A DNA stretch of 64,000 bases from NCBI RefSeq assembly GCF_000565175.1, contig NZ_CP006681.1:868001-932000 (forward strand). The letters run 5' to 3'. A program made the position numbers and the translations under genes. This stretch comes from Spiroplasma culicicola AES-1. GTDB taxonomy: Bacteria; Bacillota_I; Bacilli_A; Mycoplasmatales; Mycoplasmataceae. Below the pieces are notes generated by a model. It saw only the letters and a list, made by a program, of their open reading frames with translations. It was not told where the DNA came from and did no database searches. Positions 1 to 64,000 of the stretch are shown piece after piece (position 1 is the stretch's first letter; every line of letters starts with the position of its first letter).

Positions 1-42
1 TTCAGACTCGACATTTTTATTTTTTTTATTAAATAATGCCAT
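1..42 (-). CDS. Start of a gene downstream of ftsZ (partial; possibly sepF-like)
   Basis: Fourteen codons beginning ATG GCA TTA TTT run off the left edge and read MALFNKKNKNVESE. The ATG lies 3 nt beyond the ftsZ stop in the same orientation. A basic, Leu/Phe-containing N-terminus directly after ftsZ resembles the membrane-binding start of SepF, which often sits beside ftsZ in Firmicutes and some mollicutes. Too little is visible to assign it, and there is no strong ribosome binding site. Confidence 0.35.
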   Translation of the reverse strand, partial: MALFNKKNKNVESE

Positions 43-45
43 AAA

Positions 46-1317
46 TTATCATTTCTTTCTTAAGAAAGTTGGAAAATCACCATCTTCATCGTCAAGAGTT
101 TCTTCAATTTTTTGAGCAACAGCTGGTTGATTATTTACGTGTGCTCCCTCTTTTCACTGTTCTACTCTATTTGAAACATTTTGCATTTCATTTTCTGATT
201 GTTTCACATAACTTGGTCTTTTATCTTGGCCTTCCATAAAACTTGTTCTTTTTTCATAAGCAGTTTCTAAAGGAACAGTTAATTCATCATTACTTGCAAA
301 ATCATAATCTTGAATTGGTTCATTGTGAGTTTGTTCATTGTGACTATTATTTAAAACTGGGGGAACATATTCATCATCAAAACCAGTTGCAATAACTGTG
401 ACGATTAATTCATCATCTAAGTGCTCGTTTATAGCAATCCCAAAAATAAAGTTTACATCTTCTCCACTTGCTTGTTGAACGATATCAACTGCATCATATG
501 CATCGTTCATAGTCATTTTAGATCCCCCAGTTACGTTAATAATGGCATCTTTTGCACCACGAATTGAAGTTTCTAAAAGTGATGAAGTAATTGCTTTATT
601 AGCAGCTTCGATTGCTTTGTCTGGTCCTGAACCAATTCCAATTCCAAATAAAGCATTTCCTTTACCTTTCATAACAGTTCTTACATCAGCAAAGTCTAAG
701 TTAATTACTGCAGGAACAGCAATTAAATCAGTAATTGTTTGAACACCTTGTTTTAAAATGTTGTCAGCTTCTCTAAATGAATCTTGAACAGGAATTCCAC
801 CAATTATTTCTAATAGACGATCATTTGAAATAATAATGATTGAATCAACATATTTTCTTAATTCATTTGTTCCTTGAACAGCATAAGAATTTCTCATTCT
901 TCCTTCAAATCTAAATGGTTTTGTTACAATTGCAATTACAAGTGCTCCAGTTTCCATAGCAATTCTTGCAATTTCAGGTGCAGCACCAGTTCCAGTACCT
1001 CCACCCATTCCAGCAGCAACAAAGATTAAATCAGACCCTTTTAATGCTTTTCTAATTTCGTCTTCAGATTCAATTGCAGCTTGTTTTCCAACTTCAGGAT
1101 TTGCACCAGCTCCTAAACCTTTTGAAAGTTCTTTTCCTAAAATTAATTTAGTTGGTGCAGCTGATGCTGCTAAAACTTGCGCATCAGTATTGGCAACGAT
1201 AAACTCAACACCCTGTACGTTATCGTCAACCATTCTATTTACAGCGTTACACCCACCGCCACCAACTCCAATAACTTTAATATTGGCAAATTGGCTAAAT
1301 TCTAAATTGTCAGACAT
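46..1317 (-). CDS. ftsZ: Cell division GTPase FtsZ
   Basis: FtsZ is the tubulin-like GTPase that forms the cytoplasmic division ring. The 423-residue product has the N-terminal glycine-rich loop (GVGGGGCNAVNRM, about residues 18-30) and the tubulin signature GGGTGTG at about 105-111, followed by the T7 and C-terminal tubulin-fold domain. A variable acidic linker leads to a conserved tail, FPTFLRKKW, which resembles the peptide that binds FtsA and SepF. Two late UGA codons must be read as Trp to reach this tail; stopping at the first would lose it. It is the fourth gene of an mraZ-rsmH-ftsA-like-ftsZ run. The start ATG is preceded by AAGGAG. Confidence 0.97.
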
Positions 1318-1340
1318 GTTTATTTCTCCTTTTAATAATT

Positions 1341-2813
1341 TTATCTATTTGTTTGCGTATTTATAATACCACTTTGTTGTAAAAATTGATTATTGTTTTG
1401 TAAATTTTGCACACTCATTTGTTGATTCATTGGTTGAGCTGGAATGTTTTGATTAAACATTCTTGGATCCATTTGTTTTTGTTGATAAGGAGCAACTCCA
1501 TTATATTGAGGTTGAACCATTGTTGGTATTGGTCTTTGATGAACAGGTGCTTGTTGTTGTCTTTGCATTTGTTCATTTTGTTGGCGTAACATCATTTGTT
1601 TTTGTTTTTCTATTAATGTTAATTTATCAACTTTTTCTGTACTTGTTGCAAGAATTGGTGCTATTTTATTTGCCATATGCATATATTTAATTGAACCGCA
1701 TAATGCTGTTGTTCAAATTTCACTTGCACCAGTTACATGTGAAAAGTAAACAAATGATTGACTGTAATATTTACTTCTCGCTAAAAGTTTTTCAAACCCA
1801 GAAATGTTTGTAATTTTTCCATTATGAATGATTTTAAATGCAGATTGTAGTGATTTAAACTCATTGTTAATTTCTCAATCAACTTTGTCCATAACAGAAT
1901 AAATCAATTCTTGAACCATTTCTTTAATTTGTTCAAATGTTAATTCAAAATTAATTTTTTTATCTGATAGATATTTGCGATAAATAACATTTTTATCTGT
2001 TTTATTACCATTAAAATTTATTAATTTAAATAAATATTTGCTAGCAACTTCTGTTTTACATTTCATTTTAATTGCTAACTCTTCAACAATATTTTTAACA
2101 CCATATTTTAAATTTAATTTTTTCATTAATGTTTCTTTTGCAAAGAAACATAAATCGATGTTATCTCATTCTCAGTTTAGAATTACAAATGGATTTCTCA
2201 ATTCACTGTCACCAACACATTGACGAGCAACAACATAGGCTTCAACATTTTTGGCCAGAATTTCTTTTTTGCATTTTTCAATTACAAGATTATGTGAATT
2301 AAAAACATTGTCTGGTACAGCATATACTCGTGACATCATCCTAATGCTTTTTGCATTAATTCCAACTTTAATTGTTGATTTTTGAATAGTTTGATCAATT
2401 ACATATTGGTAAGGACGAATATTAATGATTTTATATCCATCTTTTTGACTCATTAATTTTGTATTATGAAGCAACATTTTGCGATCTTCATTTTCAAATC
2501 TTCCGTTTGTTGTTAAAACTTGAGCAAATCCATCAATAATTGCTGTTGATGAAGAAGGATAAACTATTAAAATACGTTCTAATTTTTGATTAAAGTTTTT
2601 TTCATAGTTGGCAATAAATTTATTAACATACCCTGCAACTTCAGAAATATTAATAACTTCATTTGCTTCATTTAATCACGCATTTCTTCCTGTTGCTTTT
2701 TTTCTATCTTTAGAAATAACAATTAAACCACGTTCATTTCTGTATTTTCCAACAATAAAACGAATTTCTTTTTTTGTTATTTGTAAAGCTGCATATACTT
2801 CATTTTTAATCAT
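1341..2813 (-). CDS. ftsA: FtsA-like actin-family division protein with Q/N-rich tail
   Basis: The product has 490 residues. Its start (MIKNEVYAALQITKKEIRFI) resembles the phosphate-1 strand of FtsA actin folds, and its position between rsmH and ftsZ is where ftsA lies in Firmicutes. FtsA normally tethers FtsZ to the membrane. The body is divergent. The last 100 or so residues are a low-complexity Q/N/P/M-rich stretch rather than the usual short linker with an amphipathic helix, so membrane attachment is uncertain. The start overlaps the rsmH end by 8 nt. Several in-frame UGA codons are read as Trp. It could instead be a division-cluster protein of unknown fold; the name rests largely on gene order. 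Confidence 0.6.
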
Positions 2814-3759
2814 TTGCCTTCACCCTTTTAATTGCCCATAATTTTGCACTATGTGCCCTTCTGTTTTGTTCTAATTCTTGCTCACTTGCAACTATTGGTT
2901 TTTTTATTAATAATTGATATTCCTTTTCAATTTCCATGTTATTAAATGGAAGTTGTCTTAAAAATTTATCTTGATCATTTTGTGTTTTTGCCTTAAAAAG
3001 ATCCTTAATTATTTTTTCTTCTAATGATTGAAAAGTTATTACTACTAATCGTCCATTAGGATTTAAAAGTTCTAATGATTGTATTAAAGACTTTTTTAAG
3101 ACTTCAAGTTCATTGTTAACATACACTCTTAAAGCTTGAAATACTTTTTTAGCTGGATGTTTTTTTTGTTTTAACACTTTTTGAGGTAAACTAGCTTTAA
3201 TAATATCAACCAATTCATAAGTTGTATTAATAGGTTGATTTACTCTAAATTTAACTATATTTTTTGCAATTAAAAATGAAAATTTTTCTTCACCATATTT
3301 TCAAAAAATATCTGCAAGTTGTTTTTCATCATATGTGTTTACAACAGTTTTTGCTGTTAAAAGATTGTTGATATTGTCCATACGCATGTCAAGAGGTGCA
3401 TCATAGCGATAACTAAAACCTCTTTGTCCATTATCAAATTGAGGAGAAGAAACTCCTAAATCATATAAGATTCCATCCACTTTTTTGACATTTTGTAATG
3501 CCAATAGTGCCTTTATATCAACAAAATTACCTTCTAAGATAGTAAAATTTTTAGAAACTTGTTCTAATTTTTTTTGACTACCCTCGATGGCTTCAACGTC
3601 TTGATCTATTGCATATAAATGACCATTTTCTAATTTTTGTAAAATTTCAACACTATGTCCAGCACGGCCCATTGTGCAATCAACATATATACCATTTTTA
3701 TTGATATCCAGCATTGCGATAGATTCATTTAATAAAACTGATATGTGCTCTTGTGCCAT
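2806..3759 (-). CDS. rsmH: 16S rRNA (cytosine(1402)-N(4))-methyltransferase RsmH
   Basis: RsmH (MraW) uses SAM to methylate N4 of C1402 in the ribosomal P site. The 317-residue length is typical. Motifs are DCTMGRAGHS (SAM-binding motif I, residues about 28-37), LGVSSPQFD, and RGFSYRYDAPLDMRMD, the family hallmark. The single in-frame UGA (W at about 153) joins two halves that look separate under the standard code. The start lies 1 nt after the mraZ stop and the end overlaps the FtsA-like start by 8 nt, indicating tight translational coupling. Confidence 0.96.
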
Positions 3760-3760
3760 T

Positions 3761-4192
3761 TTACTTTACTCCGCCCAATTGTTCTGCAGCTTCATAAATT
3801 TCTGCTTCATCTTGTTCTTCAAGCAGTCTTTCATATGAAACTTTGTCTCAAATTTCAACTCTATCTCCTAGCCCTAGGATATAAACTTGTTTTGTGACTC
3901 CGATTTTTTCTAATAAGTTTGCAGGAATCTTAATTCTTCCTGCATTGTCGATTGATAATTCATCAGAATTTGATAATACCAATCTTTCTATTTTACGTGT
4001 GGCAGCATTAAAACTACTTTTTTGCCCTAAATCTGAAAGTAGTTTCTTAAATTCTTCAGGAGTTCTTAGTTCTAAACAATTTTCAATTCCTTTAGAAACA
4101 AAAATCATATCTCCTAACTTATTTCTAAGTTTTGAGGGTATTGTAAGTCTAGATTTATCATCTAAGTTATGTTCAAATGTTCCTAGTAGCAT
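3761..4192 (-). CDS. mraZ: Transcriptional regulator MraZ
   Basis: MraZ is an AbrB-fold DNA-binding ring protein that regulates its own division-cell-wall operon. The 143-residue product has two SpoVT/AbrB-like repeats: LLGTFEHNLDDKSRLTIPSK near the N-terminus and the second around DNAGRIKIPANLLEKIG. The ATG at 4192 was chosen because it gives the normal MraZ N-terminus. A longer reading to about 4237 would translate into the promoter and its repeat boxes. The preceding leader holds four GTGG-type boxes overlapping the promoter, consistent with autoregulation. One in-frame UGA is read as Trp near the C-terminus. Confidence 0.95.
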
Positions 4193-4202
4193 ACAAGTCC
4201 CC

Positions 4203-4280
4203 CCACTTTCTCCCACACATTTACAATTATATACCACTTTTTTATATATGCAACCCCTTTTTCAGTTTTTTTCTCCCACA
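4203..4280 (-). promoter_or_regulatory. mraZ promoter with four helically phased MraZ-type boxes
   Basis: A -10 TATAAT (4226-4231) and a weak -35 TTGCAT (4248-4253, spacer 16) precede mraZ. Four GTGG cores on the coding strand lie at 4203-4206, 4213-4216, 4234-4237 and 4276-4279. Two sit in AAAGTGG and two in TGTGGGAG. Their offsets are 10, 21 and 42 bp, close to whole helical turns. MraZ is known to bind GTGG-containing direct repeats at its own promoter, so these are likely operators. Confidence 0.6.
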
Positions 4281-4284
4281 AATG

Positions 4285-4315
4285 TAAATAAAAAAATCAG
4301 GAATAATCCTGATTT
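4285..4315 (-). terminator. Intrinsic terminator after the 103-aa gene
   Basis: The 9-bp stem AAATCAGGA/TCCTGATTT with a 4-nt loop is followed on the minus strand by seven T. It overlaps the stop codon of the gene ending at 4314 and separates it from mraZ. Confidence 0.8.
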
Positions 4316-4625
4316 AATGTTTTATCTTTGTCTCAAAATGTTTAGCAAGATCTAAATATAATTTTTGTTCTTTAATTCTTATTTGCTTTTGCATTGGTTT
4401 TGAAAATAAACACTTTAGTTCATTTGAAAAATTTGTGTAATGTAAATAAATTGAATTAATTAAATTTAAATTTGTAACTGGATCTAAACTATCTAATAAG
4501 ACATTTAGTTTAAGGTTATTGTTTTTATCAATTGCATGTTCATAGTCAATATTATGTTCAATAAAAGCCAAACCAATTGATGAAAGTAGCACTTTATGTT
4601 GAATATCTTCAAAAATTCTTTCCAT
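4314..4625 (-). CDS. Hypothetical small protein (103 aa)
   Basis: I do not recognise this protein. It is a soluble 103-residue sequence with no signal peptide or membrane segment, probably largely helical, with a lysine-rich C-terminus. The ATG at 4625 was chosen because AGGGGGTG lies 7-8 nt upstream; an in-frame GTG at 4634 would overlap that ribosome binding site. It stands alone between a membrane protein gene and mraZ, with its own terminator. No in-frame UGA is needed. Confidence 0.6.
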   Translation of the reverse strand: MERIFEDIQHKVLLSSIGLAFIEHNIDYEHAIDKNNNLKLNVLLDSLDPVTNLNLINSIYLHYTNFSNELKCLFSKPMQKQIRIKEQKLYLDLAKHFETKIKH

Positions 4626-4690
4626 TTTATTCACCCCCTATTATAGTTATCGTCAAAAAAAATACGATTTTTACCGTATTTTTGCCTTTT

Positions 4691-5887
4691 TTAAATATTT
4701 TTAAGTTCATTTTTATTAAAATAATTACTTCCTATCATTGAGGAAATTAATAAGATTGGTACCATATAACAAATAATCAAAAAACCACTTAAGATTAAAT
4801 TAACAATGGTTGCCAAATTATATTTTCTAGTATTAAAAATTATAAAACTAAGTGATAAGCCAATAATAAGTAACGATAATCCAATTGCCATAATAGTATA
4901 AAAAACAAAAATTGAATCATACATTTTTAAATTTTCATCAATGAATAATAAATTTCCATTAATAAAAATTATTTTAATTAAATATGCAATTGCTATTAAA
5001 GCTGCACATATTTTAATTAATTCTAAAACTAGTTCAAATATGGTTAATCTTTGAAAAAATTTTGGTTTATTTTCATAAATTTTAAATTGGCGATTAACAA
5101 TATAATTTGATACTTTTAACCACATATATTGAACACTACTAATTAATAATAAACAGCCAATTGCTCCCCATAAAACCATTTGATTACCATGTGCAACATT
5201 TCAATTAAAGAAAAAATAAGGAGCAGCTAACAATTCTACTGTAACAAAATCTTCATTAATCCAAGTGGGTGCTTTTGAAAAATCAAGATTTTCATTGACA
5301 AAATATTCTAAGCCAAGTTGAGACATAGTAATCATTCTAAGCAATACAAATAAAACATAAAATAAGGGATATCATCACCCAATTAATAAATTTTTTTTAT
5401 ATCAATTATTTTCATTAATATGTTGTTTCTTAACAATAACTATAAAAAATATTAAACTAAAAGCAAAAGTATATAAATGAGTGTTACAAGTAATAAATCA
5501 TTTTAAAAAAGTATCGTAATCATTTGAGTAAACATTTAATGGATTTTTATAGATATCTTTTTCTGAAATAACTCCTACTAAGGCTACTCAAAATAAAGCC
5601 ATTGTTAATGTCATATAACTTAAAAAATAAATTCAAGCTCTAGCATTGGGTTTTCAAACTCCTCATTTGCCATCTAATGCTACAAATATAAAGAAAATAT
5701 AAAACATTAAGTTAGTTTGAACTGTTCAAAAAGAAAAGTTTGCAAAAAATTTATTGATACTATCAAATATACGATATCTAGGAGCTGGATCAATTTGTGA
5801 GACATACTCTGACAATATTAAAAATAGTGTAAAGTACACAAAAAATAGAGTCCATCACATTCTCCTTATAATTATTTTATTCATCAT
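4691..5887 (-). CDS. Polytopic membrane protein, Pr6Pr-like
   Basis: The 398-residue product is strongly hydrophobic, with about nine or ten predicted membrane segments. The N-terminal half contains WTVQTNLMFYIFF and a later hydrophobic W/Y-rich segment, which recall the Pr6Pr family of membrane proteins described in mollicutes; the function of that family is unknown. Many Trp residues are encoded by UGA, so the gene is fragmented under the standard code. ATG-ATG at 5887/5884 follows AGGTGA. A downstream ATG at 5860 directly abuts AAGGAGA and is less likely. The upstream promoter spacer is almost entirely a run of 16 A. Confidence 0.7.
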
Positions 5888-5907
5888 TTCATTCACCTAA
5901 TACATTA

Positions 5908-5935
5908 ATTTTAGGTTTTTTTTTTTTTTTTGCAA
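5908..5935 (-). promoter_or_regulatory. Promoter with poly-A spacer
   Basis: On the minus strand, TTGCAA (5930-5935) and TAAAAT (5908-5913) are 16 nt apart, and the region between and overlapping them is a run of 16 consecutive A (5916-5931). The AGGTGA ribosome binding site and the ATG at 5887 follow closely. Nothing else in the interval suggests another promoter for the membrane protein gene. Confidence 0.5.
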
Positions 5936-5959
5936 TAGTTAACACTTAAAAATGTACTA

Positions 5960-5988
5960 AAAATAAAAAAATAGGCTTTAAACCTATT
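5960..5988 (-). terminator. Terminator after rpmF
   Basis: The stem AATAGG/CCTATT with a 7-nt loop is followed on the minus strand by a T-rich tract, just after the rpmF stop. Confidence 0.75.
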
Positions 5989-5993
5989 ATTAA

Positions 5994-6170
5994 TTAATCA
6001 ACTTTTTTAACTTCTTTATTTTTGTAATATCCACATTCACGACAAACTCTGTGTGGTTTGATCATACTTCCACAGTTTGGACATGAGATAATAGCTGAAC
6101 TTACTAACGCAAGATGACTTCTTCTTTTGTTTTTAGCAGCTTTACTGGTCTTTCTAAATGGTACAGCCAT
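5994..6170 (-). CDS. rpmF: 50S ribosomal protein L32
   Basis: L32 is a small zinc-ribbon protein of the large ribosomal subunit. The 58-residue sequence starts MAVPFRKTSKAAKNKRR and has the zinc pairs CPNCG and CRECG at about residues 30-33 and 43-46. Length and start match the family. It lies 18 nt after a YceD/DUF177 gene, the usual yceD-rpmF pairing in bacteria, and is closed by its own terminator. Confidence 0.97.
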   Translation of the reverse strand: MAVPFRKTSKAAKNKRRSHLALVSSAIISCPNCGSMIKPHRVCRECGYYKNKEVKKVD

Positions 6171-6188
6171 GTTTACACCTCCGTTTAT

Positions 6189-6689
6189 CTATTTTTCAAA
6201 ATTAAATTCCTTTAATTTTTCCCATCTGGGATCTATCTTGTTATCTTGTTCTTGTTGGTATTCATCTTCTGACATTAATTTAAAGTCATTACCTACAAGA
6301 GAAATTTTACCATAGTTATTTGTTAAATTAACAGGAATATTTAAAACAATTTGTTCAATTGCATAGCTATAAATGTCAAATTCTTCACCCATTACAATAT
6401 TGTGTTGGTCATCAATTTGAGATTCAAAGAAATATTCTTCATCTCAATCAAATGTTTGCTCTTTTAATTCAATTAATTCACCATCTCGTGCGTCAATTGC
6501 TTTAATGGTTGCTGTAATAATTGCATTAACATAAACACATTTGATATTTTCTTGATAATCAATTGTTCCCTTAACCTTTAAATCTAAAATTTGTTCAATT
6601 AAGTCATGAGCAAAATCATAGCGATCTTGATTTTCAAAACTAATATCTAAATCAATATGTTGTTTTAATTCAATCTCTTTTTTTAACAT
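6189..6689 (-). CDS. YceD/DUF177 family protein
   Basis: The protein has 166 residues and no membrane segments. It is assigned to the DUF177 (YceD) family mainly because it sits directly upstream of rpmF, plus matching length and an acidic, glutamate-rich character. YceD homologues are linked to 23S rRNA and ribosome accumulation. An in-frame UGA at about residue 82 is read as Trp. The ATG overlaps the pheT stop by one nucleotide (TAATG), so translation is coupled to pheT. Confidence 0.75.
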
Positions 6690-9097
6690 TATTTAACCTC
6701 AATCTTTGATTTTCCAATGTTATTTAACAATTTAGTTCACTGTTCACTAACTTCACTGTCAGTTAATTGTTTTTCAAAACTATTAAATTCAAAACCAACA
6801 GACACAGCACTACTATTTTTAGCTTTTAATTGCTCATCTTGATAAATATCTACTAGTTTCACATTAACAATATAGTCAACATCAATTTTAATTTGATTAA
6901 TAATATCACTATATTTTTGATCTTGTTTTAATAACATAGTAACATCTCTTGAAGTTTTTTGGAATTTTGACAATTCTTCACTCATAACTTTGTCATTAAA
7001 AATATTGGCAATTCTTGTTAAACTCAATTCAATGACAAATGTTGCATCAATTTTATTTGCTTGCTCAAATCTTGGATTTAATTTGAAAATAAATCCAATT
7101 ATTTGATTTTTATATTTAATTTCTGCATTAATGTATGGGTGAATATCTTCATTTTTAGTAGTAATATTATTTAATTCAATATCTAAATAACTAATTTGAT
7201 AATGATTTAAAATATTATCTAAAATTCCTTTAATATAAGCATAATTTGCTTTAATATCTAAATCATATGCTTTTTGATTTAAAACTTCACCACTTGCAAG
7301 TACAGATAAATGTAATTCTCTAACATTGTCTAAATTATAAACATCAGCAAATTCATATAATTTAACATTTTTATTTCCTCTTGCATAGTTTAAACTTGCA
7401 GCTTCAATTGCACTACGTGCAATTGATAAACGATAAGTTTCACGCAATTGGCTTAATGGTGACATTAAGTTAATTGGCTTTTTAATATTAAATAAATCTC
7501 ATTTTTCAACTTCGCTTGAATTCATTAATGAATAAGTTTTGATGTTGTTATACCCCATTCCAATTAAATATGATTGAATTTGGTTTTTTAAATTAAAATT
7601 CAATTGCTTTTCATTTGGAGTTGACTTAATTACTGGAGCCACTGCTGGAATATTGTTGTATCCATAAAGACGAGCAATTTCTTCAACGATATGTGCAGCA
7701 TGACTAATATCAGTTCTGTATTTGTCAATTTTAAATGAAATAACTTCATCTTTTAAAGTTAATTCAAAATCTAAATTTGTAAATAATTCTTTAATTTGAT
7801 TAAAGTTTAATTTTAATCCTAATAAATTATCAATAAAATCTTTTTTAACTTCAACAACAATATCTTGTTCTTGACTTTCAACTTGAATCTCTAAAGTACT
7901 TGAAGCCCCATAAATGTTGTATTGGTCAAATCAATACATGGTACGCAATGATGCTAAGTTATATAATCTTGAACTAATTGGTTTCATTCAACGTTGTAAA
8001 AAAACACTACTACTATTAAATGATTTTTGTTGTTGTCTCATTAAGATTGGATCTAATGATAAATAAACAGCAACAACTTGTTTTGAATCATCTGTAGGTA
8101 AAAATTGATCGCTAATATCAATTCCTAAAGTAGAAATAACTTCACCATTTGACATTAATTGTCAGTTTACTTTATTTTTATCTGTTGGATTATTTTTAAT
8201 TTCTAATTGTGATTTTAATTTATCTGCATCTAAAAAGATAACTGGTTGACCTGTTTCAATTGCAATTGCATTAGCTAAATCTTTTCAAAAATTTAAAGTT
8301 GATTTTGATTGACTAAATTTTAGTCAAATATCTTGGTTTGAATAAATTTTATGTTCAATTTTTTCAATTGCCAAAACTTCTTTAATATCAAATAATTGCA
8401 TCGCACAGCTGCGCACTAATTTTTGACTATCTTGATCTAATTTAATTGAAACTGGTACATTTGATTTTGAAACAATTTGTTCATAGCTTGTTGATAAATC
8501 ATTAATATCTTTATTAAAGTAATTTGCCAACTCTTTTACCAATTGCATTGCTCCTAATGCATCACTTCTGTTTAAAGTTAAATCAACTTCTCATGTTGAA
8601 TCTTTAAAACCAATTGCATCTAAAGCATCATTGTGACCAATTAATGAATATGTATCTGTTTTTGTGTGAACTGGATAAATTCAATCTTTTTCTTGCTCAC
8701 ACAAAGCGCTTTCTTCAAGGCCAAGTTCTGTTAAAGCACAAATCATACCTTCACTCATTTTGCCTTTAATTTCACGATTTGATAATGTTAAACCATTAGC
8801 AATTGTTTTTCCAGGTTCTGCAAGAATAATAAATTGGCCTTCTTTAACATTTGAAGCCCCGCAAACTACTGGTGAAACTAAATCTTCACCTTTATCAACA
8901 AAACAAAAATTTAAATGTGTCCCTTCAATTGGACTAACATTACCCACATGAGCAATTGTTAAATCATCGTTTAATTGGTTATAACTTTTATAAGCATCAA
9001 CTTCAAATCCTAATGAATTAAGTGCAACTGTAATTTGATCATCAGTTACTCCAGTTAGGTCTAAAAAGTTTGCTAGTCAATTTCTTGTAATTATCAT
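6689..9097 (-). CDS. pheT: Phenylalanine--tRNA ligase beta subunit
   Basis: This is the large subunit of the alpha2-beta2 PheRS. The 802-residue product starts MIITRNWLANFLDL, followed by the tRNA-binding EMAP/OB domain (about 40-150), the B3/B4 editing region, B5 and the catalytic-like core. It ends in a ferredoxin-fold anticodon-binding domain (SRDVTMLLKQDQKYSDII). Multiple UGA codons are read as Trp. It lies 15 nt after pheS and overlaps the next gene by 1 nt. The size matches bacterial PheT. Confidence 0.96.
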
Positions 9098-9112
9098 TTT
9101 TTTATCTCCTAA

Positions 9113-10165
9113 CTAATTTCCAAAGAATTTAAATTGATTTAAGAATCGCACATCATTTTCATAGAAGTCACGAATATTTTTAATTCCAAATTTTAACATG
9201 GCAACTCTTTCGATTCCAATTCCAAAAGCAAGTCCCCCAACTTCATTTGGGTCTAAACCATTTAGTTCAATTACTTCTGGGGCAAGCATTCCAGATCCCA
9301 AGATTTCAATTCAACCTGTTAATTTACAAATCTTACATCCTTTTCCTTTACAAGTTATACAAGTAATATCAACTTCAACTGAAGGTTCGGTGAAAGGAAA
9401 GAAACTTGGGCGCATTCTAATTTGAGTATCTTGTGAAAATAAACGTTTACACATGTATTCTAAAACTCATTTTAAATTAGCAAAGCTAATTTTTTTACCA
9501 ACTGCAAAACCATCAATTTGCATAAATTGATGTGAGTGAGTTGCATCATCATCATCTCTTCGATAAACGTTACCAAAACTAATTGCTGCAATATGTTTAT
9601 CTTTATCGTTGCTTTGTGCCAATTGAGTCAACATTCTTGCTGTCATATTAGTTGAATGAGTTCTTAAAACTGTATTTTGATCAATATAGAAAGTATCTTG
9701 CATATCTCTTGCAGGGTGCCCAATTGGAAGGTTTAACTTTTGAAAACAATATTCATCTGTTTCAAATTCAGTTCCATCAACCATTTCATAACCCAATTCA
9801 CGGAAAATATCAGATACTTCTTCAATTACCAAGTTTAATGGATGTTTAGAACCCATTTTAAAGTCCATTCCTGGCATTGAAAGATCAACTTTTTCATTTT
9901 CTAATTGTTTTTTTAATTCTTCAATTTTAAAGCTTTCAAGAGTTGTATTAATTTGAGCAAAAATTTCAGATTTAATATTATTAGCAGTTATTCCAACTTC
10001 TTTTTTTTCTTCAGGTGAACAAGATTTTAAGTTTTTTAATACTTCATTTAAGGGAGAATCTTTTCCAGCATAAACTTTTTTTAATTCTTCAATATCTTGT
10101 TTAGTGTTGACAGTTTTAATTTCTTGATTAAACTGCTTTAAAATCTCATTTAATTTGTTTACCAT
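9113..10165 (-). CDS. pheS: Phenylalanine--tRNA ligase alpha subunit
   Basis: This is the catalytic subunit of PheRS, charging tRNA-Phe. Of 350 residues, about 1-90 form an N-terminal coiled coil and the rest a class II core. Class II motif 2 is [20 protein letters not shown] and motif 3 is [19 protein letters not shown] cysteine-rich segment ([13 protein letters not shown], about 260-272) lies just before GSGMLAPEV. One UGA is read as Trp. AGGACG precedes the ATG. It is transcribed with pheT. Confidence 0.97.
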
Positions 10166-10186
10166 GTTTTTTCGTCCTTTTCTGTT

Positions 10187-10217
10187 AAAAAAATTAGTAT
10201 ATTTATTATACTAAATT
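10187..10217 (-). terminator. Terminator between hypothetical gene and pheS
   Basis: An AT-rich hairpin with arms AATTTAGTATA and TATACTAATT is followed on the minus strand by seven T. It lies immediately after the stop of the 190-aa gene. Confidence 0.65.
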
Positions 10218-10783
10218 ATTATACTATAGTGGTATTTCTTTATATTAGATTTAAGAACAGATAATTGCTGTTTTTTAGCAAGAATCATTAAGTCAAATCC
10301 GTTAACTTTTCCATTAGCAGAAGTTAACATTTGAATATATAACTTTAAAAACTCAATTTCTAATGTTTTAAATTGTCACAAATAAAAGTCATCAATATCA
10401 TATAAATTATTTTTAAATTTAATATCTTGATGAATATGTGAAAAGAAAATGTAATTAAATAATGTATTATTTATAAAGTTTTTAGTTAATGAATAGCTTT
10501 TAATAAAAAAATTATCCAAATTATTGTCAATATCTAATTTGTATTTTTCAATTTTGACAGTATATTTATCAAATAATTCTCTTAGTTGATTAATTTTTAA
10601 AGTCAAATCATCTTCTTGTACTTTATTTAAAGTAGCATTTAACTGATGATTTACAAAAGTATACAAATCATTAATATTGATAATATTGGGAAAACCAATA
10701 AAATGTCAATTAAATTTTAGATGTTCAACTTTTGTAGTATTAATTTTCTTTGTATATTTATTGTTGAAATGTAAATATTGCAT
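10211..10783 (-). CDS. Hypothetical protein (190 aa)
   Basis: I do not recognise this protein. It is a soluble, lysine- and asparagine-rich sequence of 190 residues, with a central helical region (around residues 50-90) that could form a coiled coil. There is no signal peptide or membrane span. The ATG at 10783 is preceded by AGAGAGAG. UGA codons are read as Trp at two places. It lies alone between the rRNA operon terminator and pheS. Confidence 0.6.
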
Positions 10784-10910
10784 TGTAAATTCTCTCTCTT
10801 GTTATTAATAATTATTTGTTTATATAAAACAAACACCAATTAATATTCTATTATAAATTGACGATATATTCAAAGAAAATCAATGTTTTTTAATAAAAAG
10901 TAATAAAAAT

Positions 10911-10942
10911 AAAAAAACAATTCCCTAGGGAATTGTTTTTTT
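10911..10942. terminator. Terminator at the end of the rRNA operon
   Basis: A perfect inverted repeat centred on CCCTAGGG with flanking AATT and A/T runs ends in poly-T on both strands. It closes the 5S end of the rRNA operon. Confidence 0.85.
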
Positions 10943-10947
10943 CTACT

Positions 10948-11056
10948 AAACTGGCAGCGTCCTATTTTTGCATTATACTATCGTCGGCGCAGCTGATCTT
11001 AACTTCTGTGTTCGACATGGGAACAGGTGTGACCTCAGCGCTATGACCACCAGATC
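10948..11056 (-). rRNA. rrf: 5S ribosomal RNA
   Basis: The minus strand contains the conserved 5S core CCCATGTCGAACACAGAAG and a terminal stem (TCTGGTGG near the 5' end, GCTGCCAG near the 3' end). It follows the 23S gene and precedes the operon terminator. Ends are estimated to within a few bases. Confidence 0.93.
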
Positions 11057-11103
11057 TGTAGTTTTTTTTGAGAGAAAAGCTAAACAAGTTTAGCTAAATC
11101 ATT

Positions 11104-11125
11104 CTCTCAAAACTGAATACTAGAT
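11104..11125 (-). other. 3' arm of the 23S processing stem
   Basis: The segment downstream of 23S (minus strand CATCTAGTATTCAGTTTT) is complementary to the spacer segment at 14214-14237. Pairing would form the long stem enclosing pre-23S rRNA that is cut during maturation. Confidence 0.7.
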
Positions 11126-11169
11126 GTTCTTTATATACTCTATATACAATATTGTATTGGATTCCCTTT

Positions 11170-14083
<2,914 letters not shown>

Positions 14084-14085
14084 AG

Positions 14086-14370
14086 AAATCCTATTGATAT
14101 ATAGATAATCTATAAATATATTGAAATTTTAGTTTTTCTTAGTAAATTTTAAAGTTACTAAATACGTTTAAATAATAAATTATGAAACGTAAGAAAAATA
14201 AAATGTCTATTTTCATCTAATATTCAGTTTTCAAAGAACGATTTTTCTTGTTCAGAAATTATCAGGGCCCAAAGGCCCGAAATAATCTCTGAAAACTAGA
14301 TAGAACCAAATATAATCAAAAGCTGTTTTATCGATTCGCTCAGCTTTCTCTAATCTATGTTAACTCCATA
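14086..14370 (-). other. 16S-23S spacer with processing arms, no tRNA
   Basis: This 285-nt spacer carries no tRNA gene. It holds the 3' arm of the 16S stem (14287-14306, complementary to 15987-16008) and the 5' arm of the 23S stem (14214-14237, complementary to 11104-11125). A further internal hairpin lies at about 14252-14292, with TCAGA/TCTGA and ATTAT/ATAAT outer arms and a GGGCC/GGCCC tip. The rest is AT-rich. Confidence 0.7.
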
Positions 14371-15895
<1,525 letters not shown>

Positions 15896-16242
15896 TAATG
15901 CGAATATTTTGATTCTTGACTATATCTGTTTGTATTCTCAAAAAATTGAACTTGTATATATTGTACAAATTTAATTGGTTGTTGTTGTTCTATCTAGTTT
16001 TCAAAGATCATTTCGCCGCTTCAATTAACGACATATAAAAATATAACTCAAATAAATTCAATAATCAATAGTTTTTTCAATTTTTTTTAAACTTTTTAAA
16101 GATTTGTTTCAGTTATTTTTAATATATCAATTCACATTCTGTAAAGCCCTATTTAAAGGCCAAACTTAACGGCTTTTTAATAATAGCATAGATATATTGA
16201 AAAAAACAAAAAAAAACAAAAAAATTTAAATTTTTTTGTTTT
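15896..16242 (-). promoter_or_regulatory. rRNA operon promoter and leader
   Basis: This 347-nt gene-free region holds the 5' arm of the 16S processing stem (15987-16008). A candidate promoter has TTGATT at 16063-16068, a 17-nt spacer and TATATT at 16040-16045. A weaker hairpin (AAAGCC/GGCTTT) spans 16143-16176. An A/T-only inverted repeat at about 16214-16245 may end the upstream membrane-protein transcript. No coding sequence is apparent. Confidence 0.45.
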
Positions 16243-17493
<1,251 letters not shown>

Positions 17494-17575
17494 AAGATTT
17501 ACCCCTATCTTTGAAAGCCCTAAAATACATAACTATTTTAGCACAAAAAAATAAAATGCAATACATTTTATTTTT

Positions 17576-18370
17576 TTATTTTTCAAGATTTTTAGTGCGT
17601 TTTAAAAGTTTTCCATAAATAATAATTTGAGTTAAAGCAAATCAACCAATTACGCCAATTCCAATGTATGAGATCGGTGTAAATCCTAATGTAATTATAC
17701 TAAAAAGTAAACATGGTACTAGAAGTAGACGTTTCTTTTTTATATATGCAAAAATTGAAAGAATAAAATAAGTAAAATATACAACTACTAATAATAATGA
17801 ATAAACTAAATATTGCATTCCTGTAATAAAGTGAAGACCACTTATTAAAAGTATTAGATCAATTGAAAATGTGACAAAAAATAAGAAAAAAATCAACATT
17901 GATAAAATAAATGAAGCTTTTCATAATTTAGCACTTGATTTCACATGCATTTGATTTGTTTTAACTTTAGAATCTAATTTTTGTGCTCTTTTATTTTCTC
18001 TTTTATTAGCTTTTCCTCGAGCAATATACATAGGTCCTGCATTAGCATTTCCATGTTTATTGCGCTTATAAACTTTAGTTTTATTTGCATAAATTGCGCT
18101 TTTACCTATAGCAATTGTTGGAAAATAAATAATTGCTCACAAAACTGGAATTCAAATAAATAAATTCATTCAAGCAAAATGCTCTTTTCATTCAAAATAT
18201 TCTTGATTAATTGATGAATGAAAATTACAAAAAACACCCATATCTTTGGTTTTGTCATTTTTTTCTCTTGTTAAAGTCATTGTTGCCATATTGCGACAAT
18301 GACTTTCAAGACAAATATATTCTTCATCGTTTGCTAAATCAATCCTTTTTAAAACATACTTACTCATCAT
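17576..18370 (-). CDS. Membrane protein, unknown function (264 aa)
   Basis: The N-terminal 60 residues are soluble and include cysteine/histidine pairs (CLESHCRNM and CNFHSS) that could form a small zinc-binding site. One membrane segment follows, then a basic region (about 85-125), then three or four more segments (LIFFLFFVTFSIDLILLI and onward). UGA is read as Trp three or more times. ATG-ATG at 18370 follows GGAGA. I do not recognise the family. It lies downstream of gapN but beyond a strong terminator. Confidence 0.6.
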
Positions 18371-18400
18371 TAATTCTCCAATGTAGAAATTATAACAAAT

Positions 18401-18436
18401 AAAAAAAATAGTTGTAAATTAGTAATTTACAACTAT
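18401..18436 (-). terminator. Terminator after gapN
   Basis: A 13-bp perfect stem (ATAGTTGTAAATT and its complement, 3-nt loop) is followed on the minus strand by a T run. It overlaps the gapN stop. Confidence 0.88.
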
Positions 18437-19834
18437 TCCTCTATATCTTGTCATGCTTAATAGTGACTCTCTAATTCCTTGAACCCCTTCTCCTGAATCT
18501 TTAATTCCTAAGAATGGAAAGCAATCTGGTCCTCTTTGTGATTTTGAATTAATATTGATAGTTCCAGTTTGAATTTTCTTTGCTACATTAATTGCTGTTG
18601 AAATATCTTGGCAAAATACACTTGCTTGTAAACCAAATTGAGATTTATTTGCAATTTCAATCATTTCTTCAACTGAATCAATTCTTAAAATTGGTAAAAC
18701 CGGTCCAAATGGTTCTTCTCATGCAACTCTCATATCAACTGTTACATTATCAATTAATGTTGGTCACATTAAGTTTTTTTCTCTTTTATCTCCAGTTAAA
18801 ATTACTGCTCCTTGTGCTTTGGCATCATCAATTAATCCTTGAATAAAATCTGCAGATTTTTCATCAATAACAGCTGTAATATTGGCATTTTCTTGAGGAG
18901 AACCTACAGTTAATGCTTCAACTTTTGCTTTAATTAACGGAATTAATTTATCTGCTATTTTATTTGGCACTAATACTCTTTTAATAGCAGTACATCTTTG
19001 TCCAGAATATCCATAAGCTCCAGCTACAATTTCTGATGCATATTTTTCAAGGTTAAGATCATCTAATACTAATGCTGGATCTTTTCCTCCAAGTTCAAGT
19101 ACTAAATCTGTTGAACTTCCCATTTTTCTAATTTGATTTCCAACACCAACACTTCCAGTAAATGAAATCATATTGATTTCTGGATTTGAAGTAATGATAT
19201 CTCCAACTTCTCTTCCTCTTCCAGTTACAATGTTGAAAATTCCTTTAGGTAAATCTGCATTAATTGCTAAATTTGCCATGAATGCACCAACTAAACTTCC
19301 AGCAGTTGCTGGTTTAAATACAACTGTATTTCCCATCACTAATGCAGGAATAATTTTTGCTAATGCTAAATTAAATGGATAGTTAAATGGTGAAATTGCC
19401 AAAACTACTCCTTTAGCAACTCTTGAAAAGACACCAATTTTGTTTTTAGCACCCATTCCTTCGCCTGTCATTGCTAAAGGATCAATTCTTTTTGCTTCTT
19501 CAAAAGTATAATCAATAATTTCAATTGTTCTTTCAACTTCTGCTAAAGATTCTTTTAGACCTTTAGCAATTTCTTCACTCATAATTTGAGCAATTTCTTC
19601 TTTATTTTTTTCAATTTCATTTCTAAAACGTTTTAGAACTTCAATTCTTTGTAATAGTTCAACTTCTTCTCAATTCTGTTGAGCAGATCTTGCAACTGAA
19701 TATGCTTTATTAATATCATCAGCAGTTAAAGCAGTTACTTTTCCAGCTACTTCAAGAGTGGTTGGGTTAATTATTTCCAATCATTGTCCATTATCAATTA
19801 ATTGGTTATTTATTAATGCTTTGTATGTTCTCAT
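18419..19834 (-). CDS. gapN: NADP-dependent non-phosphorylating glyceraldehyde-3-phosphate dehydrogenase
   Basis: The 471-residue aldehyde dehydrogenase most resembles GapN, which oxidises glyceraldehyde-3-phosphate to 3-phosphoglycerate while reducing NADP. This bypasses one ATP-yielding step and supplies NADPH. Motifs are FNYPFNLALAKIIPAL, FTGSVGVG (cofactor binding), the glutamate motif ELGGKDPALVL and the nucleophile Cys in SGQRCTAIKR. The C-terminal FPFLGIKDSGEG is typical of GapN. Two UGA codons are read as Trp. AGGTGG precedes the ATG. Another aldehyde dehydrogenase specificity cannot be ruled out from sequence alone. Confidence 0.88.
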
Positions 19835-19882
19835 TATTTCCACCTCACATAAATTATATACAAGAATTATTTAAATAAATTT

Positions 19883-20623
19883 TTAGTTTGCTAAGTTATA
19901 CATCAAGATTGAACCAGCAATTGCAACATTTAAACTTTCCACTTGTGAATCTAAATTTAAAATGCAATTATAATCACTTAATTGATAGATTTCTTCACTG
20001 ACTCCATTGCCTTCATTGCCCAAAACTAGAGCATATTGATGCTCTTTTTGTTGATAAATAATGTCTAAATCATTTTTTTGACCTAATTTTGTTGTAATAA
20101 TTTTAAATTTTGATTTAAGATTATTTAACATTGTCTTAATATCGCCATATTCAATGTGCATTCCTAAATGGTTTGCTTGAACAGCACGCAATACTTTTGG
20201 ATTATATAAACTTACAGTATCTTGGGAACACAAAATATTTTTAAATCCAAAAGCCTTTGCGCTACGAATTAAAGTCCCAAGATTTCCTGGATCTTGAATA
20301 TTATCTAAAACTAAAAGATTATTTTGTTCAAATAAACTGGTATTTTCAAATCGACAAATTGCAAATACTTCTTGATTTGTTTTAACATCACTTAATTTTT
20401 GAGCAACATTTTCAGAAATTAAATACAGATTTTCAAAATTTTTAAAGTCATCAATATGTTTTTTAGTACAAAAAATAACTTCAACAACATTGTGGTCAAG
20501 TGATTCTTTGACAATATTTAACCCTTCAGTTAAATATTTTTGCTCACTAAATTGCGATTTTTTTTCTTTTAATTTTAAAGTGTCAATAATTAAATTATTT
20601 TTAATTGAAGTAATTTCATTCAT
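19883..20623 (-). CDS. TrmH/SpoU family RNA 2'-O-methyltransferase
   Basis: SpoU enzymes are knotted SAM-dependent methyltransferases acting on ribose 2'-OH of rRNA or tRNA. The 246-residue product has an N-terminal substrate-binding region and the three SPOUT motifs: NIQDPGNLGTLIRSAKAFGF, ALVLGNEGNGVSEE and LNLDSQVESLNVAIAGSI. The target nucleotide cannot be deduced. It starts 3 nt after the end of the 390-aa gene upstream, so both are probably cotranscribed. Confidence 0.9.
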   Translation of the reverse strand: MNEITSIKNNLIIDTLKLKEKKSQFSEQKYLTEGLNIVKESLDHNVVEVIFCTKKHIDDFKNFENLYLISENVAQKLSDVKTNQEVFAICRFENTSLFEQNNLLVLDNIQDPGNLGTLIRSAKAFGFKNILCSQDTVSLYNPKVLRAVQANHLGMHIEYGDIKTMLNNLKSKFKIITTKLGQKNDLDIIYQQKEHQYALVLGNEGNGVSEEIYQLSDYNCILNLDSQVESLNVAIAGSILMYNLAN

Positions 20624-20626
20624 AAT

Positions 20627-21799
20627 TTATTCTGCATATGCAAACCCAATTTCATACAATTTATTTTCAGGTTTGTCATATTCCTTCCCTTTATATTTTG
20701 GATTTCTTACAGGATAGCCAAAAACAAATTGTGCTCTTCTTGGAGGATCTAAAAGTTTAGCTTGAATTCCTGCTAATGGATTAATTGCTTCTCCTGCTGC
20801 ACGTTTTGCTTTTGTTTCGTTCATAAGATCTTCATAATCTCTTACATTATCTTGTTTTACAAGAATACGAATTTTATTGCTTTCTCATCATTTAATAATT
20901 TTTTGATATTCTTTAAATTCAAACTTCTTTGCAACGTCTCCTGCAATAAAACGATTAGTTTTTTCATTTCACCCAGTCACAAAGTCTTTTCAAACAATAT
21001 CTCCAGTTCTTCCAAATTCCATTAAATCATGGGCTTGATTAATTGTTTCTTCTAAAGTTGGGTGACCATAACCTATAAAAGTATTACCACTTCAAAATGA
21101 AACAAAAATAGTTTTTTTAGGATTTCATATTTCTTCAAAACATAATGCTGTTACTCATCAACGATTATCAACATTATTAAAATAAATTTCAAAACCATAT
21201 TTTGAATTTTTCAAAATTACTTCTGTTTTTGTGATTTTGACAACTTTATATTTAAATTCATTTACAATTTTTTTTACCTGTGCTTCAGTTAATTTTTGAC
21301 GTGATTCACGATTAACATTTAACATTTTAGTTTTGGCATCAATTTGTACTTTTGACTTTGGTGCTAAACTTGGGCGCATTCCAAATCTTAGACGATTTTC
21401 ACTATTTGGATCAGGCATTACAACTGTAGTTTGGCCTTCATCACTTTCTTTAGTTTTTGTTTCATTTTCTTCTTTTTCTAAAACTTGTTGTTTTAATTTA
21501 GCAATTAAACTCTGAGCACCACTCTTCTTTTTCTTAGAACCATTTGTTAAAAGTTCTTCAGTACGATCTGGTTGAAAATCCATAAAACTTGTTTTTGGAT
21601 TTTGACTATCTATTGATTCTTCAATTGCAATAGTTCTTGTTGACGATTTAAAATTATCTTCAAATTCTTCATTATTATTTGTACTATTTGAAAAACCTAT
21701 ATCATCACTTAATTCAAGTGTTAATGATGGCATCTTTGGATCTCTTGGATTTGATGGTTTATATTTAAATAAATCATTATTTTGATTTGATTTTGCCAT
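20627..21799 (-). CDS. Conserved-type hypothetical protein (390 aa)
   Basis: I do not recognise this protein. The first 190 residues are polar and probably disordered, with KKKKSG and EEN-rich patches. The C-terminal 200 residues look folded, with several Trp encoded by UGA and an FVFGYPVRNPKYKG segment. There is no signal peptide. The ATG at 21799 follows AGGGGGTG. It is close-packed with the SpoU methyltransferase gene downstream and the dUTPase upstream. Confidence 0.6.
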
Positions 21800-21832
21800 G
21801 ATTAACACCCCCTTTTATAAATCTTGGTTTAA

Positions 21833-22336
21833 TTAATAATTATTATCTTGTCTTTCAAAATTTTTTTCATTTTTTTTATTATAAGCTGCAATTAATTCAT
21901 CTTCTTGAAAACCAAGATTGTAGCCCATATTTAAAAATGAATTTAAAACATCACTATATTTTTGTTTTACTTTATCTTCATTAAAAATTGATGCATCACG
22001 ATAAGTATCTAAATAAATTTGAATAATATCGCCTTTTTCTTTTGCTTTAAATGTAAATTGATCAAATTCAAATTCAATATTGTTTCCTAAAGAAACAATA
22101 AAATGAAGACCATCAATATATTCTTCTAATAAAATACTTTTTTCACTACTTGCTTTATTAGATCAATATTTAAATGAGCGTTCTTCATTGATAAATTCAC
22201 CCAATTCTACTAAAAAAGCGACCATTTTCTTTTGAATAATATCAGTTGTATCTGTAAAATTCTTTGCTTTGCGAATATAATTATCTAACTGTTCTTGTTT
22301 TTGTGACAAATATATTAAGTGTTTTGTTTGTAACAT
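21833..22336 (-). CDS. Dimeric (all-alpha) dUTP diphosphatase
   Basis: The enzyme hydrolyses dUTP to dUMP and PPi, keeping uracil out of DNA. The 167-residue product fits the dimeric all-alpha dUTPase group (MazG-like fold). It has the metal-binding ELGEFINEERSFKYW segment (about 45-59, Trp from UGA) and EEYIDGLHFIVSLG (about 71-84), whose E-x-x-D and HFI motifs are typical. The ATG at 22336 has GAGGG upstream. It follows the pgi terminator. Confidence 0.85.
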
Positions 22337-22368
22337 TATTTTTATCCCTCTTACTCTAATTTTAAAAT

Positions 22369-22399
22369 AAAAAAACAATAGTTCAACTATTGTTTTTTT
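22369..22399 (-). terminator. Terminator after pgi
   Basis: A 12-bp perfect stem (AAAAACAATAGT and its complement, 3-nt loop) with T tracts on both strands follows the pgi stop. Confidence 0.88.
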
Positions 22400-22403
22400 A
22401 TTT

Positions 22404-23684
22404 TTAATAACCAGGTTTTTTTAATAGTTTAAACATATTTTCTTTATAAACTTCAACCCCTGGTTGATTGAACGGATTAACTCCTAACAAATATCCACTA
22501 AATGCACAAGCTTTCATAAATCAATAGCCTGCATAGCCAAACATTTCTGCATCCATTTTATCAAATTCAAGAATAATATTTGGTACATTTCCTGTATTTG
22601 AGTGAGCATCAATTACCCCCACTAAAGCTGTTGCATTAATTTCATGGAATGTTTTTGTTGTTAAATAATTTAATCCATCTAAATCTTCTTCAGTTGAAGG
22701 AATATTTAAATCAACTGTTGGATTTTTAACATCAATTACAGTTTCAAATAAAACATTTTTTGTTCCTTCTTGAATAAATTGTCCCAATGAGTGTAAATCT
22801 GTTGAAAATACTACACTTGTTGGAAATAAACCTTTTCCATCTTTTCCTTCTGATTCACCAAATAATTGTTTTCATCATTCAGTAAACATTTGCATTTGTA
22901 ACTCGTAAGATACTAATGTTTCTGCTTTATAACCTTTTTGTTCGTGGAAAATATATCTTGCAACTGCATATTGGTAAGCTTGATTATCTAATGATTTTAG
23001 ATCATTTAAAGCTTTTTGTGCACCTCTAAACATTGCATCAGTATCAATTCCAGCAACCAATAAAGGAAAAATTCCAACTGGAGTAAAGACACTAAATCTT
23101 CCTCCAATATCATCTGGAATTGTAAATGTTTGATAACCTTCTGCATCCGCCAATTGTTTTAGCGCTCCGCGAGCTTTATCTGTAACTGCAACAATCCTAT
23201 TTTTTGCAACTTCTTTTCCTTTTTTATCAATTAAATGCTTTTCAAATACTCTAAATGCGATTCCAGGTTCAGTTGTTGTTCCAGATTTTGAAATATTGGC
23301 AATGGCAAATTCTTTATCAGCAATATAATCTAAAACTTGTTTTGTATAAGTCGAACTTATAGTATTTCCAATATAAATTAATTCAACTTTATCATTTGGA
23401 TAAAGCCCTCTGATCATTTCATCAGCAGCTCTTGCTCCTAAATAACTGCCCCCAATTCCAACAACTAATAAAACATCAATTTCTTGTCTTAATTTGTTGG
23501 CAACTTCTTTCATTTTTTGATATTCATCTTTATTGAAATCTTCAGGTCAAGTCAATCACCCCAAAAATTCATTCCCTAATCCTGTTTTGTTTTCAATAAC
23601 ATCGTGAATTTCTTTCATTTTTTCTTTACTAAAATTTTTAATATCATTTTCTATCTTTGAATTTGAAAAATTTATACTTATCAT
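22404..23684 (-). CDS. pgi: Glucose-6-phosphate isomerase
   Basis: Pgi interconverts glucose-6-phosphate and fructose-6-phosphate, the second step of glycolysis. The 426-residue length is that of short Firmicute Pgi. Two SIS domains are visible, with [31 protein letters not shown] and [15 protein letters not shown]. The C-terminal region has [12 protein letters not shown]. Several UGA codons are read as Trp. AAAAGGAG precedes the ATG. The neighbouring S1-domain gene lies 28 nt upstream. Confidence 0.97.
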
Positions 23685-23712
23685 ATTACTATTAGCTCCT
23701 TTTGGATTTGTT

Positions 23713-24039
23713 TTATTTTGATTCTACTATATTTTTTAAATTATCAAAACCATCACCAGTCTCTTTAATTTTTGACTGATTTTCTTTTAATAATTCTGGT
23801 CGGATTTTTTTGTAACTTAATTTTACTTGATTTTTATCTGTAATAATTTCAATTACTTCAACTTCAACTTCATCTCCAACATTTACAAATTGCGAGATAT
23901 CGCTCACAAAATAGTCAGAGAATTCTGAAATGTGAATTAAACCTTTGATAGTATCATCGCCATCAACAACTTCACAAAAGGCACCATAGTTAACTAAGCT
24001 TGTAACTTTAGCTGTAACTTTTTCACCTTTTTTTACCAT
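23713..24039 (-). CDS. S1-domain RNA-binding protein (YugI/CvfD-like)
   Basis: The 108-residue product is a single S1 domain (about residues 4-75: KKGEKVTAKVTSLVNYGAFC, then GLIHISEFSD and VGDEVEVEVIEI) followed by a charged tail. Stand-alone S1 proteins of this size (general stress protein 13 or CvfD in Firmicutes) bind ribosomes or RNA and act in post-transcriptional control. No UGA is present. It probably cotranscribes with pgi. Confidence 0.85.
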   Translation of the reverse strand: MVKKGEKVTAKVTSLVNYGAFCEVVDGDDTIKGLIHISEFSDYFVSDISQFVNVGDEVEVEVIEIITDKNQVKLSYKKIRPELLKENQSKIKETGDGFDNLKNIVESK

Positions 24040-24129
24040 TTTTCTTGCTCTCCTTACGTATTTATTTTAAACTTATTTTGAAAAGAAATGAATATGTTTC
24101 AAAATAATTTTCACAATGAGGAGAAACAA

Positions 24130-24369
24130 ATGGAAAAAAATACCTTAGAACAAAAAGTCAAAGAAATCATCGCACAATTGCGCATGTATGTAACTCAAGA
24201 TGGTGGTGACATGGAATTTGTGGCAATTAGAGATCGTCATGTTTACATACGATTATTAGGAAATTGTGTTGGTTGTGGCTTAACAGAATTAACATACAAA
24301 GAAGGTATTGAAAGTATCCTTTTAGAAGAGTTTCCCTACGACATCGATGGTGTTGAATTAGTAATGTAA
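24130..24369 (+). CDS. NifU C-terminal domain (Nfu-type) Fe-S carrier
   Basis: The 79-residue protein consists of one Nfu domain that transiently binds an Fe-S cluster between subunits through CVGC (in LLGNCVGCGL, about residues 46-49) and hands it to target enzymes. The ATG at 24130 follows GAGGAG; an upstream in-frame ATG at 24088 lacks a ribosome binding site. The sufCDSUB operon lies 0.7 kb away on the other strand, so both likely serve the same Fe-S pathway. Confidence 0.9.
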   Translation: MEKNTLEQKVKEIIAQLRMYVTQDGGDMEFVAIRDRHVYIRLLGNCVGCGLTELTYKEGIESILLEEFPYDIDGVELVM

Positions 24370-24397
24370 TAAATAGATAAAAAGTGGGTGAAAAATA

Positions 24398-24859
24398 ATG
24401 TATTTAGCAACTTGAACAGAAGTTACAAATACAATTATGACTTGTATTTCAACTGTCACAATTGTAAGTGCTTCATTAATTATTCCTTTTTTATTAAGAA
24501 GATTTAATGATAAAAAAATGAGAATGGAAAGTGGCGAAAAATTACTTGCAGATGCCTTTGATAAGTATTTTTCAGATGAATATCCAAAAAATAATTTTGA
24601 ATGATATGTAGCAGAAATAAAATCAATTCAAATAAAGTTTGATATTAACTATGTACACTGCAAAAATTGTAATAAACATTGTAAAACAGATAAATATATG
24701 GAGTTTTTTAAAGGTTATCCAAAAAACATTCCTGAATTAAATAACTTTTATTTTACTACAAGTAGATTTTCATTTAAATTTGAAATGAATGTCTTAATGT
24801 GTTACAAATGTGGAGGAAAACCAAAAGTTAAAAAAATAAAAAAAGAGAAAACTAATTAG
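24398..24859 (+). CDS. Single-pass membrane protein with zinc-ribbon-like cysteines
   Basis: I do not recognise this protein. It has 153 residues: one N-terminal membrane segment (about 12-33, TCISTVTIVSASLIIPFLL), a charged middle and a C-terminal region with HCKNCNKHC (about 88-96) and CYKCGG (about 137-142). These two cysteine pairs could bind zinc. Two UGA codons encode Trp. It begins 28 nt after the Nfu-like gene and probably shares its transcript. GGGTG lies upstream of the ATG. Confidence 0.65.
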
Positions 24860-24873
24860 TTTTCTCTTTTTTT
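24838..24873. terminator. Bidirectional terminator
   Basis: AAAGAGAAAACTAA and its complement form a perfect inverted repeat, with T tracts on both sides. It ends the plus-strand zinc-ribbon gene (overlapping its stop) and would end the minus-strand candidate RNA. Confidence 0.85.
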
Positions 24874-24940
24874 AAACGTTAAATAGTCGGTTCAACGTTT
24901 AGTGTCATAAACTAGATTAATCTAATTTATTTTCCCGACT
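24838..24940 (-). ncRNA. Candidate small structured RNA with its own promoter and terminator
   Basis: On the minus strand, TTGATT (24970-24975), an 18-nt spacer of G-T16-G and TATAGT (24946-24951) predict a start near 24940. The RNA would begin AGTCGGG and fold with ACCGACT (24894-24900) into a closing stem. Two inner hairpins would form: TAGAT/ATCTA and GTTTA/TAAAC with a TGACAC-containing loop. A single-stranded AU stretch then leads to the terminator hairpin at 24841-24870. No open reading frame of note lies inside. It matches no RNA family I recognise. Confidence 0.45.
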
Positions 24941-24945
24941 TCTTG

Positions 24946-24975
24946 ACTATACAAAAAAAAAAAAAAAACAATCAA
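24946..24975 (-). promoter_or_regulatory. Promoter with T16 spacer for the candidate RNA
   Basis: TTGATT and TATAGT on the minus strand are separated by 18 nt that are G, sixteen T, G (plus-strand A run 24953-24968). No gene start lies within 1 kb downstream on this strand, so the only product is the short RNA ending at 24838. Confidence 0.45.
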
Positions 24976-24987
24976 GTGTTTTTTTAA

Positions 24988-25023
24988 GAAAAATAATCAT
25001 TTTTTCAAAAAAATGATTATTTA
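24988..25023 (-). terminator. Terminator after sufB
   Basis: AAATAATCATTTTTT and its complement with a 1-2 nt loop follow the sufB stop and end in T on the minus strand. Confidence 0.75.
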
Positions 25024-25024
25024 A

Positions 25025-26437
25025 TTATCCTACAGAACCTTCCATATCCATTCTAATCAATTGGTTTAATTCTACAGCATATTCTAATGGTAATTCTTTT
25101 GTAAATGGTTCTAAGAAGCCCATAACAATTAATTCTAATGCTTGTTGTTCATCAATTCCACGACTCATTAGATAAAATAATTGCTCTTCACTAACTTTCG
25201 AAACAGTTGCTTCATGTTCAATTTGACTTTGATTATTATGTACTTTATTTTGAGGAATAGTATCTGAATGTGATTGGTTATCTAAAATCAAAGTATCACA
25301 TTCAACTCTTGCTTTTGAATTAATTGCATCTGGTCCAATATATGCCAATCCTCGATAATTGGCAGTTCCCCCTTGAAAAGTAATTGATTTTGAAATGATT
25401 TTTGATTTAGTTTCTTTTCCCAAATGAATCATTTTACTTCCAGCATCTTGATAAACACCTTTTTTGGCAACTGCAATTGAGATAGTATCTCCTTGTGCTC
25501 GATCACCTTTTAAAATACAACTTGGATACTTCATATTAATTTTTGAACCAATATTGCCATCAACTCATTCCATTCTTCCATCTTCTTCAACAAGACTTCT
25601 TTTTGTAACTAAGTTTAAAACATTATCACTTCAATTTTGTACAGTTGTATATCTTACATGACTTCTTTTCCCAACATAAATTTCAACAATTGCTGCATGT
25701 AAATTATTTTTTGAATATACAGGAGCAGTACATCCTTCAATGTAATGTAATTCTGCATCATCTTCAACAATAATTAGAGTTCTTTCAAATTGTCCTGATT
25801 GTTGATAATTAATTCTAAAGTAAGCTTGTAAAGGCATTTCTACTTTAACACCTTTAGGAACATAAATAAAAGTTCCCCCTGATCAAACAGCACTATTTAA
25901 AGCAGCATATTTATTATCGTCATTATCAACAATTGATGCAAAGTATTTTTTAAATAGTTCAGGATATTTTTTTAATGCAGTATCACAATCTGTAAAAATT
26001 ACTCCTTGATCTGAAATCTGAGTTTGCAATTGTTCATAAACTGGAGTTGCATCTCATTGAGCATTAATTCCTACAAAGAAGTTTTTTTCAGCTTCAGGAA
26101 TTCCTAAACGATCAAATGTTTTTCTAATATTTTCTGGTACTTCATCTCAAGATGATGCAATACTATCTGTTCCTCTTGTATAGTAATAATAATCTTGAAA
26201 ATCCAAGAAATTCAAATCTGGTCCAAAACTTGGTTGAGGTCTATCATTAAATTTTTTTAAAGAATCAAGTCTAAAATTCAACATTCATTCTGGTTCTTCT
26301 TTAATTGCAGAAATTTGACGAATTGTTTCTTCTGTTAAACCTTTAGGTACTTTATAACTTGAAACTTCTCCTTCGTTAAACCCATATTTATAGGTACTTA
26401 TTTCTTTAATTTCTTCTTCTTGTTTTAACTTTTTCAT
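25025..26437 (-). CDS. sufB: Fe-S cluster assembly scaffold SufB
   Basis: SufB is the scaffold subunit of the SufBCD complex on which Fe-S clusters are built. The 470-residue length is standard. Motifs include [39 protein letters not shown] (with the conserved Cys) and [20 protein letters not shown] at the C-terminus, shared with SufD. Many UGA codons are read as Trp. Its ATG overlaps the sufU stop (TAATG). It is last in the sufC-D-S-U-B order usual for Firmicutes. Confidence 0.96.
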
Positions 26438-26877
26438 TATTTCACCTCATTTTCTAAAATATGTCTTAATCCATCAGCACCTAATAAAGCACATTGGATT
26501 CTATTTCCTTGTTTATTAATTTCTCAAAAGGCAATTAATTCATCCAACATAGCTTCATCATAATCATTGCCAATAATCATTGCATGATAATTTGTTAATA
26601 ATTTTAATGCTTCTTCCTTAGTTTTATTTTCAATTTGGCCACATAGTATATCAATTGCAGCTCCAGATATCGCACAAGTTACTCCATCAAAATTTGATTT
26701 TTCAATTTTTTGATGATCATAAATAATTTGGACATTGATTTCATCAGCACATGTTGGTGAATCTTGATACTTAATAAAACTATTATTTTTATCTTCTTCT
26801 AAGCCTTTATGTTCTGGTTCTGTGTAATGTTCCATTATAATCTGTCTTAATTGAATTCTGTCATTTTTATCTATCAT
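26437..26877 (-). CDS. sufU: Fe-S assembly / sulfur acceptor protein SufU
   Basis: SufU accepts persulfide sulfur from SufS in Gram-positive SUF systems. The 146-residue protein keeps three cysteines in expected zinc positions: SPTCADE, GVTCAISGAA and RIQCALLGA. The usual Cys-Gly-Asp motif reads Cys-Ala-Asp here. The ATG at 26877 has AAAGGTGA upstream. It lies between sufS and sufB with a 1-nt overlap to sufB. One UGA is read as Trp. Confidence 0.92.
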
Positions 26878-26892
26878 TTTGTATATCACCTT

Positions 26893-28107
26893 TTAAATCA
26901 ATTCATCAATTCAAGCATCACTATCGTTTAATGCTTCAATAAAGTATTTTAAATCTTTTTTTGTTGTATAAATTCCAAAACTTGCTCTAATTGTTGAATC
27001 AACAGCACTAAAATCTTTTGCTAAACGTGCACAATGTTTTCCAACTCTTACTGAAATATTGTATTTTTTATTTAAAAATATTCCAAAATCTTGAGCATTA
27101 ACTTTATTTACATTAAATAAAACAATTGGTTGATTTGATTCTAAATTATAGAATTTTATTTTATTTGGATCTAATGTTTTTGTTAATTTAACAAAATATT
27201 TTTTTAACATACTTTCATAAGTATTAATTTTTTCAATTGAAATTTTATTAATAAAATTTAAAGCTTCTTTAAAACCTGCAATGGCACTTAAATTTAAAGT
27301 TCCTGCTTCAAATTTATATGGGATTTTAGCTAAACTATATTCATTTTTTAAAATTTTTGAATTATTGCCCCCACCATAAAAGATTGGGTCCATAATTTCT
27401 AATCAATCTTTTTTGGCTCACAATATTCCTAATCCAAATGGACCATACATCTTATGAGCAGAAAAAGCTAGAAAATCAATATCTCAATCTATAACATCTG
27501 TTTTAATATGAGCAATTGACTGGGCACTATCCACAACAACTTTAACATTTTTGTTAATTTGGCGAATATTTTTGACAATAGTTTTAACATCGTTTCATCC
27601 CCCATAAGTATTTGAAACTGAAGCAAAACTAACAAATTTAGTTTTTTCATTAATAACATCTTTAATATGATTAATATCAATTGTGCCTTCATCTTTTAAT
27701 TTAAAATATTTAATCGCTAAACCAAGTTTTTCAGCCAAAACCATTCAAGGTAATAAATTTGATGAATGTTCCAATTCATTTAAAACAATTTCATCTCCTT
27801 GTGATAAAGTTTTTTGCATTCCAAAAACAATTTGGTTAATTGAATGAGTTGCTCCACTTGTAAAAATTATTTCTTCTTTATTCTCAACTCCAATAAAAAA
27901 ACCAGTCAATTTTCTTGTTTCTTCTAAGATTTGATTTGCTTTATAAGCATTGTTAAATAAAGTATTGTGTGTATTTGCAGCAATTTTCACATTATATTCA
28001 TATTCGGCATCTAAAACTGACTTTGGTTTTAAACTTGTTGCTGCTGTATCTAAATAAATTTCTTCTTTATTATATTTAAAATATGGAAAGTTTTCTTTGT
28101 AACTCAT
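26893..28107 (-). CDS. sufS: Cysteine desulfurase SufS
   Basis: SufS is a PLP enzyme that takes sulfur from cysteine to give alanine and an enzyme persulfide. Among its 404 residues are EIYLDTAATSLKP at the N-terminus, TSGATHSIN, the PLP lysine in FSAHKMYGPFG, and the active-site loop cysteine in RVGKHCARL. UGA is read as Trp several times. It directly follows the sufD stop with no gap, consistent with one operon. Confidence 0.95.
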
Positions 28108-28875
28108 TTAAATCATTCCTTTTAACATTTTTTTCATTTCAGTTTCAAGGTATTCATTTTCAAAATTTAAAAAGATTGGTTCAAAGTATCCATTAACAAT
28201 TAATTCTTCTGCTTGCTCTTTTTTTAACCCTCTTGATGAAAGATAAAATACTTGATCTGGGTCAAGCATTCCAATAGCATTGGCATGACTTGCAACAATA
28301 TCATTTTCATCTATTAATAAAACAGGATCTGAATCTGCTTTTGCTTCTTTGTCTAATACTAATAAACGCAGTTCTTGATGAGCTTCACTTGAACTTGAAC
28401 CATGACGAATGTCACTTACACATCTAATAAATCCTTGTGATTTATTTTTTAATACCTCATATGCTTTAATATCCGAAGTTGTTGCTCTTTGTAAATGGCG
28501 AACTGTAATTACAGAATTCTTTTTTAAAGTTTGATTTAAAATTGAAGCACTGTAATATTGAACTCCTGAGTTTTCTTCATTTAAATTAACTGTGATATTG
28601 TCATCACAATTATAATCTCCAAGATTGGCAATATATAACTTTAATTGAGCATATTTTTTTAGATTAAAATTAATATCAAATTTCTTATTATTTTGTTTAT
28701 CTTGTAAAAAGATAATTGTTAAATCAATTGCAGCATTTTCTTGAATATTTATATCCATTTGACCATCAACTGATTGTAAAAGAATAATTGTCTTTTGAGT
28801 TTGTGACAAATCAATATTTGAAAGTGGTTGTTCTCTTAAATCAATAAGGTTATTAATTTTTGATGTATCAATCAT
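28108..28875 (-). CDS. sufD: Fe-S cluster assembly protein SufD (short)
   Basis: SufD pairs with SufB in the SufBC2D complex. The 255-residue product is shorter than typical SufD (about 400). It retains the C-terminal beta-helix core, with CVSDIRHGSSSSEAHQELR, SHANAIGMLDPDQVFYLSSR and the helical end. The N-terminal domain of longer homologues appears reduced. Its ATG overlaps the sufC stop by 1 nt (TAATG). No UGA codon occurs. Confidence 0.9.
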   Translation of the reverse strand: MIDTSKINNLIDLREQPLSNIDLSQTQKTIILLQSVDGQMDINIQENAAIDLTIIFLQDKQNNKKFDINFNLKKYAQLKLYIANLGDYNCDDNITVNLNEENSGVQYYSASILNQTLKKNSVITVRHLQRATTSDIKAYEVLKNKSQGFIRCVSDIRHGSSSSEAHQELRLLVLDKEAKADSDPVLLIDENDIVASHANAIGMLDPDQVFYLSSRGLKKEQAEELIVNGYFEPIFLNFENEYLETEMKKMLKGMI

Positions 28876-29615
28876 TAAATTAACTCCTTAACTCAGTTAT
28901 AACCTTCACTATTGATTTTATCAACAATCTCAACACCCCCACTTTTAACAATTTTTCCATCAATTATTACGTGTGCATGAGTTGGTTTAACTTTTTTAAA
29001 GAAACGATCATAGTGACTTACAATAATCATTCCTTGATCTTTAAGTTCTGCATCATTTAAATTTTTTGACACAACTTCAAGGGCATCAACATCAAGTCCA
29101 GAATCAATTTCATCAATTAAACTAAATAAAGGATTTAGCATTTTTAATTGTAAAATTTCATTCTTTTTCTTTTCTCCTCCAGAAAAACCATCATTAACAA
29201 ATCTTTTTAACATATGTAAATCAAAGTCTAAATCAATTGCCTTAGCTTTAATGTCTTTAAAAATTGCTTGTAATTTTTGCTTTTCTTCACTGTGAGCATT
29301 AACAACATATTTTAAAAATTCTAAATTACTTACACCAGGAATTGTTTGTGGATTTTGCATTGCTAAAAATAAACCAGCTTTACTTCTTTCATCAACTGAC
29401 ATTTCTAAAATACTTTCTCCATCCAATAAAATATCTCCTTGTGTAATTTCATATTTTGGATGACCCATAATAGCCATAAGAAGAGTAGATTTACCATTTC
29501 CATTTGGTCCCATTAGAGCATGAATTTCACCTGAATTAACAGTTAAATTTACTCCTTTTAAAATTTCTCTTTCCTCAATATTTACATGTAAATCTATTAT
29601 TTCAATTTTATGCAT
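28875..29615 (-). CDS. sufC: Fe-S cluster assembly ATPase SufC
   Basis: SufC is the ABC-type ATPase that drives SufBCD. The 246-residue product shows Walker A GPNGNGKSTL (about 36-45), the modified signature SGGEKKKNEILQ, Walker B LIDEIDSGLD and the switch His in VSHYDR. The single UGA (Trp) lies near the C-terminus and adds six residues. GGAGA precedes the ATG. It is first in the operon, with a -10 TATAAT at 29642-29647. Confidence 0.96.
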
Positions 29616-29641
29616 ATTCTCAAATCTCCTAACTAAATTTA

Positions 29642-29754
29642 ATTATAAATAGTTAATAATGAAAAAACTTTTTTTTGTGAATTAAATTTAATTAAAATAA
29701 GAAAAACCTATATTTTTCTTTATAATTATTTTGATAAATGAAAATTCAAGGAGT
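29642..29754. promoter_or_regulatory. Divergent promoter region between suf operon and lipoprotein genes
   Basis: A minus-strand TATAAT (29642-29647) lies before sufC and a plus-strand TATAAT (29721-29726) before the lipoprotein operon. Neither has a strong -35. An AAGGAG ribosome binding site (29749-29754) precedes the GTG start of the lipoprotein at 29762. Confidence 0.45.
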
Positions 29755-29761
29755 GAATAGT

Positions 29762-31957
29762 GTGAAAAAGTTAATAACACTACTAGGTAGTTTGTCTCTA
29801 ACAGCTAGTGCATCAACAATGGCAGTAGCTTGTGGAACAGATTATGATCAAAAAAAAGACGGGAACTCTATTTTAATCAAATTCTTGAACTCTTTAAATG
29901 GTACTGCAGAAATTGACGCGTCTGACGTGTTATGACAATTAATTAATACAGATGGTCCAGCTAACAGAAGTCAATTCTTATTAGAAATGCTTCAGTTATT
30001 TAATGTTTCACTATTAGCAAATAGTGAAACAAACTTTGCTGGTGAAGATAATATTTTAGATGAAGATAATGAATATGTTAATAAAGAACTAGGAAATAAC
30101 TTAATTAATAAATTCAAAGCTTTAAATACTGCAGTCGATTTACAAATTCAAAGAGAAAAAGATGATTATAAAAGAACAAACGGAAAAAAATGAGAGAAAA
30201 AATGAAAACAAATGCTTGTAGATAAGTATTCAGTTTACCAAGAAGACACAGACGATATGGATTACGCCTTCTTAGAAGCTAAATATAAAGCAGATATTTT
30301 GATGACAGATTCTACAAACAATGCAACAAAGGCAATTTTAGACGTATTGTTAAATACAGACAGCTATGGAGTTGTTTGAACTAAAAAAGAAGATGTAAGA
30401 AAGAAATATACAAATTTAAATAACGTAAAAAGTGATAATACAAAACTTATCCAAGCATATAATGCTGATAAATTAGCACTTGATCAAATTATTAACTCTA
30501 CAACAGATGAAGTTGATTCATGAGATAAAAAATATAACAATATTGATACTTCAGCAGAAAATGTAGAACAAGCTGCTAAAGAAATTAAAGATGCTTTAGC
30601 AACAATTACAAAATTGGAAGACATTGCAAATGATGTTCCAGAAGATATAACTCAATGATCTACTTTAGGTAGTGAATCAAGAGCAGGAATGTTAAGTAAA
30701 TCTCAATTATTTTTCTTAAACAAATATTTTCAAACAAATGCGCCATTAGCAATCAGTGAAATCGTTGTTTCATTTTCAGATAATGGTAAATTTGATGATG
30801 GAATAAGTATTGAAGATTTTAAAGGTGATCAAAGTATTGATGCGAAGGCTTTAATAAAACTTTATAATACTATTTCTTCAGATACATCAGGATGATGAAC
30901 AACAGCTTTAATAGATTCTTCATTAGCTACAGGTCTTGCACCAAAAGCAACTGTTAAAAAATATGATAACCTTTTAACACTTTCATCTAGTTCAGAAACA
31001 TTTTCTGATACATTAAAAACTGTTGTTTATGACCATGTATTAGGTACAGAGACAGGAAATAGTATTGAATTAGCTAAAGATTTAAATGATGAAACAGCGT
31101 TAGAAACAGTAATTACTAATCTTAATAGAGCAGCAACTAATACAACTGCTTTCTATGGTACATTAGGCGAAAATAAACTTGTTTATATTGATACTGATGG
31201 AATGCATTTTGTTTCTCTTGATGGTTATAGTAAATTTAACACAACACGAAGTGAAACTGATGAAACAACAACTGATAGTGATACTCTTAAACAATTAAAA
31301 TTATTCAATGAATTTCACTCTTTAACAGATAGACAAAAAGTTATTAAATTAATGACTGATTCAAGTAGTACTTATATGACTGACTTAAATAGTTCAATTA
31401 ATAATGAGTATTTACAATATCTTGTAAATACTTCACTTTTAAAAGGTATTTCAAGTAGTCCAGTTAACTATGATATTATGAGTGAAGTTAAAAGTTGAGC
31501 AACAGTTTCAAGTTCTACAGAATCACAAACTTATTGAACAACAACAGTATTTGATTACTTTAAAACTACAACAAATTTAACTAAAAACAACGAATTATTA
31601 TCTCAGTTTATCATTTTTGGTGAAGGTGAAGAAGCACATAATCCAAATGGAGAAGAAATTGCTATTGCAATGCAAGGATGAACAGTTAATGCAATTGGAT
31701 CATCACAAGAAAATACTGAAGATAACCCTTCTATTCTATTTGTTGAAAATCATAAAAATTGAAAAGAAACAATTGAAAAAAATACTACATTAAATTATCC
31801 AATAAAAACAATGACAAATACTAAATTTAATGCAGATACTCTTTCAGGTACAATTAGTGAAAAGTGAAATCCAAATTCCACTTTAATTAAATATGATTTA
31901 AGAAATAGTATGAGTTATACTTCATACTTGTTTAATACATTAGGAGGTGAATTGTAA
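29762..31957 (+). CDS. Large lipoprotein 1 (731 aa)
   Basis: The N-terminus MKKLITLLGSLSLTASASTM ends in AVAC, a lipobox with the lipidated Cys at about residue 24. The start is GTG with AAGGAG upstream; an ATG at 29738 would put the signal peptide behind eight extra residues. The mature part is long, acidic, Ser/Thr/Asn-rich and without recognised domains. Trp is frequently UGA. It should sit on the outer face of the cell membrane. It is coupled (TAATG) to a second lipoprotein with a similar signal peptide. Function unknown. Confidence 0.8.
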
Positions 31958-33684
31958 TGAAAAAACTACTTAGTTTATTAGGTTCAGTTTCTCTTCTTAC
32001 AACTGCTGGAAATGCTGTTGTTGCATGTACAAATGACAGAATTACAAGTCCTAAATTAGATCCTGATTTAGCAAAACAAATTATTGCAAAATTAGCTGGA
32101 ACTGATGTGGCAAGTATTGATTTTGGTGATTTATTTTCAAGTGCTGATGTTACAACAGTTGTTGTAAATATTATTAATGACTTAATATCAAAACAATATA
32201 GTTATGATTCAACAAATAAGTTATTATCTCAATTAGGGCTTAACCAATATGCAAAACCTGGAGAATCTAATCTATTACCTGAAGATTTCTTAAATTTCTT
32301 TAATCAAAATGCTTCTACTATTGCAGAAGATATACTATTTACAGAATATACAAAATCAATTTCTTCTGGTATTAGAATGGACTTTACACAAGCAAATTCT
32401 TTATATGCTTTAAATCCAATAAGAGAAACTACTGTTAAATCATTTGATGGTGAAAGCGATATTAAAGTAAATATTCAAGATAAAATTTGATTCAATGGTA
32501 AGATCTGAGCTAAAGGTTCAGAAAGTGTTGATGGAAATAAAGAACTACCAAAATTAGAAGATTTAACTGAAGAATATGCTTCTAAAAAAGCAATTTTTAA
32601 AATTGGTGCCACTGAAAGTAGCGCAAATGAAATAACTGCAAAAACTGCTTTAAAATTAAGATTCCAAGATTATTTTGAAAATAAATTAATGAAAGATATT
32701 ATTTCTAACTTACTTACAACTTCATTTATTGAAGCAAATATGTTCAATATTTCTTCACAAGCTGGAGAAAATTCAAATAAAAATGGGGCATATTTAAATA
32801 TTTCTAATACATTATTTTCAAAAACTCAAAGTTGAAATACATCTTCAACTGCAGATTGAAAAACAAATGTAAAAATGGTTTGAAGTTATAAAATTGATAA
32901 TACAGATCAAAAAGCAGCAGCACAAATTAAAACAGCTTTTAATGCTTTAAATAGTTTTATTGATACTTCTACAGGTGAACTAAAAGACGACACTTCATTA
33001 TTTAAATTAATGGAAGATTTTAAAACTAATTTAGGAAGCGAAACACCTATTTATAATGGTGATGGTTCAAATGCTTATGATTCTTTCTTTGGAAAAGAAG
33101 GATTTAAAGGAATAACTATCTATGAAAATGGTGTTAGCATTGGAACTAGTCCAATTGCAAATAAGGCATATGAAGATGCAGTTAAAACTTCAACTAAAGC
33201 TGGAATATTATTAAATAGTAATACACTTCCATTCTTTAATGATACAGATAACTCAAACATTGCAGAAGTTGTATTTGTGTTACCAATTTACATGATTGAA
33301 TTATTGGGTGCAAGTATTGGTAGTGAAAATGATGTTTACAAAATTAATGGAGCCCCTTCTTCAACAATTGATGAAGAAGAAAATTCAGTTGCTATTAATT
33401 TTGGTCCAACATCTCAAAGTTCTACAAGATATAGTGATGTTTGAAATAATTTAAATAACATGAAATATCATTCAACTGATGTAAGAACTATTGCAAGTAA
33501 TGAGGCAAATAGACAAGCTATGATAAACCAAATAAAATATGTGGTTTCTCAAGATACTTCAGTTTCAGATCTTGCAAAAACAGTATTGTATTCACAATAC
33601 TTAGATGTAGATGAAATCTATTATGCAGGTTTATTTGACCAAATTGGTAGATACATTAAATCGGATGAAGACGAAGATGATTAA
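31957..33684 (+). CDS. Large lipoprotein 2 (575 aa)
   Basis: The signal peptide MKKLLSLLGSVSLLTTAGNA ends in VVAC, closely resembling that of the preceding lipoprotein. The mature region is Ser/Asn/Asp-rich and ends in an acidic run (SDEDEDD). No known domain is visible. The ATG overlaps the previous stop, and a strong terminator follows, giving a two-gene operon. UGA codons are read as Trp. The pair probably arose by duplication and divergence or acts as a unit at the surface. Confidence 0.8.
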
Positions 33685-33712
33685 AAACTAAAACTATGTT
33701 TTAGTTTTTTTA
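33683..33712 (+). terminator. Terminator after the lipoprotein pair
   Basis: A 12-bp stem AAAAACTAAAAC/GTTTTAGTTTTT with a 3-nt loop is followed by T on the plus strand. Confidence 0.88.
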
Positions 33713-33747
33713 TTTATTTTGTAAAATAACTATGTGAGGTAAAAAAT

Positions 33748-34158
33748 ATGGAAAATTGTATATTTTGTAAAATTATTAATAAAGAAATTCCTTCAAAAGT
33801 AATCTATGAAAATGAATTTACAATAGCATTTTTAGATGTATTTCCAAATTCTGATGGTCATTGCTTAGTAATTCCCAAAAAGCACTTTGAAAATTTTGAA
33901 TTAACAGATGATCAGTATGCTTTTGAAGTTTTAAAAACTAAAAAAGAAGTTATCAAAATTTTGAGAAATAAACTACCTGTTGAACCAACTGGTTTTAACT
34001 ATATTTCTAATCAAGGAGAACAGGCTTTTCAAACGGTATTTCACTATCATGAACATATAATTCCAAAATATGTCAAAGAAGAAGGATATACTTTTGTTAT
34101 TAAAAAAGATGAAGCAAAAATGACTGATTTAGAAAAATTACATCAATTATTTAAATAA
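33748..34158 (+). CDS. HIT family nucleotide hydrolase
   Basis: HIT proteins cleave phosphoramidate or dinucleoside substrates such as AMP conjugates. The 136-residue product begins with CIFCKIINKEIPSKVIYEN, the typical Hint/HIT N-terminus including a CxxC, and ends the catalytic region with FHYHEHIIP, a histidine triad variant. It is monocistronic: a TGAGGT ribosome binding site lies upstream and a terminator follows. No UGA is present. Confidence 0.92.
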   Translation: MENCIFCKIINKEIPSKVIYENEFTIAFLDVFPNSDGHCLVIPKKHFENFELTDDQYAFEVLKTKKEVIKILRNKLPVEPTGFNYISNQGEQAFQTVFHYHEHIIPKYVKEEGYTFVIKKDEAKMTDLEKLHQLFK

Positions 34159-34186
34159 AAAACTCAATTTAAAATTGAGTTTTTTA
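34156..34186. terminator. Convergent terminator between HIT gene and yhaM
   Basis: AAAAAACTCAATTT and its complement form a hairpin with T on both strands between two converging genes; it overlaps the end of yhaM. Confidence 0.82.
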
Positions 34187-35149
34187 TTTATTAAAATGTT
34201 TTAAAAAGCTTTTACCCTCTTCTGTAAAGATTTTTGAAGTTCACCCTTCACCCTTTACTTTAGATAATTCATCATTGATTTTATAAATTCGTGCATCAAG
34301 TGCATCTAATGAAGAGACAATTACTCCTTCGATCATAATTGGTTCAATTGGTGAACCAAATTCATTTTTACCATGACTTGATAAAATAATATGTTGTAAT
34401 TTAACAGCTTCATTTCTTTGTTCTTCATTTAATTTTAATTGCTCAATTAAGCTTGCAATAAAAGTATTTCCAATTGAAATGTGACCCAATAGTTTACCTT
34501 CATCAGTATATTCTGTTGCAGTTTTACCCTTCATTTCAATTACTTTTCCAATATCATGTAATGTAGCTCCACAATAGATCAATTCTCAATCAATATCTGC
34601 ATAATTGTAAACTTCTTTTAAACCCATTGCTCCTTTTACAAGAGAATAACTATGTCAAATTAATCCCCCAATTAAGTTATGGTGAATTGAAGTTGCAGCT
34701 GGATAAGTTTTAAATTCTTCTTCATATTTTTGCAAGATTGTTTTTGTAATTTTTTGATAAACTCCATTTTGTAAACCATCAATTAAAGTTATCAATTCAT
34801 CATAAATTTTATCAACATCAATTGGAGCACTTATTGCAAACTCTTCTGCTAAAATTCCAAATGTAGAGTAATCTTTTTCTTCTATTATTTGATAGTGATT
34901 AATTTTTAATTGCAATTGTTGGCGATATAAATTAACGTTTGCATCAATTTTAATGAGACTATCCACTTTAATTGTTTGTACATCCTTTTCATCTGCATTT
35001 CATAATCTTGCTTCGATTCTTCCGGTTTTATCCACTAAATTGACAATTAAATAATTTGAACCATTATTACCTGTTGATAAAATGACTCTTTCAACACGAG
35101 CAACAAGTTCTAAAGATTTGATTTCACTATTTATTTCAAAAATTTTCAT
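34184..35149 (-). CDS. yhaM: 3'-5' exoribonuclease YhaM-like
   Basis: YhaM degrades RNA from the 3' end and consists of an N-terminal OB-fold and a metal-dependent HD domain. The 321-residue product shows both: an OB region at about 13-90 and HHNLIGGLIWHS plus CGATLHDIGKV, the HD pair. Length and order match Firmicute YhaM. Trp in the HD region is encoded by UGA. The gene stands alone between a convergent terminator and the E2-like gene. Confidence 0.9.
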
Positions 35150-35210
35150 AAAATATTTCCTTTTCAATAAAATTATTTTATCAAAAAAGCACTTATGAAT
35201 TAAGTGCTTT

Positions 35211-37040
35211 TTAAATTAATAATCCTGGGTTTTGAATTATGTCATTAAATTCTTTTGTAAATTCAATTGCATCTTTAATATCAATTAAAGTAGTATCAAA
35301 GTTTACACAAACATTAACATAATTTGATAATATCATTTCACCTTTTAATTTTGAATGAACTGCACCAACTGATAATGAAATAATTGATGATTCATCTAAT
35401 TGGATTGATGAAGATAAGACATTAAATTGAGATAAATCAATTAACATAATGTTTTTTGCACTTTCAATTTCTTGATTTGTATCAACTTGTTTTGCTATAT
35501 CAATGATTGAAGTTGAATTTTCAACAACAATATCAACAAAACCAAATTTATTGCCAATACTTCTTGCAAGTGAAATAGTTGAATTATTATTATAATCAAA
35601 TTCATCAAATTTATTTAATACCATTTTTAATGCTTTTAAATAAAAAGTATTTAAATTTAATTCAACCCCTTTTGCTTTATAAGGATCAAACATTAAAGTA
35701 TGTAAATGTAGTAATGCTGTTACATCAACTTCAAAGTTAATTGAACTTGTTTGTTTTGAAGTAATATTTACATTTGCTGGATCAATTTTATTAAATTTCA
35801 TTTCTGAAAGTTTTTTATTTAATTGATCATGTTTTTCTTCTAATTGAGCTAATTGTGATTTAATTGAAGAATCATCATATTCTTGATTGATAACTTTAAT
35901 TTCTTCAACTGTTTTTTGCTCAACATCAGAAGGTTTTTCTTCTGTTTGTTCTGGTTCAACTTCAAGAGAATCAATAACAACATCTTCAAGAGATATTAAA
36001 TCTTCATTTTCATCACTTGCAAATTTTGATAGAAATTGAGATTCATTAACTGTTTTTAAAATTTGTGTTTCTCTAATTTCAGGATTATGATTTTCAAAAA
36101 TCTTGATATCTTTTTCATCTTCTAATTTTAGGGCTTTTAAGTTAGTCAATTCTTGAGTAATTGAATCACTTACAGTAATTGGTTGAGGATATTCATGTTC
36201 ATTTTCAATCGGACTTGATTGTGGTTTTGCAAATACATTTAATTCTTCAAAGTTTAAATGAGCATTATTTTGTTCTAAAGTTTCAACTGATTGAGAAGAA
36301 GTTGTAGCTTCATTTAACTGAATATCAAAATCTTTTGCCATTTCTTTAATTGAAACTTCTTTATCAACTTCGTGAGCACCTTCAGCAGTTAGATGACTTA
36401 ATAATTCAAGTTCTTTTGTAACACTATCATCTGAACTAATAGCGTTTGCACCTCTTTGTTCTCATAAATCATCATGGTGATCACTTATTTTTTCACTTCT
36501 TTCAATTGATTGTTGACCAATACTTGTAGGCATTTGGTTACTAAAATCAATTGTTTTAGTTGTGGTTTGTACAATTTCTTCTTCTACTTTAATTTCTTCA
36601 ACTGGATGTTCAGCTTCAACTGATTGTTTTTCATTTTGAGATAAAAATTCTGGTTTAATATCTGTATTTAAATCAAAATCATCAGCTGGTTCAAAACTTA
36701 TAGTTTCACCGTTTTCATCATTTAATGATTCTAAAAAACCATTTTCAGTCAATGCTTCTCTTAAAGTATCTCCAATATTTTGAGGTTTTTTTAAGACACC
36801 TGCTAATTCTTTTTGATTCATAACATCAAAAATTACATCTCCATGTGAAACAATTAATGATTCAATGATGTAAATATTGCGAATAACTCCTTCAATTGGA
36901 GATTCAATTTTAAATCTTTCTAATTGTGTTGAAATTTGGGCAAGAACTTGTCCTTGCTCTACTGCTTGTCCATCTTTAACAAACACTTTTTCAACAATAC
37001 CCTTATATTTTCTGGGATTTTTAAATTTTATTTTTTCCAT
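35211..37040 (-). CDS. Degenerate dihydrolipoamide acyltransferase (E2)-like protein
   Basis: The 609-residue protein is built like an E2 subunit of 2-oxoacid dehydrogenases. Residues 10-75 form a lipoyl-like domain (EKVFVKDGQAVEQGQVLAQI, then IESPIEGVIRNI), followed by a 300-residue acidic linker and a C-terminal acyltransferase-like domain from about 395 (INFEVDVTALLHL, then NLNTFYLKALKMVL). The two key features are lost: the lipoylated Lys position before IESP is occupied by Leu/Glu, and the active-site DHRxxDG is FDTTLIDIK. It is therefore probably not a working acyltransferase but may be structural. There are no E1 or E3 genes nearby. One UGA is read as Trp. Confidence 0.7.
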
Positions 37041-37130
37041 GTTTAGCCCCTCTACTACAAAAATGTGTTTTTGCCCTAAAACACTACATTTTTATTTTAC
37101 ATTATTTTACTTAATAATCTAACTTTTTTA

Positions 37131-37838
37131 TTATTTATACTTAAAAGCATGTGCTTCTACTCATAAACTTGAACTTTCTTCTCATGATTTAGCAACTCTT
37201 TTAAAATTAAACAATTTTGGTCATTCTGTATAATCTAAATTTTCAGTATCATTTTTTAGTTTTTCAATTACTTCAAATAATTCTCAAAATTCATATTCTT
37301 CTATAAATAAAACTGGTCCAAATCCTTTAAAAATAAACATTGCTTGAATTAAAAATCAAATATAATCAAGTGAAAGCTCATCTAATGGCATTAACTTTAA
37401 ATAATCAACATACGCATATAGTAAATATTCACATAATGTACATAAATCATCATATGAATACATTCTTACTCATATGTATTCAAGAATTTCATAGAATTTT
37501 TTTGATTTTTCAGTTTTAAATTCAAATACGTCTAACTTTTGGCCGCTTGGATCAAAAGCAAGATAAATATTTTTTAAATCCTCAATATTAATTAATTTAT
37601 CTTCTGTTTCTTTTTTATTAACCCCTTTAGTCACAAGTGCTCTAACGAGATCTAAAGCTTTTGCTGTATTTATTAAGATATCTTCATATGTATTTTTAGC
37701 ATCTTCATCTAAATAGTCTTTTTCTTCTACGAAATCTGCAATTTCATCTGAAGAAATATTAATTTTTTTAAACAGAACCATAGTATTTATATAATCTATA
37801 TAGAAATCTGTTCAAAATTGTTCCTTTTCATATAACAT
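37131..37838 (-). CDS. Hypothetical acidic protein (235 aa)
   Basis: I do not recognise this protein. The sequence is acidic, soluble and rich in aromatic residues in its C-terminal half, without signal peptide or clear membrane segment. Trp is mostly UGA, seven or more times. The ATG at 37838 follows TAGGTGA. It starts 8 nt after the trmFO stop, so it is probably the last gene of a metK-cutC-trmFO transcript. Confidence 0.6.
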
Positions 37839-37846
37839 TATTTCAC

Positions 37847-39142
37847 CTAATTAATTTTCTTTAAATAAACCTTTATATTTTCAAGACTTTGTTTAAAAAT
37901 ATATTCGTTTTTCTGCATTTTATTTTGAAATTTATCATTATGCACTTCTATTATACCCATATTTGCTTTCATTGGTTTAAGTTTTTTTATTTTTTCATTA
38001 GTTATATAGTTAATTAAAGAGCCTAAAATTGTTTCTTTTGGAAAAGGAATAAATTTTCTATTTTCTTTTAAAGCTTTTAACGCAAAGAAAACAATAAATG
38101 ATGAAGCAAATGATTCAATATATCCTTCAACTCCAGTTATTTGTCCTGCAAAATAGATATTTTTTTTGCGCATTACTTGTAATTTTTTATTTAAGATTTT
38201 GGGTGAATTTATAAAGTTATTTTTATGCATTACACCATATCTTACAAAATGCGCATTTTGTAAACCTTTTAAACTTGAAAAAATACGTTTTTGTTCAGTT
38301 CATGTTAAATTTGTTTGAAAACCAACCATATTATAAAGTTGTTCCAAAGCATCATCGCGACGTAATTGAATCACAGCATAAGACTTTTGATTATTATTTT
38401 CTAAATTATTTGGCGATAAAGGTCCATTCAGTAATGCCTTTTTGCCCATTACAGCAATTTGTTCAATTGGTTGACAACCTTTAAAAAAAATCTCTTTTTC
38501 AAATTCCTTTAATTTAACAGTTGATCCTGTAATTAATTTATTGTGAAATTCTTCAAATTCTTCTTGATTCAAAGGAATACAAATATAACTGTTATCATCA
38601 CCATGTCTTGATTTGAAATATACTTGATTAAAATCGATTGATTCCTTAGTTAAAATTGGTGCTGAAGCATCAAGATAAAATAATTTTTGATTTCCTATAA
38701 CACGATTAATTTCAGTTTTAAATTCTTCGCTTACTAAAGGACCACATGTAATCACAGTTAATTTCTTTTCATCAATATATTTTAATTCTTCTTCAACAAC
38801 TTCAATATTTTTGTGTTCACGAATAGTTTTATCAACTAATTGTGAAAATAAAACACGGTCAACTGCTAAAGCATCATCTGCAGGAATAGCTGTTTTGTAG
38901 GCACAATCCAAAATAAAAGAATTAAGTAATCTTAATTCTTCTTTTAAGATTCCTACTGCATTTTGTGTTGATTTACTTCTAAATGTATTTGAACAAACCA
39001 ATTCAGCAAAAGTATTTAAAGATTGAATTTCATTCTTATTGACATTCTTCTTTTCATATAATTTGACTTTAAATCCAATTTCTGCTAATTGATATGCCAG
39101 TTCACACCCAGCAAGTCCAGCACCAACAATAGTTACTTCCAT
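37847..39142 (-). CDS. trmFO: Methylenetetrahydrofolate-tRNA-(uracil-5-)-methyltransferase TrmFO
   Basis: TrmFO makes 5-methyluridine 54 in tRNA using methylenetetrahydrofolate and FAD. The 431-residue protein starts with the FAD-binding GAGLAGCELAYQLA and has CSNTFRS (conserved Cys region), a C-terminal IYFAGQITGVEGYIES motif and typical length. One UGA joins its two halves. It follows cutC by 2 nt, in the same operon as metK. Confidence 0.95.
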
Positions 39143-39144
39143 AA

Positions 39145-39807
39145 TTATTTTTTAGTTAACTCCTCAATTTTATCAAGATCAATTTGTCCCTCAAAAGTTC
39201 CATTATCTCTAACAGCTGTTCCAACATGAATATAATTAGATATTGTTTTACATTTATCAAAATTTGATAATTTAACTCCCCCACCAATTAAGATTTTAGT
39301 GTTTAAGTTAAGATTTTTTAAACGTTCTAAGATTTCAAAACCTTTTTCAATATCATTTCCCCCAGAAGTCAAAACACAATCAACATTTAAATCATTTAAT
39401 TTTTTGTATTCAGTTACAAAATCTTCAACGCAATCAAATGCTTTATGAAAAGTTATTTGTAAATGTCCTTTTAATGCAATTACTTGTTTTAAAAATTCAA
39501 TATCAATTGTATTATCTTGATTTAAAATACCATAAACAATACCATTTGCTTTTGTGGTTTTAATGAATTCAATATCTTTTAAAATTTGTGCTTTTTCTTC
39601 AGGATTTGAATAAAAATCTTTATGAGTATGTCGCACAATTACATTTACAGGAATTTGTGAAATTTCACAAACATCTTTAATTGTTTGATAATCTGGAGTA
39701 TAACCTCCAAATTCAAGTTTGTCACATAATTCAATGCGTGAAGCTTGAGTTTTATTAATTGCAATTGCGTCTTCAACATTTTTGCCAATTACTTCTAAAA
39801 AAATCAC
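39145..39807 (-). CDS. cutC: CutC family protein
   Basis: CutC is a TIM-barrel family named from copper homeostasis; its biochemical role is not firmly established. The 220-residue product has RIELCDKLEFGGYTPD, FHKAFD, VLTSGG and GGGVK, all family hallmarks. The start is GTG overlapping the metK stop by one nucleotide (TAGTG). No UGA occurs. Confidence 0.85.
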   Translation of the reverse strand: MIFLEVIGKNVEDAIAINKTQASRIELCDKLEFGGYTPDYQTIKDVCEISQIPVNVIVRHTHKDFYSNPEEKAQILKDIEFIKTTKANGIVYGILNQDNTIDIEFLKQVIALKGHLQITFHKAFDCVEDFVTEYKKLNDLNVDCVLTSGGNDIEKGFEILERLKNLNLNTKILIGGGVKLSNFDKCKTISNYIHVGTAVRDNGTFEGQIDLDKIEELTKK

Positions 39808-40940
39808 TATAAATATTTCTCCAATTCTCTTACTTTATCTAATTTTTCTCAGCTAAATTCTGATTTCCCAAAGTGTCCATATTTTGCAGTTCTAAAGAAA
39901 ATTGGTTTTCTTAAATCTAATTTCTCTAAAATACTTGCAACTTTAAAGTCAAAGTTTTCTTTCAATGCTTTTTGTAAAACATCCATTGGTACTTTATTAG
40001 TTCCAAATGCTTCAATAAAAATTGAAACTGGCTCTGCCATACCAATTGCATAACTTACTTGAATTTCAATTTGATCGGCAAGTCCTGCTGCTACCATATT
40101 TTTAGCAGCATAACGACACATATATGCCGCACTTCTATCCACTTTTGTTGCGTCTTTTCCAGAGAAAGCTCCCCCACCATGACGAGCATAACCTCCGTAA
40201 GTATCAACAATAATTTTTCTTCCAGTTAAACCAACATCACCAAGTGGTCCCCCAATTACAAATTTACCTGTAGGATTAATTAAAACTTTAAAATCTGTAT
40301 TTAATCCATGTCTTTTAGCAACAACGTCCATGATGTTTTTCTTAATAAATGTTTCAAATTCTGTTTTGTTATAATCTTCATCATGTTGAATTGACATTAA
40401 AATTGTAGCAATGGTTGGATTTTTCATATTTGTATAATCCATTGTAACTTGAGATTTCATATCTGGTTGAGCATATTTAAATGCCCCTGCTTTTCTTAAT
40501 TTACTTGCTAAATGCACTAAATCGTGAGCAATTTGAATTGAATAAGGCATATAAGTATTTGTTTCATTATTTGCATAACCAAACATGATTCCTTGATCTC
40601 CAGCTCCCAATTCTGCACCATCAACTCCCATAGCAATATCTGGTGATTGTTCTTTTAATTTAACTAAAACTTCACAAGTATTTGCATCAATTCCTGTAGC
40701 AGCATTATTGTATCTTACTTTTGCTAAAATCCTTCTAACTTGTTGTTCATAATCCACTTTAGCAATGGTTGTAATTTCTCCTGAAACTATTACTAAATCT
40801 TTTGTTGCCATAGTTTCACAAGCTACTCTAGAATTGGGATCTTGTTCTAAACAAGCATCTAAAATAGCATCAGAAATTTGATCACATAATTTATCGGGAT
40901 GTCCTTCTGAAACTGATTCGCTTGTAAAATATCTTTTCAT
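39807..40940 (-). CDS. metK: S-adenosylmethionine synthetase
   Basis: MetK makes SAM from methionine and ATP. The 377-residue product has the ATP-binding SVSEGHPDKLCDQISDAI, GAGDQGIMFGYA and the P-loop-like GGGAFSGKDATKVDRS. The final 14 residues come after a UGA read as Trp. The gene follows a SAM-I riboswitch, so expression should fall when SAM is plentiful. It is first in a metK-cutC-trmFO-hypothetical operon. Confidence 0.97.
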
Positions 40941-40973
40941 AATATATATTTCTCCTTCTTAATTTATATAAAA

Positions 40974-40996
40974 AAATGACCTTTAGAGGGGTCATT
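40974..40996 (-). terminator. Riboswitch expression-platform terminator
   Basis: AATGACC/GGTCATT with a CCTCTAAA loop and a T7 run lies between the SAM-I aptamer and metK. Confidence 0.8.
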
Positions 40997-41012
40997 ACTA
41001 ATAAGCATAGCG

Positions 41013-41106
41013 TCTTATTGATGGTTTCCCCCTAATTTAAGCACCTAACTAAATAGGTTGCTACTACTTCAATGAGTTTTTTCTCTCAGTAGTTCTTAAT
41101 AAGATT
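41013..41106 (-). promoter_or_regulatory. SAM-I (S-box) riboswitch
   Basis: On the minus strand the aptamer reads P1 CTTATTAAGA, an ACTACTGAG hairpin, the core TGAAGTAGTAGCAACC, then GGTGCTTAAATT and the P4 hairpin, and closes with AATAAG. The GCAACC...GGTGC pair and the closing stem are diagnostic of S-box elements. A hairpin terminator follows at 40974-40996. The AATAAG of P1 can also pair with a downstream CTTATT, providing a competing structure. Confidence 0.88.
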
Positions 41107-41137
41107 TATTAAGTCTGTACTTATATACTATCAAATT

Positions 41138-42088
41138 TTAAATTGATTTGAAAAGCAATTCAAAACTTTTAACATCATTTTCCATAAATCATTTATGCTT
41201 TTTATTTTTAAGTACTACTAAATTATACTTATTCTTATCAAATTTAGTTAAAAATTTTGCTGTTTTTTTGCGATTACAGTATAAATCATCAGTTGGTTGA
41301 AAAATAGTCACTTTAACTGGAGCTTTATTAATATTTTTTGCTAAATATTTTACAGCTTTTTTATTTTGAAAATATTGTCTTACTGAAAAAGAGCCATATT
41401 GTAGATTATTTTTCGTGATCAAATCAATTTCATTTTTGCCTTCAACCATATCTTCACCATGAAGTTTTTCAATTACTTTTAAGTTCATATTAAATAAAGT
41501 ACCAAAAAAGACAGTAAAATTAAATGATTTTGAATTTTTATATGCTTTGTTAACTCTTAAATTTAGAGCAACCATTTGGCTAATAGTATTATCATGCAAA
41601 ATTTTGCTCAAAACTGCTAAATTAAATCCACTTGATATCAAGATAATTTCTTTATCTTGATATCGTTCTTTAATTGATTCAATCATTTCTTTAACATCAG
41701 ATAATAAAGTTCCTTGATTTTGTTCTAAATCATGTTGATTTTTAACTCCTCTTTGATCAAAACTAATAAAATCATATTTAAGTTTATTATTGCTTATATA
41801 TTTATATAAATTATCAAATTCCTCATATGTACTGTGAAAATCTGGAACACATAACAATAAAGGATCATTATTTTTGTTAATTGCTCCATTTATTTTTAAT
41901 TCAAAACCATCTTTTGTTTTAAAAATATTATTATTGATAAATTCACCTCTTTGAGAAACTACTGGATTAAATTTATAAGAATTAAATTTAACAGTTCTTG
42001 CTATTAAATAAATCAAAACAATAAATAAAAGTGTTCCTAAAACAACATAAATAATTAATGAAATCATGTCTCATACCATTGGTAACAT
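41138..42088 (-). CDS. Membrane-anchored alpha/beta hydrolase-like protein
   Basis: The 316-residue protein begins with one membrane segment (about 10-30), then an alpha/beta hydrolase-like region. DFISFDQRG and a nucleophile-elbow-like segment ISSGFNL are present, and TIFQPTDDLYC and a late His (KNKKHK) fit the Asp and His positions. The nucleophile elbow is G-x-S-x-G-like but degenerate, so catalysis is uncertain. The ATG at 42088 follows GAGGTGA. UGA codons are read as Trp near both ends. Confidence 0.6.
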
Positions 42089-42124
42089 AGTTTAATTCAC
42101 CTCAACTATAAAATTGATTTTAAC

Positions 42125-42155
42125 ATAAAAAAAATACAACCTATAATGTTGTATT
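42125..42155 (-). terminator. Terminator after the 121-aa gene
   Basis: ATACAAC/GTTGTAT stem with a 6-nt loop followed by a T run on the minus strand. Confidence 0.75.
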
Positions 42156-42172
42156 TTATATTTATTTAAATA

Positions 42173-42538
42173 TTAATCTCCATGAGACAAGTCAAGTGCA
42201 TAAACATCAAATTGACCCATAAATCAGAATGCAAAGATGACATTTTGTTTTCTAACTATAAATTCGTCATTTCCCATAACATTTATAGCTTCATAAATAA
42301 CGTTACCTGCATCTTGCTCTAAATTAATTCTCATTCTTTCAAAGTCGTAAATTGTAGATCTACCATACATTTCATTCTTACGTTCAAATTCTACTTCAGT
42401 TAAAATTCTTTCATAAGTATCTCTATATTTAGCAGCACTTTTTAAACGTTGTTCTAATCCCCTACAAACGTTTTTTACTTCTTTGTCTAATGCGAATAAT
42501 GCTTCATGTAAATTTCTAAGTTTGTCATGTCTTTTCAT
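42173..42538 (-). CDS. Hypothetical small protein (121 aa)
   Basis: I do not recognise this protein. The first 100 residues are highly charged and helical (RHDKLRNLHEALFALDKEV, then EVEFERKNE), compatible with a coiled coil. One UGA is read as Trp near the end. It has its own -10 TATAAT (42598-42603), a GGGAG ribosome binding site close to the start, and a terminator, so it is expressed alone. There are no membrane segments. Confidence 0.6.
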
Positions 42539-42715
42539 ATCGTCATCTCCCGCGAACTCTCTAAATATCTCTGAGAATTTATCTCATTAACAATAATATT
42601 ATAACACAAGTTTTGCTTTTTTGTTATGCATATTGTTAATGTAAAACCCCTAAATAACTATGTTATTATCTCATATTTTAACTAAATTTACAATTGAAAT
42701 TGCTTCTTGGGTTGA

Positions 42716-42746
42716 AGAAAAATCACTATTAGATAGTGATTTTTTA
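42716..42746 (-). terminator. Terminator after the GH18 gene
   Basis: AATCACTA/TAGTGATT stem with a 5-nt loop and T run on the minus strand, just past the GH18 stop. Confidence 0.82.
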
Positions 42747-42757
42747 ATTATTAAATT

Positions 42758-43810
42758 TTAACTATAAAACTCATTCATATAGTAATCAATAAATTGTCAA
42801 TTAGTATTTTTATCTCAATTGATTGATCAAGTCATCATTCCTTTTAAATAAATATCTTTTGCAATTAAATAATCAGTTGCCTCTTTAATATCATTTTCTT
42901 TAATTTGACCATTGGCAGCTGCATCAATATTTGATGGTAGACCTCATAATAATTTGTCTGCATCAATTTGATAAAAATCATCTTTTCCTTCAATAATATA
43001 TTTTGCAATTAGATATAAAAATTCTGATTTTAATTCTTCAACATTTTGAGGTAATCAATAAATATCTAAACCAAGTTCTTGACGATCTTCATCTTGAAGA
43101 TTGATTCCATCTCCTGCTTGATTATAGAATTGGGGACTTATGTAATCATAATATCCTTCTAATTGTTCAAGATAAGGAATATAACTGGCACCAATTCTAT
43201 TTACTTTTAAATATGGAAACTCTGGTGCCATTGAAATAACAAATTCTCTATCTTGTTTTGCTAAAGTTTCTTTGACTTCTATTAAAGCTTGAGGAATAAC
43301 TTTTTGATTATCAGCTGCATTAATTGCAGTTTGTTCTAAATCAATATCAACTCCATCAAAACCAAATTTATCAACCAATCTTAAGATTTCTGCTACAAAT
43401 TCTTCTTTTTGATGTTCATATAAATTAATATGAGCATCAGCTCCTCCAAGAGATAAAATTACTTTTTTACCCTCTTGGTGTAATTGTTCAACTTCATTTG
43501 CAAAGAACTCATCTTTTTGATCTTGATCCATTTCTGGATGAGTTGCTACTAATGGAATAAATGTTGGAAGTTGACCATCTTCATATGATTTGAAGAATGA
43601 TACATGAATAACATTATATTCATTTGGTGTTTCTGTTAAATCAATATATTTTGCAAGTCCTCCTTTATAACCAACTGCATCTTCAAAATTATGTCAATAA
43701 CCAATTAAAATATTTTCTTGTTCAGTTTGATTATTTGTTTGAACAAATAAGGTTGAAGTATTTGCTCCAGCTAACCCTGTTGAAGCTATAAGTGATAATA
43801 ATACTTTCAT
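42758..43810 (-). CDS. Secreted glycoside hydrolase family 18 (chitinase-like)
   Basis: GH18 enzymes cleave chitin or related N-acetylglucosamine glycans. The 350-residue product has a cleavable signal peptide (MKVLLSLIASTGLAGANT), the beta-strand motif ILSLGGADAH and the catalytic FDGVDIDLEQ with the acid Glu, followed by a TIM-barrel ending MMTWSINWD. Start IGYWHNF is typical of bacterial ChiD-type chitinases. The substrate could be chitin or host N-glycans. It shares a nearly identical 5' leader motif with the next secreted gene. UGA is read as Trp several times. Confidence 0.88.
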
Positions 43811-43835
43811 AATTTATTTACCTTTCTTTCTCAAA

Positions 43836-43943
43836 CCCACCCTGCCATCCTTAAAATAGAGTTATTTTTTTCATCCATTCAATTCATTTAATATTAATTT
43901 TATCTTAACTTATTGATTTTTAAACTACTATCACTTGAAAGTG
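43836..43943 (-). promoter_or_regulatory. Shared regulatory leader, copy A
   Basis: Upstream of the GH18 gene, CACTTT...TGATAG and, exactly 99 nt from start to end without gaps, AAGGATGG followed by CAGGGTGGG. The same elements at the same spacing precede the gene starting at 44757. Confidence 0.6.
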
Positions 43944-43970
43944 TTATTTCATGTAACATTTAAAAATAAT

Positions 43971-43999
43971 AAAAAACTGCTTTTAGCAGTTTTTTTAAC
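43971..43999 (-). terminator. Terminator after the duplicated secreted protein
   Basis: AAAAAACTGC/GCAGTTTTTT stem with a TTTTA-type loop and T run on the minus strand. Confidence 0.85.
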
Positions 44000-44004
44000 T
44001 ATAT

Positions 44005-44757
44005 CTATATCATTGATAATCCAATGTATTTTAATGCTGTTGATAATGCTTGAATAGCATCTCCAACATAATAATTCATTGTATCTGGATTTCCTTGTCT
44101 TGCAGCTAGATCAATAAGATCTGCTCCATCCAATAATAATTTTTTAGCTTGAACTATTTCTTGTGTATGTTCTACATAATTTAAATAATCATAAGCTTGA
44201 CTTACCATTGGATAAGATCTTTGGATATATACTACTTTTTCAAATATACTAGTAAATTGTACAGAATAAGCTAACTGATGAATTGATCCATCTGTAAAAT
44301 TCATCGCTTGATTCTTATAACCATCATTTGTATTATATGCAATGTATTTTAATGCTGTTGATAATGCTTGAATAGCATCTCCAACATAATAATTCATTGT
44401 ATCTGGATTTCCTTGTCTTGCAGCTAGATCAATAAGATCTGCTCCATCCAATAATAATTTTTTAGCTTGAACTATTTCTTGTGTATGTTCTACATAATTT
44501 AAATAATCATAAGCTTGACTTACCATTGGATAAGATCTTTGGATATATACTACTTTTTCAAATATACTAGTAAATTGTAAAGAATAAGCTAACTGTTGAA
44601 TTGATCCATCTGTAAAACTCATTGCTTGGCTCTTATAACCATCAATATAATTGTTTTCATTAATAACTTCAACATTATTTTCATTTGAAACTAATGTTGG
44701 ACTAATAGCTGAACTCCCCATTGAGAGTGCTCCAATTAAACTCAATAATTTAAACAT
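44005..44757 (-). CDS. Secreted protein with recent internal tandem duplication
   Basis: I do not recognise this protein. The 250-residue product has a signal peptide (MFKLLSLIGALSMGSSAISP) and two near-identical repeats of 106 residues each, including SIFEKVVYIQRSYPMVSQAY and GDAIQALSTALKYI. The repeat looks helical. No lipobox is visible, so it is probably released or loosely bound. The ATG at 44757 follows AAAGGAA. Reading further upstream would translate the shared leader element and is rejected. The leader matches that of the GH18 gene. Confidence 0.75.
   Translation of the reverse strand: MFKLLSLIGALSMGSSAISPTLVSNENNVEVINENNYIDGYKSQAMSFTDGSIQQLAYSLQFTSIFEKVVYIQRSYPMVSQAYDYLNYVEHTQEIVQAKKLLLDGADLIDLAARQGNPDTMNYYVGDAIQALSTALKYIAYNTNDGYKNQAMNFTDGSIHQLAYSVQFTSIFEKVVYIQRSYPMVSQAYDYLNYVEHTQEIVQAKKLLLDGADLIDLAARQGNPDTMNYYVGDAIQALSTALKYIGLSMI
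44023..44324. repeat. 318-bp-period tandem repeat, unit 1
   Basis: This is the downstream copy. Positions 44023-44261 are identical to 44341-44579 (offset 318), and only about six mismatches occur over 300 bp, clustered at one end. Confidence 0.95.
44341..44642. repeat. 318-bp-period tandem repeat, unit 2
   Basis: This is the upstream copy of the same unit; see unit 1. Together they encode the two 106-residue repeats. Confidence 0.95.
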
Positions 44758-44782
44758 ATAAAAATTTCCTTTCTTCAACTTT

Positions 44783-44890
44783 CCCACCCTACCATCCTTT
44801 TTACTTGATGTGATATTCATTTTCATTAATTCTTTTTATATAACTTTTAGTATAACTGTTCATATTAAAAAAAACTATCAACAAAAAGTG
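44783..44890 (-). promoter_or_regulatory. Shared regulatory leader, copy B
   Basis: CACTTT...TGATAG at the 5' side and AAGGATGG followed by TAGGGTGGG 99 nt along match copy A without gaps. The 17-nt G-rich block differs at one position between copies. Confidence 0.6.
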
Positions 44891-44944
44891 TAATTATTAA
44901 TGAAATGCCACTAATAGGGAATAATATTTTAGTGGATATAAAAA

Positions 44945-44980
44945 AATCTACATTCCTTTTGTATTGAATGTAGAATTTAT
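44945..44980 (-). terminator. Terminator after ymdB
   Basis: CTACATTC/GAATGTAG stem with a T-rich flank on the minus strand, downstream of ymdB. Confidence 0.7.
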
Positions 44981-44999
44981 TTTTTATCTTTAGAAAATA

Positions 45000-45761
45000 T
45001 TAATTTTTTTCAATTCTTTCAATTTTAATTGCTTTATTATTTTTAAATTCAATTTTAACAGCTCTTAAAATTCCAGAATTTTCACTTGGTTTAAATTTAG
45101 TTGGTAAACCTGTTTTTTCTTTATGAATAACTTCATCAGGATTGGCACCAATTATTGAATTTTGTGCACCACTCATTCCAATATCTGTAATATAAGCTGT
45201 CCCTTTAGATAAAATAGTTTCATCTGCAGTTGGTACATGTGTATGGGTTCCTACAAGTGCAGAGATTTGTCCATCATAATTATAGGCAAAAGCCATTTTT
45301 TCTGCACTTGCTTCTGCATGAAAATCTACAATATGAATATCACTATTATCTTTTTCAAGTAATTGATCCATTACTTCATAGGGATTATTAACATGTTCCA
45401 TAAAAGTTTTACCCATTAAATTAGTAACTCGAATTTTTACATTATTTTTTTCAACTAAAATTGTTCCTTTTCCTGGAAGATAAGAATTTAGATTCATTGG
45501 TCTTAATAAATCACTAGTTTGACCAATAAATTCAATTGTTTCTTTAACCTTGAAAACATGATTTCCTGTTGTAATAACATCAACATTTAGTGCTTTTAAA
45601 AAATCATAATGATTCTTATTAATTCCTTTTCCATGTGAAATGTTTTCTCCATTGGCAATTATAAAATCAATATTGTGTTCCACAACAATATTTTTTAATT
45701 CTTTTTCTAAAACATCTCTTCCTGGTTTTGAATAAATGTCTCCAATTACTAAAATATTCAT
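45000..45761 (-). CDS. ymdB: YmdB-type metallophosphoesterase
   Basis: YmdB homologues are dinuclear-metal phosphoesterases with activity on 2',3'-cyclic nucleotides. The 253-residue product shows GDIYSKPGR, NGENISHGKGI, GNHVF and GTHTHVPTAD, the metal-binding sequence. The ATG overlaps the ylxM stop by 1 nt, so it is coupled to ylxM and ftsY. Length and motif order match the family. No UGA occurs. Confidence 0.94.
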   Translation of the reverse strand: MNILVIGDIYSKPGRDVLEKELKNIVVEHNIDFIIANGENISHGKGINKNHYDFLKALNVDVITTGNHVFKVKETIEFIGQTSDLLRPMNLNSYLPGKGTILVEKNNVKIRVTNLMGKTFMEHVNNPYEVMDQLLEKDNSDIHIVDFHAEASAEKMAFAYNYDGQISALVGTHTHVPTADETILSKGTAYITDIGMSGAQNSIIGANPDEVIHKEKTGLPTKFKPSENSGILRAVKIEFKNNKAIKIERIEKN

Positions 45762-46078
45762 TAAAATTCTCCCTCTATAGAAGAAATCAATGTATTTACA
45801 TCAATTTTTGCTTGTTTATATTCTCCAATTTTATCTTTAATAAAATCTGCTTTTACTTTTAATTTAAGTTTTGTTTCAATGTCTTCCAAAGTATTTACTG
45901 TTTTTGAAATGCTATCGTGAATTGCTGCTCTTGAAACTCCAGCTTCTTCTCCAATTTCTTGAAAAGTTAAATCTTCAAAAAAATATAATTCAAAGTAATG
46001 TTTTTGTTTTTCTGTTAATAACTCTTTATAGTAATCATAAAGCTCAGTGATTTCGATTGTTTTTTCAATATTATTCAT
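45761..46078 (-). CDS. ylxM: YlxM/p13 helix-turn-helix protein
   Basis: YlxM is a sigma-factor-like HTH protein associated with the signal-recognition pathway. The 105-residue product has LTEKQKHYFELYFFEDLTFQ and EEAGVSRAAIHDSISK, the HTH. The ATG at 46078 follows AGAGGA; an ATG at 46084 overlaps this site. It overlaps the ftsY 3' end by 8 nt. The ftsY-ylxM order is the Firmicute norm, although ffh is not next here. Confidence 0.9.
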   Translation of the reverse strand: MNNIEKTIEITELYDYYKELLTEKQKHYFELYFFEDLTFQEIGEEAGVSRAAIHDSISKTVNTLEDIETKLKLKVKADFIKDKIGEYKQAKIDVNTLISSIEGEF

Positions 46079-47051
46079 CGTCATCCTCTTCCATAAAGTC
46101 ACTTGTCAATTCTCATAAGTAGTCATCAATATCAAATTCTTTTAAATCATCAACTTTTTCACCAAATCCTACAAGTTTAACGGGAATATTTAAAATATCT
46201 TTAATTGCAATTGCAATTCCACCTTTACTTGTACCATCCATTTTAGTTAAAACAATTCCTGTAACTTGAGTTGCTTCTGAAAAAGCTTTTGCTTGGTTAA
46301 CTCCATTTTGACCAGTTTGAGCATCAATAACAAGAAGTCTTTCATGAGGTCCATCATCAACAGTTTTTTTGACAATTTTTGTCATTTTTTCTAATTCTTT
46401 CATTAAATGTTCTTTATTTTGTAATCTTCCAGCAGTATCAACTAATAGTAAGTCATAATTGCCTTCAATTCCTTTTTTAACACCATCAAAAACAACACTT
46501 GCTGGGTCTTTTGAATTTCCCTTTACAAGATCAACTCCTGTTAATCTTTTAGTACATCATTCTTCTAATTGTTCAACTGCTCCAGCCCTAAAAGTATCTG
46601 CAGCTGCAATTAAAACTTTTTTACCCATTTTTGAATAATAGTTAGCAATTTTAGCAATACTTGTAGTTTTTCCTACTCCATTTACTCCAACCATCATAAA
46701 GATGTTTAAACGATTATCTTTTCAGTTTAAACCAGTTTTATATTTTCCTGAATCTAAATAAATATCATATAAAGCTTCTACTAAAATTTCTTTAATATCA
46801 TTAAAACTAGCTTTTGGTTTTACTTTTTTTTGTACCTTATTTGATACTTCTAAAACCATTTTCATGCCCATATCTGTTTTAATTAAAACATTTTCTAATT
46901 CCTCAAAAAAATCACTATCTGGTTCTTTGTATTTTTTACTTAATTTTTTAATATCACTAGAAAAAGTAAGAGTTGATTTGTGTTCTTTTTTATGTATTTT
47001 TTCTTGTTTTTTAATATTTCTTCGTTCTTTTAAATTACTTCAAAAACCCAT
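46071..47051 (-). CDS. ftsY: Signal recognition particle receptor FtsY
   Basis: FtsY docks the SRP-ribosome complex at the membrane by GTPase pairing with Ffh. The 326-residue protein has a short charged N-terminus, the N domain, and the SRP GTPase motifs [29 protein letters not shown] and [13 protein letters not shown] is read as Trp near both ends. It begins the ftsY-ylxM-ymdB set. Confidence 0.96.
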
Positions 47052-47125
47052 AATTTTTCTCCACTTCTAAACAATATAATTGTATAATAAAAATGATTGA
47101 TAATCAGAATGTCGGGTGAAAATAA

Positions 47126-47734
47126 ATGAAAAAAATGCTAAAAATCATGTTTGCTTTAAGTTTAAACGTTGTGCCTTCAAGCATAATTCAAAGTTATACA
47201 AGAGTTGATGATAATAAATTTAAAAAGTTTTTACAAGAAAATAACATTGATTTATATTTTAAATTTGATTTATCATTTAAAAATAATGTTTCTGGATTTA
47301 TTTATAAGAATATTGAAAATATTTTAAAAGTAAATTTAGAAGATTATGATTGAGATCCAAGTGTTTTAGATCACTTAGATATTGATATTTTAAAATATGA
47401 AGATTATAAACTAACTTTAAATTTTAAAGATAAAGAAGGTATTAGTTTTTTACATGAACAGATCAATAAAGAATTTGATTTATTCTTATATAATTATGAC
47501 AATTTTTCAACATTACAAAAAGAATTAGATAAACATGACTTTAATTTAAAAGATCTAGATTTTACTTTTAAAGACACTTTTAACCAATTGTGTAGTGAAT
47601 ACATTTACTTTAATGGTGAGCATGATTTTTATGATTATTTAGATTTTGAATATATTTCAGATGAATCAGATACATTAGTTTCTAATTTCTTGGGTTCAAA
47701 TCAAATTTATGTCAAAATTAAAGATACAAAATAA
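47126..47734 (+). CDS. Secreted protein of unknown function (202 aa)
   Basis: A likely signal peptide (MLKIMFALSLNVVPSSIIQ) is followed by an acidic Asp/Leu/Phe-rich sequence with no known domain. GGGTGA lies before the ATG, and a strong terminator closes it. One UGA is read as Trp at about residue 76. It is the only plus-strand gene between 34.2 kb and the end of the window. Confidence 0.65.
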
Positions 47735-47763
47735 AGCAGCAATTAAAATTGCTGCTTTATTTT
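47732..47763 (+). terminator. Terminator after the 202-aa gene
   Basis: AAAGCAGCAATT/AATTGCTGCTTT stem followed by T-rich sequence. Confidence 0.85.
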
Positions 47764-47765
47764 AG

Positions 47766-48005
47766 TTAAAAAACAATTAATACTATTGTTATTATAATGA
47801 CAATAAAAATTAATGAATAAGCACCATTTTTTAATCACATTTTTTTCATATCTTTTTGTTCTTTTTTACTTTTTCAATAGTTAATTATCATAAATAACAA
47901 CCAAAGAAATATTAAAAGCCCTATAGAACCTCAAATGTAAAAATCTAAATCATTAACCTTTGCAAAAACTAATGAACTTATTTTAAATAGAATATTTTCT
48001 TTCAT
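47766..48005 (-). CDS. Small two-TM membrane protein (79 aa)
   Basis: I do not recognise this protein. There are two membrane segments: about 29-45, and one at the C-terminus (SLIFIVIIITIVLIVF). A basic linker (NYWKSKKEQKDMKKMWLKN) lies between. It is the shortest of four adjacent minus-strand genes that share this layout and the W-K plus K-rich linker. UGA codes all Trp except one. Confidence 0.6.
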
Positions 48006-48036
48006 TTTTATACTCTCCACTACTATAAAACTTTTT

Positions 48037-48375
48037 TTATTCTTCATTTTCTAATTTTTTATTCTCATCAGAGTTTTGATTTGTACTATTTTTACTTTTT
48101 TTTGAAACATTTAGCATTCTTGGTGATGAACTAAATAGCTTCATTAAAACCATTAAAATAATAGGAACTACCATTAAAATTCCAGTAATTATAAGTACTC
48201 ATTTTAATATTTTTTTCTTCTTACCTTCTTCTAATTTTTTTCACTTATCTAACGTTCAAAAATAGCACCCAAAAAGTACAAGTGATACTATTAAGCCAAA
48301 CCCTAATCAGAATTCTAATGCATAGTTAGTTTTCTTGCTCACAAAATTTAACAATATTATTGTAAAATCATTCAT
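48037..48375 (-). CDS. Small membrane protein (112 aa)
   Basis: Two membrane segments flank the loop KWKKLEEGKKKKILKW, followed by a charged C-terminal tail rich in Ser, Asn and Glu. The loop and the following VLIITGIL closely match the two upstream neighbours, so it is a paralogue. Function unknown. UGA codons encode Trp. Confidence 0.6.
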
Positions 48376-48453
48376 TTCTTTTTAACTCCATCAATTAAAT
48401 AAATTTTAACCTTTTATTTATGTTTTAAAATTATAAAATTCTTTATCTTAAAA

Positions 48454-48825
48454 CTATTTTACTATTAGATATATGATGTAAGCACTAATCATTACAACTG
48501 CAAGAATAATTAATATTAATGCGATTATTCTTTCTGCATTAGATAATGTACGACTGCGATAACGATAATTTACTGGAAAAAATCTTTCCCAACGTTCATT
48601 AAAACTACCTTCTTTAACTAAAAATGCTCCAATAAAACATGCAAGTATTGATATAATACCTGTAATTATTAAAAGAATTTTTATAAATCCTTTTTTAGGA
48701 GTCTCTCTCATTGCTCTTCATTTTGCAACAAATATATATTGTAAAATACCTAATATTGTAGAAATTACTAGAACTGTAATTAAAATTACTATTCAACCCC
48801 AGCTTGTTAATCAATTAGTATCCAT
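48454..48825 (-). CDS. Small membrane protein (123 aa)
   Basis: The layout is a first membrane segment (about 10-30), the basic loop KWRAMRETPKKGFIKI, then LLIITGIISILACFIGAF and a third segment near the end (IIALILIILAVVMISAYII). AAAGGTG precedes the ATG. Paralogous to its neighbours by the K-W-x-x and VLIITGII elements. Confidence 0.65.
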
Positions 48826-48844
48826 TTTAAAAACACCTTTCTTT

Positions 48845-49228
48845 TTAAATTCAAGTTCAACTAAATAATCCAATGCAAGTAACAATTGCTATAAAGATAA
48901 TTATTACTACTAAAATTTTTGTTACTTTGGAATGTTTTTCACCTTTTTCTCTTTCACTTGGATCAATTTTAGTTGGAAAAAATAATTCTCCTACTCACAT
49001 GTGATAGTCATCCATAATAAAACCACCAACTAATATTCCAATAAACGATATTATTCCGGTAATTACTAAAACCACTTGTAAAGTTTTTTTCCTTTTTCCT
49101 TCTGCTAACTGTCTTCATTTAGAAACTCATATAAACTGTAAAAATGTTAAAACACAAATAAAAATTACTATTCCAAATGTAACTGTTATATATATTCAAC
49201 CATCATTTTTAATTCAGTCAATAAACAT
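48845..49228 (-). CDS. Small membrane protein (127 aa)
   Basis: It has the same architecture: an N-terminal membrane segment, the loop KWRQLAEGKRKKTLQ, then VVLVITGIISFIGILVGGF and a third segment at the C-terminus. Start 49228 is chosen by alignment with the neighbour; an in-frame ATG at 49240 is possible and neither has a strong ribosome binding site. It is the first gene of the four-gene nest. Confidence 0.55.
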
Positions 49229-49312
49229 TTTATTTCTCATACCACTTTCTATTTTTTTATTATACCTAGAAAAAAATAAAAAAATATCTCTGCTAGAAAT
49301 AACAAATTTAAA

Positions 49313-49344
49313 GGGGAAATGATTAACTAACTAATCATTTCCCC
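49313..49344. terminator. GC-containing hairpin before the small-membrane gene nest
   Basis: GGGGAAATGATTA/TAATCATTTCCCC with a 6-nt loop, downstream of bgl and its own terminator-like hairpin at 49361-49394. The T tract is weak, so it may be a stem in the following transcript rather than a terminator. Confidence 0.5.
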
Positions 49345-49360
49345 TTATTTATTCATATAT

Positions 49361-49394
49361 AAAAATGATATCAATATATTTTGACATCATTTTT
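49361..49394 (-). terminator. Terminator after the beta-glucosidase gene
   Basis: AAAAATGAT/ATCATTTTT arms with an AT-rich loop directly follow the GH1 stop. Confidence 0.6.
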
Positions 49395-49401
49395 TGTTTT
49401 T

Positions 49402-50853
49402 TTAATTTACTTCATTTAAAAAAGATTGTGCATATTCTTTAAATCAAAAATAACTATCTTTAAAAATTCGTTTTTTTGAACCATTTCCTTCATTATCTAA
49501 ATCAACATAAATTAAACCATATCGTTTTGTCATTTCATTTGTTCCACTTGATATAACATCAATTGGTGTTCATAATGTATAACTAAATATATTAACACCT
49601 TCAGCAATTGATTCTTTTAGTAAATCTAGATGTTGCTTAATATAGGAAATTCGATAATCATCATGAATTTGATTATCTTTTGTTAAAAAGTCATCTGATC
49701 CAAGTCCATTTTCAGCAATCATTATTGGCAAATTAAATCTTTCATGCATTTCATGAACTAATATTTTAAGTCCAATTGGATCAATTTGTCATCCTCATTC
49801 TGATGCTTGTAAAAAAGGATTTGCCCCAGTAGTTATTAAATTTGAATCTAACTCTTTAATATTTTCAGTTGATGTTGTTCCAGAAGAGTAATAACTTAAA
49901 GCAATCCCATCAATTGGATTATTTTTAATTAATTCTAATTCACCATCTAAAATATTTAAAGTTATTTTTTTTGCTTTAAAATAATTTTTTATATAAGTTG
50001 GGTATTTCCCTTTTGCCATAACTTCATAGTAAAAATAATTTTTTATTTGCATTTGTTGTTGATTAAATAATACGTTTTTTGGATTACAATCAATTGGATA
50101 AGTTAGGAATGACGCTGTCATTCCTAAAAATTGAAAGTCATTAGCAATTGTTTTTCCAAATTCTATTAATTTAGCCAATGCAACAAATTGATTATGTAAT
50201 GCATTATAACAAACACTTTCAAGATTTTCAAAAGCATCATCAACGATTCCAGCTCCATGTCATGAAGTAAAAAGTGTAGCATTAATTTCATTAAATGGAA
50301 TTCAATATTTTACATATTTCTTAAAACGTTCCACTACAAATTTAGCATATTGTAAATAACCATCAATAAATTGTTTATTATGTCATCCCCCATACTTTTC
50401 AATCATTACATATGGAATGTCGTTATGAATTATGGTTACTATTGGAGTGATATTATTTTCTTTTAAAGTTTTAAAAATATTTTCATAATATTCAACTGCT
50501 TTTTGATTTATAACACCATCACAATTTGGCATTATTCTTGATCATGCAATTGAAAACCTAAAACAATTCATATTTGCTTCTTTAAAAAATTTTATATCCT
50601 CTTTATATGTATTATAGAAATCAATTCCTTCACGCTTAGGAAAATATAATTCTTTTTCATGTTCAATTGCAAATTTTAATTTTTCAGTTGTCATTCTGCG
50701 ATCTTTTGCAGTTATATCTTTTGGTTTATTGTTTTTATCAAAAAAACGTAAATCTGCAACTGTTAATGTTTTTCCATCAATATCAAAATTGCCTTCTGCT
50801 TGAGCAGCACAAATTGCTCCACCTAACAAGAATTTATTATTTTTATTATTCAT
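49402..50853 (-). CDS. 6-phospho-beta-glucosidase (GH1)
   Basis: It hydrolyses 6-phospho-beta-glucosides delivered by the PTS to glucose-6-phosphate and an aglycone or glucose. The 483-residue protein starts FLLGGAICAAQAEGNFD, the GH1 N-terminus. The acid/base motif reads PFNEINA (usually NEP) and the nucleophile motif is MIAENGLG. The phosphate-loop region near the C-terminus is KRYGLIYVDLD. UGA is read as Trp repeatedly. The ATG overlaps the PTS stop by 8 nt. Confidence 0.93.
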
Positions 50854-52975
50854 TTATTTGCCCTCTTCTATAATCGTTAATAATTTTTTTATATCCTTTT
50901 TTAAATTTTGCATTAAACATATTATTTTTTTCATCAATATTTCCAAATGTTATTTCTGTTTGTCATAAAGCATTAAAAAGTTCATTTTTAAATTCTTCAA
51001 TACCTTTGATGTCATAGAGATTTACATATTTTTCAAAAATATTATCTTTAATTTTTGTTAATTTTAAATCTAAGGCATTAAAATTATTTACTATTTCAGT
51101 ATTTTGTTTTTTATAATCATTAATTTGTTTTATTAAAATATCTTTTTGATTATCCAAATTAAATTGATTATATTTATCTATCGCTTGATTAATTTTAACT
51201 TCCTCTTTTTTATTTGCTAATTTTTCAGCTTTAATAGCTTTTTTATAAAGTGAATTTCTAATTCGTTCTTCTTTTTGAATAATTTTATCCAACTGTGTAG
51301 TTAATTTTGTTTCATATTTTATATAGTTAAAATAATCTTCAATAGTTTTTTTATTGTCTACTAAAATTTGAATATATTCATTATTAATTGTTTTTACTTT
51401 TTCTTTAATTGTTTTTTTATCTTCACTTGTAGAAGCACTAATAATTTGTGCATATAAGTTTGTAATACTGTTAAATATTTTTTTAGTATACTTAATTTCA
51501 TTTTTCTTTTCTTGATAAATCAAAAGTGTAAATATCAATCCACTACCAATTGCAATAATAGCTGCAACTAAGAAAAGAATTTGATTAGTTGTTCCATCCA
51601 TTCCAGTTGTATTAAATACTCCTAAACCAGCAGGTCTAATTTGTTCAATTTTTAAAAGTCCAATAAACAATCCAGCAACTCCAGCACCAGCACAACCAGC
51701 TAAAAATGGTTTTACTCTTGGAAGTGTTGCTCCATAGATCATTGGTTCTGAAATTCCAAATATCCCTGTAGCAATTGTTCCAATTGAATATGTTTTTAAC
51801 TGATAATTTTTGGTAATTATTATAATTGCAATAATTGCTCCAAGTTGTCCAAAGACACTAATTCTAAAAGCTGTCATCATGGCAGTTGGAACTTGGGGAT
51901 CTGCAAAGATTGTTGGAATACTTATTGTTAAACCAACAGCAACGTGAACACCTGTTAATACCAAGATTTGATATAAAAAGGCAAACAACATTGGGCCAAT
52001 TCCTAATGGTCATTTTTCAACAAATAGCACTATATTTGCAAATCCCAATTCAATAAAACCAATTATTGGTCCAAATAAGAAAAGGATTGGAATTAATGCT
52101 AGTGTATATACAATTAATGGTCTAAATAACAAATCTATCAATGAAGGTATCCATTGTTTTACTCATTTATCCAATAAGGCAACTAATATTCCCGCCAAAA
52201 TAAATGGCAAGATACTTCCTTCATAAGAACGAATCAAAATCGGAAAATCTCCCAATTTAAAAAGTAGTCATCCTTCTGATCCTTTTCCTTGAACTCAATC
52301 TCCAAATTGTGCATCTTCAATTGGCACAATAGTTGCACCATATAGCATTCTAGATGTAAGTGTTAAACCAACACCAATTGCAATAATGGTATTGCCCTTA
52401 AAATATTTAGCTGTAGAATAACAAAACATTACCCCTAAAAGATTTATAGAGACTTTTGAAAAAATAAAAATTAATCCTTCAAAAATTCCATAATCTCCAG
52501 GAAGAGTTGCTACATTTTCAATTACTTTAGTTTCAACTAAAATAGATTGTAATGCTGCAATCAATCCAACTGCCATCAGTATTGGTAAAAGTGGAGTCAT
52601 AATTCCAGAAATTGTTTGTAAAATTTTTTTACCAAATGATTGATCAATTGATGGAGCTAAATTATTTTTTAAATTAAAATAAGCACTTCCATCTAATACT
52701 TTATCGATCTGTTCTTTTACTTTAGCAACTTCATTTCCAATAATTATTTGTAATTCATTACCATTTCAATTTATTCCTTTGACAAGTTCTATTTTTTTAA
52801 TCTCATCTATTTTTACTAAATCAGGATTTATAATTAAAAATCTAATTCTTGTAACACAGTTATATACCTTACTAAAATTTTCTTGTTTTCCAACTAGTTC
52901 AATTAATTTTTCACTTGTAATTAAAAATTTAGATTTATATCCTTTTATTTCATGAATATTTTTTCTTTCTTCCAT
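50846..52975 (-). CDS. PTS beta-glucoside transporter EIIBC with coiled-coil tail
   Basis: It imports and phosphorylates beta-glucosides. The 709-residue protein has EIIB (about 1-80) with the phosphorylatable Cys in YNCVTRIRF, then EIIC (about 105-480) with about ten membrane segments and IFGISEPMIYG. A long C-terminal segment (about 490-709) is predicted coiled coil, where BglP-type proteins carry EIIA. No EIIA or its His motif is present, so phosphate must come from a separate EIIA. It is coupled to the GH1 gene downstream and preceded by AAAGGAGA. Confidence 0.9.
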
Positions 52976-52996
52976 TTTTTATCTCCTTTCCAAAAA

Positions 52997-53074
52997 ATTA
53001 TATTATTTGGATTTAATATGAATCATAATAAACATAGAAGTGGAATGGAATTTTTAAAAGTACTTTTAAAAATT
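52997..53074 (-). promoter_or_regulatory. PTS promoter and upstream palindrome
   Basis: TATAAT (52997-53002) with TGATTC (53020-53025) 17 nt upstream precedes the PTS gene. A perfect 26-nt palindrome centred on GTAC lies at 53049-53074, overlapping the end of the RpiR gene, and could be an operator. Confidence 0.4.
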
Positions 53075-53800
53075 TAAAAATATTGATAAAAATAAATAGG
53101 TAAATGCAAAATGTCTAATAGAAAATAATGAGTCATCTTTTTCATAGTCTAAAATAAGCTTATTATTAAACAAGTCACTATCAATTTCTTTTACTTGATT
53201 TAAGGTCGTGATTAAAAATTGCCCTCTTTGATATTGATATTCAAATAGTTTCAAAAAATATTTTTTTAAACTTTTACAATCTCGACCACAAATTATAAAT
53301 AAATTTATTTTAAATTCTTTTTTATTAATATATTCAAAATTATCAATATAACTACAATTAACAATTTCAACAAGAATATTTTTTGATCTTAAAATTTCTT
53401 GAAAATATAAACAAGCCATATAAGATTGATAACTTGAATAAATTCTAATTTTTTTATACTTTAATATTTCTTGGCAAATATTTATTATAAAATTTATATT
53501 ATTTTGTAATCAACGATAGATATTAAATGTAAAATCATCAATTTTAATTACTTGATTAACATTCTTATGAAAATGTTCTCTTTCATTTTTTAATTTAAAT
53601 ATTAATTCTCTATATCCAGAAAACTTTAATGATTTACAAAAATAAGTCACTGTTGATTGACTTACAAAAGATAATTGAGCAAATTCTTTTAATTTTAAAA
53701 AAATATTATCTTGAAAATTTGTTATTAAATTTGCAGCCATTACTTTATATGTCGATAAGCTAGTAGTTTCATAAAAATCTTTTAAAAAAGATATTAACAT
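53066..53800 (-). CDS. RpiR/MurR family transcriptional regulator
   Basis: RpiR regulators sense phosphosugars through a SIS domain. The 244-residue protein has an N-terminal HTH (KLKEFAQLSFVSQSTVTYFC, about 35-54) and a C-terminal region with only weak SIS-like features, perhaps degenerate. The ATG at 53800 follows AAAGGA. It is divided from the PTS-GH1 pair by about 90 nt, and its likely targets are these genes. UGA is read as Trp. Confidence 0.8.
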
Positions 53801-53886
53801 AATTTTTCCTTTCATTAAAATACATTTATATTTAAATTTAATTTAAAATTTTTGATAATTGGCAATTTTATATTTGATAACGTTTT

Positions 53887-53981
53887 ATTATACATAATCT
53901 CAGAAATTACTATTATCTAATTTTAAATTAAAAAAATAATGTAAATTGGTAATTTAAACCAAATTTACATATCACATTATA
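53887..53981 (-). promoter_or_regulatory. rpiR promoter region with hairpin
   Basis: Two TATAAT sites occur on the minus strand (53976-53981 and 53887-53892). Between them TGTAAATTGGT/ACCAAATTTACA (53940-53969) forms a hairpin followed by T7, like an intrinsic terminator at the very start of the upstream transcript. Confidence 0.45.
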
Positions 53982-54032
53982 CCAAATAAGAATTTTAAAT
54001 ATTCTCAAAATCTTAAAGAACTCTTAAATAAA

Positions 54033-54070
54033 AAATAGGTTTGTTACAAAATTTGTAACAAACCTATTTA
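54033..54070 (-). terminator. Terminator after the ABC permease
   Basis: An 18-bp perfect stem (AAATAGGTTTGTTACAAA and its complement, 1-nt loop) follows the permease stop. Confidence 0.85.
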
Positions 54071-54076
54071 AACTTA

Positions 54077-55834
54077 TTATTCTTTAATTTTTTTAATATA
54101 GATAAAGTACCCTCCAGTTAATAGTATAACTGAAATCAAAGTATAAATTAAATATATGTAAGCTGTATTAATAACTCGTTTTGATAATTCAACTCCAATT
54201 ATTGGTCGCTGTTCAAAACTAGTATACTGTTCTGTATTTTGAGATGCTAAAGGATTTTCTAAAATTTTAGCAGATCTAATATCAGGAGCTTCAGTTATAA
54301 AAAACTCATTCATATATAAATCTTGAGAAAATGAACTATTTACTCCAGAAAATAACGACATATAAAGAAATGAGGTAAATGGATTAATTAGATAATGCTT
54401 CATATATTTTAAATCATTATTTTGAATTTGCTCATATATTTCATCTCCTGAGCCTATTGGTGCTTGATAAAAATCATTAATAATACTAAATAAAATTGTT
54501 ATTCAAAGTCTTTGGCCATTATTTACTTTTAAACTTTCATAAATTGTTTCTTCTACTGTTCTATCAGCTTTAGTGTCAAATGTATTTTTACCAAATAGCA
54601 TATATAAATTTTCAAACTGACTATTATAGTAATCTTTTTGAGAAAAATAATATAGATAATAATTTTTAATTAGTTTATTAATACTTTTAAGTTCATTTGT
54701 ATTAGTGATAATTTTCAAATCTTTATTTATTTTTTCAATTGTTGTGTCACTTTCCAATCATTTCATATAATCGATAAGTTGATTTTTTCCAATTATATTT
54801 TTATTATTTTCTGAAATAAAATAATTGTCTTGCCTTATTCCAATTGAATTATCTTTAATAGTTGACTTAAAAAATCAAATACTTTTTAAGTCTTTTGCTT
54901 CATCACTAATTGTGAATTTTGTATTTCAGTTAAAAGTAACTGAGTTATTTAAATATATATCAAAATCTAAACCAAGACCAACATTTAAGAAAAACTGCAT
55001 AAAAGAAGTATTCTTGCTAGTGCCCAATTTGATCACATTTTCAATTTCTTCAAACGATAATGAACCTTGTGGTCTAGATGATTCATTTGCAGCTTTTTCT
55101 GTAATATCTACAATTTTATTTAAATCATTTAATTCTTGAATATTTTGCAAAAGATACATCATTAGACCTGAAGAATTTTTTTCGTCTTTTACAATTGTAT
55201 CCAAATCTTTTAAATGAGCAATTCTTTCACTTGAAGTACCATAGGTATCATTTGTTAATATAAAAGTAACAGCTCCTGTTACAGGTGAAAAAATAAATAA
55301 AGTGGCAAAAAATGAACTAAGTCCAATTAACAATTTTGGTTTGTTAAAAGAACCAATCAAAATTATAAAACCTGTAATTAATAAATCATAAATAAATAAA
55401 GAGCACATCCCTGGAATTAAAGAATTAAATCACAAGCTCTGATTTATAGGTTTAAAAATTGAAGTCAAAATAACTAAACTTATAAGCATTATTGAAACAC
55501 AAATTGTGGAAATTAATTTTAGTGCTATTAGCTTTAGTGGTAGTAATCATTTAAAGTTAACACCTTTTCTAATCTCAAGACTTTGAATTCCATTTTCAAT
55601 ATCAGAAATCATTATATTTGAAATAAAAGCAATGTTGTAAAAACTTAAAAATATAATTCAAACAACAACTAAAAGTCAAAATAGAATCTGAGATGTTAAT
55701 TTAAAATTTACCATGCTACTACTCATTTGAATTGAAGCAAAAATAATCGTTAATATTATTGAAATAGTCATTGAAATATAAATAAATTTTGTTTTTAGAA
55801 TTCTGCGACAATTAAACTTAAAAATTGTTAGCAA
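54077..55834 (-). CDS. ABC transporter permease (ABC-2-like)
   Basis: The 585-residue protein has about six N-terminal membrane segments, a large polar region (about 210-540) presumably outside the cell, and one more segment near the C-terminus (AYIYLIYTLISVILLTGGYF). This fits an ABC-2-type exporter permease. No ATG occurs before residue 1; TTG at 55834, 4 nt after the ATPase stop, is the only reasonable start. UGA encodes several Trp. It works with the ATPase just upstream. Confidence 0.7.
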
Positions 55835-55837
55835 TTT

Positions 55838-56581
55838 TTAATTACCAAGAATTGAACTAAGAGATTCTTTTTTAATTTCAAAGTTATCTATTTGTTTTTG
55901 AGTCGCATTTTTATAAATAGTAGTAATATCATCTTCTGCATTTAAATATCTATCATATATTAAAGTACCTTCATTTATGATAATTAGCTTATTAATTAAT
56001 CCTTGTAATTCATTTATTATATGACTTGTAATTAAAATTATTTTATTATCTGCTGCTAATTCTTTTAATAATTCCATGAACTCAAGTCTTGTTTTAATAT
56101 CAAGATTAGCTGTAGGTTCATCAAGAACAATAATTTCAGGATTTGAAATCATTGTTATTGCTAATAATGCACGTTTTTGCATACCTGCAGATAGAACTTT
56201 AAATTTTTTATTTTTATACGCTGATAAATTTAAAAAATTCAAAAGTTGTAATGTCCTTTTTTTACACTCTTTTCGTGAAATATCTGCTAACATCCCAGAG
56301 TATATACAATACTCTTCAATTGTAATATTGTTTGGATATATACTTTGGTCTGGAAAAAATGCCATATTTTTATAGTCTTTTCTTGAGATTTCTTTATCAT
56401 CAACAAATATTTCTCCAAGATCTTTACTATATTCATTAAATATTGTCTTAATAATTGTTGATTTACCAGCACCATTGTCACCAATTAAACCAACAATATC
56501 TCCTCTTTCAAAGGAAAAAGAAATATCATGTATTCCTTTTCCTGTTTTAAAAATTTTTGTTAAATGTTCAATTTTTACCAT
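55838..56581 (-). CDS. ABC transporter ATP-binding protein
   Basis: The 247-residue protein has Walker A GDNGAGKSTIIK (about 36-47), signature LSAGMQKRALLA, Walker B IIVLDEPTANLD and the H-loop ITSHI. The sequence resembles CcmA/BcrA-type exporter ATPases. It lies 15 nt after a secreted repeat-protein gene and 3 nt before the permease codons, so the three form an operon. No UGA occurs. Confidence 0.9.
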   Translation of the reverse strand: MVKIEHLTKIFKTGKGIHDISFSFERGDIVGLIGDNGAGKSTIIKTIFNEYSKDLGEIFVDDKEISRKDYKNMAFFPDQSIYPNNITIEEYCIYSGMLADISRKECKKRTLQLLNFLNLSAYKNKKFKVLSAGMQKRALLAITMISNPEIIVLDEPTANLDIKTRLEFMELLKELAADNKIILITSHIINELQGLINKLIIINEGTLIYDRYLNAEDDITTIYKNATQKQIDNFEIKKESLSSILGN

Positions 56582-56596
56582 GATTTATATTCCCTT

Positions 56597-58138
56597 CTAA
56601 ATAAATGATAAATTTGTCAAAATTGTTCTTGCTTCAGCTCTTGCTCAATAAGCATTTCATGCTGAGGCATAAGCTTGAACTCAAGTATTAAGATTGAAAT
56701 TTAATTGATTTGTACTTCAACTGAAGGAAAATGTTGATTGGCCTTTCATTCAATTAACACTACCACTATATTTAAATGAATATATTGTTCTATTACCAGT
56801 ACTTTGAGATAATGATAAATTATATGAATAACTTAAATCTTTATGTATTCATCCATTTTCATTGTCATATGCTCATTCTCTTGTTGAAATTTTAATGTTT
56901 GAAAAACTTTTAATTAAAGCATCTTTACCAAGTCCAGGTGTATAGTAAATATTTTTATTATCTCCATCATATTGAGTTGAATTATATGCATCAACTCTTT
57001 GAACTCCACTATCATGATAGATTCCTGTTTCTATTGTTCCTGTGTAATTGACATTAACAGAACCAAAATATTTTGAATCTTCTTTTGCATAAATTTTTGC
57101 AAATTTATATGTTTTACTGCTTTGATCGATTAATATATCATTTTTTGAAAGATCTTTATTTATATTAATGATCGCATTTAAAATAGTTGTGTCAGTAGGA
57201 TTTTTAAAAACTCCTAAACTTGTATTTTTTAATACTTCACTCAGATTTATACCAACAATAAACATAACTTGAATAGATCCAGTGTATTTTTTTGAATTTT
57301 CGTTTGCATTGATTATTGCAGTTTGTTCTTTCAAATCAATTTCATTAACGTATACATCTTTTGTATCTAATTTATTATTTTTTAATTTTGTGTGCTCCAA
57401 AATTGAGGCTTGATTAACAGCTTTTATTATTTTACCAATAACAACATTATTAACTACATCTTTAATATGTTCTCCAATATAAAATGTGACAATTGTTGAA
57501 CCAGTATAATAAAGTGATCCTTCAACTGATGAAATCAAAGCTTTTGTTTCTGTTATATCAGAAATTCATAATTGACTTCAAATAATATCTTTACTATTAT
57601 TTTTTAATTTAATTCCCTCTTGAATACTAGATTCATCGGTATTTAAAAGCACACCAAGAATTGTATTTGAAATAACATTTGAAACATGTTCTAAGCTGCT
57701 TGTTAAATTTGTTAATGTTACTTTGAAACTTAATGTTCCTGTAAAATATGGGTTTTGAATTGCTTTAAAAGAAATTCTTTGTGTTATTGAACCCCCTTTA
57801 TTTGGGACTTCTAAAGTTAAACCCTTAATTTCTCATTGTTCTCTATTATCTATTATTGAATCTCAAACATCAAATAAAAGATCTTCATTTTCCAAATTTG
57901 AATCAATCATTGGTCATTTAATTTCTTCAAGATATTCTTCTTCTGTAAATTCTTTTCCATCAAACATAGAAATGTCAGATGTAAAATCATTAACTCTAAT
58001 TCTTGATAAATTTTCTTGTTGTGCTCTATTGTTATACACAACTACATTATTTTCATTATAAGATTTAATATTTTTAGTAACTCCAAAACTTGAAAATGCT
58101 AATGTCATCGGGAGTATAACTGCTAATATTTTTTTCAT
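56597..58138 (-). CDS. Secreted protein with YTGS-type repeats
   Basis: The signal peptide (MKKILAVILPMTLAFSSFG) is followed by three to four degenerate repeats of about 73 residues, from about 110 to 340. Each contains an A-x-I...Y-(T/F)-G-S-x-x-V element such as YTGSTIVTF, YTGSIQVMF and YFGSVNVNY. There is no lipobox Cys. The C-terminus is Trp-rich (mostly UGA). The ATG at 58138 follows AAAGGAG; reading upstream adds an improbable hydrophobic stretch. It leads the ABC operon, suggesting it is handled by, or associated with, that transporter. Confidence 0.7.
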
Positions 58139-58230
58139 TCTTCTCTCCTTTTTATTTTGCAGAATTATTTCCAAATTTTTCCCACAAAAACAAAAAAGTT
58201 TTCCTACAAACCTTTTATATAACATAAAAA

Positions 58231-58300
58231 ATAAAAAAGCAACACTTATATTGATTAAATTTAAAAGTTTAATCCTCATTAGTGCTGCTTTTTCTCTAAA
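58231..58300 (-). terminator. Terminator after phoU
   Basis: A long imperfect hairpin with AAAAAGCA...TGCTTTTT outer arms and ATTAAA/TTTAAT inner arms follows the phoU stop. Confidence 0.6.
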
Positions 58301-58317
58301 ACATTATCTAAAATTTT

Positions 58318-59007
58318 TTATTTTTTAGCTTCTAATTCATTTCCAACAGTTTGTTCAAGTTCTTCAAATTTTCCAGTTCTAATAAACTGTAAAGTTTCTT
58401 CCACGTTAATCAAATGTTCTCCAGCTCTTTCTAGATTTTTCATTTGTCTAACAATTGTAATAACTTTTTTAGCTTCTGCTTGATCTTTTGAAGTTCTCAA
58501 TTTTTCTGCTAATGTTAAACTCAATTCTGTAAATTGATGATTTAATTCAGTTTCCATTTTTAAAACTTTTTTATGTTGATCATTGTCATAGTTTTCAATG
58601 ATTGCAGAAATAATGTTTAACATAACATTAACTAAGTCAAACATTTTTGAAATATAATCAATCTCTATAGGTTCTGGATTATATTTTACTGTAAAACTAC
58701 AAATGTGTTTTGCCACATCGGCAATTCTTTCAATCTCTCTACTAATCAAAACTCCCCCAACTGCTAAACGTAAATCTCCAGCAACCATTTGTTGTTTGGC
58801 GATTTTTCATAATGCCATTTTTGTAAAATTATTTTGCATGTCGTTAATTTTAACATCACCTAAAACTACTTCTTGTGCAAGTTCTAAATTTCTATTTTTT
58901 AATGCATCAAAAGTTTTTGCATATTGAGATTTGGTTGATTCAACTAAATTAATTAAATCTTTTTTAATTGCTTTTATATCATTATCTAAAATTTTATTGT
59001 ATGACAT
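58318..59007 (-). CDS. phoU: Phosphate transport regulator PhoU
   Basis: PhoU modulates phosphate transport by PstSCAB. The 229-residue protein has two three-helix repeats with IEKIA-type metal-binding segments: REIERIADVAKHI (about 97-109) and MKNLERAGEHLINVEETL (about 190-207). One UGA is read as Trp. It starts 12 nt after the pstB stop and ends the operon. Confidence 0.93.
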
Positions 59008-59019
59008 ATCTTTTTTCCC

Positions 59020-59889
59020 CTATCCAAATCTTCCTGAAATATAATCTTCTGTTTTTTGATTTTTTGGGTTAGTGAATATTTTTTTAGTTCTATCGTGTTC
59101 AATTAATTGCCCCTGTAAAAAGAACGCTGTAAAATCACTTACCCTTGTTGCTTGTGCCATTGAGTGTGTCACTATTACTATTGTATACTCTTCTTTTAAT
59201 TTTAATATAAGTTCTTCAACTTTTAAAGTAGCAATTGGATCAAGCGCACTTGTTGGTTCATCCATTAATAAAATTTTTGGACGCATTGCAATTGCACGAG
59301 CAATACATAATCTTTGTTGTTGTCCTCCACTCAATCCAAGAGCTGAATCTTTTAAATAATCTTTAACATCATCTCAAAGTGCAGCTTTTCTTAATGAGTC
59401 TTCTACAATTTGATTTAAGGCATTCTTATCTGTTACTCCTTGATTTCTTGGACCAAAAGCAACATTGTCATAAATTGACATTGGAAATGGATTGGCTTTT
59501 TGAAATACCATTCCTACTTCAGTTCTCAATTTAACAACATCAGTTCCTGATTCATAAATGTTTCTTCCATTAACAATTATTTTTCCATCAATTGCAGTGT
59601 TATCAACTAAATCATTCATTCTGTTAATTGATCTTAGTAAAGTTGACTTACCACAACCCGAAGGCCCAATAAAAGCAGTAACAGTATTTTCTTTAATTTT
59701 CATATTAATATCAAACAATGCTTGTTTTGCACCACTATTGTAATAAAAATTTACATTTTCAATTTCTATAACATTATCTCTTTTTGAGAATGCAACTTTT
59801 TTTGGTTTGCTTAAGACTTTTTCTTCACTAATAATTTCTAAATCATCTTCTTTTATTTCTAAATTATCTATTGTCTTTGTGTCTGCCAT
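59020..59889 (-). CDS. pstB: Phosphate ABC transporter ATP-binding protein PstB
   Basis: PstB powers high-affinity phosphate uptake. The 289-residue product has a 35-residue acidic/charged N-terminal extension, then Walker [11 protein letters not shown], signature LSGGQQQRL and Walker [12 protein letters not shown]. PstB-typical [15 protein letters not shown] is present. One UGA is read as Trp. Its start lies within the end of pstCA (26-nt overlap), so the two are translationally coupled. Confidence 0.95.
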
Positions 59890-61978
59890 TTTCTTTTGCC
59901 TCCTTTGTAATATTTTTAATAATTGAGTTTCTTGTTTTTGAATTTTTCATATGAATTTTTAAACGCTTAAAGTTAAATGCATTTTTAATTTTTCTTGCTC
60001 TTGCTCTAAATCAATGACCAATTGCAATAAAGTCACCTTTATAATTGTGTTTTACAATTTTTGTATATTGTAATTTTCAATATGCTCTAAAGCCAATTTT
60101 CTTATATCCAGGATCTAATTTTTTAGCAACATATTTACTAAATCAATTTAATCCCAATACCATAACAATTGTAACTAGAGCTAATTGATATGCAACTCCC
60201 AAAGTTGCTGGATCGCTTCCTTCAGCTGCCATCATATAAATTTGAGTTGTCAATGTTGCACCAGAAGAGAAGAATCCTTCTGTTGGCATTCTTACAGATG
60301 TACCCAAAGTTAAATAAACAGGAGCAGATTCACCAATAATTCTTGCAACAGCTAAAATAGTTCCTGTCATTAATCCTTGCATTGCATTTGGAATTACAAC
60401 TTTCATAATTACTCCAGTTTTTGTTAATCCCATTCCATATGCAGCTTCACGATATGCATCTGGAACATTAGTGATTGAATCTTCAAATGAACTAATTAAT
60501 GAAGGTAAGATAACGATTGTCATTGTTAAACTTGATGCAAAAATTGACATTGGAATTCCCATCAATACAACAAATAAACTTAAACCAAATACCCCAAAAA
60601 CAATACTTGGAGTTGAAGCAAGAACGTTAATTGCAAAACGAATTGTCTTTGCAAAACGACTTCCTTTTTGAGCATATTCTGCTAAATAAATTGCCACAAA
60701 CAATGCTAAAGGAATTGCAAATAAAATAGTACCAACAACCAACATCATGGTTGTTAAGATAGTTGCAAATATTCCAGCACGTTGTCCAGATATTTCAATA
60801 AATGCTCCTGGATCAAAGCCAATTATTCCTTTAACAAAAACTGTTAAAATAATTCAACTGGTGAAACCAACAATGATAGCTGTTGAAGTTATCATTAATG
60901 TTTTTAAAATTCCACTTTCAAGTTTTTTTCGAAATCTTTTTTCTGTATGTGTCTGAACTAAAACAGTTAACTTATAAGAATCAAATTTATAATGATTTTT
61001 AATTCCCTTAACTTTTTTATGTTTAATATTTTTAATACTTTTTGTTTTTTTATTATTTAAACTTCCAATTGCAATAATTAATAAGTTAATAATAATAACC
61101 ACAAAGAATAAAATTAGACCAATTGCATAAAGTGCTGACTCATGTTGAGTTCCGTGATTTTCTAACATTTCTAATCCAATTGTTCCAGCCAAGGTTCTAA
61201 TTGAAGAGAAAATAAAACCTAAGAAACCATCATTTGTGTTTAAACCTTGTGATGAGTTTCCAGCAATTAAAATAACTGCCATAGTTTCTCCAATAATTCT
61301 TGCAACTCCAGTAATGATTGCTGTAATAACTTTTGGCATAGCACTAACTAAAACAACTCCAAAAGTTGTTTTTTCTTTTGTCATTCCTAAACCTAATGAA
61401 GCTAAACGATAACCTTCACTTACTCCTTCAATTGCATTAATTGAAAGTGTAATCATTGTTGGTAAAGCCATGAATGCAAGTGTGAAACTTGCAGTCATCA
61501 TGTTTCCCCCAGTTGGTGCACCCATCTTTACAAAGATTGGACCAATTTGATCAAGTGCAAATAAACCAAAAACAACTGAAGGGATACCTGCTAATAATTG
61601 AATAATTGTAATTACAAATTTTTTTAATTTTCCAGAAAGATATTCTGTAATAAATAATGAACTAAAGATTGTTAATGGAATTGCAAATAGTAATGCAATA
61701 AATAGCATCATAATCGTTGATAAGATTATTTTAAATATTCCATAATTTCCAGCATTATCTTTTCCTGGTGCTCAATTTGATCCAAAAATAAATTTAAAGA
61801 ATCCAAAGTATTGAAAAGCAGGAATTGATTTATATAAAATAAATGAAACTAAAATTGCAAGAATAAGTAATGTCACGGTTGTAATTGTAATAATACTTCA
61901 TTTTGAAGTCATATCAATTTTTGACAGCTTAGTCTTTGGCATACTTTTAATTTGTTTGGGGTCAACAGTTTTTTTCAT
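59864..61978 (-). CDS. Fused phosphate ABC permease PstC-PstA
   Basis: Two permeases that are usually separate form one 704-residue polypeptide. The first half (about 1-330) has a PstC-like set of membrane segments with the EAA-type [17 protein letters not shown] loop. The second (about 370-620) has a PstA-like set with [16 protein letters not shown] basic linker joins them, and a basic 80-residue tail follows. Several UGA codons are read as Trp. It lies between pstS and pstB, overlapping pstB by 26 nt. The fusion is known in some mollicutes, so it is not a sequencing artefact by itself. Confidence 0.85.
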
Positions 61979-61979
61979 G

Positions 61980-63137
61980 TTACTCACCTTGCCCTTGCTT
62001 TAATTTAAAAGTTGCTACAAGTCCTTCATCTTTAAAGTCTTGTTGAATTGCTTGATAAAAATTATTTGATGGATTTTTTGGATCAAATGCCATTATCATT
62101 TCTGCAAAGAAGTCTACTAATGAATTAAAATGTTTACTATGAGTATTGTAAATTGATACAAATGGTCTTTTAAATTCATAACCATCTTCATCTTTTATAA
62201 ATTCTTCATTTGTTTTACTCATATCAAATTCAAATTGATCACCATTTAGTTTCATAGCAAATTCTCATTCACCATTTTCCTCTGCATCAGCTGGATTACC
62301 TAATTTTTTATCATTGATCCCAGCAACTCTAACTCCAGATTCTTTTGTTATTTGTTTTATAAAAGCATATGAAACATATCCAATAGCATTTCCACTACTT
62401 GAAATATTTTCAAGCATAGCACCATTTGAATTTACTACGTTTGATGTGTCCATAGTCTTAATACCAGTTAAATCACTAAAAGCACTTCGTGTTCCTGAAC
62501 CATCTTCTCTTGTAAAAGTTGTAATTCTTTCATTTGAATTTGGAGGAACATTTGCTCCACCATCAATGTCTCTTGCAAGTTGTGCTCAAGTATAACCACC
62601 ATTATAAATTTCTTTAAGTGCATTTTCAGTTTTATTCTCTAATTTAAAATTAAATTTATCTTCATATTGTTCTGTAAATCAAGTTGGTGCTTTATAAATA
62701 ATTACAATAGCATCTAAAGCAAATTCAAAGCCAACATATGAATTATGTTTTCCTTGTTCAGAACCTAAAATTTCTAATTTATTCATAGTTTCTTTAAAAT
62801 TTTGTGCTTCTGAAAATTCTGTTTCAATACCTGTTGCATCTAAAAATGTGTATCCATCAGTTAATGTTGCATCAGTTACATCTTTTGAAATGAAACCAGC
62901 TCCATACATTTCTTTTTCAACACCACTGACTCCAGCTTGACTACCTGTTGAATTATAAATAAAGTCTTGACCAGTCTCTTCGTAATAAGTTTTTGTATAA
63001 TGCTGCATAAATGGATTGACACTTGTACTTCCACCTAAAATTACATAATTTTTAGGTGCAACAAAAGATCAAATCCATAAACCCACCATTACAGAAAAGA
63101 TTGAAATTAAAATGATACTTAATTTCTTGCTCATCAT
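61980..63137 (-). CDS. pstS: Phosphate-binding protein PstS
   Basis: PstS captures phosphate for the Pst transporter. The 385-residue product begins with a signal/membrane segment (KLSIILISIFSVMVGLWIW) and has GGSTSVNPFM, YNSTGSQAGVSG, REDGSGTRSAFSDL and NAIGYVSYAF, all PstS-type phosphate-contact regions. There is no typical lipobox, so it is probably anchored by the uncleaved N-terminal segment. ATG-ATG at 63137/63134 follows AAGGAG. It ends 1 nt before the pstCA start region. Confidence 0.92.
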
Positions 63138-63161
63138 TGTCTCCTTATTAGTACATTTAAA

Positions 63162-64000
63162 CTAATTTGAATTACTCATTTGTTTTGCTTCTACTAATTT
63201 AATTTGTACAAGCTTTGTAATTCCTTTTTGTTGCATTGTTGCTCCAAATAGGATGTCACAATTTTCCATTGTTCCAATTCTATGAGTTACGATCATAAAT
63301 TGAGTTCCTGTTGTAAATGTTTTAATATATTTTGCAAAACGTTCAACGTTGGCAATATCTAATGGGGCTTCTACCTCATCTAAAATTACTAACGGTATTG
63401 GTTTTACTTTTAAGATTGAAAATAGAACAGAAAGTGCTACCATTGATTTTTCTCCCCCAGATAATAAATTTAAATTACTAATTTTTTTACCAGGTGGTGA
63501 GATTTTAATATCAATTCCAGAATTTAAAATATCATCTGGATTTGTATAAATTAAGTTTGCACTTCCTCCCCCAAATAATGTTGCAAATGTATTTGGAAGA
63601 GCATTATTAACATCTTTAATAATTTTTTTGAATTGAACAATCATTTGTTCATCCATATCATTAATTGCTTCTTTTAAATTATTAATTGATTCAAGAACAT
63701 CATTTGTTTGTGAAACATATGTTTCATATCTTTGATTTTCTTCTTCATATTCTTCGATTGAATCAAGATTAACATTTCCAAGAGACTTAATTTCATTTCT
63801 TAATTTATTAATACGATCTCTTGTTGTTTGTTCATCTTCAATACTTGTTGATTCTAATTCAAGAGCTGCCTCATAAGTTAAATTATAATTTTGAGCCAAT
63901 CTCTCTTGAGCTGATGATTGTTTTTCAAACATTAATAAACCATCAGTTGTAATTTTTGAATATTGGTCTTTTAAAGCAGAAAGCATTATTCTATCTTCAT
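63162..64000 (-). CDS. smc: Chromosome segregation ATPase SMC (C-terminal part)
   Basis: SMC compacts and organises the chromosome with ScpAB. The 279 or so residues in the window are the C-terminal coiled coil and ATPase lobe, with the family signature LLSGGEKSMVALSVLF and Walker B LVILDEVEAPLD, plus VTHRIGTM. The N-terminus lies beyond the right edge. It ends 24 nt before pstS. Confidence 0.95.
   Translation of the reverse strand, partial: EDRIMLSALKDQYSKITTDGLLMFEKQSSAQERLAQNYNLTYEAALELESTSIEDEQTTRDRINKLRNEIKSLGNVNLDSIEEYEEENQRYETYVSQTNDVLESINNLKEAINDMDEQMIVQFKKIIKDVNNALPNTFATLFGGGSANLIYTNPDDILNSGIDIKISPPGKKISNLNLLSGGEKSMVALSVLFSILKVKPIPLVILDEVEAPLDIANVERFAKYIKTFTTGTQFMIVTHRIGTMENCDILFGATMQQKGITKLVQIKLVEAKQMSNSN

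Follow-up and report, generated by a model that had tools for sequence, protein, structure and literature searches.

In Spiroplasma culicicola AES-1, a promoter with 16 consecutive thymidines (T16) in its spacer probably makes an RNA of about 100 nucleotides (nt) that is found in no relative. Our preferred reading, to which we assign a probability of roughly 0.52, is an orphan homopolymer-spacer promoter that would make a short, species-private noncoding transcript without a demonstrated role. Most likely, the transcript has no conserved role. Judged from their sequence context, the T16 tracts form a genome-wide promoter set in this species and in several others of the genus. The site lies in a 64,000-nt stretch of Mollicute DNA (here, the window), which uses genetic code 4. 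The host genome (G000; 1,175,131 bp) was compared with 19 other genomes of the genus.

Locus layout and the terminator in relatives

The site lies between sufB and a converging gene for a 153-amino-acid (aa) protein.

25025..26437, minus strand: sufB, the upstream gene (Pfam SUFBD_core, 9e-81; start MKKLKQ placed after relatives)
24986..25022, minus strand: terminator-like A+T-rich hairpin of sufB, AAATAATCATTTTTT/AAAAAATGATTATTT, with a T tail (read from the sequence)
24837..24874, both strands: bidirectional terminator hairpin of 17 pairs with a T tail, overlapping the 3' end of the 153-aa gene (hairpin scan)
24398..24859, plus strand: converging, genus-conserved 153-aa gene, without a Pfam family

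sufB is present in all 20 genomes of the genus, and its product is 82 to 88% identical across 19 of them; the 153-aa gene occurs in 16 of the 19 other members. The 153-aa protein has a hydrophobic N-terminal segment and two CxxC motifs, and its gene lies near sufB in most of the genus. In the host, the 3' end of this plus-strand gene falls within the terminator hairpin (24874-24837), and its transcription converges on the minus-strand unit.

In five relatives (G012, G014, G016, G017, and G019), the stop codons of sufB and the 153-aa gene face each other, with a terminator and little else between them. Compared with these five, the host has about 150 bp extra, which hold the sufB hairpin, the T16 promoter, and two hairpins described below (P2 and P3). 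Such a stretch of about 150 bp, with a putative promoter and hairpins between the two genes, is found in this species only. The preliminary description of the site had counted an intrinsic terminator about 100 nt downstream of the start among the marks of an RNA gene. A hairpin with a T tail is indeed present, but because the five relatives have a terminator at this place without the RNA, it serves the 153-aa gene and is no argument for an RNA gene. Several other relatives carry a different gene between sufB and the 153-aa gene, which indicates gene turnover at the locus.

The probable promoter and the T16 class in the host genome

The promoter-like elements, all on the minus strand, are as follows.

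24975-24970, minus strand: −35-like TTGATT (consensus scan)
24952..24969, minus strand: 18-nt spacer G-T16-G (G 24969, T16 24968-24953, G 24952; from the sequence)
24951-24946, minus strand: −10-like TATAGT, one base past T16, the commonest offset of the tract class
24938..24940, minus strand: predicted transcription start, A24940 or G24939 (from Mollicute −10-to-start spacing; PMC5138195)

The letters of these elements are as the preliminary description gave them, and they belong to a genome-wide class of homopolymer-spacer promoters. TTGATT and TATAGT together give 9 of 12 consensus matches at a spacer of 18 nt; 9/12 matches occur 47 times in 6 kb versus 38 expected, and a single match is weak by itself. 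The T16-spacer promoter is credible because it is a member of the genome-wide T16 class. Mollicute starts lie 5 to 7 nt past the −10 box, usually 6, with G or A preferred (PMC5138195), and the predicted start therefore falls between A24940 and T24938. The earlier proposal that the RNA begins exactly at a closing stem is thus plausible from this spacing, as a prediction of the start position.

T-runs in the window have lengths of 6 (192 runs), 7 (106), 8 (21), and 9 (1) and then of 16 (2), with none between. The host genome contains about 50 tracts of T15 to T20, with a peak at 16-17, a lower bound that combines pattern searches with stretches read in context, since the end constraint of the pattern drops some tracts. 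No T-runs of 11 to 14 were found in it by pattern searches. Exact T16 runs number 256 in the 20 genomes of the genus (forward and reverse columns summed), while exact T12 occurs once; four of the 20 genomes have no exact T16 run. Overall, the T-runs are bimodal, with short ones of up to about 9 and then those of 15 to 20, peaking at 16-17, and the reversed-pattern control is uninformative for the length counts of both the host and the 20 genomes because the patterns are nearly symmetric. T-runs of at least 14 followed by TATAAT within 10 nt are far commoner than the reversed pattern (overlapping matches counted), and their distribution is patchy by species. In one promoter, T16-ATCAACTATAAT, the length of 16 is retained in G001, G004, and G010, as taken from a single assembly per species.

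Among 46 long host tracts, a −10-like hexamer lies exactly 1 nt past the tract in 15, versus about three at each other position, and TTG occurs within 8 nt before the tract in 26, versus 6 in a control interval. Both elements accompany 17 of the 46 tracts, versus about 1.4 by chance (3.1% of random positions). All but one of these 17 two-element tracts (16/17) sit at most 280 nt ahead of an open reading frame (ORF), the candidate site being the sole exception. The genes behind the host tracts encode lipoproteins with typical signal sequences and components of the phosphotransferase system (PTS). The opposite polarity, with A16 as the spacer, is found for 7 of the 46.

Several individual tracts and their surroundings may be noted. 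The second T16 of the window (5916-5931, plus strand) lies upstream of the minus-strand ORF 4691-5896, toward which it reads as A16 in a spacer-like arrangement (TTGC-A16-CC-TAAAAT). The tmRNA gene is preceded by a T20 tract (L107, 156-634; G000:95505-95983), with TATAAT further downstream. The L115 tract is followed by a long leader and then by an ORF with an aquaporin-like NPA motif. Strong leader folds stand behind T17 tracts at L149 (lipoprotein; z, −5.6) and at the PTS-like L137 and L113 (z, −5.0 and −3.3); these leaders are possible antiterminator or other leader elements. Long-tract loci in the host include L108, L111, L112, L142, and L148-L154. The motif AGTCGGGA, which precedes ATG in L007 and L110, was considered as a mark of translation start and dropped, as it is found inside coding sequence too.

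Nearly half of the long T tracts (21 of 46) directly follow a strong hairpin (e.g., L112, L113, L151, and L152). A tract right behind a hairpin may therefore double as a terminator tail and as the spacer of the next promoter. Not every tract of the class is a promoter, and those preceded by hairpins may serve as terminator tails. Directly ahead of the T16 at the candidate site is a weak A/T hairpin, AAAAAAACA-CTTGAT-TGTTTTTTT (−4.5 kcal/mol). These observations, together with the gene turnover at the locus, speak for an untranscribed site, at which T16 would be the U-tail of a second sufB terminator or a remnant of the promoter of a gene since lost, and in which the hairpins would be chance AT-rich inverted repeats. 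However, sufB already has its T-tailed hairpin at 24986-25022, and the combination of TTG and a −10 hexamer at the class offsets is unlikely by chance and otherwise marks genes. We regard an untranscribed site as unlikely.

Predicted fold of the candidate RNA

On the minus strand, 73 nt lie between TATAGT and the terminator hairpin. The longest frame in the candidate RNA has 9 codons (ATGACACTAAACGTTGAACCGACTATTTAA), which bears out the earlier statement that no coding sequence fits. A short-ORF reading was rejected, since it would comprise just this frame, with no visible ribosome site. Three stems can be drawn.

24885..24940, minus strand: P1, the AGTCGG/CCGACT stem (enforced fold, −14.4 kcal/mol, one inner hairpin)
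24907..24930, minus strand: P2, a 10-bp hairpin, ATAAATTAGA-TTAA-TCTAGTTTAT (common to both folds)
24873..24901, minus strand: P3, an 11-bp hairpin, TAAACGTTGAA/TTTAACGTTTA, pairing 24901-24891 with 24883-24873, loop CCGACTA (minimum-energy fold)

AGTCGG (24940-24935) is exactly complementary to CCGACT (24890-24885), so that the closing stem proposed earlier can be drawn as described; enforcing it leaves one inner hairpin, not the two of the proposed three-way junction, which we abandon. The unconstrained best fold (−15.4 kcal/mol) keeps P2 and forms P3 with the 7-nt loop CCGACUA. Because CCGACUA lies in this loop, the 5' AGUCGG could pair with the loop or compete with P3.

P3 and the nested P1 are mutually exclusive, and their energies are close (−14.4 versus −15.4 kcal/mol). 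Such a pair would suit a cis-acting leader or attenuator, in which a P1/P3 switch sets read-through of the terminator, and the product of read-through would be antisense to the 153-aa gene. However, the arms of the terminator lie outside both P1 and P3, so that the switch would have no visible output; the minus strand carries no gene further downstream, and no Rfam family matches. We regard a cis-acting leader as very improbable.

Compared with shuffled sequences, the full 108 nt have a z of −5.8, mostly because of the terminator. For the 73-nt core alone, z is −2.8, and 24 of 2,000 shuffles are equally good; 4% of segments of this length taken at random from the window fold as well, and the fold is thus unexceptional for the genome. 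In a test picked post hoc, 0.3% of shuffles have a GC-rich 6-nt complement to their first 14 nt.

Searches for homologues

Rfam covariance models, riboswitches included, gave no family at either gathering or permissive thresholds, with A/T hairpins of the terminator as the best subthreshold matches; the preliminary description had likewise recognized no family. Elsewhere in the window, the same collection identifies a SAM riboswitch (RF00162, 49.4 bits; 41012-41105, minus strand) just upstream of ORF 39807-40940, which resembles the S-adenosylmethionine synthetase gene metK, an ordinary pairing of riboswitch and gene.

BLASTN searches with 138-nt and 71-nt queries in 40 and 60 relatives found no copy of the RNA; matches elsewhere comprised only the T-run, the terminator, and an AT palindrome. 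Plasmid and phage collections gave no meaningful match. The covariance search of relatives that had been proposed as a check was run with two models (P2 plus P3 and P1 plus P2) in 40 genomes and found no homologue, and the best foreign matches, on inspection, resembled terminators or were coding sequence, and they lacked the P1 motif. Exact-motif scans of genome and viral collections gave chance matches only, in unrelated and mostly higher-GC DNA, and a search for related loci with the 153-aa neighbor as the query gave no result. The collections searched thus contain no homologue of the candidate RNA with which its stems could be compared for compensatory changes.

These results bear on whether the site encodes a true species-specific regulatory small RNA, which would pair with mRNAs through the P3 loop CCGACUA or, when P3 forms, through the free 5' GUCGGGAAAA, and whose expression T16 would switch between cells. 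Promoter and terminator elements are present and there is no ORF; the membership of the promoter class, the structured core, and the rarity of the GC-rich complement in shuffles also point in this direction. Against it stand the absence of homologues and hence of covariation, an unexceptional structure matched by 4% of random segments, and a terminator that is explained by the 153-aa gene, and the pairing target is only hypothetical. A regulatory small RNA of this kind is in our view unlikely, and the trans-acting role proposed earlier is not supported by the evidence.

Proposed course of transcription and comparison with known systems

In the preferred reading of an orphan promoter, RNA polymerase would bind TTGATT and TATAGT across the G-T16-G spacer and start at A24940 or G24939. 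The 73-nt stretch would be transcribed and would form P2 together with one of the alternatives P1 and P3. Transcription would stop where the 153-aa gene has its bidirectional terminator, and the product would be a noncoding RNA some 100 nt long. The promoter, either a remnant or a recent arrival with no gene of its own, would yield a species-private or incidental transcript. A change in the number of T's would change the −35/−10 spacing and with it the output, as in the vlp promoters of Mycoplasma hyorhinis. Known Mycoplasma promoters make it reasonable to suppose that slippage could tune expression in this way (PMC2268961).

Insertions and deletions in the −35/−10 spacer switch the vlp, maa2, and vmm genes in mycoplasmas, whereas the T tract just before the −10 box of the Mycoplasma agalactiae vpma genes is reported not to cause variation (PMC2268961, PMC10502178). 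The site shares with vlp of M. hyorhinis a long homopolymer between −35 and −10 that adjoins the −10 box (PMC2268961, PMC10502178), but no lipoprotein gene follows, as there is no ORF. Both the mycoplasma promoters with homopolymer or repeat spacers and the host tracts often stand ahead of lipoprotein genes. The host tracts differ in that they number about 50 genome-wide, are nearly fixed in length, and precede PTS genes too, and in that the candidate site lacks a gene. In a literature search that covered mainly open-access papers, we found no description of a class of T16 promoters for Spiroplasma.

Short RNA signals arise in Mesoplasma florum from start sites that lie just ahead of terminators (PMC7745072). 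The candidate resembles these orphan starts in having a promoter directly before a terminator, a short predicted RNA, and no ORF. There, however, the transcripts were measured, with signals of about 50 to 75 nt, whereas here they are predicted, and the relevant passages of that report mention no T16 tract (PMC7745072). Transcriptional noise has been stressed for AT-rich genomes (PMC5138195). The candidate is like spurious noncoding transcription in Mollicutes (PMC5138195) in its unconserved promoter, its genome of 28% GC, and its RNA without a homologue; it is unlike it in that its promoter is one of a T16 class of restricted length and not a chance match in AT-rich DNA.

Implications

An ambitious extension would have the site encode a phase-variable regulatory RNA, switched by slippage through T16, as part of a regulon of 16-bp homopolymer promoters that spans the genome and covers lipoproteins and PTS uptake. 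We consider this quite improbable; if true, a single switch that differs from cell to cell could control other genes by way of RNA pairing.

The RNA may be incidental. The part worth pursuing is the length-restricted class of 16- to 17-nt tracts, many of them promoter spacers, and the focus of the preliminary description on the spacer was in this respect well placed. If the tracts do not slip, the question is why homopolymers lie near 16, with almost none of about 10 to 14. If they do slip, genes for surface proteins and sugar uptake in spiroplasmas would form a phase-variable set that could be read directly from sequencing reads.
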